Assembly: GCA_028066335.1 (NCBI GenBank)
Contig: JALCBQ010000007.1
Location: 1-45,888, forward strand
Direction of reading: 5' to 3'
Source of the DNA: Pirellulaceae bacterium
GTDB taxonomy: Bacteria; Planctomycetota; Planctomycetia; Pirellulales; Pirellulaceae
Length of the DNA stretch: 45,888 nucleotides
Numbering within the stretch: position 1 is the stretch's first letter; every line of letters starts with the position of its first letter. Positions 1-45,888 of this stretch are shown piece by piece. Under the pieces are notes generated by a model. That model did no database searches. It had not been told where the DNA came from and saw nothing but the letters and a program-made list of their open reading frames with translations. Made by a program: the position numbers and the translations under genes.

Positions 1-74
1 CATATTCGTTAATTTTTCTCAGCTTTGGGTCCCTTTTGGTCTACCTTGGTTCTTGCTAACTTCATGCACAGCCG

Positions 75-1043
75 TTGCATCAGGGGAGGACTGTCGAAAG
101 GACTGGCAAAATAGTCCTTCTTAAAACCGACCGAGTCCTTGAGGGGACTCCCGTCGAAGTCGGTGATTTTATCTATCTCAAACAACCAAATGGTGAAATC
201 GAAATTCCCAAGAGCCAGATTGAGGCGATTTTTAATACCTTTGCTGAAACCTACCACTATCAACTCCAACATATTAACCTCAATGACCAACAAGAGCAGC
301 TCGACCTTTTTTCCTGGTGCCTTCAATATAACCAGCTCTCACTTGCCCAGCAACATCTTCTCGTCCTTCAAAGGATGCAGTGTCCCCCAGATATTATGAA
401 GCGTCTGGAATTACAAATTCAACAAGAAATACAAGTACAAAATCAACAAATTCTAAACGACCAGAACAAGAGCCAAATGACAGGTAACCAGGCGACTGCC
501 ACCGAATCCTTACCTTTGGCCCTTCAGATGGAACTCGCCCTTGAGAATCTTCCTCAAGCCGAAAAGGACGAATTTTTCCAAAGAGTCCAGCCAATTCTTT
601 TCACAAATTGTGCCCAAAGTGGTTGCCACGGATCGGCAAGCCAAAACGACTATCACCTTATACGTCCAACCCCCAATAGCCGGCCAACCTACAAACAACA
701 ACGGTACAACCTTTTCAACACCCTCAAATTTTTAAAATCAGAAGATAACAAAGAGCCCCCATTTCTTCAAAAAGCGGCCAGCGCCCACGGCCCCATGGAT
801 CAGCCCGCCTTTGCCTCACAAGGACTAAAAAAACAGCACGAGTTACTCCAAAGTTTTGGCCAAAAGATTCTCGCTCATCAAGCGACTCTCGAAAAGAGGG
901 AAGCTCAAGAAGACCAAGGTTCGGACAAAATCGAGGAAGACCATATCGACCAAAAAGATGAGTTTGATCCGAAAATTTTCAACGACAGGTATCACTCTAA
1001 AAGGAGGAACCCTCTTGAACGACTACTCATGAAACGTCGCTGA
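75..1043 (+). CDS. planctomycete conserved protein with CxxxxCH haem-like motif
   Basis: The 322-residue reading has two parts. Residues about 10-60 (KIVLLKTDRVLEGTPVEVGD, then GEIEIPKSQIEAIF) match a repeat-like N-terminal region I associate with planctomycete proteins that start with a 'note/gradient' beta segment. Residues about 165-270 carry CAQSGCHG, a CxxxxCH motif like those of planctomycete cytochrome-like proteins, followed by a typical LIRP...RYNLFNTLKFL stretch. The C-terminus is highly charged. Function is unknown; a periplasmic redox or haem role is only suggested by the motif. The start is a TTG at 75 just after an in-frame stop at 57, and no signal peptide is encoded in this frame. 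An open neighbouring frame running in from the left edge encodes a hydrophobic LPWFLLTSCTAVASG-like stretch, so the true N-terminus may be in another frame. Confidence 0.7.
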   Translation: MHQGRTVERTGKIVLLKTDRVLEGTPVEVGDFIYLKQPNGEIEIPKSQIEAIFNTFAETYHYQLQHINLNDQQEQLDLFSWCLQYNQLSLAQQHLLVLQRMQCPPDIMKRLELQIQQEIQVQNQQILNDQNKSQMTGNQATATESLPLALQMELALENLPQAEKDEFFQRVQPILFTNCAQSGCHGSASQNDYHLIRPTPNSRPTYKQQRYNLFNTLKFLKSEDNKEPPFLQKAASAHGPMDQPAFASQGLKKQHELLQSFGQKILAHQATLEKREAQEDQGSDKIEEDHIDQKDEFDPKIFNDRYHSKRRNPLERLLMKRR

Positions 1044-1437
1044 ATCATTTCCTAGGTCTCTCCCTAGTAGAAATCCCTGTTTGCCCACTGATCACCACCT
1101 TCCCTCCTCAAAAAATCATCTCTTCTTTAAGCTCATCCTTTGAAAAATCTCCTCGAATCTGGCCCAGTCCGTCAAAATATGCTACCTTATTACAGTATAG
1201 ACAGGGGACCCATTTTAGCCTCCTACCCCCCAAACACCCCTCGTACATAAATTGTCCCTGAAACTAGGCCCTCACATGCAGAAGGGGTAAATCGGCCCGA
1301 AAATGCCCCCTCTTATCCGTGAAGCCCATTCTCACCCAAAGGCTTATCGGGTATACTGCAACTCTTGCAATAATCCTTCCTTAGCTTCATAATATTTCCT
1401 GATTTTCAGACTTTAAAGCCAATCTTCTAAAACAAAT
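1044..1437. other. intergenic gap upstream of ftsH
   Basis: This 394-base stretch holds no convincing gene in any frame. It is rich in short C runs and must contain the ftsH promoter, but no well-formed -35/-10 pair, hairpin terminator or repeat stands out. Confidence 0.4.
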
Positions 1438-3486
1438 ATGACCAACCCTCCACCATTGCCAGAAGAGCCAAGAAAAGATTCAAACCGACCGATTTTTCGC
1501 AGCTCAAACATCCTTCTCTTAATGGCACTTGCTACCCTAGTCATTTTGCTCTCGGTGAGCGCCTTTGGCGAATCGGTAGAAAAAATCAATTCGACCACTT
1601 ATCGTAAACAACTTGAAATGGGAAATATTGAGTCTCCCATCTCAATTACAAAGTCTCCTAACGGTCAAGCGACTTTGCGGGGAAAGTTTAAAACGTATTA
1701 CGATCCTGCAAAAGACGACATAAAAGACGATTCAACCAACAATGTAAATGACGCCCCTCAAACCGAGGATGGCAAAAAAGAGGGACAAAAATTTGAGGCT
1801 ATCCTTGATTACACAAGCGATAGCGCAAAAGAGTTAAGAGAACTACACAAAGCCCACGGGGTTCAGGAAAACATAGAAGCACCTGAAAACACAGCCTTCT
1901 GGACCACAATGTTTTCTCTGAGTCTCACCGTCGGCCTTATCTTGTTCCTTTTTTATATGTTCCGGCGTGCCCAAAACCAAATGATGGGTGGTGGAGGTGG
2001 TGGATTCCTCTCTAGCTTCAACCAAAGTCCGGCCAAGCAACACGACCCCTCCGACAAACAGACAACCTTCAAAGATGTCGCAGGACTCGAAGGAGTCAAG
2101 GCCGACCTTACCGAGATCGTTGATTTTCTCAAAGAGCCAGAACGATTCCAAAAGCTTGGCGCCCGTGTTCCGAAGGGGGTATTACTCAACGGCCCTCCTG
2201 GAACAGGAAAGACGCTACTGGCCCGTGCCGTTGCTGGTGAAGCCGAGGTCCCTTTCTATAACATTAACGGTTCTGAATTCATCCAGATGTTTGTCGGGGT
2301 CGGTGCCAGCCGCGTACGTGATCTTTTCCGCACAGCGAAGGAGTCTTCACCTGCGATTATTTTCATCGACGAAATCGATGCAGTCGGTCGTCAGCGAGGC
2401 GCAGGGCTAGGTGGAGGACACGACGAAAGGGAACAGACCCTTAACCAAATACTTAGTGAGATGGACGGCTTCTCGCCAAAAGAGACCGTCATTGTTATGG
2501 CCGCCACCAACCGCCCAGACGTCCTTGACCCTGCCCTTTTGCGACCGGGACGATTCGACCGACATATCACCGTCGATCGGCCGACTCAAAAGGCCCGTAA
2601 GGCGATCTTTGGCGTCCATGTAAAAAAGGTACCCCTGGCCGACGATGTCGATCTCGATCGCCTTGCAGCGATTACCATGGGGCTTACTGGTGCCGACATT
2701 CAAAACCTCGTCAACGAAGCGGCTCTATGGGCGACACGACAAAAAAAGACCGAAGTTGAAATGTGTGACTTCGAACATGCCCACGATAAAGTTCTCATGG
2801 GTTCGAAGCGAGAAGAAGAGATTCAACAACACGACAAACGAAAAACAGCTTATCACGAAGCGGGCCACGCACTCGTCGCCTGGCTCCTTCCTGAAAGTGA
2901 CCGGGTTCACAAAGTCACTATCATTCCACGGGGACGGGCACTCGGTGTAACACAGTTAATCCCGGACGAAGATGCCACGAGCATTTCACAGGAAGAGCTT
3001 TTGTCGCGACTGGCAATGATTATGGGGGGCCGTGTTGCCGAACAAATTGTTTATAATGAAAATGGTGCTGGTGTCGAGAACGATCTGGAACGGGCAACCT
3101 CAATCGCGAGAAAAATGGTGACTAAATGGGGGATGAGTCAACGTCTAGGACCTGTCAGTTATAATCTCAGCGATGAAGATCCTTTCCTGGGAAAAGAGAT
3201 GCACCAAAGCCGTATGTTTAGCGAACATACAATGCAACTCATCGATGAGGAGATCGCCACACTACTAGAGCAGGCAACGGCAAAGGCGAAAAGACTCCTG
3301 GAAACAAACCGGGAAAAACTAGAGACGCTTACAAACGCCCTTCTTGAAAAAGAAGAGATCAGCGAAGAAGAGATCGCTGAAATGATTGGCCCGGCTGCTC
3401 GCACTGAAAAGAAAACCACAGACGAACATACCGAAGAACCCTCAAGCAACTCAAAGCCGGTTGCTGAAGAAAAAAGCGAGCCTTAA
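1438..3486 (+). CDS. ftsH: ATP-dependent zinc metalloprotease FtsH
   Basis: Membrane-anchored AAA+ protease that extracts and degrades membrane and short-lived cytosolic proteins as a hexamer. Visible in the 682 residues: transmembrane segment 1 at about 25-43, a periplasmic domain at about 45-150, transmembrane segment 2 at about 152-172, and a Gly-rich linker. The Walker A GPPGTGKT is at 252-259. Walker B ([11 protein letters not shown]) and the second region of homology ([18 protein letters not shown]) follow. The zinc site HEAGH is at 473-477, with the third ligand in the downstream ENDLERAT segment. The tail is acidic and Glu-rich. The periplasmic domain, with an Asp/Asn-rich charged stretch near 75-110, is somewhat long, as is common in planctomycete FtsH. 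Expressed alone: neighbours on the same strand are unrelated and separated by about 290-390 bases. Identification is secure. Confidence 0.97.
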
Positions 3487-3777
3487 GTTGTAGTAACCAC
3501 CACTTGATCTGATGTTAGTATCTCAGCTTTACACGTTTGTCAGGTGAACCTTGTTCAAGACTTTGTCTTTGACCAATGCCAACGAATCATCGAACGTTGC
3601 CATCTCCTGTTACAATATTATCGTTCCCGGCTTTTTGACACTACCGAACATTTCAAGAAACTATCTAACTCGCTACCCCCCCCCAAAAAAACTAAAGTTC
3701 GAATAAGAAATGTCCGATATTTTAGGGCGGACAGCTTTATTGGACCTATTATTTCCAGTTTCTAAAGGGAAAGAGAA

Positions 3778-4377
3778 ATGGTTAATGCAGTAGGAGGGGG
3801 CGCAGGGTATCCACAGATGGCGCGGCAGATACGTACGGAGCGTCCTGATTTTTCAAAAGTGGATGCTGATAACAGCGGCGGCGTTTCTAAAGCCGAGTTC
3901 AAGTCGGCATTGGAGTCAAAAGGTGGTCCGGGCAAAGCCGACCGCGCAGAGGAAATTTTCAATAAGATTGATGCGGATCAAGATGGTCAGATCAGCGAGC
4001 AAGAACATGCTACCGCGCTTGAGATGCGTGAGCAGATGTCTCAACTTGGAGGTATGCGTGGCAGCCATGATATGCAGGGAATCCGCGAGCAAATCATGCA
4101 AAAGATCGATGCAGACGGTGATGGCACGATAAGTGAAGCCGAAAGGGCTGCTGGCAAAGAAAAAATGATGGAAATGAGAGCAGCCAGGCAAGCCTCTAGA
4201 AACGCAGAGGGAAGCGAGACCGACCCTGTACAGTCTCTACTAGAGATGCTGGAAGAAAACGAGTCGGAAGAGAGTAGTTCAGACGACGACTTTTCTGAAA
4301 AGCTAAGAACACTAATGCGAGAAAGGTATTCACTTCAAATCAATAGTCCTAATAGCTTAATAGAGTTAACTGCCTAG
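3778..4377 (+). CDS. EF-hand calcium-binding protein
   Basis: A 199-residue protein with three canonical 12-residue EF-hand loops: DADNSGGVSKAE at 29-40, DADQDGQISEQE at 65-76 and DADGDGTISEAE at 111-122. Each has Asp at positions 1, 3 and 5 or equivalents and Glu at 12. The first two form a natural pair; the third is followed by a charged, Met/Arg-rich helix and an acidic Glu/Ser/Asp tail. A purine-rich ribosome binding site (AAAGGGAAAGAG) precedes the ATG. There is no signal peptide or transmembrane segment, so unlike many bacterial EF-hand proteins it is not obviously exported. Probably a calcium buffer or sensor; partner unknown. It stands alone between ftsH and a long non-coding gap. Confidence 0.85.
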   Translation: MVNAVGGGAGYPQMARQIRTERPDFSKVDADNSGGVSKAEFKSALESKGGPGKADRAEEIFNKIDADQDGQISEQEHATALEMREQMSQLGGMRGSHDMQGIREQIMQKIDADGDGTISEAERAAGKEKMMEMRAARQASRNAEGSETDPVQSLLEMLEENESEESSSDDDFSEKLRTLMRERYSLQINSPNSLIELTA

Positions 4378-4994
4378 AGCTTATCTCAAAACATAAGTTG
4401 CTGGGGCACCCTTTTGGAGTTTGCTTTCATAGTTAGATCAGAAAAGAGGTCTGACTCATGATAGATACTCCCTAAAAGATCGTCGTCACTTGACCAATCA
4501 ATCCCCCGTAAGGTGCCGGAGTCTAGGATGGAGTCCATGACAAACGGTTATCTGCAAGAGCCATATCATCTCTTCTAAATCTCCCGGGTTGGGCAATCCC
4601 CCTGCATCTCCCCGGCTATGCTTTTCGGGCAAGCTACCTACTCTCTCTTTATTGATCTCCTGGTCGAAGATTTCTACCTTGATCCCCTCCTCGCTTTTTT
4701 CTACGCACTCGACCAATTGCATGTATCCCACCCAAAACGGCTAAACCTCATTTTCTAAAGCGCACACAAAAAAAGGGAGCCAAAAACCGGAGTAACAAGC
4801 TATTGATTCTTCACTTTGGCACCATTTTTGTGAAAAACAGCCCTGTTTCTGGCAATAATCGCCCTATTTTTCTACCCATATCTGGGGGAATGATGCCCCA
4901 TCTGATGAGCTAATTTCAAGAAGATTTATCAAAGCGAAAGAAAATCTAAGCTAAAAATCTAAGTCACTGATTGAGCCTCTTTATCGACCAGTTT
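4378..4994. other. convergent intergenic gap
   Basis: A 617-base gap between the rightward EF-hand gene and the leftward end of the microcompartment cluster. A 77-codon open frame at 4498-4731 (minus) has no ribosome binding site and no recognisable pattern, so I do not call it. Short A runs occur near 4765-4780. I see no strong hairpin terminator for either flanking unit and no repeats. Confidence 0.4.
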
Positions 4995-5435
4995 TCACAC
5001 ATACCGTAACTCGATAGAGTGCTTTAAAAGGAGGTCCTGTGCCAGTGGTGTTACAATGGTTCCTGTAGCCAAAACAAATCGCTTATACTCCAGATTTGCC
5101 AAGATAAAGCTCGCCGAAAGGACGGGCTTATTGAAACTTTTCTCCTGGACAATAGTACCCGCCTGTTGCCCCTGCTCTAAAGGGTTATCTTTGCAAATCG
5201 TCGTTTTGCCACAACCTTTTTGAGGGTCACTTAAAGCTTGTTCGATTTGATCGCCACCTTTATTTTCCCCGTGATTTACAGAGTTTTCTGAAGAACCTAA
5301 GACTTGACAATCGTCTTTAGAAATCACCTCATCTGTGTTCTCCAAACTGTCTACACCGAGAGAGTTTTTGATCTTTTTCAGCTCGTTAAAGACGGTCTGG
5401 AACATCTCTTTAAGATCATTTGCTTTGACTTCCAT
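4995..5435 (-). CDS. BMC-cluster protein with helix-linker-small-domain layout (possible shell/cargo adaptor)
   Basis: Not a family I can name. The 146 residues fall into three parts. Residues 5-27 form a predicted amphipathic helix with hydrophobic residues at 8, 11/12, 15/16, 19, 22 and 26, which resembles the encapsulation peptides that tether cargo to BMC shells. Residues about 28-100 are a polar, low-complexity linker rich in Asn, Asp, Ser, Gly, Glu and Gln, with a few Cys. Residues about 104-146 form a small conserved-looking domain containing VLSASFILANL and TIVTPLAQDLL, a TPxA+D-type ending that I loosely associate with BMC-locus proteins. It is the last gene of the shell cluster, 51 bases after the pentamer gene, preceded by AAGGGCA before the ATG. 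A structural adaptor or scaffold role is inference from layout and position only. Confidence 0.75.
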   Translation of the reverse strand: MEVKANDLKEMFQTVFNELKKIKNSLGVDSLENTDEVISKDDCQVLGSSENSVNHGENKGGDQIEQALSDPQKGCGKTTICKDNPLEQGQQAGTIVQEKSFNKPVLSASFILANLEYKRFVLATGTIVTPLAQDLLLKHSIELRYV

Positions 5436-5486
5436 TGCCCTTATTTCACTCCAAATTTTTCTCTATCATTTTAGTCCTTTTAGCCT

Positions 5487-5861
5487 TTAATTCGCTTCTT
5501 CGACCTCAGAGTGTTCGACCAAACTCGAGAACCTTAGTGAAGAAGTTTTGCTTGAAACAGCACGATAAATTGCCTCGTGTTCAAACTGAACTCGATCTAA
5601 AATACCGACGACTGCGGCATCGACAGGGCAGTTTTTAAGCTCAGGTAAAAGGTTTACCGAATTGCCCTCGCTAAGAATAACATAGTCGCCAATACCGGCC
5701 CCAAGTGAGTCGACAACGACCATCGTTTGGCCCGTTGTCCGCAGCTGAAAATTTACCTCGTAGTCGGCCTGAAGTGGTTCGACCAAAAGCAATGTCTTCC
5801 CCTCAAGCGAAGAGACTTTTGCAGAGGAAATGAGGGTCCCTGTAATTTTGGCAACTAACAT
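5487..5861 (-). CDS. BMC-P pentameric vertex shell protein (EutN/CcmL family)
   Basis: Pentamers of this family cap the vertices of microcompartments. The 124 residues start MLVAKITGTLISSAKVSSLEGK, the usual first strands. They continue with LLLVEPL, VVVDSLGAGIGDYVILSEG (the GAGxGDxV signature) and VDAAVVGILDRV, the closing strand. That core ends near residue 95, a normal length. About 30 extra residues, Ser/Glu-rich and without clear structure, follow at the C-terminus. A GAAGGAG ribosome binding site lies about 13 bases before the ATG, a rather long spacing. It sits 147 bases downstream of the second hexamer gene, and a hairpin at that hexamer gene's end could lower its expression. Confidence 0.93.
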   Translation of the reverse strand: MLVAKITGTLISSAKVSSLEGKTLLLVEPLQADYEVNFQLRTTGQTMVVVDSLGAGIGDYVILSEGNSVNLLPELKNCPVDAAVVGILDRVQFEHEAIYRAVSSKTSSLRFSSLVEHSEVEEAN

Positions 5862-6002
5862 CGTCTTTCTATTTCTCCTTCGAAAAACCTAACCGCAAGA
5901 GGGTAATCCTTTTCTTCTTGATACCATTTTCAAGAAGGCTCAGTCTATAAAGCTTAGCCTATAAAAAGGCCTGTAAACAAAGGCGGGCAATAGTGAAACA
6001 AA

Positions 6003-6023
6003 GCCTTTCTACGAAAGAAAGGC
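6003..6023 (-). terminator. hairpin at the end of the second BMC-H gene (attenuator-like)
   Basis: On the minus strand GCCTTTC pairs with GAAAGGC (7 bp, 7-base loop), followed at once by TTTGTTTC. The last codons of the hexamer gene form the left arm and its TAG stop lies in the loop. It has the form of a weak intrinsic terminator placed between the hexamer and pentamer genes. Confidence 0.5.
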
Positions 6024-6281
6024 CTTAACAACCTCGGCTGTTGGACGTGGGATAACGTGGCTACCGACGAGCTCACCGACCTTTTGCGAGGCAACAATTC
6101 CAACATCAATTGCTGTACGGACGGAACCGATATCACCGTAGATAACTGTTGTTACCAGCCCATCACCGATGCCGACTCTTTTAACAACTTCAATATGAGC
6201 ACTTTTGGCCATAGCATCTGTGGCGACAACGAGCCCGGAAAGCCCTTTGGTCTCTAACAATCCTACTGCACGATCCATCAT
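6009..6281 (-). CDS. BMC-H hexameric shell protein 2 (PduA/EutM/CcmK family)
   Basis: A single-domain (90 residues) hexameric facet protein. Recognisable features are AVGLLETKGLSGLVVATDAM at residues 5-24, the pore loop VGIGDGLVTT near 37-46, and the YGDIGSVRTAIDVG helix start followed by a closing VGSHVIPRP strand. The pore loop reads GIGDG rather than the GSG-type loop of the neighbouring paralogue, so the two hexamers probably pass different metabolites. A good ribosome binding site (ATAAGGATATAA) directly precedes two tandem ATGs. Order on the minus strand is hexamer 1, hexamer 2, pentamer, unknown protein. Confidence 0.95.
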   Translation of the reverse strand: MMDRAVGLLETKGLSGLVVATDAMAKSAHIEVVKRVGIGDGLVTTVIYGDIGSVRTAIDVGIVASQKVGELVGSHVIPRPTAEVVKAFLS

Positions 6282-6434
6282 TTATATCCTTATTTCTTAA
6301 TGTTTACGAGAAAGCTCTTCACACTGAAAACAGTCCACATTCAGAAGAAACGGGTCTAGAAAAAGCACTTTTCACACTCTTGCCATCGTGTGTTTCAAAT
6401 GCTAACTGGAAGGGTGGCAAAACAAATGCACAGC

Positions 6435-6746
6435 CTAACCTTTTTCCCAATTCGTCAATTTTTTCACAGAAATGGGCAATACAGCAGCGAGATCTTCGTC
6501 GGGGTACGGCAAAACCTGTACATTAACGACTTGACCAACTTTTGCGGCTGCTTCTGCCCCTGCGTCGGTCGCTGCCTTCACCGAGGCGACATCGCCCGTA
6601 ACGAAAACCGAAACCAAGCCACTACCAATTTTGTCCCAGCCAAGATAGCTCACCATCGCTGTTTTTAGCATGGTATCTGCTGCTTCGACCAAAGCAATAT
6701 AGCTGCGTGTTTCGATAATTCCTAACGCTTCCACTGCCTTTGGCAT
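6435..6746 (-). CDS. BMC-H hexameric shell protein 1 (PduA/EutM/CcmK family)
   Basis: First gene of the microcompartment cluster, 103 residues, one BMC domain. It shows EALGIIETRSYIALVEAADT at residues 5-24, the pore loop DKIGSGLVSV near 38-47 (KIGSG as in PduA/EutM-type hexamers), VTGDVASVKAATDAG, and a closing NVQVLPYPDEDL. A short basic tail (SVKKLTNWEKG) follows. The ribosome binding site is AAAAGGAG, 9 bases before the ATG. No BMC-T (double-domain) shell gene and no enzyme gene lies beside it. Upstream on the same strand are purN (217 bases away) and ileS. Confidence 0.95.
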   Translation of the reverse strand: MPKAVEALGIIETRSYIALVEAADTMLKTAMVSYLGWDKIGSGLVSVFVTGDVASVKAATDAGAEAAAKVGQVVNVQVLPYPDEDLAAVLPISVKKLTNWEKG

Positions 6747-6853
6747 ACCTGATAACTCCTTTTAGATACAGTATTATTTATACATTCCGAAACCGATTGG
6801 CCTACACCACCTAGGATACCCAAGTTCCGGATCAAAATTCCCTCTGTCTGCGT

Positions 6854-6883
6854 AATCTACCCTAACAACCAGACCAAAGTCAA
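6854..6883 (-). promoter_or_regulatory. possible sigma-70-type promoter of the BMC cluster
   Basis: On the minus strand TTGACT (6883-6878) is followed 18 bases later by TAGATT (6859-6854), about 110 bases before the first BMC gene. The -10 match is only 4 of 6, so this is tentative. If real, the cluster has its own promoter and is not only read through from purN. Confidence 0.3.
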
Positions 6884-6963
6884 TACAGAAGATTAGGATA
6901 AATATAATTTTTAACAAGAGTTTAGTGTTTACGCAAAATAGACAAAGGATAAAACAGAGATTA

Positions 6964-7596
6964 TTAGCTATCCAAAAGAGTTACTTTTCGGTCGCTAACG
7001 GCAATTTTCCCCAAATAGTACCGTTGCAAGATATCAGGATAAGCACGGCACTCGACCTCAAAGACACGGGCAGCCAACGACGTTACATCATCACTTTTCA
7101 AGACCTCAACAGGGTATTGGGCAATAATCGGCCCATGGTCATATTCATTATCGACAAAGTGAATTGTGCAGCCCGTCACCTTTACTCCAAAGTCGAGAAC
7201 GGCCTGATGAACACGAAGACCGTAATACCCTTTTCCAGAAAAAGCAGGCAAAAGAGAGGGGTGAATATTGATAACCTTGTTTTTAAAATCAGAAGGAATG
7301 AGGATGTGCTGCAAAAATCCCCCCATTACGACAAGCTCAGCACCAACATTTCGGCAAGCGTCAAAGATCACCCCTGAAAAGGTTTCGGTATCTGTGGATT
7401 CCCTGCGGGAAACGATAAGTGTAGGAATATTCGCTTTCTTAGCGTAATCTAGCCCTTTGGCAGAAGCTCGGCTAGAGATAACCAATTTGATGTCGAGGTC
7501 GAGCTCGCCACGCTTTATCACTTCTAACAAGTTCCGTAATGTCGTCCCTCCTCCGGAAATCATAACGACAACGGGAAGCTTTGTCTTTCCACCCAT
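6964..7596 (-). CDS. purN: phosphoribosylglycinamide formyltransferase PurN
   Basis: Transfers a formyl group from 10-formyl-tetrahydrofolate to GAR in purine synthesis. The 210-residue length fits PurN. The N-terminal VVMISGGGTTLRNLL (10-24) is the phosphate-binding loop. VINIHPSLLPAFSGK (109-122) holds the catalytic Asn110 and His112, and DNEYDHGPII (149-158) holds the catalytic Asp. A few extra residues precede the Asp motif compared with the Escherichia coli enzyme. It begins 35 bases after the stop of ileS on the same strand, so the two are probably co-transcribed. The BMC cluster follows after 217 bases. Confidence 0.96.
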   Translation of the reverse strand: MGGKTKLPVVVMISGGGTTLRNLLEVIKRGELDLDIKLVISSRASAKGLDYAKKANIPTLIVSRRESTDTETFSGVIFDACRNVGAELVVMGGFLQHILIPSDFKNKVINIHPSLLPAFSGKGYYGLRVHQAVLDFGVKVTGCTIHFVDNEYDHGPIIAQYPVEVLKSDDVTSLAARVFEVECRAYPDILQRYYLGKIAVSDRKVTLLDS

Positions 7597-7631
7597 TCCA
7601 TTTCTCTCTTTGGCCGATAAGCCTTCTCTCG

Positions 7632-10600
7632 TTAAGAAACCTCGGTCGTTGCCGTTAGATTACGAACATAAAGGTGCAAAGCTGTCTCAGCAAGTTGATG
7701 CTCGGTCGAAGGGCAGTCGCCCAATGACTCAAAATGGATATCGTCTGCGAGAGTCTCTTTTTGAATATATTGGCGATTCTCTTCAATTGCTATTTTGAGC
7801 TCAGCATCCTCTGTTTTGGCGCCAATTTCGATTCGGTCTGTGAAATCACAACCAAGCTCTTTCCGGCGATCTTGGATAAGGCGGACAAGATCACGCATAT
7901 ACCCTTCTCGTTTGAGTTCAGGGGTTAATTCGGTCGACAAAATGACAACACATGCGTTCCCTTGGGCAGCAGCCCATCCCTCTTTTGCCTGTAGACGAAC
8001 CTGAATGTCGTCGGCATCGAAGTCAAAATCTTGTCCCTCAAGCGAAAGGGTAATCTTACCATTCGTATTGAGCTCTTTAAGGAGCTCTCCTCCCTCTGCC
8101 TTACCTAACAGTTCCTTCACTTTTGGCATGAGTTTCCCAACCCGAGGGCCAAGCCGCTTGAAATTCGGCTGAATTAAATACGAAATATAACGATCGGCTT
8201 CGGTTGAGTACTCGACCTCTTTGACGTTCAATTCTTCCATAACGAGGGCGTTGTGAGACTCTAGCCAATCCTGCCAACAGGGATCAGCGAGTACAACTTC
8301 AACCTTGGCAAGAGGTTGCCGGACTTTGAGCTTAGCATTCATACGGGCACTTCTACCGAGTGAGGTGATCTCTCGCATAAGTTTCATTTGTTGAGACAGC
8401 TCAACATCGACGATTTCCTTATTCGCTATCGGATAATCACAAAGATGGATGCTCGTAACTGCCTGCTCTCTGTTAAAACAACTCGTTAAGTTTTGCCATA
8501 TCGTTTCGGCCAAAAATGGGGTAAAGGGAGCGACCAGCTTCGAGACGGTAACGAGACATTCATAAAGTGTCCAGTAGGCATCTCGCTTGTCGGGTGACTC
8601 CCTGTCTTCTTGCCAGAAACGGTCGCGACTACGACGGACATACCAGTTGCTAAGTCCATCAACAAAATCAGTCAGCTGCGTTGCTGCCCCGTAATTATCG
8701 TAAGCGTCCATCCTCTCGACAACGATTTCGACAGTCCGCTGAAGCTCACTGAGAATCCAACGATCGAGTTCACCTCGTTCAGAAATAGGTCTATAAGTTG
8801 CAGCCTCTTGCAAAACCGAAGGATCGAGCTGGCCGACATCTTGGAGCAACTCGGATTCAGGGGAAAATTGATCGATATTGGCATAAATAACAAAAAAACC
8901 ATAGACGTTCCAAAGCCGTAAAATAAACTCGGGAATACTCTCTTTAATGGCTCTTTCACTATAAAGAATTGAGTTCCAAGGTGCCTGGTTTGCCATAAAA
9001 TACCATCGCAGAGCATCGGCACCGTAACTTTCAAAAATTTCTTCAGGAGAGCGATAATTCCGAAGTGACTTCGACATTTTCCCAACTTTGTGTTGGGTTT
9101 TTTTGCCATATTTCTGTCGAGCCTCCTCTTCAACAAGAAACCGTTCCTGACCATCAGGACTCTCCCACCATTCGGCTAACATAAGGCCAAGAACAATGCA
9201 GTTTTTGTAAGGATGTGGATAATCTAGTTTTTCAAGCACTTCTGCCAACTGTGCGTTCACGACATCTTTTACAGCCTCTTCTTCAGAGCCCTTTCTGCTT
9301 TCTTTGGAAAAAAGAAGGGTGCTAATAGCAAGTAAGCTGTAAAACCAGCCACGTGTTTGGTCAAGGGCCTCACTAATAAAGTCGGCTGGGAACTGCGAGA
9401 GTAGCTCTTCTTTGCCCACATGAGGATATCCCCACTGAGCAAAAGGCATAGCGCCCGAGTCGTACCAACAATCAATAACTTCTGAAACTCGTTTCATACG
9501 TCCCCCTGGAACAAATGGCGAGTCGTAGGTAACCTCATCGATATATGGCTTGTGAACCATTAGATCATCTGGGAGTTCGGGGTTTTCAGCTTTTGCCTTC
9601 TCCCATACCTCAGTCCCTGTTCGCCCAGGCTTATCAAGGAGTTCTTGATAAGAAGCGATTGCCTCCATTTGGCCACTCTCCTGACAGACCCAAATTGGCA
9701 ACGGGGTTCCCCAATATCGTTCACGAGACAAGGCCCAATCGATGTTCGATTTTAAGAAATTCCCAAAGCGTCCTTCTTTAATGTGGTCGGGTAGCCAATT
9801 GATTTTGTCATTATTGGCGAGAAGCTCCTCCTTAAAGTCAGTCGTTTTCACAAACCAACTTTCACGAGGATATTGAATCAGAGGATCGTCTTGTGCCCGC
9901 CAGCAAAACGGATAATCATGAAGATATTGTTCGTTGTGAAAAAGAACACCCCTCTCTCTAAGAGCACGTGTTAAATCTTTGTCGGCCTCCTTGACAAAAC
10001 GGCCCTCCCACTCAGACACCTGCTCATTAAAACGGCCATCTGGGCCGACAGCACAAATGAGGTCAGGGCCCCCTTCTTGATATAAAGCTTGTTCGCTGAC
10101 GAATAGCTCGTAGTCGACTTCCCCGAAAGCAGGAGCGATGTGAACAATACCTGTACCACTGTCGGTTGTTATATAGTCAGCTGAAAGAATACGCCAGTTA
10201 GCGACCTGTTTTTCGCCACTTTTCAAAAGTCCTTCTTTTCCACCTTTTTCACTGTAATAATAATCAAAAGGTGGCTGATAACACTTTCCGAGAAGCTCTT
10301 TACCTTGAAATTCTTCAACGACTTTAAGCTCCCGTTTGACCTTTGCGGCGATTGTCTCAAGAAGTGCTTTGGCAACGATGAAGTACTCGTCATTCTCTTC
10401 GTCGTAAACCTTTACATAATAGAAAGAGGCAGAAACTGCGGCGAATTGGTTGCTGGGCATTGTCCACGGAGTCGTCGTCCAAACGAGGAGACTTGTATTG
10501 GTAGGACGATTTTGCTCATCCAAGAGAGGAAATTTCACATAGATACTCGGGTCGGCGACGTTGCGATACCCCTGACCAACTTCACCACTGGAAAGAGCCG

Positions 10601-11159
10601 TTCCTCCTTGGGGCCACCACCAGACAATTTTGTGCCCTTTGTAAAGAAGGCCTCTATCAAAAAAGGTCTTAAGAGACCACCAGACCGACTCTACATAGCT
10701 TTTATGGTAGGTTACATAGGCTTCTTCGAGATCGACCCAAAAACCGAGCCGCTCTGTAAGTTGCTCCCACTCTTTCATATAGCGCCAAACACTTTTCTGA
10801 CACTGTTGAATGAAGGGTTCAACTCCGTAACTTTCAATTTCTTCTTTCGAATGGATTCCAAGCTCTTTACAAACTTCGACCTCGACCGGCAGGCCGTGAG
10901 TATCCCAGCCCGCCTTTCGCTCACAATAATACCCCCTCATTGTTTTGTAACGGGGAAAAAGATCCTTCATTGCACGTGTCAAACAATGACCAGGATGTGG
11001 TAACCCGTTTGCCGTTGGTGGCCCCTCGAAAAAGACAAATTTTGGCGACTCTCGTCGTTGAGCAAGGGAACGCTGGTAGATCGCATTCTCCTTCCAAAAT
11101 GCTAAAGTCTCTTTTTCCAGTTCAGGAAAACGAACATCATTTGCAACAGGCCGAAACAT
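7632..11159 (-). CDS. ileS: isoleucyl-tRNA synthetase
   Basis: Class I synthetase that charges tRNA-Ile. Over 1175 residues it shows the first catalytic signature GLPHPGH (HPGH at 55-58), [12 protein letters not shown], the connective editing domain with [13 protein letters not shown] and [13 protein letters not shown]-type segments, the second signature GKMSKSLRN near 690-697, and the anticodon-binding C-terminal domain. At over 1150 residues, with the motif [11 protein letters not shown], it resembles the longer eukaryote-like IleS2 group rather than the about 940-residue E. coli type; that clade call is inference. IleS2 enzymes are often less sensitive to mupirocin. AAAGGA lies 11 bases before the ATG. 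It precedes purN by 35 bases. Confidence 0.97.
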
Positions 11160-11311
11160 GAGGATACTTATCCTTTAGGTGCTTACGAGTAAAACAGAAA
11201 CAGGTGACCACTTGGAAAAACTGAAACCCCGGCCTCCACCACTTCCCAAACCAACAGAAATATTTGGCAATAAGATTCGCCGAAAAGCAAGAGCGGGCAA
11301 GAAACGGCCCT

Positions 11312-11605
11312 TTATTCAGGCCCCTCATATCCTTCCTCTTCTTCGAGTTTGCCCTCCATTGCTTTATTCGTTTCCTCAATAACGTCTTCTACCTTGGGTT
11401 TTTTAGCAGGGTCTTTTCCTGCAGGCAGACGATTTAAAGCACAAGCTTTGAACTCTTGCTCTGCGAGAGCTGAATCTTTGAACTCAGCTTCAAAATCGAA
11501 CTCTTCTTCAAAATTATCTTCAAAATCATCATCGAACTCTTCGTCGAAATCCTCGTCGTCAAAATCATCGAACTCATCTTCTTCAAACTCACCGTAATCA
11601 ATCAT
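11312..11605 (-). CDS. very acidic Phe/Asp/Glu-rich small protein
   Basis: A 97-residue protein. Residues 4-45 consist almost only of Glu, Asp and Phe, with Phe every three to five residues. Residues 50-97 are a less biased tail with LAEQEFKACALNRLPAGKD and a Glu-rich end. I chose the ATG at 11605 because GAGAGGA lies 8 bases before it; a longer frame starting at 11704 has no such site. Proteins with this acidic Phe-patterned composition are common in planctomycetes, where their role is unknown. It may bind cations or a basic partner, or phase separate; this is speculation. It lies between ileS and the SRPBCC gene, same strand. Confidence 0.75.
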   Translation of the reverse strand: MIDYGEFEEDEFDDFDDEDFDEEFDDDFEDNFEEEFDFEAEFKDSALAEQEFKACALNRLPAGKDPAKKPKVEDVIEETNKAMEGKLEEEEGYEGPE

Positions 11606-11841
11606 GACCCCATTCCTCTCAATATGAAAAACGTCCCTTAAATCTGCCAAAAGTGAAGAGAATCGCCAACAACCGCACACGCCCATCAGGAGCAAACAAA
11701 GCAACCCACTCCCAAAAAGTAAAACAGCTGCCAGAAAATAGAAAGCCCCTTATCTATGGCGACCAACGACCAGAAACCCCTATTTTCGTGCCTGCCACAA
11801 AGAAAAGCAAGCCCCATTCATAGAATATGAACTAGTGCCCC

Positions 11842-12291
11842 TTAGGCCTTCGCTGGTTCCTCTTCGCAGTAAGCTCGAATGAGAGCCATATCGGAGGCGA
11901 TTGCTTTCTTAAGCATTCCCAGTATGAAACAATTTATTACCTTGGCCAATATTGTATAGGCTCGAACCTCCATCACCATTTTTAGCTCGACCTCCTTACC
12001 GACTTCCCGCACAGTAAAAATAGTATCCCAGATCGTTCCTCCACAATCTGAAACTAATCGGATCCTCTCGTTTTCGCAATATTCGGTAACATCAAGTACG
12101 ACGGCTTGTTCCTTCCCTCTCATAAGCCTCACTTCTCGAAACTTGGACCCTACCCCTTTTCTCACTTCTGTTAGAAATTCGACCCGAACCACGCTCGGAA
12201 TAACCTTTAAAAACTCGTTGGCATCACCTACCGTTGCAAAAACCTTCTCGACAGGAGCAGTAATACGTTCGGTCAGAGTTATCGTAGTCAC
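11842..12291 (-). CDS. SRPBCC (START-like) family protein
   Basis: The sequence TTITLTERITAPVEKVFATV is the first strand and helix of a polyketide-cyclase/START-like (SRPBCC) fold. It continues with a central GVGSKFREVRLM segment, VLDVTEYCENERIRLV, WDTIFTVREVGKEVELKMVMEV, and a long C-terminal helix. These proteins bind a small hydrophobic ligand in a cavity; the ligand here is unknown. I use the GTG at 12291, where the family normally begins, with AGGA 8 bases upstream. An upstream ATG at 12333 would add 14 hydrophobic residues and has a GAAGAGG site at short spacing, so it cannot be excluded. About 149 residues. Confidence 0.8.
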   Translation of the reverse strand: MTTITLTERITAPVEKVFATVGDANEFLKVIPSVVRVEFLTEVRKGVGSKFREVRLMRGKEQAVVLDVTEYCENERIRLVSDCGGTIWDTIFTVREVGKEVELKMVMEVRAYTILAKVINCFILGMLKKAIASDMALIRAYCEEEPAKA

Positions 12292-12395
12292 AGAGATAAT
12301 CCTATACAAAAACAAAAAGAGGCAGGGATTCATCCTACCTCTTCAATTCTCTACTTTCAAGAAAAGCCTATCTTCTCACCAGACATGAAATCAGG

Positions 12396-13871
12396 TTATG
12401 TTTGAGTTCGAACCTTTGTATTTCCTTTTTGGAGAGGCTTTTTGTGTGCGTCGATAACGGCCAACATTTTAACCAACTCCCCATTAGTGGGGTCGAGTTT
12501 CTGCCAACATTCAAGGACGGGCCTGGCCTCATTGAGTTCTTGTAATTGCACCAAAGTCATACTGAGCCAACGGAGACAAATCGGATCACGGCAACCTGCA
12601 TTGAATGATTCCAGAAGATAGTCTCTGCCCTTTTCCCAGTCAGACTCGGAAATAGCAATAACACCAGAAACGACCTTTTTGAGCTGCTCTCGTTCTTTTT
12701 TATTGAAAGGCATCTCTTCGAGCAACGTTAGCGACTTCTCTTTTTTCGCCTGTTTCAAATAGAGATTCAAAAGCTGTCGCTTTAAGCGATACGAATCTGG
12801 AAAAGTCTGGCTCGCCTCTTCCAAAACAACACAAGCATCGTCATTTTTATCACACCCTTGAAGAGAAAGGCTATAACACATTGCCGAAACCTCGGCCATA
12901 TCGACTAAATGCCATGTCTCAGGGTGGACTTCACCATATTGATAGGCCGTCTGATAAGATCGAAGAGCTAAGTCTGGCTTCCCTTCGCTTTGCAAATAGC
13001 CTCCCATTGCACACAATAGCTGGGCATCGAGGGGGTAGCTCTCCAATGCTTCGACACATAGGGGAACCCGAAGGGCTTTTCCCCCTTCGATTTTTTCGAG
13101 TACTGAAAGAAGGTTGTAGTAGCCTTCTAACATCTCGGTACTTCCTTTTTCACTATGTTCAATGGCACGTTTATAACACTGGGCAGCCCGCTCAAATTCT
13201 CTAAAAACCTGAAGGGCTTCACCAAAAAGGTTGCAAATCCGAGGGTTATTTGCATCCTCGGTGAGGATTTCCTCACCAATTTCGAGATCGGTTTTGGCCC
13301 TCTCTTTTTTATTTTCTGTAGATTGCAACTCGGGTAATTGTAAAATGGTGCACGGCAAGTAATCGAGATCAAACGATCCGTGATCTCGACTCTGAATCTG
13401 TTCACCAATTTTCCCAACATAATGAAATTGACCACCAGCAGGCAGTAACCGGACCGCAAGCTGTTGTTCTGGCGAAATTCCGCCAGCTGCTTCTGGTCGT
13501 TGAACAAAGAGAGCGTACGGGTTCCTGGCTATCTTACCAGCTAAAAAGATTTGAAGTTCTTTCCGGGTCTCTTCGGAAAGAACTTCACCTGGCTCCAAAG
13601 CTAGTATCCATGCACAATTCGCAGTATCTAGCCCCGCATTTTTCGCTGAAGCATTATCTCCTTCCCACGTATGGGAAAGGGTTCGAACCTTTTCTTTCTC
13701 AGCAATCTCTTCCAAAAGAGCCTTGATTTTAGTATTCTCATCATCTCTATGCACAACAATGATCTCAGTAGCTAATTCCGAGACTGATTCAATTGTTTGC
13801 ATCACAAGAGAGGTACTATTTCGAGCAAATAGCACAACAGATAAACTTGATGTTTCTTCGGCGGTTCCCAC
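12396..13871 (-). CDS. glycosyltransferase-2-like domain fused to TPR repeats
   Basis: Residues 1-170 resemble a family 2 glycosyltransferase: SSLSVVLFARNSTSLVMQTI, an EIIVVHRDD segment, ASAKNAGLDTANCAWILAL. The usual metal-binding DxD/DADE motif is replaced by LEPGE, so catalysis is doubtful. Residues about 210-490 carry tetratricopeptide-like repeats (NLFGEALQVFREFERAAQCYKRA, LALRSYQTAYQYG and others) for protein binding. The start is the GTG at 13871: AAGAAGGAG stands 6 bases before it and it matches the domain boundary. A longer GTG frame from 14024 would overlap tsaB by 35 bases. It follows tsaB on the same strand. The target is unknown; protein or cell-surface glycosylation, or a pure scaffold role, are both possible. 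Confidence 0.75.
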   Translation of the reverse strand: MGTAEETSSLSVVLFARNSTSLVMQTIESVSELATEIIVVHRDDENTKIKALLEEIAEKEKVRTLSHTWEGDNASAKNAGLDTANCAWILALEPGEVLSEETRKELQIFLAGKIARNPYALFVQRPEAAGGISPEQQLAVRLLPAGGQFHYVGKIGEQIQSRDHGSFDLDYLPCTILQLPELQSTENKKERAKTDLEIGEEILTEDANNPRICNLFGEALQVFREFERAAQCYKRAIEHSEKGSTEMLEGYYNLLSVLEKIEGGKALRVPLCVEALESYPLDAQLLCAMGGYLQSEGKPDLALRSYQTAYQYGEVHPETWHLVDMAEVSAMCYSLSLQGCDKNDDACVVLEEASQTFPDSYRLKRQLLNLYLKQAKKEKSLTLLEEMPFNKKEREQLKKVVSGVIAISESDWEKGRDYLLESFNAGCRDPICLRWLSMTLVQLQELNEARPVLECWQKLDPTNGELVKMLAVIDAHKKPLQKGNTKVRTQT

Positions 13872-13989
13872 TGACAGCTCCTTCTTACAGCGACCGAGAG
13901 GCGCAAGACCCAAGACAGACAAACGGCCCCTTTTACGAAGAAGACCAACCTGATCGTATCGCCAATATATCAGGGGAAAGGAGATTCTC

Positions 13990-14754
13990 CTATACCGATT
14001 TTTCTGCTTGTTCTTCAGCAGCACTTTTTCGAAAATACTTCGGCAAAAATGTATACGGGGAATGCTTTTTGCCAGCTAACCAATGTCGATAGCCGACTTG
14101 CCCAACGAACTCGGCCGTTGCCTGCCAGAGCGATCGTTCAACAAACGCCCGATTCCCTCCCGGGAACTCTTCCTCGACCTTTTCTAAACCGCTCCCTGTG
14201 ACAACTCTGGAGAATTCCTTACCAAGGCCCTCCTCATGGGAAGAAATCCAACTTTGAGTATCGACAATTCGAGTATCCTCTTTTACTACAAGAGGCTTCT
14301 CTTCCGTAGTTTCTTGTCGGTCCAATTCAAACGTCGCGGTAAATAGTTGTCGGCGATGAGCATTGAGAATGGCTTCGATTTCAAAAGTCATACTTTCCTT
14401 TTCCGGCTCTCCCCCCTCTTGGCAAACACTGCCTTTAACAACCGCTGCCAACGCAAGTGCCTCAAGTGTATTTACTCCGACAAGCTCCGCAGAAAGAGAG
14501 TAAGCCAAAACTTTTGCCGCCGTCACACCAAATCGTAACCCTGTGAACGAACCAGGTCCCTGTGTAACACAAATAAGGCTGATCTGTTTTAGATCAACCT
14601 GCGCTAAAGAGGCAACTTTTTCAACTGCTAAATGAAGCCCCTGCGCCGTTCCCTGCCCTTCTGGTATTGAGACTGCTGCTAACAGTTCGCCCTTATACAA
14701 CAGAGCAACAGACCCGCTAAAGCCAGACGTTTCTAATGCTAAAAGATAAGTCAC
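13990..14754 (-). CDS. tsaB: tRNA threonylcarbamoyladenosine biosynthesis protein TsaB
   Basis: TsaB (YeaZ) is the ASKHA-fold partner of TsaD and TsaE in making the t6A37 base of ANN-decoding tRNAs. The 254 residues begin YLLALETSGFSGSVALL, with the first phosphate-like loop. They carry the family signature QGPGSFTGLRFGVTAAKVLA at about residues 65-85 and VGVNTLEALA. The middle region (residues 105-150) is somewhat longer than in E. coli TsaB. The start codon is GTG at 14754. It sits next to tRNA-Glu and upstream of the glycosyltransferase-like/TPR gene. TsaD is not in this window. Confidence 0.93.
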   Translation of the reverse strand: MTYLLALETSGFSGSVALLYKGELLAAVSIPEGQGTAQGLHLAVEKVASLAQVDLKQISLICVTQGPGSFTGLRFGVTAAKVLAYSLSAELVGVNTLEALALAAVVKGSVCQEGGEPEKESMTFEIEAILNAHRRQLFTATFELDRQETTEEKPLVVKEDTRIVDTQSWISSHEEGLGKEFSRVVTGSGLEKVEEEFPGGNRAFVERSLWQATAEFVGQVGYRHWLAGKKHSPYTFLPKYFRKSAAEEQAEKSV

Positions 14755-14833
14755 TCGCTCGACTTGCCTTTACTTGAATGATTTTGTTAAGAAAGAAAAC
14801 TACACCCCAAAAAGACCTACCTAAAAACGGTAC

Positions 14834-14864
14834 AAAAAAAGGCATACCAAATCGGTATGCCTTT
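14834..14864 (-). terminator. intrinsic terminator after tRNA-Glu
   Basis: On the minus strand GGCATACC pairs with GGTATGCC around a 5-base loop, followed by TTTTTTT. It lies 4 bases beyond the 3' end of tRNA-Glu, a textbook rho-independent terminator. Confidence 0.85.
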
Positions 14865-14868
14865 AAGG

Positions 14869-14941
14869 TGACCCCTACGGGATTCGAACCCGTGTTGCCG
14901 GCGTGAAAGGCCGGAGTCCTAAACCACTGAACGAAGGGGCC
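14869..14941 (-). tRNA. tRNA-Glu (anticodon TTC)
   Basis: The minus strand folds into a 73-base cloverleaf. The acceptor stem is GGCCCCT pairing with AGGGGTC, with A as discriminator. The anticodon stem CCGGC/GCCGG encloses CTTTCAC, giving TTC, and the T arm is ACGGGTTCGAATCCCGT. The bases after the discriminator are CCT, so the 3' CCA is not fully encoded and must be added. It is flanked by its own promoter (14978-15005) and terminator. Confidence 0.95.
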
Positions 14942-14977
14942 TTCGAATGCCATAACGGCACTCAATATGAGAAAACA

Positions 14978-15005
14978 ATTAAAACATGGTTCACTAATTC
15001 GTCAA
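14978..15005 (-). promoter_or_regulatory. promoter of tRNA-Glu
   Basis: On the minus strand a -35 of TTGACG (15005-15000, 5/6), a 16-base spacer and a -10 of TTTAAT (14983-14978, 5/6) place transcription start near 14971, about 30 bases before the tRNA. Confidence 0.6.
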
Positions 15006-15170
15006 GAGGATTTTCAAAACTAAAATAATTTTAATAATTTTTTTATCCCCAAGAAACTAACGAGAAAAGTGAGCAGAATTTTGAAAATGCAATGCTTCGG
15101 TTTAACCTGGCGCCTGTACAACCAGAAAGAACGGCAACATAAGCGTTTCACCACCCTCGCAAAAGAACAA

Positions 15171-15206
15171 AAGCCTCTGGAAAGAAATACTTCTATTCCG
15201 AGGCTT
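15171..15206 (-). terminator. intrinsic terminator after csrA
   Basis: On the minus strand AAGCCTCGGAA pairs with TTCC-A-GAGGCTT (one bulged base), followed by a T-rich tail (TTGTTCTTTTG). It lies about 40 bases after the csrA stop. Confidence 0.65.
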
Positions 15207-15247
15207 CTACTGCATACTAACATATAAAACTGTTAGAGTGGACCAAA

Positions 15248-15430
15248 CTATTCGGCAGGGTTATCTTCAGCCTTTTGTATCGCTTCGTAAACTTCATTAC
15301 GGTGAACAGGGACCTCCTTAGGCGCTTCAATCCCGATGCGCACTTTGTCTCCACGGATGTCGACAATCACAATGCGGATATTGTCATTAATGACAATCGA
15401 CTCATTTTTTTTTCTAGAAAGAACTAACAT
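15248..15430 (-). CDS. csrA: carbon storage regulator CsrA
   Basis: Small (60 residues) dimeric RNA-binding protein that represses or activates translation by binding GGA motifs in mRNA leaders. It starts [20 protein letters not shown] and has [21 protein letters not shown] with the conserved C-terminal Arg of the RNA-binding edge (HR motif) and a short helix after it. Length and pattern are typical. The ATG is preceded by AAAAGGA with an 8-base spacing; the leader also carries GGA, a possible site for autoregulation. It is transcribed away from the nuo cluster, alone, and ends in its own terminator. Confidence 0.96.
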
Positions 15431-16221
15431 TGCACCATTCCTTTTGCGCTCATTTTCGACTGCTCTTTATTTTGCAGTCTGATGAATGCCCTTCTTGCGA
15501 TAAAACCCTTAATATACGGCACTTATAAAACTCAAAGCACCTCAAAACAAACAATATCTAACTTCACTCTAGGTGGTTATTAAGGCTAGTCAAGCGATTC
15601 CTGATCTTTAAGGCATTATTTAGAGGACAATTTCTGACTGATCGGTATAACCCCGCCTATCCAACCCCAACAAGATTCACTATTAAGGCAGAAAAACCCC
15701 TACATACCCGACCTTTTTCATGCACTTAAGTTCATTGTATTAAAAGACTTATAGCAAGGGATACAAATTGTACTCCTCAACACAGAAAGAAAAATAAGCT
15801 TTTTAAGTATTCTCTCAAAAAAATTGCCCGAAGTCGGTGAAAATAGACTGACTTTTTCGTTTAATGGGACATCTCGAGCCCTTATGGAAAACCTCGTCGA
15901 TTTAAATGACTTGTTTTCGCATGCCAAAGGAGGTAAGAACCGAATCGTCGCTACCGAATGACCGACAGGGAAATGGCCAACGAGCTTAATTGTGACCTCT
16001 TGTATACAAGAGGTCACAATTAAGCCTTTGAGAGGTGAAACCTTACCTTTCTCAGCGGAATCAAAGAGGAGGTCTCTAGTCGGCTTATAAACTCTTTTCT
16101 ATAATGAAAATCAATCTCAAGCACTTAAATAATATGAACCAGCTGGATTTTTTTACTTCTTCTTATTGAATTCGACACACCTATTAGTTTGTTTTCCCCC
16201 TTTGATAAAATATTTTGAATT
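15431..16221. other. long divergent intergenic region between csrA and nuoI
   Basis: 791 bases without a credible gene. A 99-codon minus-strand frame at 15718-16017 has no ribosome binding site or family pattern and runs into the palindrome, so I reject it. The region must carry both divergent promoters and contains the 42-bp perfect palindrome at 15984-16025. No other repeat was seen. Confidence 0.5.
15984..16025. repeat. perfect 42-bp palindrome
   Basis: The two 21-base halves are exact reverse complements with no spacer, centred on TGTATACA; the left half begins GCTTAATTGTGACC. The match stops on both sides at 15983/16026. As RNA it would be a very stable hairpin, but no T run follows on either strand, so it does not look like an ordinary terminator. 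Possible operator for a dimeric regulator; function unknown. Confidence 0.9.
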
Positions 16222-16776
16222 ATGCGAAACTGGTTGCGGAATATATTTCTCGCTGTTTCAACCGTTGCCACAGGTATGCTTTTAACTTTGGCAAACTGGT
16301 TTCGGACATACCGCAAAGGGAATACGACCTTTGCCGAGCCCTATCAATATCCAGAAATACCGCGACAAGTCGCCCCTCGTTATCGCGGTTTTCATCGTTT
16401 TGATCTAACAACCTGTATTGGGTGCGATCTTTGCGCCAAAGCATGCCCCGTTGACTGTATTTACATCGATAAACAGCGAGTCCCTGTTGGAAAGGGGTTC
16501 GAAGTCACGGGATTTACTATCGATTACACAAAGTGTATGTTTTGTGCCCTTTGTGTTGACCCTTGCCCTGTCGACTCTATATTCATGGGCTCGACACTTG
16601 ACCTCAGCAGTTATCTTCGTGAAGGTGCTATCGTCGACTTTGCCCGATTACCTTTGGAAATTGCCTGGGGTTCAAACACCCTCAACCCGACAGTCGTTGC
16701 CGAATCGAAGAAAATTCCCCATGCCGTTCATGGTGGCCCCAATCAACCCCCTCTTCCGGTAAACGAGTCGCCCTAG
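16222..16776 (+). CDS. nuoI: NADH-quinone oxidoreductase subunit I
   Basis: Ferredoxin-like subunit of complex I that carries the N6a and N6b clusters between the peripheral arm and NuoB. The 184 residues hold two 4Fe-4S motifs: CIGCDLCAKACP (Cys65, 68, 71, 75) and CMFCALCVDPCP (Cys105, 108, 111, 115). An N-terminal hydrophobic helix and a C-terminal extension with LPLEIAWGSNTLNP frame them. It is the first gene of the cluster, before a DUF2203 gene and nuoA, an unusual position since nuoI normally follows nuoH. Confidence 0.96.
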   Translation: MRNWLRNIFLAVSTVATGMLLTLANWFRTYRKGNTTFAEPYQYPEIPRQVAPRYRGFHRFDLTTCIGCDLCAKACPVDCIYIDKQRVPVGKGFEVTGFTIDYTKCMFCALCVDPCPVDSIFMGSTLDLSSYLREGAIVDFARLPLEIAWGSNTLNPTVVAESKKIPHAVHGGPNQPPLPVNESP

Positions 16777-16848
16777 GAAGTGTAGAACATCGTCAAAGTA
16801 AAGCAGCCAACACAACACCGTTCCCACTTTTATTTTGGTGTAAAAATC

Positions 16849-17334
16849 ATGAATCTAACCGAGGAACCTTTTTCCAATCTGTTTACCCTTAAACAGGCCA
16901 ACGCAATGCTCCCCCTTGTGAGGGCGATCACTACCGACATGGTCACACTTTCCCGCCAGATTTATTCCCGAAAAGAGCATCTCAGCGAGCTCTGTAACAA
17001 ATACGACACTCAAGAAGTAGATTCTCCATACCACGAGGAACTACTTCAAGCGAAACGAGATCTTCGCAAGGAGTCAGAACAGCTCCAAGTCTATTTACGA
17101 GAGCTGTTAGAACTAGGAGTTGAGCCTAAGGACCTGCAGGAAGGGCTTATTGATTTTCCCTCTCTCTTAGACGGCCGTGTTGTCTATCTTTGCTGGAAAT
17201 ACGGCGAAGAGAAAATCGACCACTGGCATGAACTAAATGAAGGGTTTTCTGATCGCAAAAGCCTCTGCTGGCATGAAGTTTCACCCGAAACTGACAAAGA
17301 CTTGGAAAAACTTGCCTCTCATAAAATCTCGTAG
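16849..17334 (+). CDS. DUF2203 family protein
   Basis: A 161-residue soluble, helical protein. It begins NLFTLKQANAMLPLVRAITTDM, has a coiled-coil-like charged centre (residues 50-90), and ends with the family pattern GVEPKDLQEGLIDFPSLLDGRVVYLCWKYGEEKIDHWHELNEGF. This matches DUF2203, whose role is unknown. It is inserted between nuoI and nuoA on the same strand, so it is probably co-transcribed with complex I genes; nothing indicates it is a complex I subunit. Confidence 0.85.
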   Translation: MNLTEEPFSNLFTLKQANAMLPLVRAITTDMVTLSRQIYSRKEHLSELCNKYDTQEVDSPYHEELLQAKRDLRKESEQLQVYLRELLELGVEPKDLQEGLIDFPSLLDGRVVYLCWKYGEEKIDHWHELNEGFSDRKSLCWHEVSPETDKDLEKLASHKIS

Positions 17335-17385
17335 ATCGTTTTTGCCTATTATCTACATTTATGCTCCTCAATAACATTAAACAAT

Positions 17386-18033
17386 ATGGCCAGCCTTTTC
17401 TCGACCTCATTGACTACGATTTTCGCCACAACTTCCGGCATGGCGATCTCTACCAGTCTGGTCGCCTATCTGGTCCTTTTTGTCTTTATTGGTAGTGCAT
17501 TCGTTTTAGCAAATTTACTCATTGGACGTCTTCTTCGTCCCCGCAAACCACATCCCGAAAAAGCCGAGATTTATGAATGTGGAGAATCGACGATTGGTTC
17601 TAGCTACATACAGTTCGACATCCGTTTTTACGTTATTGCCCTACTGTTTATTATTTTTGATGTTGAAGTTGTCTTCTTTTTCCCTTGGGCTATTTTAATT
17701 GGCAAAGCGATCTTTCTCCGCAACAGTGCTTACGCAATCGACGAATCTTCGTCAGAGAGTCTGAAACCTCTTCAGCCAACCCTTGCAGAAATGGGGCTTA
17801 GCCCGGCTTCTCAAAGTATCAGTCTTGAAGAAAACTCATTGCTTGAAATAGCAGAAGGAGCAAATCTTCTCGCATGGGTCGGCGCTCTAGACATGTTATT
17901 GTTTGTATCGATCTTACTTGTTGGCTTTGCTTATCTGTGGAAACGGGGAGACTTGGACTGGATCCGATCTTACCAACCAGGAAACAAGTCAATCCACGAA
18001 CTACTTTCACAAAATGATTCTCGTGAACCTTAA
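17386..18033 (+). CDS. nuoA: NADH-quinone oxidoreductase subunit A (with long insert)
   Basis: Membrane-arm subunit near the quinone site. It shows TM1 (SLVAYLVLFVFIGSAFVLANLLIG), the loop with YECGEST (the Cys-loop), TM2 (RFYVIALLFIIFDVEVVFFFPW) and TM3 (LLAWVGALDMLLFVSILLVGFAYL). The total is 215 residues against about 120-150 usually, because about 60 polar residues separate TM2 and TM3. No Shine-Dalgarno site precedes the ATG at 17386. The Met at residue 19 would give the more usual N-terminus, so the start is uncertain. nuoB, the usual next gene, is absent. Confidence 0.93.
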   Translation: MASLFSTSLTTIFATTSGMAISTSLVAYLVLFVFIGSAFVLANLLIGRLLRPRKPHPEKAEIYECGESTIGSSYIQFDIRFYVIALLFIIFDVEVVFFFPWAILIGKAIFLRNSAYAIDESSSESLKPLQPTLAEMGLSPASQSISLEENSLLEIAEGANLLAWVGALDMLLFVSILLVGFAYLWKRGDLDWIRSYQPGNKSIHELLSQNDSREP

Positions 18034-18089
18034 TCACGCCTATATTTCGATATTTCGGCCCACCTCACTATTTTTAGAAGCTACCCAAG

Positions 18090-18620
18090 ATGAACTTTTC
18101 AGAAATCAGCGACACACTCATCACACACTTTGGTGATTTAGTCCTCCTTCACAAAGCCGAGGTTGGTGACAGCTGGGTAGAAATCCCCAAAGACAAACTT
18201 TTAGAGGTTGGACGTTTTCTCAAAGAAAACCCACAGCTACAATTGACCTATCTCAATTCAGTAACGGCCGTTGATTACCTGCAGACCGATCCGAAAAAAC
18301 TAAAACGGACTTCTTGGGAGCCCCATATAAAAGTTGTCTACCACCTTTCAAGCCTATTTCTAAAACATACTTTTGTCATAAAAGTCACCCTTCCCCGATG
18401 GTCCGACGAAGAACAAAATAGGCTCCCCTCGTTACCCTCTGTCTCTTCGCTATGGAGTACAGCCGACTGGCAAGAGCGAGAGGTTTTTGATCTCTACGGA
18501 GTTGAATTCACAGGCCATCCTGATATGCGCCGTATCCTGTGCCCCGATGACTGGGCCGGTCATCCACTTCGTAAAGACTACACACCTCCTCAAGAGTACG
18601 AAGGGATAAGGTGTCACTGA
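18090..18620 (+). CDS. nuoC: NADH-quinone oxidoreductase subunit C
   Basis: Peripheral-arm subunit of complex I, 176 residues, separate from NuoD (not fused as in E. coli). It shows LTYLNSVTAVDYLQTDPKK, KVYHLSSLFLKHTFVIKVTLPR, and the signature DWQEREVFDLYGVEFTGHPD followed by RRILCPDDWAGHPLRKDY. It follows nuoA after 56 bases and precedes nuoD by 109 bases. Confidence 0.96.
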   Translation: MNFSEISDTLITHFGDLVLLHKAEVGDSWVEIPKDKLLEVGRFLKENPQLQLTYLNSVTAVDYLQTDPKKLKRTSWEPHIKVVYHLSSLFLKHTFVIKVTLPRWSDEEQNRLPSLPSVSSLWSTADWQEREVFDLYGVEFTGHPDMRRILCPDDWAGHPLRKDYTPPQEYEGIRCH

Positions 18621-18729
18621 ATTTGCAAAGAAGAGTTTCCCAGAAAGCCAGTCTCTAGGACTATTTGCTCCCTATTCCCTAAAACTTCTTTCGCTTCTTT
18701 GCACACTGAAAACCACCTGACAAACAATA

Positions 18730-19938
18730 ATGTTAGATCCTACCCTCATAAACAATAAAAACATCGAGTACGATGCCCAAACGAATGAGATGCTCATTAA
18801 CATGGGGCCTCAACATCCAAGCACCCATGGTGTCTTGCGGCTGATCATTCGAACTGATGGAGAAATCGTTTCCGAAATTCAGCCCCACATCGGCTACCTC
18901 CATCGTTGTGCCGAGAAAATCGGCGAACATCTTTCAGCACGACAATGGATTCCTTACACCGATCGAATGGACTACCTTGCCGCGATGAATATGAACCTTG
19001 GCTGGTCTTTGACGGTGGAAAAGCTACTTGACCATCAGGTTTCGAAAAAGCTTCAACATCTCCGTTTAATGATTTGCGAGTTAGGCCGAATTGCAAGTCA
19101 CCTTGTAGGCATGGGTGCTTATGGCCTTGACCTCGGAACAGCAAGCCCCTTTTTCTACGCAATTCGTGAACGTGAAAAAATATTGGACCTTTTTGAAAAG
19201 GCATGTGGCGCCCGCTTGACCTTTAGTTACATCACTCCTGGTGGAGTTATGGCTGACATACCTGAAGGCTGGATTGATGAATGCAAAGCTTTTCTTGATT
19301 ACTTTGAACCGATTATTAAGCAGTATCACACCCTCTTAACAACGAATGCAATCTTTCTTAAACGGACTTGTAACTTAGGAATTCTTTCTAAAGAAAAGGC
19401 AATCGATTATGGTTGTAGTGGTGCTGTTTTACGTGGTAGTGGCATCGATTACGACCTACGCCGGGATGGAGATCCATTTTATACCGAAATGTATGACGGA
19501 TACGACTTTGAAGTCATTGTCGAAAAAGAAGGAGACTATCCAAAGGACTACCCCTATCCCGACGTTCCACGTGAGGCACAACTAGGTGATTGTTGGCATC
19601 GGTTTTATGTTAGAATGCTTGAGGTAATTCAATCGATCAAACTGATTCGACAATCGTTTGAAAAATATCAGTCGATTCCCGAGCCAATCGAAAAACCTCT
19701 CAAACTCCAACAAAAGCTTCCCAAAGGTGAAATCTATCTTGAAACCGAAGCTCCCCGTGGACAAATGGGGTTTGGGCTGTTCAGCGAAGGCGACCCCATC
19801 CCGTGGAAGGTCCGAGCACGTAGTAGTTGCTTTTGTAATTTATCCGTTCTTCCTGAACTTTGCCGAGGGGTTTACCTTGCAGACATCCCCTCAATTGTTG
19901 GGTCGCTCGATATTATGATGGGCGAGATCGACCGTTAG
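18730..19938 (+). CDS. nuoD: NADH-quinone oxidoreductase subunit D
   Basis: The 49-kDa subunit that forms the quinone cavity with NuoB. The 402 residues show NMGPQHPSTHGVLRLI (first signature, with the quinone-site His), IQPHIGYLHRCAEKIGEH, YTDRMDYLAAMNMN, the MICELGRIASHLVGMGAYGLDLG segment, and the C-terminal DIMMGEIDR that ends the family. Full length. Its partner NuoB is not encoded in this window. Confidence 0.97.
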   Translation: MLDPTLINNKNIEYDAQTNEMLINMGPQHPSTHGVLRLIIRTDGEIVSEIQPHIGYLHRCAEKIGEHLSARQWIPYTDRMDYLAAMNMNLGWSLTVEKLLDHQVSKKLQHLRLMICELGRIASHLVGMGAYGLDLGTASPFFYAIREREKILDLFEKACGARLTFSYITPGGVMADIPEGWIDECKAFLDYFEPIIKQYHTLLTTNAIFLKRTCNLGILSKEKAIDYGCSGAVLRGSGIDYDLRRDGDPFYTEMYDGYDFEVIVEKEGDYPKDYPYPDVPREAQLGDCWHRFYVRMLEVIQSIKLIRQSFEKYQSIPEPIEKPLKLQQKLPKGEIYLETEAPRGQMGFGLFSEGDPIPWKVRARSSCFCNLSVLPELCRGVYLADIPSIVGSLDIMMGEIDR

Positions 19939-20003
19939 TTTCATCTTCCTGTTGTTCCCTTAACCTCGTATTCATAGAAACATTCAAATAAATCGGTAAC
20001 GAC

Positions 20004-21269
20004 GTGGGTCAATTTTTCAATAATCTACTTCAGGACATAAACGCCTTTCTTTGGGGGCTAGCCGGTTATTCTTCACAAGAAATTACCACCCTCGCCGAAG
20101 ATAGCTGGATTGGCTACCTCTTGGCTGCAATAATCCAGGCAGCCCTTTTACTTCATGTCCTTGCTGCAGGAACCGTCCTTTTTACCTGGGCAGAGAGAAA
20201 AGTTTGTGGTCGAATCCAGGACCGCCTTGGCCCAACAAGAGTTGGCGGAAAGTTTGGATGGTTACAATCGATTGCCGATGGTATTAAGCTCCTCTGCAAA
20301 GAAGATCTCATTCCTGATGAGGCAGACAGCCTTCTTTTTCGGATTGCTCCATACCTTAGTATTAGCGCGAGCTTTGCTGCATTGATCGTTCTTCCATTTT
20401 CTGACGGCTGGGTCGCACAACAACTAAATATTGGCGCCTTTTTTATTCTGGCTATCATGGGCCTCGAAGTTTTTGGTGTTATTCTAGCCGGTTATGCTTC
20501 GGGGTCAAAATGGTCGCTCTATGGGGCCATGCGAGAGGCAGCCCAAGTGATCAGTTATGAAATACCCCTTGCAATGTGTGTTGTTGTTCCTGTCCTTCTG
20601 GTTGGTTCAATGAACCTTGGTACGATCGCCAACTACCAGGCTGGCTGGTTCACAAACTGGCTCATTTTCCACGACCCTTTTGCCTTTGCGACGTTTTGGA
20701 TCTACTTTACCTGTGGTATAGCAAGTGTAAACCGAGCCCCCTTTGACCTTGCCGAAGCAGAAAGCGAACTTGTCGCTGGTTTTCACACTGAGTATTCGGG
20801 TATGCGGTGGAGCCTTCTCTTTATGGCAGAATATGGATCAATGTTTACTGTTAGTGGCCTTGGAGTCCTTCTATTTCTTGGCGCTTGGTATGGGCCTCTT
20901 CCAATTTTTAATTCTTGGACCTCGGGGACTGAAAGCTGGTACCTTGCCCAGATGGCGAATCTGGTTGGGTGTTTAAATTTTGTCTTGAAATCAAGCCTGC
21001 TTGTCATTGTAATGATCTGGGTTCGCTGGACACTGCCACGCCTACGTATTGATCAGGTTATGACGATGTGTTTAAAATATTGTGTTCCCCTCTCGCTCAT
21101 TGGTCTTAGCGGCGTTCTATTATGGCAACTCCTTGCGATTCCATCACTGAATGACTTGGCACCTGCACGCAGTGACCTCACAGAACACTGGGCGGAGAAA
21201 TCTTCTTCCCCATTCGTTAAAGATTCGCAAGAAAAAGTCGACCTGTTTGATGGAAGGAACACGCAATGA
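20004..21269 (+). CDS. nuoH: NADH-quinone oxidoreductase subunit H
   Basis: Multi-pass subunit forming the quinone channel. The 421 residues show AERKVCGRIQDRLGPTRVGG, GIKLLCKEDLIPDEAD, LEVFGVILAGYASGSKWSLY, AMREAAQVISYEIPLA and NRAPFDLAEAESELVAGF with its conserved Glu residues. These are the family's key loops. The C-terminus has about 35 extra polar residues. The start is a GTG at 20004. The stop overlaps the nuoJ start by four bases (ATGA at 21266). Confidence 0.96.
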   Translation: MGQFFNNLLQDINAFLWGLAGYSSQEITTLAEDSWIGYLLAAIIQAALLLHVLAAGTVLFTWAERKVCGRIQDRLGPTRVGGKFGWLQSIADGIKLLCKEDLIPDEADSLLFRIAPYLSISASFAALIVLPFSDGWVAQQLNIGAFFILAIMGLEVFGVILAGYASGSKWSLYGAMREAAQVISYEIPLAMCVVVPVLLVGSMNLGTIANYQAGWFTNWLIFHDPFAFATFWIYFTCGIASVNRAPFDLAEAESELVAGFHTEYSGMRWSLLFMAEYGSMFTVSGLGVLLFLGAWYGPLPIFNSWTSGTESWYLAQMANLVGCLNFVLKSSLLVIVMIWVRWTLPRLRIDQVMTMCLKYCVPLSLIGLSGVLLWQLLAIPSLNDLAPARSDLTEHWAEKSSSPFVKDSQEKVDLFDGRNTQ

Positions 21270-21904
21270 ATTCACTCCTGATTGCCTCGGTTGATTGGCA
21301 TAGTTTTTTCTTCCTGTTATTTGGTCTCCTTGCTTGTGGATTTGCAACTGGAATTATCCTTTCCAATGATATTGTCCGGATGGCTGTTTATCTTGTTGGC
21401 ACGCTTGGTGCTGTTGCCGGCCTGTTTTTTTTGGCTGGTGCCCACTTTGTTGGCGCAGTCCAATTAATGGTTTACGTCGGTGGAACCGTCGTTCTCCTGC
21501 TATTTGGGGTAATGCTTACCTCACAATAAACATTCACTAAGATGCAAACCCACAGCGGCTCTTGGCTCTTTGCCTCAACACTGGGACTTTTAGTTCTTAG
21601 TACCCTTCTTTTTTCTTTTTTCCAAACAGAGCAGTGGCACACGAAAAAACTTATCGTTCGCCCCTCGAAGGCAGTGACTGCAGAAGGACTCCCTCCAAAT
21701 ACTATGGAAATTGAAAAAACGACGGCTATTATCGGCCTTAGCTTTCTCGGCGTTCGAGCCGATCAGAGCGAGCTACCCCCTCACCTCCGCTCGGGGGCGG
21801 GGAACTACTTCTTTCCATTTATTATTATTTCGGTTCACCTGTTAGTTGTTTTAATTGGCGCTGCTTACCTTGCTCGCACCCGACACCCTTCACAAAACGA
21901 ATGA
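21266..21904 (+). pseudogene. nuoJ: NADH-quinone oxidoreductase subunit J, interrupted by one in-frame stop
   Basis: Membrane subunit J of complex I. The first part (21266-21529, 87 residues) carries TM1-TM3 and ends GGTVVLLLFGVMLTSQ. The second part (21542-21904, 120 residues) begins MQTHSGSWLFAS and carries the remaining two helices. The TAA at 21527-21529 is in the same frame as both parts, and only four codons (TFTK) separate it from the next ATG. Members I recall have a continuous LTAQ...MKT..GEW segment here, so the spacing is unchanged. The downstream ATG has no Shine-Dalgarno site. Options are a broken gene, a base-call error, stop readthrough, or reinitiation giving a two-piece subunit. 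It starts by a four-base overlap with nuoH and ends by overlap with nuoK. Confidence 0.8.
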
Positions 21905-22296
21905 CTTTCTTAACTATTCTTCTAACTTTGAATTCCTGTTTTTCTTTATCTAAATTGATGTTCGACCTTCTAAGCCAACCAGTCACACTAACCCATTATT
22001 TATGCATTAGTGCTTTTCTGTTTACAGTAGGGCTCCTCTGCATGATTACCAAAAGAAACGCAATTGGCGTTCTCATTGGGATTGAACTCGTTCTCAACAG
22101 CGCGAACCTGAATTTTATCGCCTTTGGGAGCCCTTACTTTCAACAAAGTACCTCCGGTATTGATGGGCAGCTGATTGCTCTCTTTGTTATCGTACTCGCT
22201 GCTTCCGAAGCAGCAGTTGCCCTTGCAATTACATTTCACTTTTACCAAAAATACCAAACGATTGATGTCGACCAAGGCCAAGACCTCAAAGGATGA
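21901..22296 (+). CDS. nuoK: NADH-quinone oxidoreductase subunit K
   Basis: Antiporter-like small membrane subunit. It shows HYLCISAFLFTVGLLCMITKRNAIGVLIGIELVLNSANLNFIAFG, which spans TM1 and TM2 with the conserved Glu in GIELVLN, and TM3 with IVLAASEAAVALAIT and its second Glu. At 131 residues it is longer than the usual about 100. The ATG at 21901 overlaps the nuoJ stop by four bases. The Met at residue 20 (21958) gives the usual family N-terminus (MFDLLSQPVTLTHY), so the start is open. Confidence 0.95.
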   Translation: MTFLTILLTLNSCFSLSKLMFDLLSQPVTLTHYLCISAFLFTVGLLCMITKRNAIGVLIGIELVLNSANLNFIAFGSPYFQQSTSGIDGQLIALFVIVLAASEAAVALAITFHFYQKYQTIDVDQGQDLKG

Positions 22297-22374
22297 ACCA
22301 CCTCTTTTTTTGGTTTGATTGAACTTTTTCCCACAACCCTAATTTTAAGTACCTAGCCTTACTTTCAGTATTTT

Positions 22375-24810
22375 ATGAATTTTGATTCATTACCACATTT
22401 ACTCACTCTAGCGACCCTCCTTCCATTGGGGTCGTATCTAGTCCTTTTATTTGGGCCCAAGTTCGGCTTACATGAGAAAGGTCGTCAGGGAAAATTTAGC
22501 GCCACCGTGGCAACGATGGCAATTTTTCTTTCATTCGCCCTTTCCTTGTTGGCTCTCGGCATCTGGGTATGGGAGACTCCAAACTCTGAGAATGCAGCTA
22601 GCTCTGAAACAGCTCTTGTTATCCAAACGGTTTCCGACTCTTATCAGCAGCCTTTCCACGCGGGAAATTCCAAAGAGGTAGATTCTCAACCTGGTTATTT
22701 TCTAAGTGGACGCTACTACACGTTGTTTCAGACAAAACATCTTTGGTTAGGTCTCGAATATTATATTGACACTCTAACTTTATGCATGTTTTGCATGATT
22801 ACCCTTATTGCCGGTTGTATCCACCTCTATGCTAGTTCCTATATGGAAGACGAATTAACTGATAATTACGTCGACGATTCAATTTCACCGTTTTATCGCC
22901 TAACACGTCCTGGTCGTTATCGACGATTTTTTCAATATCTTTCACTTTTTTGCTTTAGCATGTTAGGCTTGATTCTCTCTGGGAATCTATTGCAAAGTTT
23001 TATCTTCTGGGAACTTGTCGGCTTATGTTCCTATTTTCTTATCGGGTTCTACATTGAGCGTAAAAAAGCAAACCAAGCGGCCAGTAAAGCTTTTCTGGTT
23101 AACCGAGTAGGTGATTTTGGAATGTTAGTCGGCCTAGCCGTTTTGTTTGCCTATTTTGGAACTCTTAGTTTTGCAACACCAAGTGAACAACTATCTAACC
23201 CTCAAACAGCTGGCATCTTCAATCAACTGAAGGGGCGGATAAATCCTTCTACGCTGGTGGAAGAACCGCCCACACAACTCCCCAATGACGCTGAAGCAGC
23301 CTCACCTGCTTTAATTAGCTACCCTTCTCCCTCTCTACCTTATTGGGTTCTGATTGTTGGTGGTCTTGGACTGTTCTGTGGCTGCATTGGTAAAAGCGCC
23401 CAGTTCCCTCTCCATATCTGGCTTGCCGATGCAATGGAGGGACCAACTCCTGTTTCGGCTCTCGTCCATTCAGCAACAATGGTCGCCGCTGGTGTCTATC
23501 TGTTGGGGAGAGTTTTTCCGATTTTGCCCTCTGAGGCATTATTGATCATTGCCCTCGTTGGAGCAGTAACACTTCTTCTCTCGGCAACGATGGCCTTGGT
23601 AGCGACCGATATTAAGAGAATCCTGGCATTTTCAACGATCAGCCAGCTTGGTTACATGATCGTTGCTATTGGTAGTGGTGCCTGGCTCGGGGCCATGTTC
23701 CACCTAATAACACATGCCTTCTTCAAGAGTCTATTATTTATGGGAGCGGGAGCAACCATCCATGCTGCTGGTACAAACCATATTACTGAAATGGGTGGCT
23801 TGCGAAAAAAATGCCCTTATACCGCCTACAGTATGCTCATTGGTTGCCTTGCGCTTTGTGGAGTCGGAATCCCATTTCTTATTGGGTTTAGTGGTTATTA
23901 CTCTAAAGACAAAATCTTGGAACAAGTTTATACCCTTGGTATTGCCTCACCATGGACAGGGCTTCTCTCTTGGATTCCAGGCCTTTTGTGGGCAGCCGCT
24001 CTCGGTGGGACAGTTCTAACCGGCTTTTATACATTCCGCATGTGGCTACTGGCTTTCACCGGTCAACCCAAAGATCACAAAACCTGCGCAAAAGCCCACG
24101 ACCCTTCGCCAATGATGTATGGCCCTATGTTCATTTGTGCATTTTTTGCAATTACCCTTGGCTGGTCCCTCCCTTTTTCATCATTTGGTTTAACCTCTCT
24201 GTTAAAAGAGGCCGCCCCAGTCAATGCGGCCCATACAGCACTTTCCTCCTCAACACTTACAGGGGAGGTGGTCCTACGCTCTTCTCCTGAGGTGGCCAAA
24301 GAACCTTTGTTCACTATTGAGAGTGAGCCTCACCATCACCTGCCGTCTGTCACTCAGCCAGTGATCCTTCTCGCTACAGGAGGGAGCCTTTTGGGCATTC
24401 TCCTTGCGTTTGGTTGCTATTATACTTACCATCTGAAACCTTCTGAAATCACTCAAAGTATTCCGTTTCTCTATGCTCTTTTTAAAGAGCAATATTATTT
24501 AGAGTCTATTTTTCGAATTTTATTTGTTACTCCCATTTTGATCTTGGGGACTTTTGCAAAATTTGTTGACCGTTTCATTGACTTTTTTCTAGAAAAAATA
24601 ATCAGCATTTATCGTGCTTTTGCAAACTGGTGGGAACTATTTATTGACCGCCTGTTTGTCGATGGCCTCTTAGGCTTGCTCGCCAAAGGTTTTCTTGAGA
24701 CAGGATATTCCCTCCGTTATTTTCAGACCGGCTCACTGCGAACCTATCTTTTGTTTTTGTTAGGCACAGTAACAACTGTGTTACTGATATTACAAATACT
24801 TCTCACTTAA
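22375..24810 (+). CDS. nuoL: NADH-quinone oxidoreductase subunit L
   Basis: Distal proton-pumping, antiporter-like subunit with the long lateral helix. At 811 residues it is well above the usual 610-700. It shows WELVGLCSYFLIGFYIERKKA, KAFLVNRVGDFGMLVGL, QFPLHIWLADAMEGPTPVSALVHSATMVAAGVYLL (the proton-channel core) and STISQLGYMIVAIGSGAW. Extra length lies in polar loops at about 60-110, 260-320 and 605-660. Those loops are Ser/Glu/Pro-rich and I see no recognisable domain in them. Confidence 0.96.
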   Translation: MNFDSLPHLLTLATLLPLGSYLVLLFGPKFGLHEKGRQGKFSATVATMAIFLSFALSLLALGIWVWETPNSENAASSETALVIQTVSDSYQQPFHAGNSKEVDSQPGYFLSGRYYTLFQTKHLWLGLEYYIDTLTLCMFCMITLIAGCIHLYASSYMEDELTDNYVDDSISPFYRLTRPGRYRRFFQYLSLFCFSMLGLILSGNLLQSFIFWELVGLCSYFLIGFYIERKKANQAASKAFLVNRVGDFGMLVGLAVLFAYFGTLSFATPSEQLSNPQTAGIFNQLKGRINPSTLVEEPPTQLPNDAEAASPALISYPSPSLPYWVLIVGGLGLFCGCIGKSAQFPLHIWLADAMEGPTPVSALVHSATMVAAGVYLLGRVFPILPSEALLIIALVGAVTLLLSATMALVATDIKRILAFSTISQLGYMIVAIGSGAWLGAMFHLITHAFFKSLLFMGAGATIHAAGTNHITEMGGLRKKCPYTAYSMLIGCLALCGVGIPFLIGFSGYYSKDKILEQVYTLGIASPWTGLLSWIPGLLWAAALGGTVLTGFYTFRMWLLAFTGQPKDHKTCAKAHDPSPMMYGPMFICAFFAITLGWSLPFSSFGLTSLLKEAAPVNAAHTALSSSTLTGEVVLRSSPEVAKEPLFTIESEPHHHLPSVTQPVILLATGGSLLGILLAFGCYYTYHLKPSEITQSIPFLYALFKEQYYLESIFRILFVTPILILGTFAKFVDRFIDFFLEKIISIYRAFANWWELFIDRLFVDGLLGLLAKGFLETGYSLRYFQTGSLRTYLLFLLGTVTTVLLILQILLT

Positions 24811-24843
24811 AACTATATTTTAAAATCTACTATACTAAACCTT

Positions 24844-26622
24844 ATGTTTACTGAACCGATTTATCTCTTGAGCTTTATTGTCTTTTTTCCCGCTCTGGGA
24901 GCATTGACAGTTTTGGCGATTCCGAAACAAAACACAAAGGCTCTCCGTTTTACGACCTTGGGGGTCACTGTTGCTAGCCTTGGATCTTTAATCTCTCTTT
25001 TGGTCGCTTACTACGATCCGGAGATGGCAACGCTGCAGATTCCTTTTAGTGTCGGCTGGATACCATCTTTTAATATTCACTATCAAATGGGCCTTGATGG
25101 GATCAACCTTTTTCTATTGGTCTTAACGGGAGTCATAGGATTTTTCGGATTCATTGCGAGCTGGACAATTACAAAGTACCTTAAAGGTTATTGTATTCTT
25201 TACTTGCTTTTGCTTTCAGGACTCTACGGTCTCTTCTTGGCTCACGACTTCTTTCTCTTTTATGTCTTTTGGGAAATTACATTATTGCCAATGTATTTCT
25301 TAATCGGTGTCTGGGGTGGACCACGTAAAGAGTATGCCGCATTCAAATTCTTCTTGTTTACCCTTGCCGGCAGTGTTTGCATATTACTAGCTATGCTAAT
25401 GCTCTATTTTGCCAGTGATATTCGTGAAATCGCTAAGCTCTCTGATTTCGACCAACCTGAAAAAACTATTGCCGAGAATCAAGGGACTCCACCTCTTGAG
25501 TGGAAATCTTTGAATATTGATCCACAAATTGAAAAAAAAATCCGGGCGCAGCTTTCTGTTTCCAATGAGGGTACCCAGGCCACCCAAATTTCTGACACAC
25601 CAATTCACACATTTAATCTCTTTGCTTTAGCTGCCATTGGACAACACACCACCCAATTTAGCCAGCCACTGCTTTGGGGAATTTCACTACAAGGCTGGGC
25701 CTTCTTGCTCCTGTTTGTTGGCTTTGCCATTAAGCTCCCAGTTGTTCCATTGCATACTTGGCTACCCGATGCTCATGTTGAAGCGCCGACACCAATATCG
25801 ATGATCCTAGCCGGTATCTTACTGAAGATGGGAGGTTACGGAATTTTGCGAGTTTGCTATCCGATCTGCCCAGAGGGAGCTTTGTTCTGGGCATGGCTCG
25901 TCTGTGGCATTGGAATCCTTAGCATGTTCTATGGAGCACTGGCTGCATTAGCGCAGACAGATTTCAAACGACTTGTTGCCTATAGTTCAGTAAGCCATAT
26001 GGGTTATGTTGTCTTGGGTCTAGGAGTCTGGTCGGCAACAGCAGAGTACAACTATAATACCGAGTATTGGGAAATGGGAATCCAAGGCGCCCTTTTCCAA
26101 ATGTTAGCTCATGGCATTAGCTCAGCAGGGATGTTCTTCCTTGTCGGCATTGTTTATGACCGGGTAAAACACCGCGACCTCGATAAATTTGGAGGGCTTT
26201 TTGGAAAGATGCCCCGATTTACGGCCTGCTCGATTGTTATCTTCTTTGCCGGGATGGGATTGCCTGGTTTGTGTGGTTTTATTGGAGAGGTTCTCGTCGT
26301 TCTAGCAACATGGCGGTATAGCATTACCCTTGCAGTGGCAGCTGCCTTTGTTGTTATTTTAACTGCTGGTTATATTCTGTGGACAATCCAACGTGTCTAT
26401 CTGGGCCCACTCTACAAAGGACCAAACGCTGATGCCTTGATCCCTCTAAATCGGCGAGAGTCATTCCTGTGCTATAGCTTTGTCGTTTTAGTTATTATTA
26501 TGGGAGTCTTCCCCCACCAAACTGTTTTTCGGTACACCGAAAAAACAATTCAACGCCAGACAGATGAACTCGGTCGCTGGAACTATCGATGGGACCAATT
26601 ACAAAAAGTTCCTCTCAAGTAA
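24844..26622 (+). CDS. nuoM: NADH-quinone oxidoreductase subunit M
   Basis: Second antiporter-like pump subunit, 592 residues (usual about 500). It shows GLDGINLFLLVLTGVIGFFG, YVFWEITLLPMYFLIGVWGG, AIKLPVVPLHTWLPDAHVEAPTPISMILAGILLKMGGYG and SSVSHMGYVVLGLG. About 80 extra residues in the loop at about 190-275 account for the length. The loop is polar, includes a charged stretch (EKTIAENQGTPPLEWKSLN) and has no known domain. Confidence 0.96.
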   Translation: MFTEPIYLLSFIVFFPALGALTVLAIPKQNTKALRFTTLGVTVASLGSLISLLVAYYDPEMATLQIPFSVGWIPSFNIHYQMGLDGINLFLLVLTGVIGFFGFIASWTITKYLKGYCILYLLLLSGLYGLFLAHDFFLFYVFWEITLLPMYFLIGVWGGPRKEYAAFKFFLFTLAGSVCILLAMLMLYFASDIREIAKLSDFDQPEKTIAENQGTPPLEWKSLNIDPQIEKKIRAQLSVSNEGTQATQISDTPIHTFNLFALAAIGQHTTQFSQPLLWGISLQGWAFLLLFVGFAIKLPVVPLHTWLPDAHVEAPTPISMILAGILLKMGGYGILRVCYPICPEGALFWAWLVCGIGILSMFYGALAALAQTDFKRLVAYSSVSHMGYVVLGLGVWSATAEYNYNTEYWEMGIQGALFQMLAHGISSAGMFFLVGIVYDRVKHRDLDKFGGLFGKMPRFTACSIVIFFAGMGLPGLCGFIGEVLVVLATWRYSITLAVAAAFVVILTAGYILWTIQRVYLGPLYKGPNADALIPLNRRESFLCYSFVVLVIIMGVFPHQTVFRYTEKTIQRQTDELGRWNYRWDQLQKVPLK

Positions 26623-26687
26623 CAAGCAAACCTTCATCTTTTAGGACTGTTCCAAAACACCCATACTCATTTTGAGCTAGATCGTCC

Positions 26688-28337
26688 GTGAACCTATTTA
26701 CCACAATCCTTCGCTTTCTTCAAACGACCAAAGAGATCGATCTCCCCCTATTTTATCCAGAGGTCTGCCTGGTTGTCGGCCTTGTTGGAATTTTATTTTT
26801 TCAACTCTTTCGATATGTAAAGGAGATTTCGCCTTTCTTGCTCATGGCTGGTGTTTTTTTCATAGCAGGTCTGTTCTCCTGCTTTGGTCTCGAAACGCAG
26901 CACCGAACAGAAATATTTTCAGGGCTTTTAGTTGTTGACTCTTTTACCTGCTTTTTTCGCTTTCTTTTCTCCCTCACTGGATTTTTTCTCTCTCTATTGC
27001 TCTATCTGAACAACCCAGTCTCTTCGAAGAGTGCCGAGGCTGACATTGCTGTTTTACTCCTAGGGGCAACTCTAGGAACGTTTCTCATGGTAAGTACAAA
27101 CCACTTGCTAATGATCTTTCTTTCTATTGAAATGGCGAGCATCCCTTCTTATCTTTTGGTAAGTTTACGACGGTCCCAAAAAAGAACGAGCGAAGGTTCG
27201 CTAAAATATGCAGTCTATGGTGCTGTAGCCTCTGGAATTTTACTCTACGGCCTGAGCCTTCTTTTCGGCCTCTTTAAAACGGCTCATCTTCCAACAATGG
27301 CCAATGAGATTATTCGGCTCTTCCCAGCGATGGAGCAGGCCGAGATCATGCTTTTTTCGATAGCGGGACTAATGGTCATTGTCGGTTTGGCATTTAAAGT
27401 TTCTGCCTTTCCCTTCCATTTTTGGTGCCCAGATGTCTTCGAATCGGCTTCATCCGAGGTTAACTTGTTTTTGAGTATTTCTTCCAAAGGGGCTGCTCTG
27501 GCTCTCTTTATTCGACTCATTGCCCCCTTTGGTATCTTTGAGACCTCTCCTGAAATACTCAACCAAATCCGATACTTTTTGAGTGTCGTTTTAGCAGTTT
27601 TAGGTGTATTAACGGTAACCTTTGGTAACCTAGCCGCCTATGGACAAACAAGCCTAAAGCGTCTCATGGCTTACTCGACGATTGCCCATGCCGGATTATT
27701 ACTATTGCCACTCATTGTCCTTTTAACTGCGTTAGATATTTCTTCCAAAGAACTGGCCGTTGGGGCAGTAAGTAGCTTATTAATCTACCTTGGGATTTAC
27801 CTCTTTTTAAATCTTGGCATGTTTGCCTTTACCGCTGCTGTTTGTGATAATAACGAATCGGCTAACATTCATGATAATTTGTCAGGCCTTATCTATCGAC
27901 AACCGACTATTGCTATTTCGATTGTATTGATTTTATTTGGACTTATTGGCATTCCTCCACTCTCAGGTTTTGTGGCAAAATTTGCAATCTTTGCCGCTTT
28001 GACTAGTGGTTACCTCGCCTCGGGAAATATACTCTTTCTTTTCTTGCTTCTAGTTGGCGGAATCAACACTGTTATAAGCCTTGGTTACTACTTATATCTT
28101 ATAAAAATCATTGTTTGGACTCCTTCCACAACTCGCCCTACAGTTACCCATACTCTAACTCCAGCGACTCCCCAAACGGAGACTATAGGAACCTATTCTA
28201 CTCAACAATATCATTCCAACTTCTCTAGGGGGCTTACTGCTTTGGTCACTCTCTGTGGCAGCTCTACCTTGATCTTATTCCTTTTTTGGGACACAATCTA
28301 TACTGTCTGCCTTCGTGCAGCACATTCGCTTTTTTAA
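26688..28337 (+). CDS. nuoN: NADH-quinone oxidoreductase subunit N
   Basis: Third antiporter-like pump subunit, 549 residues. It shows LMIFLSIEMASIPSYLLVSL, SLKYAVYGAVASGILLYG, FKVSAFPFHFWCPDVFESASSEV and LMAYSTIAHAGLLLLP. A proline/threonine-rich loop near residues 480-515 precedes the last helix. The start is a GTG at 26688. The gene is the last of the nuo cluster; the TatD gene follows 28 bases after its stop. Confidence 0.96.
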   Translation: MNLFTTILRFLQTTKEIDLPLFYPEVCLVVGLVGILFFQLFRYVKEISPFLLMAGVFFIAGLFSCFGLETQHRTEIFSGLLVVDSFTCFFRFLFSLTGFFLSLLLYLNNPVSSKSAEADIAVLLLGATLGTFLMVSTNHLLMIFLSIEMASIPSYLLVSLRRSQKRTSEGSLKYAVYGAVASGILLYGLSLLFGLFKTAHLPTMANEIIRLFPAMEQAEIMLFSIAGLMVIVGLAFKVSAFPFHFWCPDVFESASSEVNLFLSISSKGAALALFIRLIAPFGIFETSPEILNQIRYFLSVVLAVLGVLTVTFGNLAAYGQTSLKRLMAYSTIAHAGLLLLPLIVLLTALDISSKELAVGAVSSLLIYLGIYLFLNLGMFAFTAAVCDNNESANIHDNLSGLIYRQPTIAISIVLILFGLIGIPPLSGFVAKFAIFAALTSGYLASGNILFLFLLLVGGINTVISLGYYLYLIKIIVWTPSTTRPTVTHTLTPATPQTETIGTYSTQQYHSNFSRGLTALVTLCGSSTLILFLFWDTIYTVCLRAAHSLF

Positions 28338-28365
28338 ACTGCCCCCTTTCTGTAATTACCCAAAT

Positions 28366-29139
28366 ATGTTGTTCGATACCCACTTACACCTAGAAGATAA
28401 ACAATTTGATAATATCCGGGAAGAAGTTCTCCAAGAAGCAAAAGATGCAAACGTCACCCGGATGTTGGCCGTTGGAATTACCCTTGAAACAAGTCTTGCA
28501 AGCCTCAACCTAGCCAAGAAACATGCTGGAGTTTACGCAGCTGTCGGTATCCACCCTAATTCGTGTCACGAAGCGTCTGAAAAAGACTGGGAGAAAATTA
28601 CCTCGCTAACAAATGACCCCAAAGTGATAGCAATTGGTGAAACAGGCCTTGATAAATATTGGGATTTTGCCCCGATCGAATTGCAAGAAGAATATTTTCG
28701 CAAGCATATTCATCTCTCTCAAAAAACGGGACTCCCATTTATCGTTCATATGAGGGATTGTAGCGAAGAAATATTGACTATTCTTAAAGAAGGAGCTCAA
28801 GAGGGCCCACTATTTGGTATTATGCATTCGTATACCGGCAATCAAGAGCTTCTAGGTGAATGCCTTGACCTGGGCCTTCACATTAGTTTTTCAGGGATTT
28901 TGACCTTTAAAAAGTCGACGGCTATCCGGGAAGTTGCTGCAAAAGTTCCGGACAATCGGATTTTAATAGAAACAGATGCTCCCTATCTTTCCCCTGAACC
29001 AGTCCGAGGAAAACGGCCCAATCGACCTGCCTATGTGAGCCATACTGCAAATTGCCTTGCCCAAGTTCGTGGTGTCTCCCCAGAACAGATTGCATTTCAG
29101 ACGACCCAAAATGGATGCGATCTTTTTGGAATTACTTAA
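28366..29139 (+). CDS. TatD family metal-dependent hydrolase
   Basis: TIM-barrel metallohydrolase; family members act as 3'-5' exonucleases or in tRNA/protein quality control. It begins MLFDTHLHLED with the HxH metal motif. It has VAIGETGLDKYWD (metal-bridging Glu), KTGLPFIVHMRD, GIMHSYTGNQELL and the ETDAPYLSPEPVRGKRPN catalytic Asp loop. I place the start at 28366, where the family begins, not at the upstream GTG at 28315, which would overlap nuoN. At 257 residues it is normal. Confidence 0.93.
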   Translation: MLFDTHLHLEDKQFDNIREEVLQEAKDANVTRMLAVGITLETSLASLNLAKKHAGVYAAVGIHPNSCHEASEKDWEKITSLTNDPKVIAIGETGLDKYWDFAPIELQEEYFRKHIHLSQKTGLPFIVHMRDCSEEILTILKEGAQEGPLFGIMHSYTGNQELLGECLDLGLHISFSGILTFKKSTAIREVAAKVPDNRILIETDAPYLSPEPVRGKRPNRPAYVSHTANCLAQVRGVSPEQIAFQTTQNGCDLFGIT

Positions 29140-29171
29140 TTGCTATACTTAATAACAGAAGGATTCAAAAG

Positions 29172-29774
29172 ATGGTTTTAACTGCCAGCACTATGTTGCC
29201 GTTAGGAACAGTAGCACCCGATTTTTCACTTTTGGACACCTGTGGTCAGAGAGTTTCTCTTGCGAATTTTCAAGAAAAAAAAGGGCTCGTGGTGATGTTT
29301 CTGTGTAATCACTGCCCATATGTTATCCATCTTCAAAAACACCTAAAAGATTTTGCAAACGAGTTCCTTCCCCTGGAGATCGGATTCGTTGCTATTAACG
29401 CGAACGATCCAACCAATTACCCAGACGATTCTCCAGAAAAAATGAAAATCACTGCTGAAAACAACGAGTATCCGTTTCCCTATCTTTTTGACGCCTCCCA
29501 AAAAGTCGCTCAAGCCTATAAAGCGGCCTGCACTCCTGATTTTTTTCTTTTTGACGATAACCTAAAGTTAACTTACCGGGGGCAGTTCGACGAAAGCCGA
29601 CCAGGTAACGACTCACCAGTAACAGGCAATGACCTTCGAAAAGCAATTCTTGCAACACTTGCTGGAAAAGAAACACCGATCCCACAAAAACCTAGTATCG
29701 GTTGTAATATCAAGTGGAAACCTGAAAACCAACCGACCTATTTTGATCCTAGTGGCAGCGCCAAGAAGCTATAG
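29172..29774 (+). CDS. thioredoxin-like (AhpC/TSA-type) family protein
   Basis: A 200-residue protein with a thioredoxin fold: APDFSLLDTCGQRVSLANF, then GLVVMFLCNHCPYVIHLQ with the CxxC pair CNHC, and a strand-helix tail with FDASQKVAQAYKAACTPDFFLFD and YRGQFDESRPGNDSPVTG. It belongs to the 'thioredoxin family protein' group common in planctomycetes and proteobacteria. It has no signal peptide, so it is probably cytoplasmic. The ATG at 29172 follows AGAAGGA with an 8-base spacing. An earlier frame start at 29052 would overlap TatD and lacks a site. It is probably co-transcribed with TatD. Confidence 0.92.
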   Translation: MVLTASTMLPLGTVAPDFSLLDTCGQRVSLANFQEKKGLVVMFLCNHCPYVIHLQKHLKDFANEFLPLEIGFVAINANDPTNYPDDSPEKMKITAENNEYPFPYLFDASQKVAQAYKAACTPDFFLFDDNLKLTYRGQFDESRPGNDSPVTGNDLRKAILATLAGKETPIPQKPSIGCNIKWKPENQPTYFDPSGSAKKL

Positions 29775-29811
29775 CCTTACAAAAACCTCGGCCCTACAGG
29801 CTTACCTTCCT

Positions 29812-30222
29812 TTAGAGATGCGATGTTTGTTGTAACTTTAGGACTTTTCCTGTGGGTAAAAGAAGAATCGGGCGATCTTCATAGAATGTCTTTCCTTTTT
29901 TAAACTGTGTTGTAACCCGAATGCACCAGTGGATTTTTAGAATTGTTCCGTGATAGCTTAGTGGGGTTTTAGGTAGCTGGCACTGAAACAAGAAAACCTG
30001 GCTAAGGTCTCTATTAGCGACATTCCTACGTTCTCTACGTTCAAAGCTGTGGACATAGATGTCCTGTTCACCTTTCCCTTCGGTGTACCATAACAAGGAG
30101 ATCTCCATGGCGTTAAGTGAAGAAAGATCAGAAGCCTCAACGTAATATTCAACCTCTAGGCGGTCATTTGGATGAAAAACCTCTTGGGGAGTCCGAAATT
30201 TTATTGTAATCGAAGGATCCAT
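29812..30222 (-). CDS. planctomycete conserved protein, partner of the upstream membrane protein
   Basis: A 136-residue beta-rich soluble protein (MDPSITIKFRTPQEVFHPNDRLEVEYYVEASDLSS...). It resembles an arrestin-like or immunoglobulin-like domain with alternating strands and ends in a basic PILLLPTGKVLKL tail. I place the start at the ATG 30222, only 5 bases after the stop of the upstream gene, which suggests translational coupling. A longer frame to 30315 overlaps that gene and is unlikely. It always seems to occur next to the membrane protein in planctomycetes, as far as I recall. Function unknown. Confidence 0.8.
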   Translation of the reverse strand: MDPSITIKFRTPQEVFHPNDRLEVEYYVEASDLSSLNAMEISLLWYTEGKGEQDIYVHSFERRERRNVANRDLSQVFLFQCQLPKTPLSYHGTILKIHWCIRVTTQFKKGKTFYEDRPILLLPTGKVLKLQQTSHL

Positions 30223-30227
30223 GTGTA

Positions 30228-31286
30228 TTAATCTTCGGGGGGAAAAATAACGATCGGATAATTTTTTTCGTGTATCGTCTGTTCTTTTGTTTGAAAACGG
30301 ACACAAAGCTCCCAATCAATCGAATTATGCTCTGATTGGAACGAGTGCATGCTATCAGTTGGGACCATAAACTGGAATTGTGCCTCGTACGGCAACTGGG
30401 AGTTCGTCCTAATGTTTTTCTGTTCAAAGAGGAGTTCTTTATAGGTTAAGAATGTCTCTGCTCGGCTATTGGTTCCCGATAGAAAAAGGCAGCGTTCTTG
30501 ACTTACCAAAAAAACCTGTAGCTCCTGGACCTCGAGTCGGCCAGCTTGGCTGATGAAGAGCTCGTAAATATTTCCAGGACGCAGAGGATGAGAGGAAACC
30601 TCTAGATGTGTTGCCCCAACCTTAAAATAATAAGAAATTTGTTGAATAAGATAATAGATAATCCAAACACTCACCGCAAGAAAGAAGAGGGTAAACCAGC
30701 CAAGAGCTTGATTCTCTTCAACCTCTTGAAAGTTCCCTAGCAACATACCCAGAGAAAAAATTGTCCAAATTGTCCCAAAAATCGTAATAAAAATTAGTCG
30801 CCAACCAACTGATTGTCGCGCAGGTAGCCGGAAGGCAAGCCGTGTTCCTGGGCTATTAGCAATATGAAAGTCTTTTGGTAAGCTTGGATAGTCATGAGAA
30901 GCCGAAAAAGTATCTCGGATTATATCGATATCGCTTGCTTTTCGTAATACAGCAGCCCGACGCTCTTTGCTAATCCCAATTCTGAAGAGATTGTAAACCA
31001 ACCCACTTCCACCAATGATCCCAAAAGAGAGGCTAAGGCTCAGCACCATCCACCATGCCCCTCCTTCAAAACCGAGCCGTTCATTTTCATTTAGGATCCC
31101 AAAATAGGCTAAGGCAACTAAAGAGGCAAAAACTAGCCCTAATAAGAGCAAAACAGCAAAGAAGACCGTCTCACCCAAGCTCTTTACCAACGGTGATCCG
31201 GTCTGCCGGTGCCTGATTTTTTTCCCCCAAATACGGAACTTAAATGCCAATGCAGGTTCCTCACACCATCTAAAAATCAATAGCAT
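30228..31286 (-). CDS. planctomycete membrane protein with arrestin-like C-terminal domain
   Basis: 352 residues. Transmembrane helices lie at about 40-62, 76-98, 165-187 and 193-215. Residues about 220-352 form an extramembrane beta-rich domain with ATHLEVSSHPLRPGNIYELF, QAGRLEVQELQVFLVSQE, SFQSEHNSIDWELCVRF and YPIVIFPPED. This looks like an arrestin-type N/C domain (strand pairs with the SIDWELCV turn). The architecture is a planctomycete family; the role may be membrane organisation or trafficking by analogy, which is speculative. The ATG has no obvious ribosome binding site. It is the first of a two-gene unit. Confidence 0.85.
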   Translation of the reverse strand: MLLIFRWCEEPALAFKFRIWGKKIRHRQTGSPLVKSLGETVFFAVLLLLGLVFASLVALAYFGILNENERLGFEGGAWWMVLSLSLSFGIIGGSGLVYNLFRIGISKERRAAVLRKASDIDIIRDTFSASHDYPSLPKDFHIANSPGTRLAFRLPARQSVGWRLIFITIFGTIWTIFSLGMLLGNFQEVEENQALGWFTLFFLAVSVWIIYYLIQQISYYFKVGATHLEVSSHPLRPGNIYELFISQAGRLEVQELQVFLVSQERCLFLSGTNSRAETFLTYKELLFEQKNIRTNSQLPYEAQFQFMVPTDSMHSFQSEHNSIDWELCVRFQTKEQTIHEKNYPIVIFPPED

Positions 31287-31411
31287 TTCAAGAACAACTT
31301 AAGATTTCTTGACCTGCCTATTTTAACAGACGACGCTAGTAAATGTAAGGTTATACCCAAGGGAGAAGAGGAGCAAAGCTGAAAGTTAAAGCCTTGATAG
31401 AGCAGCAATCC

Positions 31412-31450
31412 AGTAATAAAACCTGCTCTGTTTGAGCAGGTTTTATTACT
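31412..31450 (-). terminator. strong hairpin terminator, also readable on the plus strand
   Basis: A 17-bp perfect stem (arms 31412-31428 and 31434-31450) with a 5-base loop. The core GC part ends in a TTTTATT tract, and A/T runs on both sides give terminator form in either direction. It stands downstream of the alpha-CTD gene, about 85 bases after its stop. Confidence 0.85.
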
Positions 31451-31534
31451 TTGCAGTGATTTTTGGGAATACCTTCCGAAAATATATCTTCTCGATATAT
31501 CTTCACGGCCGGAGGCTGTTTTAAATTGCAGTCC

Positions 31535-31795
31535 CTATTTTGCTCGAGAAGGTCGGCAGAAACCGATACTCGCAAGGGAATCGAAAACTTCCTCCAAAGT
31601 TTTTTCACCAAAGTTCGAAATGCTTAGCAAATCTTCACGTGAACAATCCAACAGTTCTTCGACAGTAAAGATGCCTCGGTCTTCAAGGCAATTCGTGGTA
31701 CGAACAGTCAGGCCAATTTCAGCAGTACTTAGACCCAGTCGCTGTTGAAGGCTTTCGCGTTCTTTCTCTGCCTTGCTGATTGGAATTCGTGGCAT
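31535..31795 (-). CDS. stand-alone RNA polymerase alpha C-terminal-domain protein
   Basis: 86 residues. After a 20-residue charged N-terminal helix, residues 26-80 match the alpha-CTD of RpoA: IGLTVRTTNCLEDRGIFTVEELL ... SISNFGEKTLEEVFDSLASIGF. The positions equivalent to the DNA-contact residues R265, N268, C269, G296 and K298 are Arg32, Asn35, Cys36, Gly63 and Lys65; S299 is Thr66 and E302 is Glu69, with matching spacing. The helix-hairpin-helix NFG turn is intact. It lacks the alpha N-terminal domain, so it cannot assemble polymerase. A strong ribosome binding site (GGGAGG) lies before the ATG. It may bind UP-element DNA or contact regulators; free-standing alpha-CTD proteins are known in planctomycetes. 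Confidence 0.9.
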   Translation of the reverse strand: MPRIPISKAEKERESLQQRLGLSTAEIGLTVRTTNCLEDRGIFTVEELLDCSREDLLSISNFGEKTLEEVFDSLASIGFCRPSRAK

Positions 31796-32030
31796 GGGCT
31801 CCCTCCCTTTAAAAAGAAAAATGTCGCCAACACTCTTGTTGGACGATCAATGGAGGTAGTATAACAATTTCAAAACGATTGAAAAGAAACTTCTTGAACG
31901 AATTTTTTCTTTTTATCAAAAAAGAACAGTGCTATCAGAGCACTGCTAGCACTTCTGCCTCAAAGGGATGGTTTACTTTCTTTCAATTTCCCCGATAATC
32001 GAGATTTAAAAACTATCAACGAGAAACGGT

Positions 32031-34385
32031 ATGTTACCACCTCCTGAAACGTTATTAAGCAATCTTACTGAAACGCAGAAAGAGGCCTGCCGTCATCACG
32101 AAGGGCCATTGCTCATGTTGGCAGGCCCTGGCTCAGGTAAAACAAGGGTTATTACGCATCGTATTGCTTACTTACTTGCCACGGGTGTTATGCCTCGTAG
32201 CATCTTGGCCCTGACGTTTACAAATAAAGCGGCTCAAGAAATGCAGGACCGGCTCGCCAATCTAGCCCCCAGACGAAACGTAATGGTTGGCACCTTTCAC
32301 CGGTTTTGCTCCCGTCTTCTGCGAAAACACGCCTCTGCAATTGGGCTAAAAGAAAACTTTACAATCTATGATTCACGAGATTCTCTTAAGATCATTAAAC
32401 AGATCCACCAAATTGAAGATATCACCCATTTCAAACCTGAAACAATCGCTAAAGCGATCAGCCGAGAAAAAAACCGCCTTATTACTTGGGAAAATTTCCT
32501 TACGCTACCACAATACAATCCTCGTCAGCAAATCCTTGCCAAAGTCTATCCTCTCTACCAAAAACATCTGCTCCATGCGAATGCCGTAGATTTTGACGAT
32601 CTCCTCCTTCATACTGTAACCCTTTTAAAGTCTTCAGAAGATATACGGCAGTACTACGATGACAGATTTTCCTACATCATGGTCGATGAATATCAAGATA
32701 CGAACCTCCCACAGTACGCCATCGTACGTGCCCTCTCAAGAGACTTACCCAACCTTGCGGTCACTGGCGACCCAGACCAAGCGATTTATGGCTGGCGTGG
32801 AGCCAACCTAAACAACATTCTGAATTTTGAAAAAGATTTTCCAAACGTCACCACAATCCGATTGGTCGAAAATTTTCGCAGCACCAAAAATATTCTTCAT
32901 ACTGCAAACCAGTTAATTCTTTATAATACCAAACGAAAAGAAAAAACCCTTCACACAGAAAACCCACAAGGCTCGCCGGTTCAACTACATTATGCAGAAA
33001 ACAATTATAAAGAGGCGAACCGAATTGCAGACTATATCCAAGCTGAAATCTCTCAAGGAAATCGGAAACCGAATGATTTCGCCGTTTTATACAGAACCAA
33101 TGCCCTTTCACGAGTTTTAGAGACTTCCCTCCAGGCCCGAACAATTCCGTACCAAATTTTGAACTCGGTCGAGTTCTACCACCGTAAAGAAATCAAAGAC
33201 GTTCTCGCCTACCTTCTGTTAGCGAACAACACCCGTGACAATCTCGCCTTTGAAAGAGTCGTCAATGTTCCTACAAGGGGCATTGGAAAAAAAACACTTC
33301 AATATCTGCAACAGTACGCACTGAGGAAAAACCTTACCCTACTTGAAGCATGCCGAGAAGCAAACCAAATTGAAAACCTGAGCAAACGAGCTCGAACAGC
33401 ACTGCACAAATTCGCGACTGTCATTGCCAATATTCGGGAAAAATTAACCGGTTTTCTTAAAGAAGCCCTAGAGTTGACTTTAGCAGAAAGTGGCTACTGG
33501 GAGTCACTGAACGATGGTTCTGAAGAGGATGAAGATCGTCGTGATAACCTTGGTGAACTCCTCTCTGCCGCACAAGACTTTGATGATGAAAAGGGAGAGC
33601 CAGGCCACCTGGACGAATTTCTGGAACGTGTTGCTCTTATCTCTGATACTGATGGGCTCAATGAAGAATCGAATGTTGTCTCTCTAATGACGCTTCATAG
33701 CGCTAAGGGGCTTGAGTTCCCTGTGGTTTTTATTATCGCTCTTGAAGAAGGGATACTCCCTCACTCTCGAAGCCTTGAAGATCCTAATCAGTATGAAGAA
33801 GAGCGAAGGCTTCTCTTTGTCGGTATTACCCGAGCTGAAGAGGAGCTTCACCTGAGCCTCTCTGACTCACGCTCACTTCGTGGTTACCAGGAATACTGTA
33901 TACCTAGCTCATTTCTGATGGAGCTACCACGTGATGACCTTCTTATTACTTCAGATAGCTCCCAATATGATTCAGGTTCAACTGCGCTAATGGAAGCTCC
34001 TCACAAGACGGTCTCTCGTCACCATGAGCAAATAACCGAAAACGATCATTCGGTAGTCCCTTTTGAAGAAGAAGCCCCCAAACGGCATGTGTCCCCTAAA
34101 AAGCTTGGGACCACAGAGGCGACTGACCTTAGCAACCTGATCAAAACAGGTTCAGCAATGCTCTCCTCCCAAGCCAACGTCTCTTCGGCTCCCAGAAAAC
34201 ATCCCTCCGATCGAGTAAGCCCTAACCAGTTTCGGCTGGGTATGCGAGTTATTCATCCTGACCATGGACTGGGGAAAATTATTGAACTCAGCGGGCAAGG
34301 GGCCAAACGGCGAGCCAAGGTACTCTTTGCCACTGCAAACGAAAAGAAATTTATCCTTGCACTCTCGCCTCTCCGGCCAGCATAA
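32031..34385 (+). CDS. UvrD/PcrA family ATP-dependent DNA helicase
   Basis: Superfamily 1A 3'-5' helicase, 784 residues, for nucleotide-excision and mismatch repair and for clearing RecA or replication blocks. Q motif LTETQKEAC at 12-20; Walker A AGPGSGKT at 31-38; motif Ia ALTFTNKAAQEM; Walker B MVDEYQDTN near 216-224; motif III GDPDQAIYGWRGA; motif IV RLVENFRST; motif V LMTLHSAKGLEFPVVFI; motif VI EEERRLLFVGITRAEE. The C-terminal residues 725-780 form the small Tudor-like domain of PcrA (MRVIHPDHGLGKIIELSGQG...KKFILALSPL), which contacts RNA polymerase in PcrA. The linker between them is polar and variable. Confidence 0.95.
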   Translation: MLPPPETLLSNLTETQKEACRHHEGPLLMLAGPGSGKTRVITHRIAYLLATGVMPRSILALTFTNKAAQEMQDRLANLAPRRNVMVGTFHRFCSRLLRKHASAIGLKENFTIYDSRDSLKIIKQIHQIEDITHFKPETIAKAISREKNRLITWENFLTLPQYNPRQQILAKVYPLYQKHLLHANAVDFDDLLLHTVTLLKSSEDIRQYYDDRFSYIMVDEYQDTNLPQYAIVRALSRDLPNLAVTGDPDQAIYGWRGANLNNILNFEKDFPNVTTIRLVENFRSTKNILHTANQLILYNTKRKEKTLHTENPQGSPVQLHYAENNYKEANRIADYIQAEISQGNRKPNDFAVLYRTNALSRVLETSLQARTIPYQILNSVEFYHRKEIKDVLAYLLLANNTRDNLAFERVVNVPTRGIGKKTLQYLQQYALRKNLTLLEACREANQIENLSKRARTALHKFATVIANIREKLTGFLKEALELTLAESGYWESLNDGSEEDEDRRDNLGELLSAAQDFDDEKGEPGHLDEFLERVALISDTDGLNEESNVVSLMTLHSAKGLEFPVVFIIALEEGILPHSRSLEDPNQYEEERRLLFVGITRAEEELHLSLSDSRSLRGYQEYCIPSSFLMELPRDDLLITSDSSQYDSGSTALMEAPHKTVSRHHEQITENDHSVVPFEEEAPKRHVSPKKLGTTEATDLSNLIKTGSAMLSSQANVSSAPRKHPSDRVSPNQFRLGMRVIHPDHGLGKIIELSGQGAKRRAKVLFATANEKKFILALSPLRPA

Positions 34386-34398
34386 CTTGCCTTAAAAC

Positions 34399-34887
34399 TT
34401 ATTTTTCAATTTCTAAAAGAGTCGCCTTCATTTGAGCAAGGTCGTAAATAACACATGAAAAGTAATCAGCACGATAAAGTGCCCCAGGGTTGATAACAAT
34501 GGTCTCCCCTTCTTTATGCTCTTCTGCTTGGTGGGTGTGTCCGTAGAAAACAAGATTATACTCTCCAGATGATTTTACCTGGTTAAACCATTTTTGATCA
34601 TGGCTGTGCAGAAAGGCGACACTTACGCCGGCAATTTCTATTTCGCCAAAATACCCGTGACATTGGTGCCCCTCTTCCTCAATTGCCTCCTTAAGAGCAG
34701 CCTGATTTGTATCCATATTACCAAAAACAAAATGGGTCGGCCATTCTGTAAAGAGCGAGACAATCTCGGGAGTGGTAATATCTCCACAATGAATAACCAA
34801 TGAAACACCGATTTCGGCAAAGGCATTGACAGCCTTTTTTGTTGCATCAACATTATCGTGTGTATCGCTAAGAACACCTATTCTCAC
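34399..34887 (-). CDS. YfcE/MJ0936-type metallophosphoesterase
   Basis: Calcineurin-fold phosphodiesterase of about 162 residues. It has the metal-site motifs SDTHDN, HCGD, FGNMD, HSHD and GHTHQ in order. The GTG at 34887 is the likely start: AAGGGG lies 7 bases before it, and MRIGVLSDTHDN is the normal family beginning. A TTG at 34893 is a less good choice. Family members hydrolyse phosphodiesters in vitro; the natural substrate is unclear. Convergent with the helicase gene, with a 13-base gap. Confidence 0.92.
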   Translation of the reverse strand: MRIGVLSDTHDNVDATKKAVNAFAEIGVSLVIHCGDITTPEIVSLFTEWPTHFVFGNMDTNQAALKEAIEEEGHQCHGYFGEIEIAGVSVAFLHSHDQKWFNQVKSSGEYNLVFYGHTHQAEEHKEGETIVINPGALYRADYFSCVIYDLAQMKATLLEIEK

Positions 34888-35199
34888 CTTCAAACCCCTT
34901 TTTTAATTCTGACAGTTCTCTTTCTACAACCACCATAAAAAATCATCGAAGAATACAAGCCTGTTTGAAACCTATTCTAACCGAGCCCCATTTCCATGAA
35001 AAGATCGCCCTCGGCGGTGTTGCCCTTTTGCATCATGTTGGATGAATAAAACAAATCGGAAAAATGCTAAAGAATTTTTTACTAATTCTTCCAATTTTCA
35101 GCCTTAAATAAAAGAAAAAAACTACACTTTCATTATCTACATTAGGTAATTTCTGTTTTCGCCTGAGATTTACCACCGTCTTGAATACTTGGAAGCATT
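34888..35199. other. intergenic gap before the vWA gene
   Basis: 312 bases between divergent genes. No gene, hairpin or repeat of note was seen; it should hold both promoters, of which none is clear enough to call. Confidence 0.4.
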
Positions 35200-36957
35200 A
35201 TGTCCATGAGTCAAAAACCTACCCGAGGTCGCCATTTTTTTGTCCCACCAAAAAACAAACGTAAGGGACAAATTATCGTTTTAGCAGCTGTGTTGATGGT
35301 TGTTATGATGGGTATGGTCGCCTTTGGTGTTGACACTGGGTATATGTATACCATGCAAACCCGCCTACAATCAGCAGTCGATTCGGCTGCCTTAGCTGGC
35401 GCAGCAACACTGGGAGATGGAGAAGACGAAGCTCGAGATATCGCCCTCGAGTTCCTCGTGAGAAATCCAATTCGCCCCGTTGATTACGATCCAATGCAAA
35501 ACGACGTCAGCAGCCAAATCAATCAATATAGCAGCGAACATGGCACAAACCTGGAAATCACCCTAGGGTATTGGGATGAGGCAACCAAAACTTTTTCGTC
35601 TTCGGGAGGGGTAATCCCACCTTCTTCTGTTTCGATCAAAATGACCCATCGAAATTTACCTCTTTTCTTCGCACGTGCTCTGGGACAAGATGAGTTCGAG
35701 GTAACTGCCGAAGCAATTGCTACGTATCAACCCCGTGACATTATGCTCGTTTTAGACTATTCACGGTCAATGAATTTTGACAGTCTCTACAATAGCCCAC
35801 TTGGTGTCTCACATGTCCGTGATAACTTACAAGAATGTTGGCAAGATTTAGGCAATCCGCAATATGGAAACCTCCCATTGGAGCCTGAATATATCACAAC
35901 GACACTAAACACCAACGACCATGACAAACCGGACACAACTACTGAATACCGTTTTACCTCGGCGCATATAACCTGTGAAAGTGATATACAAGAAGCCTAT
36001 ATTTGGTTTCAAGGAGGCGGAAGCCAGGGAGTTTATACAGGGAATAGTCGTTCGTTAACTGTCCAGGGGACTGGATACAACAATGGACGGGAAATCAGTC
36101 AAATTCGTATAACGACTAGGCACCCAGACTATTGGTGGGTTCCATCACACACACATTTTTACTACCGAAATTACAACGACCTAAAGAACCATTTAGGTAT
36201 CTCCCACGTCTCCTATCCTTACCCCGGCGGTTCATGGAACGAGTACATCGACTATGTTCGGCACCAAAGTACGTATAATGCTCAATATGCTAATGACCGT
36301 TACAAATTTGGCCATACGAACTTGCTCCACTATTGGATCGAGTGGCGCTCAAGCCATAGCGACACACCAGATCTTTGGAAAGCAGGTATTCAACCTGTCG
36401 AAGCAGTCAAAGATTCAGTCGATGTTTTTGCTGAACTTATTGAAACAGCGGGGACCAACGATCAACTAGGACTCTCTATCTATAATAGCTCAAGTGGTAA
36501 TGGACTCTTAGAACATGCCCTTTCAAAAAATTATGACCAAGTCCGCACCACTGCCCGCCAGCGACAAGCAAACCATCATCATAGCGCAACGAATATTGGT
36601 GCAGGACTTGAAAACGCCCTCGACGAAATCGAAGAGAATGGCCGTGCGGGTTCATTCAAAATGGTCGTTCTCATGACCGATGGTGTACCAACATGGTATA
36701 ATGGTTCCGCTGATGAAGTCGGCGCCAGGAATTACCTAATTCAGCAGGCCGAACGGGCTCGCGATATGAAAATCCCTGTCTTTGCCGTTAGCCTCGGATC
36801 AGGAGCTGATACCGAACTTATGGAACAAGTCGCTGCAATCACTGCAGGGTATCACTTCACAGTCGAAGGAGGACAATCACCAGAGGAATACACCGAAGAT
36901 CTCAAAGATGCCTTCCGAGAAATTGCCAACAAACGTCCTCTACGGCTTGTTCAATAA
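35200..36957 (+). CDS. TadG-like protein with von Willebrand factor A domain
   Basis: 585 residues. The N-terminus has a basic stretch then KGQIIVLAAVLMVVMMGMVAFGVD (residues 22-45), a TadE/TadG-type signal/anchor, followed by the TadG segment MQTRLQSAVDSAALAGAATLGDG. A vWA domain starts at residue 180: MIDAS motif DYSRS (186-190), TNIGAGL near 463, and MTDGVP with Asp494. Between the DxSxS motif and the next vWA helix (from about 392) lie about 200 extra Tyr/Trp/His-rich residues. TadG-type proteins sit in the envelope or in Flp-pilus clusters; no other tad gene is present. Start: the ATG at 35200 or 35206, downstream of GGAAG. Confidence 0.9.
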   Translation: MSMSQKPTRGRHFFVPPKNKRKGQIIVLAAVLMVVMMGMVAFGVDTGYMYTMQTRLQSAVDSAALAGAATLGDGEDEARDIALEFLVRNPIRPVDYDPMQNDVSSQINQYSSEHGTNLEITLGYWDEATKTFSSSGGVIPPSSVSIKMTHRNLPLFFARALGQDEFEVTAEAIATYQPRDIMLVLDYSRSMNFDSLYNSPLGVSHVRDNLQECWQDLGNPQYGNLPLEPEYITTTLNTNDHDKPDTTTEYRFTSAHITCESDIQEAYIWFQGGGSQGVYTGNSRSLTVQGTGYNNGREISQIRITTRHPDYWWVPSHTHFYYRNYNDLKNHLGISHVSYPYPGGSWNEYIDYVRHQSTYNAQYANDRYKFGHTNLLHYWIEWRSSHSDTPDLWKAGIQPVEAVKDSVDVFAELIETAGTNDQLGLSIYNSSSGNGLLEHALSKNYDQVRTTARQRQANHHHSATNIGAGLENALDEIEENGRAGSFKMVVLMTDGVPTWYNGSADEVGARNYLIQQAERARDMKIPVFAVSLGSGADTELMEQVAAITAGYHFTVEGGQSPEEYTEDLKDAFREIANKRPLRLVQ

Positions 36958-37382
36958 TACCTCTTGGTCTACCACATTCACTACTCCAAATTACCGATGG
37001 TAAATTTGGATAAATCCGCCCGCTATGTTCTCTTTCTCACAGAAATGGCTAAACTGAATCTCTAGAATAAGGGTTGCCGTGTCTAGTTTGGGATTATCAG
37101 AATAGTCGTTTTTTGTTTGGGAACAAGAATGGTCCTGGTTCTACTAGATTAGATTCGGCTGGAATGATTCTACCCAATTATTCAGGGTGGTAAAATTACC
37201 ACTCTGAATTCTTTCCATCGAGTGTGCCCACTCCGTTTTTCGTGGATTGGACAGAAAAAGCTTCCGAATTCTCGACGAGAGCCAATTCTCACCGTAAAAT
37301 GGAACGTAAATTCGATTCTAGCTTTTAAAGACACCCTTAACGCTCGCAAGCTTTCAGCCATCCAACTTTCAGGAGAAGTTCC
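36958..37382. other. non-coding or decayed stretch before the pentapeptide gene
   Basis: 425 bases. It contains an imperfect 14-bp hairpin at 37180-37209 (one G-T pair, 2-base loop). From about 37340 the pentapeptide-like period of 15 bases is visible in more than one frame, without an ATG. No complete gene was found. Confidence 0.45.
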
Positions 37383-37706
37383 TTGGTCGGTCTTAATTTT
37401 AACAAAGTAATACTCTCTGGTGCAACGTTTCACTTTGCCCAGCTTGATAACGCCAATTTTATTTTGGCTGACCTCCGGTGTGCCAGCTTTCAAAATGCCG
37501 ACCTCTCGGGTGCAAACTTTAGTGGTGCCGACTTAAGAGGAGCTGACTTCCGTAACGCAAATCTTACCGACACCTCATTTACAAACCTTCAATTTGGTGA
37601 TGCCCTCATAGACCATAAAACACGGTTTTCCTCCGAATCACTTAAAAACCTCTCTCCCGAACAATTAGCCTATGTCCAGAAATCTCTAGTAAACAAACCA
37701 TTTTAA
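37383..37706 (+). CDS. pentapeptide-repeat protein, probably 5'-truncated or frameshifted
   Basis: About 107 residues from a TTG. Residues 4-63 form tandem five-residue repeats (ATFHF, AQLDN, ANFIL, ADLRC, ASFQN, ADLSG, ANFSG, ADLRG, ADFRN, ANLTD) with Leu/Phe at the centre and Ala two before, the right-handed quadrilateral beta-helix pattern. The tail is SSESLKNLSPEQLAYVQKSL, a helix. There is no ribosome binding site or ATG. The repeat pattern continues upstream of the TTG in the same frame (SSLVG, PTFRR, QAFSH) until a TAA at 37338, so the N-terminus is missing. Likely a decayed gene or one with an indel; function unknown. Confidence 0.5.
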   Translation: MVGLNFNKVILSGATFHFAQLDNANFILADLRCASFQNADLSGANFSGADLRGADFRNANLTDTSFTNLQFGDALIDHKTRFSSESLKNLSPEQLAYVQKSLVNKPF

Positions 37707-37856
37707 AATTGACTTGTATTTACGAACACATTGGAGATGTATCCACCATAACTTTCAAAAGATTCGCCCTTTTTAGGGCCTTTCTACGAGAGAATAGCCT
37801 ATCCTTTCAAAAGAGTCAGTTCTCTTTCCTTTGACCCATTTTTTAAGGAAGCACCA

Positions 37857-38279
37857 ATGCCACAACCGATTCATTTAATATTTCTATTGGGCTTGGCACT
37901 CTTTTCCTTTAGCCAACCAGTGGTAACCTTTGGACAGGTCATCTTCACTGTTCGCAAACCACCTCCCCAAATCCAAGGCCATTTTTCTGTCTCCCCCACC
38001 GTCTCTCATTCAGCCAAGTCTTTTGCGCACTTTCATAAAAGAAGCGGGGCGGTCTCCCAGTCCAATTTAATCACCAAACCGTCTGGTAGACCTAAAGAAG
38101 GTTTTTCCTCCTTTTCTATTGTTGAGTACCGCTTCCTGAATAGAATCTGGCCATCAGAAAAGCTCATCTTAGCACCAAAACGAGGCTATGCTTATGGGTA
38201 TTTTGGTACTCCACATCGAATCAAGAGAGGCACAAGTAGTGGATACTATGGTGATCGGATCGATTGGTCGTGGCAGTAG
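37857..38279 (+). CDS. small secreted planctomycete protein
   Basis: 140 residues with a signal peptide: PIHLIFLLGLALFSFSQPVVTFG at residues 4-26, cleaved near 26. The mature part is basic and rich in Ser, Lys, His and Phe, and ends with GYAYGYFGTPHRIKRGTSSGYYGDRIDWSWQ-like residues. A YGYFG motif near a WSWQ/TQWSWR end is a recurring planctomycete pattern. Function unknown; export to the envelope is likely. The ribosome binding site AAGGA lies 7 bases before the ATG. Confidence 0.75.
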   Translation: MPQPIHLIFLLGLALFSFSQPVVTFGQVIFTVRKPPPQIQGHFSVSPTVSHSAKSFAHFHKRSGAVSQSNLITKPSGRPKEGFSSFSIVEYRFLNRIWPSEKLILAPKRGYAYGYFGTPHRIKRGTSSGYYGDRIDWSWQ

Positions 38280-38299
38280 CCACGTAGAACATTAAGGGG

Positions 38300-40009
38300 T
38301 TATCGAGCAACCCCGAGGAAAAAGCTAAAAGTCTGGGTTTTATCGCTCTCAAGGTGATTTACCGGCACAGCAAAGTCAAAGGCTAAAGGTGCAGGACTCA
38401 GAAGGGGCACACTAATTCGCAGCCCCAGGCCAGGCGCAACACGCATCGACTTTGAGCGTAACTGAACCTTCTCTTCGACCGTTCCATAGTCCACAAATGC
38501 AACTCCTTTGATCATATCATCGGCAGTAATTGGGAACATATACTGTAACGACCCCAAAAATTGGAATTGCCCACCAACGTAGATATCTCCCACTTTAGGG
38601 ACTGCGCCTCGAAGGTCGAATCCTCTCATGGTCGAATGACCACCCGCATAAAAGTGGTCAAAAATCGGAGTATTCGAACCGGCAAATCCCACCGTATTCG
38701 AAACCATAAACGTATGACGCCCCGATCCATCGAGTCGCTCATACAACAAAAAGTACCGCCTATAATCGACCGTCGCCTTTTGGTAGCTCTCCGTACCAAA
38801 AACCTGTTCAAGGTTGAACTCAATAAGATGGCCCTCAGATGGTGCAAAAGGTAAATCGCGAGTATCGTGGGAAAGGACTAAACTACCACTAAAAACATCG
38901 TGGGAACCGAGTGCGTTGTTAAGATCTGCCACAGCATTTGTGCTGGGGTTGTAAAGATCGACCTTTTCCATCTTTAAGGCAGTACTAATGGAAAGATCGT
39001 GCGTCAAATTGTAGCCGAGGCTAACGCGTCCTCCTTTGCGAGTTTCATCCCAATCGACATACCTTCGATCGTAGTAGTAACCACTAAAGCCAAAACTTAT
39101 TTGTGTATCCAACAGGTAGGGTTCTGAAAAACTCAACATATACCGTTGGAGTTCACTACCTGGTACTGCCTCGATTCGGAAATGTTGTCCTGCTCCACGG
39201 AAGGCACTACCATCATAGATATCGTTAAAGCTCGTTGGCACTCGTCGCCAGTCAAAGTCCCTTTCGTCGATTGAAATTTGGCCATTAAGCCCTGTATCCG
39301 AGTTAACTGCTGCACCGAACGAAAATTTACCAGTAACCTCAGCCGGTTCAGCATAGATGTTAAGGGGTACATAGATTGCGTCATCGACAACCGAGTCCAA
39401 TTGCATTGGAGGAAACGTTGGACCAAAAGGGCCACCATAATTTGGTGTTTGAGTATTTCCCAGCTGCCCCTGTTGAGAAATCCCTGCACCAGTAACTGGT
39501 GGCTGAGCAAAGAGAGAAACTCCTTGTTGATTCGCCCCTGACTGGATTTCTGGTAAAACGGCATTATTAGCCGACATTGGATATCTGGTGTGCCCCTGTC
39601 CGCCAGGGGTCAACTCATTACCGCCATTCCACACTCCCTGATTTTGAAAATTCGGATTCCCCAAAGCTGGAGGCGACTGCCCTCGAACGACTATTTTTCC
39701 AGAAGAATTCTCTTCGGGAAAAAAGCTCTCCGAAGAAATATTTGTTTGGGCAACTTTTGGAATTTGTGACAAATCAACGGTCGGCACCCCTGGTGCCTGT
39801 TGTTTAAGGTCGACGTCATCTGTTTTAAACTGCAAAGGACCAGCAGGGGTAAAGGTATTACAACCTCCCAAAAAAAGAAGAAACATTGACAAAAGAAGAG
39901 GCCTACTACCGACTAGCTGTATTCTTTCTAAATGGCTCTTCTGACGCAACACCAAATGGAGTGAACAAAGACTCGTCAACTTGGCTATCCTTAGCATGAA
40001 TATCATCAA
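38300..40009 (-). CDS. Omp85/BamA-type beta-barrel protein (separate from POTRA), lipoprotein-like
   Basis: 569 residues. The first 53 hold a basic segment and a hydrophobic stretch ending in a lipobox, LLFLGGC (Cys near 50), so the mature protein may be lipid-anchored. Residues about 60-210 are a Pro/Gln/Asn/Gly-rich linker including VVRGQSPPALG, known from planctomycete BamA-like proteins. Residues about 215-569 form the 16-strand barrel: LNIYAEPAEVTGKFSFGAAVNSD, the YGDSGLNG-type loop, GGHSTMRGFDLRG (BamA barrel signature with the RGF of loop L6), and VPVNHLESDKTQTFSFFLG at the C-terminal strand. The POTRA domains are encoded by the separate upstream gene 91 bases away. The start is unclear; several frame Mets lack a ribosome binding site. 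Confidence 0.85.
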   Translation of the reverse strand: MMIFMLRIAKLTSLCSLHLVLRQKSHLERIQLVGSRPLLLSMFLLFLGGCNTFTPAGPLQFKTDDVDLKQQAPGVPTVDLSQIPKVAQTNISSESFFPEENSSGKIVVRGQSPPALGNPNFQNQGVWNGGNELTPGGQGHTRYPMSANNAVLPEIQSGANQQGVSLFAQPPVTGAGISQQGQLGNTQTPNYGGPFGPTFPPMQLDSVVDDAIYVPLNIYAEPAEVTGKFSFGAAVNSDTGLNGQISIDERDFDWRRVPTSFNDIYDGSAFRGAGQHFRIEAVPGSELQRYMLSFSEPYLLDTQISFGFSGYYYDRRYVDWDETRKGGRVSLGYNLTHDLSISTALKMEKVDLYNPSTNAVADLNNALGSHDVFSGSLVLSHDTRDLPFAPSEGHLIEFNLEQVFGTESYQKATVDYRRYFLLYERLDGSGRHTFMVSNTVGFAGSNTPIFDHFYAGGHSTMRGFDLRGAVPKVGDIYVGGQFQFLGSLQYMFPITADDMIKGVAFVDYGTVEEKVQLRSKSMRVAPGLGLRISVPLLSPAPLAFDFAVPVNHLESDKTQTFSFFLGVAR

Positions 40010-40100
40010 TTCTATGTGCTGTAGAAAAAGTCCTTTTTTCCGAGAGCAACATTGAGTTTATTGAAACGGGTACCCAAATACTTTAACCAAAAATGGTAAA

Positions 40101-41396
40101 CTATTTTTTAAACTGCTGGAACATTTTAGGGACGGTATATTCAATTTTGGGGCCAGAATCAAGGCCATTCTGAAAGAGTTGTGAAGCCATAATACGTCTC
40201 TCACTAGCACGAATTTTTCGAATATCGGCAATATCACCTGGACGTAGTGAAACTCTGTTTAGAATATTCCTCCGTTGGGTATGAACGATATCTCCCTTGA
40301 TATGGACATTAATTTCCCCGACACGGCAAAGCTGCCCCTCATTCACCTTATAAACAACATCTAGAAGACCTGGCTCTGCCAAAAAGAGTGGTTCTGCCTG
40401 AATCTGTGCAAAGAGGTACCCTTTACTACCGTAATAGTCTTGGATTGTTTGGATATCCTTACTGAGAAATTCAGAATTAAAAAAAAGTCCATTCGCTAAC
40501 TCTAGCCGGTTTAGAATATCTTTTTCTGAAAAAATTTCGTTTCCAACAAGAACAACGTTTCTAATTTTATAACGTTCTCCCTCCGAAATAACAAAGGAGA
40601 TTGTTAACCATTTGCCATCGTCACTATACGATAGCTCTCTCCCTACACGGGCCTGGAAATAGCCCAGACTCCGATAATAGGCAACCAAACGCTCTGTATC
40701 TTGTTCAATAGTGTTCTGTTCAACTTTTTTTCCTCCAGATAGGTAGTCCATATATTTGGGGCCCGATTGGATAATCGTCTTTAACCTTGAGTCGTTAACA
40801 ACTGTGTTTCCAATAAAATTAACTTTGTAAACGTAACGAACGAACCCTTCATAAATCATGAAGGCAACTCCCTCATCTTGAGGACTATTTCCCTCAACAA
40901 CTTGAACTCGCGCTTCAGTATATCCTTTGGAATGATAAAACGATTCAAGTTTTCGCCGAGCTTCTTTCACTGCAAATGTATCTTTGGCCTCACCGGCCTT
41001 TAAATCAATCTGTCGATGCAAGATACTATCCTTAATCCCACTATTCCCGACAAAACGGACATGACCGAGGACTGGCTGCTCAAAAACTTCAAAGATAACT
41101 TTTACCCCTCCTGGTACAATCTGCGCCATTGTGCGAACATCTTTGAACAGATTGCTCCCGTGTAACGAACGGACTGATTCCTGAACTTGTTGTGACTGAT
41201 AAGGCCGATTTCGCCGAATTTTTAAAAAGCTCTCGACCTGAACAGTTGGAACTCGACGGTTTCCAATCACTTGAATATCAACAATGTTCCTACCGATTAA
41301 CCCAGTCTGATCTTGCGAGAGAAGAGGCACAGAAAAAAAGACAATACTTGAAAGTGCGAATATTGTTTTTAGAAAAATGTTTCGTTTCTTGGGCAT
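40101..41396 (-). CDS. POTRA-domain protein (BamA N-terminal part as a separate gene)
   Basis: 431 residues, with a signal peptide (FLKTIFALSSIVFFSVPLLSQ, residues 8-28). It then holds about five POTRA repeats of about 75-80 residues, recognisable by the FxGN motifs at their ends or starts (VIGNRRVP, FVGNSGIKD, FIGNTVVND, LVGNEIFSE, and a last one near GDIVHTQRRNILNRVSLRPGD). It closes QLFQNGLDSGPKIEYTVPKMFQQ, the same place where full-length proteins enter the barrel. No barrel follows in this frame. The stop TAA at 40101 is followed by 91 bases and then the barrel gene. The two proteins probably act together in outer-membrane protein insertion. AGGA lies 7 bases before the ATG. Confidence 0.9.
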   Translation of the reverse strand: MPKKRNIFLKTIFALSSIVFFSVPLLSQDQTGLIGRNIVDIQVIGNRRVPTVQVESFLKIRRNRPYQSQQVQESVRSLHGSNLFKDVRTMAQIVPGGVKVIFEVFEQPVLGHVRFVGNSGIKDSILHRQIDLKAGEAKDTFAVKEARRKLESFYHSKGYTEARVQVVEGNSPQDEGVAFMIYEGFVRYVYKVNFIGNTVVNDSRLKTIIQSGPKYMDYLSGGKKVEQNTIEQDTERLVAYYRSLGYFQARVGRELSYSDDGKWLTISFVISEGERYKIRNVVLVGNEIFSEKDILNRLELANGLFFNSEFLSKDIQTIQDYYGSKGYLFAQIQAEPLFLAEPGLLDVVYKVNEGQLCRVGEINVHIKGDIVHTQRRNILNRVSLRPGDIADIRKIRASERRIMASQLFQNGLDSGPKIEYTVPKMFQQFKK

Positions 41397-41513
41397 AACT
41401 TTTTCCTGGCGGTCGCAACAAAATCATAACAACCGAATTCTTATGTACAAATCCGTATTCGAGCCGCCTACAGATACATAATCTTTTCGGGTATGGCAAG
41501 AGCGATTTTACAA

Positions 41514-42122
41514 TCAGCCTGAAAACCAACCTAACACTTGTAGCTGCTTTAAAAGCTTGCGCATTGCACGCCCTCGATGGCTCAATATTTTTTTCACAGG
41601 TGCTCCCAACTCCCCAAAGGTTGAATGGTATTCAGCAATTTTAAAGAGGGGATCGTAACCAAATCCACCATCTCCTCGTGGCGTAGTTTCAATGAGTCCA
41701 CAACAATGCTCCTCAAAATCAAGGATTATCTCGCCTGATGGACTCGCTAAACTCATATGGCAAACGTAATAGGCTTGCCGCTTTTCAGCAGGAATCCCAA
41801 GTAATGCTTCCAAAAGTTTTTTATTGTTTTTATCGTCGGTAGCACCTTCTCCCGAATAGCGGGCTGAGAAAATACCAGGTCGATGATCAAGAGCGACAAC
41901 ACACAACCCACTGTCTTCTCCTAATACCCACTCATTAAGATGTAACGCTTGTTCCCTAGCTTTTTTCTGCGCATTTTCAGCAAAAGTCGATCCATTTTCT
42001 ATGACTTCAATTGGGTTTTCGTATTCCTGAAGCGTTTTAACTATAATCGAAAAAGGGGCGAGCATGCTTTCAAGCTCGGCCCCCTTTTTCTTGTTATGAG
42101 TTCCCAAGACCAACTGTCGCAT
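41514..42122 (-). CDS. rdgB: XTP/dITP pyrophosphatase RdgB (HAM1 family)
   Basis: Removes deaminated purine nucleotides (ITP, dITP, XTP) from the pool. The 202 residues show VLGTHNKKKGAEL (substrate-binding, residues 5-17), GSTFAENAQKKARE, VLGEDSGLCVVALDHRPGIFSARYSGEGATD (DSGL... ARYSG signature) and GGFGYDPLFKI, with HRGRAMRKLL at the end. All are standard in the family, and the length is usual. It lies between the secreted protein gene and the POTRA gene on the same strand, with short gaps. Confidence 0.95.
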   Translation of the reverse strand: MRQLVLGTHNKKKGAELESMLAPFSIIVKTLQEYENPIEVIENGSTFAENAQKKAREQALHLNEWVLGEDSGLCVVALDHRPGIFSARYSGEGATDDKNNKKLLEALLGIPAEKRQAYYVCHMSLASPSGEIILDFEEHCCGLIETTPRGDGGFGYDPLFKIAEYHSTFGELGAPVKKILSHRGRAMRKLLKQLQVLGWFSG

Positions 42123-42149
42123 CTATTGAACCTATTTATAAAAGAGTGG

Positions 42150-43421
42150 CTACCTTAATGGGTTAGTAAAAAGTGCCGATTTTGCAGAAACCTTGGGAAC
42201 TGGAATTGGAACGGCCTTATAATCAAAAAAAATCGGTAACCCTCCAGGCAAGACAGCCCCTGCCGTTGTACGCGGTTCCTGACGTTTTAAACCATTGGGC
42301 ATCGTTTTGACTTGTGCAGAAAAACTATCGATAATGGTCTGGACTTGCCCCAAGTAAACATCACCGTTTGGTCCGGACCTCTTGGGAAGTGAGTCGAAAC
42401 TTCCAACACAAACAATCGATTCATCACGATCATGAAATTCGTAGGCTTCTATTTTTTGTTTCCGAAGTGCCAAAGTCAGTACGTGTGCTTTCTCGGCTGC
42501 TATGGCAAGCCGACTCTCATAATTCCCTTGCTTCATTTCAAGCATTTCTCGTGCGTCGACAGTCATAACCCCCTTAAATGAAGCTACCCGAACGGTATAT
42601 TTCCCTCGACAATTCAAGAGACTGTTTGGTAGCGGTTTGTTCATTTTTTGCACAAATTCGTCGACCCCAGGATTAATGAAAAAGGTCTCTGGCAATAGTG
42701 GATTTCGTGTAATAAAGGCACGACTTAACGGCCCCTTTACCTTTCCAGTCTGCCGATTGACGAAGCGAGAATAACGGGTCGTCTCTGGTTCGACTTCAGC
42801 AACTTCATTCCTCAATGCGACGGGCTGGTAATTTCTTAAATTCGCTAACATTTTCTGCCCTGACAAGTCATCAATCGCGTGAAAATCACCGACTAAAACG
42901 GCAACCTGATTAAAACCTGCTGTATTGTTTTTCCTAGCGACTTGCGCCCCGTCTGCCCGACGGACATTCCCTTGCACTCGCCCACTAAAGTCGAATTCTT
43001 TATCGTAAAGATAAACTTTTAAATTATGAGATTTTAATTCTTTTGCAAGAGCGATCGCCTGAGCCATCCCTTTGGCTCCCTGAAAGTTTGCCGCATAAAT
43101 TAGCCAAGGACCATGTTCAATTTTCAGTGTAAATTCGCCTGGAACCTCTGGCATTAAATTCGCCTGACGGGGGAGGGAGGTAGAGTTCCCTTGAAATGAA
43201 GCGATCCCCTGCCGGCTAGCTCCTTGGTGGAAATATTGTTGCCCACCCCGCTGGTTAATATGATGTGCGCCTTGTGCCCCTTGATAACGGACATTTTCCC
43301 CCCGGGTTCCAGTTTGGAATGGGATCACACGACGGGTGTCTTGAGCGATACCTTCGGTCAAACCGAGCATCGTAAAAGCGAGCAAAAAAGCTAAACGAAC
43401 AACTCGAGCTATGGGAGACAT
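42150..43421 (-). CDS. secreted planctomycete conserved protein
   Basis: 423 residues from the ATG at 43421, which has AGAAGG 7 bases upstream and begins MSPIARVVRLAFLLAFTMLGLTEGIAQ, a signal peptide cleaved near residue 26. An upstream in-frame start to 43532 would add 37 residues and spoil the signal. The Gln/His/Gly-rich N-terminus is followed by two alpha/beta segments: EFTLKIEHGPWLIYAANFQGAKG (about 95-117) and GKYTVRVASFKGVMTVDARE (about 285-304). Each is a strand-helix unit followed by KELKSHNLKVYLYD or ALRKQKIEAYEFHD; this is reminiscent of SPOR domains. Possible peptidoglycan or envelope binding is inference. Neighbours are pckA and rdgB. Confidence 0.8.
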   Translation of the reverse strand: MSPIARVVRLAFLLAFTMLGLTEGIAQDTRRVIPFQTGTRGENVRYQGAQGAHHINQRGGQQYFHQGASRQGIASFQGNSTSLPRQANLMPEVPGEFTLKIEHGPWLIYAANFQGAKGMAQAIALAKELKSHNLKVYLYDKEFDFSGRVQGNVRRADGAQVARKNNTAGFNQVAVLVGDFHAIDDLSGQKMLANLRNYQPVALRNEVAEVEPETTRYSRFVNRQTGKVKGPLSRAFITRNPLLPETFFINPGVDEFVQKMNKPLPNSLLNCRGKYTVRVASFKGVMTVDAREMLEMKQGNYESRLAIAAEKAHVLTLALRKQKIEAYEFHDRDESIVCVGSFDSLPKRSGPNGDVYLGQVQTIIDSFSAQVKTMPNGLKRQEPRTTAGAVLPGGLPIFFDYKAVPIPVPKVSAKSALFTNPLR

Positions 43422-43558
43422 AAATCTACCTTCTAAGGCTATAAAAAGTGTAAAACGCGAGTGGTGAGAATCTCGATCTGGCTTAATTATCAAATTTTGG
43501 CACCTAATACTAGGTCGATTTACCTTAAACAAAGAAGAAGTGCCCCTTTTTACACAAA

Positions 43559-43585
43559 AAAGGCCACTTTAAAAAAGTGGCCTTT
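43559..43585 (-). terminator. intrinsic terminator after pckA
   Basis: AAAGGCCACTTT (43559-43570) pairs with AAAGTGGCCTTT (43574-43585). On the minus strand it is followed by TTTTTTGTG, about 60 bases after the pckA stop. Confidence 0.85.
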
Positions 43586-43640
43586 GTCTTGCATAACTCT
43601 AACAGCCCGCTCTAGCCGTATCGAGATAGAATTATTGTCC

Positions 43641-45233
43641 CTAGGTCGATGCGGTATACTTAGGACCTGCACCTCGTATATCTTCACTGGCTACTTCGGC
43701 ATATTTAGCAAAGTTTTCGTTAAACAAGTCAGCCAGTTTACGGGCCGTTTCCTCGTATTCTTCGGTGCTTTCCCAGCAATTTCTTGGGATCAAGACTTCA
43801 TCATTACAATTAGGGCAACTTATGGGAGTACTAAGTCCAAAAATCTCGTCCTCGACTGTTTCAGAAGCAGCCAAATCTCCACTGTGAATGGCATCAATGA
43901 TTGCCCTGGTATTTTTGAGACTCATACGATTACCAACACCATAAGCACCACCCGTCCAACCAGTATTCACAAGCCAAGCCTGTGCGTGATGAGTTCTCAT
44001 TTTTTCAGCTAACATTTCGGCGTACTTTGTCGGATGCCAAACCAAAAAGGCAGCTCCAAAGCAAGCGGAAAATGTCGCTTCTGGCTCAGTAACGCCCATT
44101 TCAGTACCAGCAACTTTGGCCGTGTAGCCACTGATAAAATGGTACATTGCTTGTTCCGGAGTTAATTTACTAACAGGGGGTAAAACTCCAAAAGCGTCAC
44201 ACGTTAAGAAGATAATATTCTTAGGATGGCCACCAACACAAGGAAGCTTAACATTTGGGATATATTCAATCGGATAGGCAGCACGCGTATTCTCGGTCAA
44301 CGTGCAATCGGTATAGTCGACTTCTCGAGTGACTTCACTTTGAACAGTATTTTCCAAAATGGTCCCAAAACGAATAGCACCGTAAATTTCGGGCTCTTTA
44401 TCGGCAGAAAGATCAATACATTTAGCGTAGCAGCCACCTTCAATATTAAAAACCCCGTTTTCATTCCAGCAGTGTTCGTCATCTCCGATGAGGTGCCTTG
44501 ATTGATCGGCTGAAAGGGTCGTTTTTCCGGTTCCTGAAAGGCCAAAGAAAAGGGCGACATCTTTCGAGTCTCCTTCATTGGCGCTGCAGTGCATCGAGAG
44601 TACCCCATTCTTTGGCATGAGGTAGTTCATGATTGTAAAGACACCCTTTTTCATCTCACCTGCATATTGGGAGCCTAAAATTACGAACTCCCCTTGCTCA
44701 AAGTCAAGGCAAATACTCGTTTTGCCAGTGACCTCAGGGACTGCCGGGTCGGCATCTTGTGAACCAGCATTGTAAATGACATAATCGGGCTCGCCAAAGC
44801 TCTCAAGTTGCTCACTCGTTGGGCGGATGAGCATATTGTTCATAAAAAGAGCATGGTAAGGACGGGAACAAATCACTCGAACCTTAATTTGAGATTCAGG
44901 GGCCCAGCCGGCAAAGCCATCAAAAACATAAACACGGTCACAAGTATTCAAGTATTTAACGGCAATCTCTTTATTCGTGTTAAACGACTCACGGCTGATT
45001 TTTTCATTAACAGGTCCCCACCAGACGTCACCGACACTTGCAGGGTCTTCGACGACCCGTTTGTCTTTGGGACTACGGCCAGTCTTCTCACCAGAACGGG
45101 TAGCGATCGCCCCCGAAGCAGTAATAGCACCCTGATCGTACAGAACGGCATGTTCATAGAGCTCGGCAGGGGCAGCATTACATACAATATTGGAAACCTG
45201 AATCCCATATTTCTCTAAGGTAACGGCAGACAT
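43641..45233 (-). CDS. pckA: phosphoenolpyruvate carboxykinase (ATP)
   Basis: Converts oxaloacetate and ATP to phosphoenolpyruvate and CO2, the gluconeogenic branch point. The 530 residues show SGAIATRSGEKTGRSPKDK, GWAPESQIKVRVICSRPYHALFM, MHCSANEG, and the P-loop GLSGTGKTTLS (about 231-241) followed by RHLIGDDEHCW, the kinase-2 region. They continue with ENTRAAYPIEYIPN, VAGTEMGVTEPEATFSACFG and HAQAWLVNTGWTGGAYGVG. The kinase-1a motif GLSGTGKTT identifies the ATP type. GGAG lies 9 bases before the ATG. It ends in a hairpin terminator. Confidence 0.97.
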   Translation of the reverse strand: MSAVTLEKYGIQVSNIVCNAAPAELYEHAVLYDQGAITASGAIATRSGEKTGRSPKDKRVVEDPASVGDVWWGPVNEKISRESFNTNKEIAVKYLNTCDRVYVFDGFAGWAPESQIKVRVICSRPYHALFMNNMLIRPTSEQLESFGEPDYVIYNAGSQDADPAVPEVTGKTSICLDFEQGEFVILGSQYAGEMKKGVFTIMNYLMPKNGVLSMHCSANEGDSKDVALFFGLSGTGKTTLSADQSRHLIGDDEHCWNENGVFNIEGGCYAKCIDLSADKEPEIYGAIRFGTILENTVQSEVTREVDYTDCTLTENTRAAYPIEYIPNVKLPCVGGHPKNIIFLTCDAFGVLPPVSKLTPEQAMYHFISGYTAKVAGTEMGVTEPEATFSACFGAAFLVWHPTKYAEMLAEKMRTHHAQAWLVNTGWTGGAYGVGNRMSLKNTRAIIDAIHSGDLAASETVEDEIFGLSTPISCPNCNDEVLIPRNCWESTEEYEETARKLADLFNENFAKYAEVASEDIRGAGPKYTAST

Positions 45234-45672
45234 AGCGGGTTACTCCAAGTTGACAGACACCGGACAGTTACCAGAAGGAACAAACAGGTGGGAAACGACA
45301 GGTGCGCCAATTCGATCTAACGTGTAAAAAACAAAGAAAAGCCCGGTAGTTTATGGGCATCGTAGCTCATTCAGGAAGTCTATTGCAGAACGATCAATAG
45401 GGCTACTGGTTAAATGAAAAATTTCCTGGAAATTTCCAACGAATCCCATTTTCCCTAAACTGACCCTTGTCGTCCGAACACAAAGACAGGAAGCTCTCTA
45501 TCGAAAAAACCTCTTTTCCCAGAGGAAACAACCGCCTTAACAATCTCGTTTGAGCCCCCATAAAGCTGGAAAACCCAACGGACCACATAACAAAAACGAG
45601 GTAGTTAGCCAGTGGTTAACTACCTCATTTCGAATATGTTTTAACGTTCTTAGATGGTAATATGGATAACAC
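45234..45672. other. intergenic gap between pckA and the right-edge lipoprotein gene
   Basis: 439 bases, with no convincing gene. It contains the terminator hairpin at 45598-45626 and presumably the pckA promoter, which I cannot place. Confidence 0.4.
45598..45626 (-). terminator. intrinsic terminator of the right-edge gene
   Basis: GAGGTAGTTA (45598-45607) pairs with TAACTACCTC (45617-45626) around a GC-rich loop. On the minus strand it is followed by GTTTTTG. It lies about 45 bases after the stop of the right-edge gene. Confidence 0.75.
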
Positions 45673-45888
45673 TTAGTTATCAGCTTCGAGGGATTTGAGC
45701 ATATTTGCTTCGTTTTCCAGTATAAAGCTAGGCCCAGGTGCAGAGTACTGAATGTCATCAGTCAAATAATAAGGACTCGGCAATATTTGCCCACCCTGAT
45801 TTACCTGACATCCTGTAAAGCCGAATTCCATAACGACTCCTACAAGCCCGGTACCCAAACGGATCCCAGGTGATTGTCCGAAGCCCGG
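45673..45888 (-). CDS. small planctomycete lipoprotein, 5' end uncertain or outside the window
   Basis: The C-terminal 50 residues read CQVNQGGQILPSPYYLTDDIQYSAPGPSF..., a planctomycete signature (a Cys, then GGQxLPSPYYLxDDxQYxxPGPxF). Before it, LVGVVMEFGFTGC looks like a hydrophobic core and lipobox. An internal ATG at 45831 has AGGAG 5 bases upstream and would give 52 residues, starting MEFGFTGC. But the frame stays open to the window edge, so a longer protein with the true signal peptide may begin beyond it. Function unknown; lipid-anchored envelope protein likely. Confidence 0.6.
   Translation of the reverse strand, partial: PGFGQSPGIRLGTGLVGVVMEFGFTGCQVNQGGQILPSPYYLTDDIQYSAPGPSFILENEANMLKSLEADN

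Follow-up and report, generated by a model that had tools for sequence, protein, structure and literature searches.

Encapsulation peptides of microcompartments have classically been described as binders of shell hexamers, and CcmN of the beta-carboxysome carries a C-terminal peptide behind a larger, repeat-built N-terminal domain. An encapsulation peptide is defined as a terminal amphipathic helix of 15-20 residues on a flexible linker (PMC8217296). In EutQ, a shell-cargo linker with a flexible spacer, residues 9-41 associate with the shell and residues 62-99 with the encapsulation peptides of the cargo. Deletion of either stretch parts the shell from the core, where EutQ stays with the cargo when residues 9-41 are missing and with the shell when residues 62-99 are missing, and the organelle was still assembled when EutQ lacked its cupin (PMC12487888). 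Similarly, PduM mediates the binding of shell and core; it is located with the core, and without it core and shell come partly apart (PMC9132943, PMC12108088). The N-terminal helix of PduM functions as a signal sequence (PMC12108088). PduM has been stated to be without known homology outside Pdu (PMC12108088), and Pdu has been said to seemingly lack a EutQ homolog (PMC4827028).

The window (the whole stretch of 45,888 nucleotides analyzed here, contig C57) belongs to a genome of 2.9 Mb that is 96% complete, and the relatives of this genome carry planctomycete PVM (fucose/rhamnose) microcompartment loci. Four genes on the same strand form a shell cluster, in which two BMC-H genes and one BMC-P gene are followed by a gene for a protein of 146 residues, in agreement with a preliminary description that had placed the latter as the last gene of the cluster (Table 1). 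It lies downstream of the BMC-P gene at a distance of 51 nt. All four ORFs are intact, the shell proteins contain full-length domains, and the BMC-H and BMC-P genes of the cluster were the only ones found in the genome. The gene order on the minus strand is IleS-PurN-H1-H2-P1-X, where X denotes an undescribed protein whose gene separates BMC-P 2 from BMC-P 3 in the PVM loci of planctomycetes.

Table 1. Features of the shell cluster, its flanking genes, and the 146-residue protein, in window coordinates.
Feature	Position	Strand	Remarks
X ortholog (helix-linker-domain)	4995..5435	-	146 aa, ATG start; query-free profile of relatives E=5e-7
BMC-P (EutN/CcmL) vertex protein	5487..5861	-	PF03319; nearest to PVM P1
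BMC-H shell protein 2	6009..6281	-	PF00936
BMC-H shell protein 1	6435..6746	-	PF00936
PurN, ancestral PVM-locus flank	6964..7596	-	syntenic in several relatives
IleS, ancestral PVM-locus flank	7632..11159	-	syntenic in L054, L117, L118, L128; identity 62-67% (first 400 residues)
N-terminal amphipathic helix, residues 5-25	5361..5423	-	encapsulation-peptide position; AlphaFold2
Disordered acidic linker, residues 26-96	5148..5360	-	AlphaFold2 pLDDT; net charge -8
C-terminal domain, residues 97-146	4998..5147	-	homologous to PduM C-terminus, EutQ N-terminus (H1/H2), EutT N-terminus
Core motif VTPLAQD, residues 128-134	5034..5054	-	T129, P130, D134 invariant in A5; V128 also in A4

The protein was modeled with AlphaFold2 from an alignment of 20 sequences of true relatives, and three parts were distinguished. 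Residues 5-25 form a helix with block pLDDT values of 74-86, residues from about 26 to 96 form a linker whose values remained at about 46-50 over most of its length (most of residues 26-95), and residues 97-146 form a domain of alternating strands and helices with values of 95-97. The amphipathic N-terminal helix and the long disordered linker of the preliminary description were thus borne out. A folded C-terminal domain was likewise found, but it comprises about 50 residues instead of the 40 proposed and extends ten residues past the TPLAQDLL sequence that had been taken as its end.

The helix is amphipathic by its hydrophobic moment (shuffle p=0.006), and its pattern of hydrophobic and polar residues is that of the helices of its relatives (p=1e-4 in a fixed register and p=0.002 in any register). 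In contrast, no fit was observed to the PVM consensus I-V-x-E-V-x-x-R-L (PSSM shuffle p=0.28), which corrects the earlier characterization of the helix as encapsulation-peptide-like on this point. With a terminal amphipathic helix on a flexible linker, the protein has the form of an encapsulation peptide. The linker is acidic and contains few hydrophobic residues. It also includes a Cys pair in GCGKTTIC (residues 74-81, window 5193-5216), and a third Cys is at residue 43.

A Pfam search with the protein gave no match, and hence no cupin domain as in EutQ, while phmmer, run against PDB sequences, yielded nothing beyond a helix matched by chance. Searches with the predicted structure using Foldseek and VIA-align returned only common small alpha/beta arrangements, with a best Z of 5.3 and no Foldseek match at E<=0.001, and no fold relative is claimed for this reason.

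Relatives of the protein were accessible through profiles, as a single-sequence search of 98 related genomes returned nothing but the query itself. The route to X went through weak matches of the query domain to the TIGR02536 and PduM models, followed by a search of the relatives with TIGR02536. An X-domain profile built without the query retrieved it from 1,087 window ORFs at E=5e-7, with the next best match at E=1. The window protein is a short, diverged ortholog of X. The two share the place in the gene order directly after a BMC-P, the N-terminal helix, the linker, and the V-T-P-x-x-x-D domain, whereas the window protein has a helix that departs from the consensus and a linker that, at about 70 residues, exceeds those of most relatives.

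In the relatives, the PVM order is PduL-H-H-AckA-P1-AldDH-P2-X-P3-aldolase-LDH. X held its place in this order at 18 of the 20 loci first read, and 20 further loci agreed where the contigs allow. All 28 named Planctomycetota hits of X in a scan of GTDB contigs were in PVM loci and agreed with this order as well. X was found in 125 of the 135 relatives that have a BMC-P, compared with none of the 12 genomes lacking one (Fisher p=5e-12, which is not a strict probability as the genomes are related). The query was one row of the profile used for this count, and its own hit there is not independent. In G133, a match to the X profile (C18:90024-90290) did not share a contig with the listed BMC-P and may represent a satellite copy or a split locus.

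Most X proteins also have an RpiB-like C-terminal part, identified by a weak PF02502 match and folded in the model. This part is absent from the window protein and from short X proteins in several genera with full PVM loci, and the latter led us to reject the idea that the short form arose with the loss of the enzymes. Outside the planctomycetes, an X-type helix and domain carry a full RpiB in Latescibacterota (E=1e-44), away from shell genes in one annotated locus. In L168-L170 and L172-L175 of the Latescibacterota and Gemmatimonadota, an encapsulation-like helix, the linker domain, and a full RpiB were found in one protein; no shell genes were detected near these fusions, and each of the four genomes checked has three BMC-H.

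The X-domain profile extended the relationship to other microcompartments. Among 28 test proteins, which included PduMs and the E. coli eut region, it ranked the query (9e-7), E. coli PduM (8.5e-5), EutT (0.002), Klebsiella PduM (0.008), EutQ (0.03), and two more PduMs (0.3) above every control, and the rest had E values of at least 27. The PduM query used to fetch the PduM genes is 98.8% identical to an annotated PduM. In a second set of 464 ORFs from eut and cut regions of Escherichia, Klebsiella, Acetoanaerobium, Cetobacterium, and Enterococcus, the profile matched a PduL that carries the domain C-terminally (1.3e-7), a EutQ-like cupin protein of Enterococcus raffinosus (5.9e-7), a Eut-locus protein of 106 residues (5e-6), and a EutT (4.3e-5). 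The eleven best matches in this set were all BMC-operon proteins, including EutTs, EutQs, and two hypothetical proteins of Cetobacterium. Additionally, the profile had ten matches in the 9.7 Mb of four whole records, nine of them within eut, pdu, or cut loci. In the reverse direction, the NCBIfam PduM models found a short X at 1.8e-5 library-wide. When the profile of whole X was compared with one of four PduMs, the match was weak (E=0.01) but located exactly at the PduM C-terminus. The domain-profile matches to three of the four PduMs and to both enterobacterial EutQs were also weak (E from 0.008 to 0.35), and the solid connections are those to E. coli PduM, the E. raffinosus EutQ, the Acetoanaerobium proteins, and the Cetobacterium EutT.

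On these profile matches, one domain of about 45-50 residues is evidently common to accessory and linker proteins of the PVM, Pdu, Eut, and choline microcompartments. A profile derived from X thereby connects PduM and EutQ to each other, and both to EutT and the PVM protein, by a single small domain. No paper joining X, PduM, EutQ, and EutT was found in the literature searched, which included few subscription journals and does not prove priority. The Acetoanaerobium noterae eut locus contains two proteins with the domain. The PduL-type phosphotransacylase encoded at L187:6595-7497 has an encapsulation-like N-terminus and carries the linker domain C-terminally, and the following gene (L187:7485-7802) encodes a small protein with the domain and C-terminal helices, which resembles EutQ 1-99 without the cupin.

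The arrangement of the parts varies among the relatives. In EutQ, the N-terminal 45 residues or so are homologous to the C-terminal domain of the window protein, whereas the cargo-binding helices are in the middle and the cupin/acetate kinase part is C-terminal. PduM has an N-terminal signal helix of the same type, a homologous stretch in its C-terminal 45 or so residues, and a gene beside a BMC-P, but it contains a middle region where the window protein has a bare linker, and the latter scored 13.4 bits with the PduM family model, far under the curated cut-off of 50. The TIGR02536 ethanolamine utilization family matches the window protein in its C-terminal 43 residues or so, while the remainder is not shared and the score is again far under the cut-off. 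With CcmN, only the modular principle of helix, linker, and domain is shared: the peptide of CcmN is at the other end, and the sole folded domain of the window protein is a C-terminal strand/helix unit of 50 residues. The kinship to CcmN that had been proposed was rejected on the predicted fold and the location of the homology rather than on a direct alignment; the relatives are PduM, EutQ, and EutT, and according to the EutQ data the small domain is the part that faces the shell, a polarity opposite to that of CcmN (PMC12487888). The reading as a BMC adaptor was nevertheless supported in part, as the family is BMC-associated and the domain is homologous to parts of published shell-core linkers, with a different kinship and probably the opposite polarity. 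The window protein would be a minimal variant of the linker kind known from EutQ and PduM.

EutQ residues 9-41 fall within the stretch matched by the X domain. The domain of the window protein is thus homologous to the stretch holding the H1/H2 shell-binding module of EutQ, from which we infer shell binding of the window protein itself. The EutQ and PduM data, together with the PduM arrangement and bare linker of the window protein, are the grounds for proposing that the domain faces the shell and the helix the core. At slightly better than even confidence, the protein is a shell-core linker of the PVM microcompartment in a minimal form. Its C-terminal domain of about 45-50 residues would most likely dock on the lumenal side of the shell, in line with the published data on the matched stretch of EutQ, the flexible linker would span the gap between shell and core, and the N-terminal amphipathic helix would make encapsulation-peptide-type contacts with the enzyme core, as has been described for PduM. 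The binding partners, the polarity, and the continued working of the protein in this genome are what we infer. The domain would then be a short candidate module for shell docking, and the single published case, in which EutQ H1/H2 binds the shell, could become a testable rule for how shell and core are held together in several types of metabolosome.

The enzyme core of the PVM microcompartment has been lost from this locus. PduL was not found in the genome, and a genome search for the PVM aldehyde dehydrogenase returned only a partial match of 22% identity in an ORF read as ALDH7-type. The only class II aldolase domain in the genome is in a protein of 222 residues beside an acireductone-dioxygenase-like gene, which reads as the methionine-salvage enzyme MtnB and not as the PVM aldolase. 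Acetate kinase and LDH were absent from the locus, and the second and third BMC-P of PVM loci were not found in the genome, which has one BMC-P compared with three. The genes that remain follow the PVM order and adjoin IleS-PurN, an arrangement also seen in the syntenic loci of Table 1; the shell genes occupy the ancestral PVM site (IleS-PurN-H1-H2-P1-X), and the locus descends from a PVM locus. PurN was also considered as a cargo because of its adjacent gene and was rejected, since it flanks full PVM loci too. BUF loci, which are BMC loci without an aldehyde dehydrogenase (PMC8217296), similarly have shell genes and no BMC-type aldehyde dehydrogenase was found here, but the window locus differs in its visible PVM descent and in having no candidate enzymes alongside.

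The identities of H1, H2, and P1 between the window and the other genomes were 65%, 61%, and 47%, compared with 80%, 79%, and 71% among the others, a deficit of 15 to 24 percentage points. The flanking genes were not faster, with identities of 54% vs 56% for PurN and 65% vs 68% for IleS. The shell proteins diverge faster than PurN and IleS and yet remain intact, which indicates a relaxed or changed constraint. No close relative of this lineage turned up when GTDB contigs were scanned with the BMC-P. The window presents a putative linker in a genome where the shell genes have survived the loss of the enzymes, and it offers a natural test of whether a shell can be maintained or re-used without its original cargo.

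By the searches made, the genome contains no known PVM cargo that could be linked, which counts against a working linker. It is possible, if doubtful, that the locus is a decaying PVM microcompartment in a shrunken genome, where deletion began with the enzymes, and the genes for the shell and X remain open without function. The missing PduL, the weak ALDH7-type match at 22% identity, a sole class II aldolase domain of the methionine-salvage type, one BMC-P rather than three, a genome of 2.9 Mb compared with 3.3-11.7 Mb in family members, the faster divergence of the shell proteins than of PurN and IleS, and the lost consensus of the helix are all in line with decay. However, all four ORFs are intact with full-length shell-protein domains, the core motif of the domain is kept, and the loss of five enzymes from the locus with both BMC-H, one BMC-P, and X kept amounts to several separate deletions that spared the shell genes. 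Rather unlikely is a shell kept enzyme-free for a new purpose, in which the core was deleted, the linker was retained along with two types of hexamer and a single pentamer, and the helix was remodeled for a new, unlinked cargo while the shell-side domain stayed recognizable. A helix off the consensus with a domain still recognizable fits the loss of the original cargo under decay and re-use alike.

The reverse orientation, as in CcmN, would put the N-terminal helix on the shell and the C-terminal domain on a cargo protein. It would agree with the classical account of encapsulation peptides as binders of shell hexamers, and with the fusion of the domain to a full RpiB in Latescibacterota and to an RpiB-like part in planctomycetes. 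It appears improbable, as the EutQ deletions place the homologous stretch on the shell side (PMC12487888) and PduM remains with the core when shell and core separate (PMC9132943). EutT, an enzyme, carries the domain too, and the module may accordingly be a localization tag and not a linker. In another reading, the domain is not an adaptor but serves to tag or regulate encapsulated enzymes (RpiB-like, EutT, PduL), with the short form as a by-product of the loss of the enzyme part; this reading draws on the fusions to EutT, PduL, and RpiB and on the missing RpiB-like part of X in several genera. It is very improbable given that PduM is a structural protein (PMC12108088, PMC9132943), that EutQ without its cupin assembles the organelle, where the non-enzyme part matters in itself (PMC12487888), and that several genera whose PVM loci are intact retain a short X.

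Two further proteins of the window were noted by eye. Downstream of the BMC cluster and on the opposite strand, a protein of 199 residues (window 3778-4377) contains several EF-hand-like loops (e.g., DADGDGTISEAE), and the ORF at window 75-1043 contains the heme-like motif CAQSGCH (CxxxxCH).
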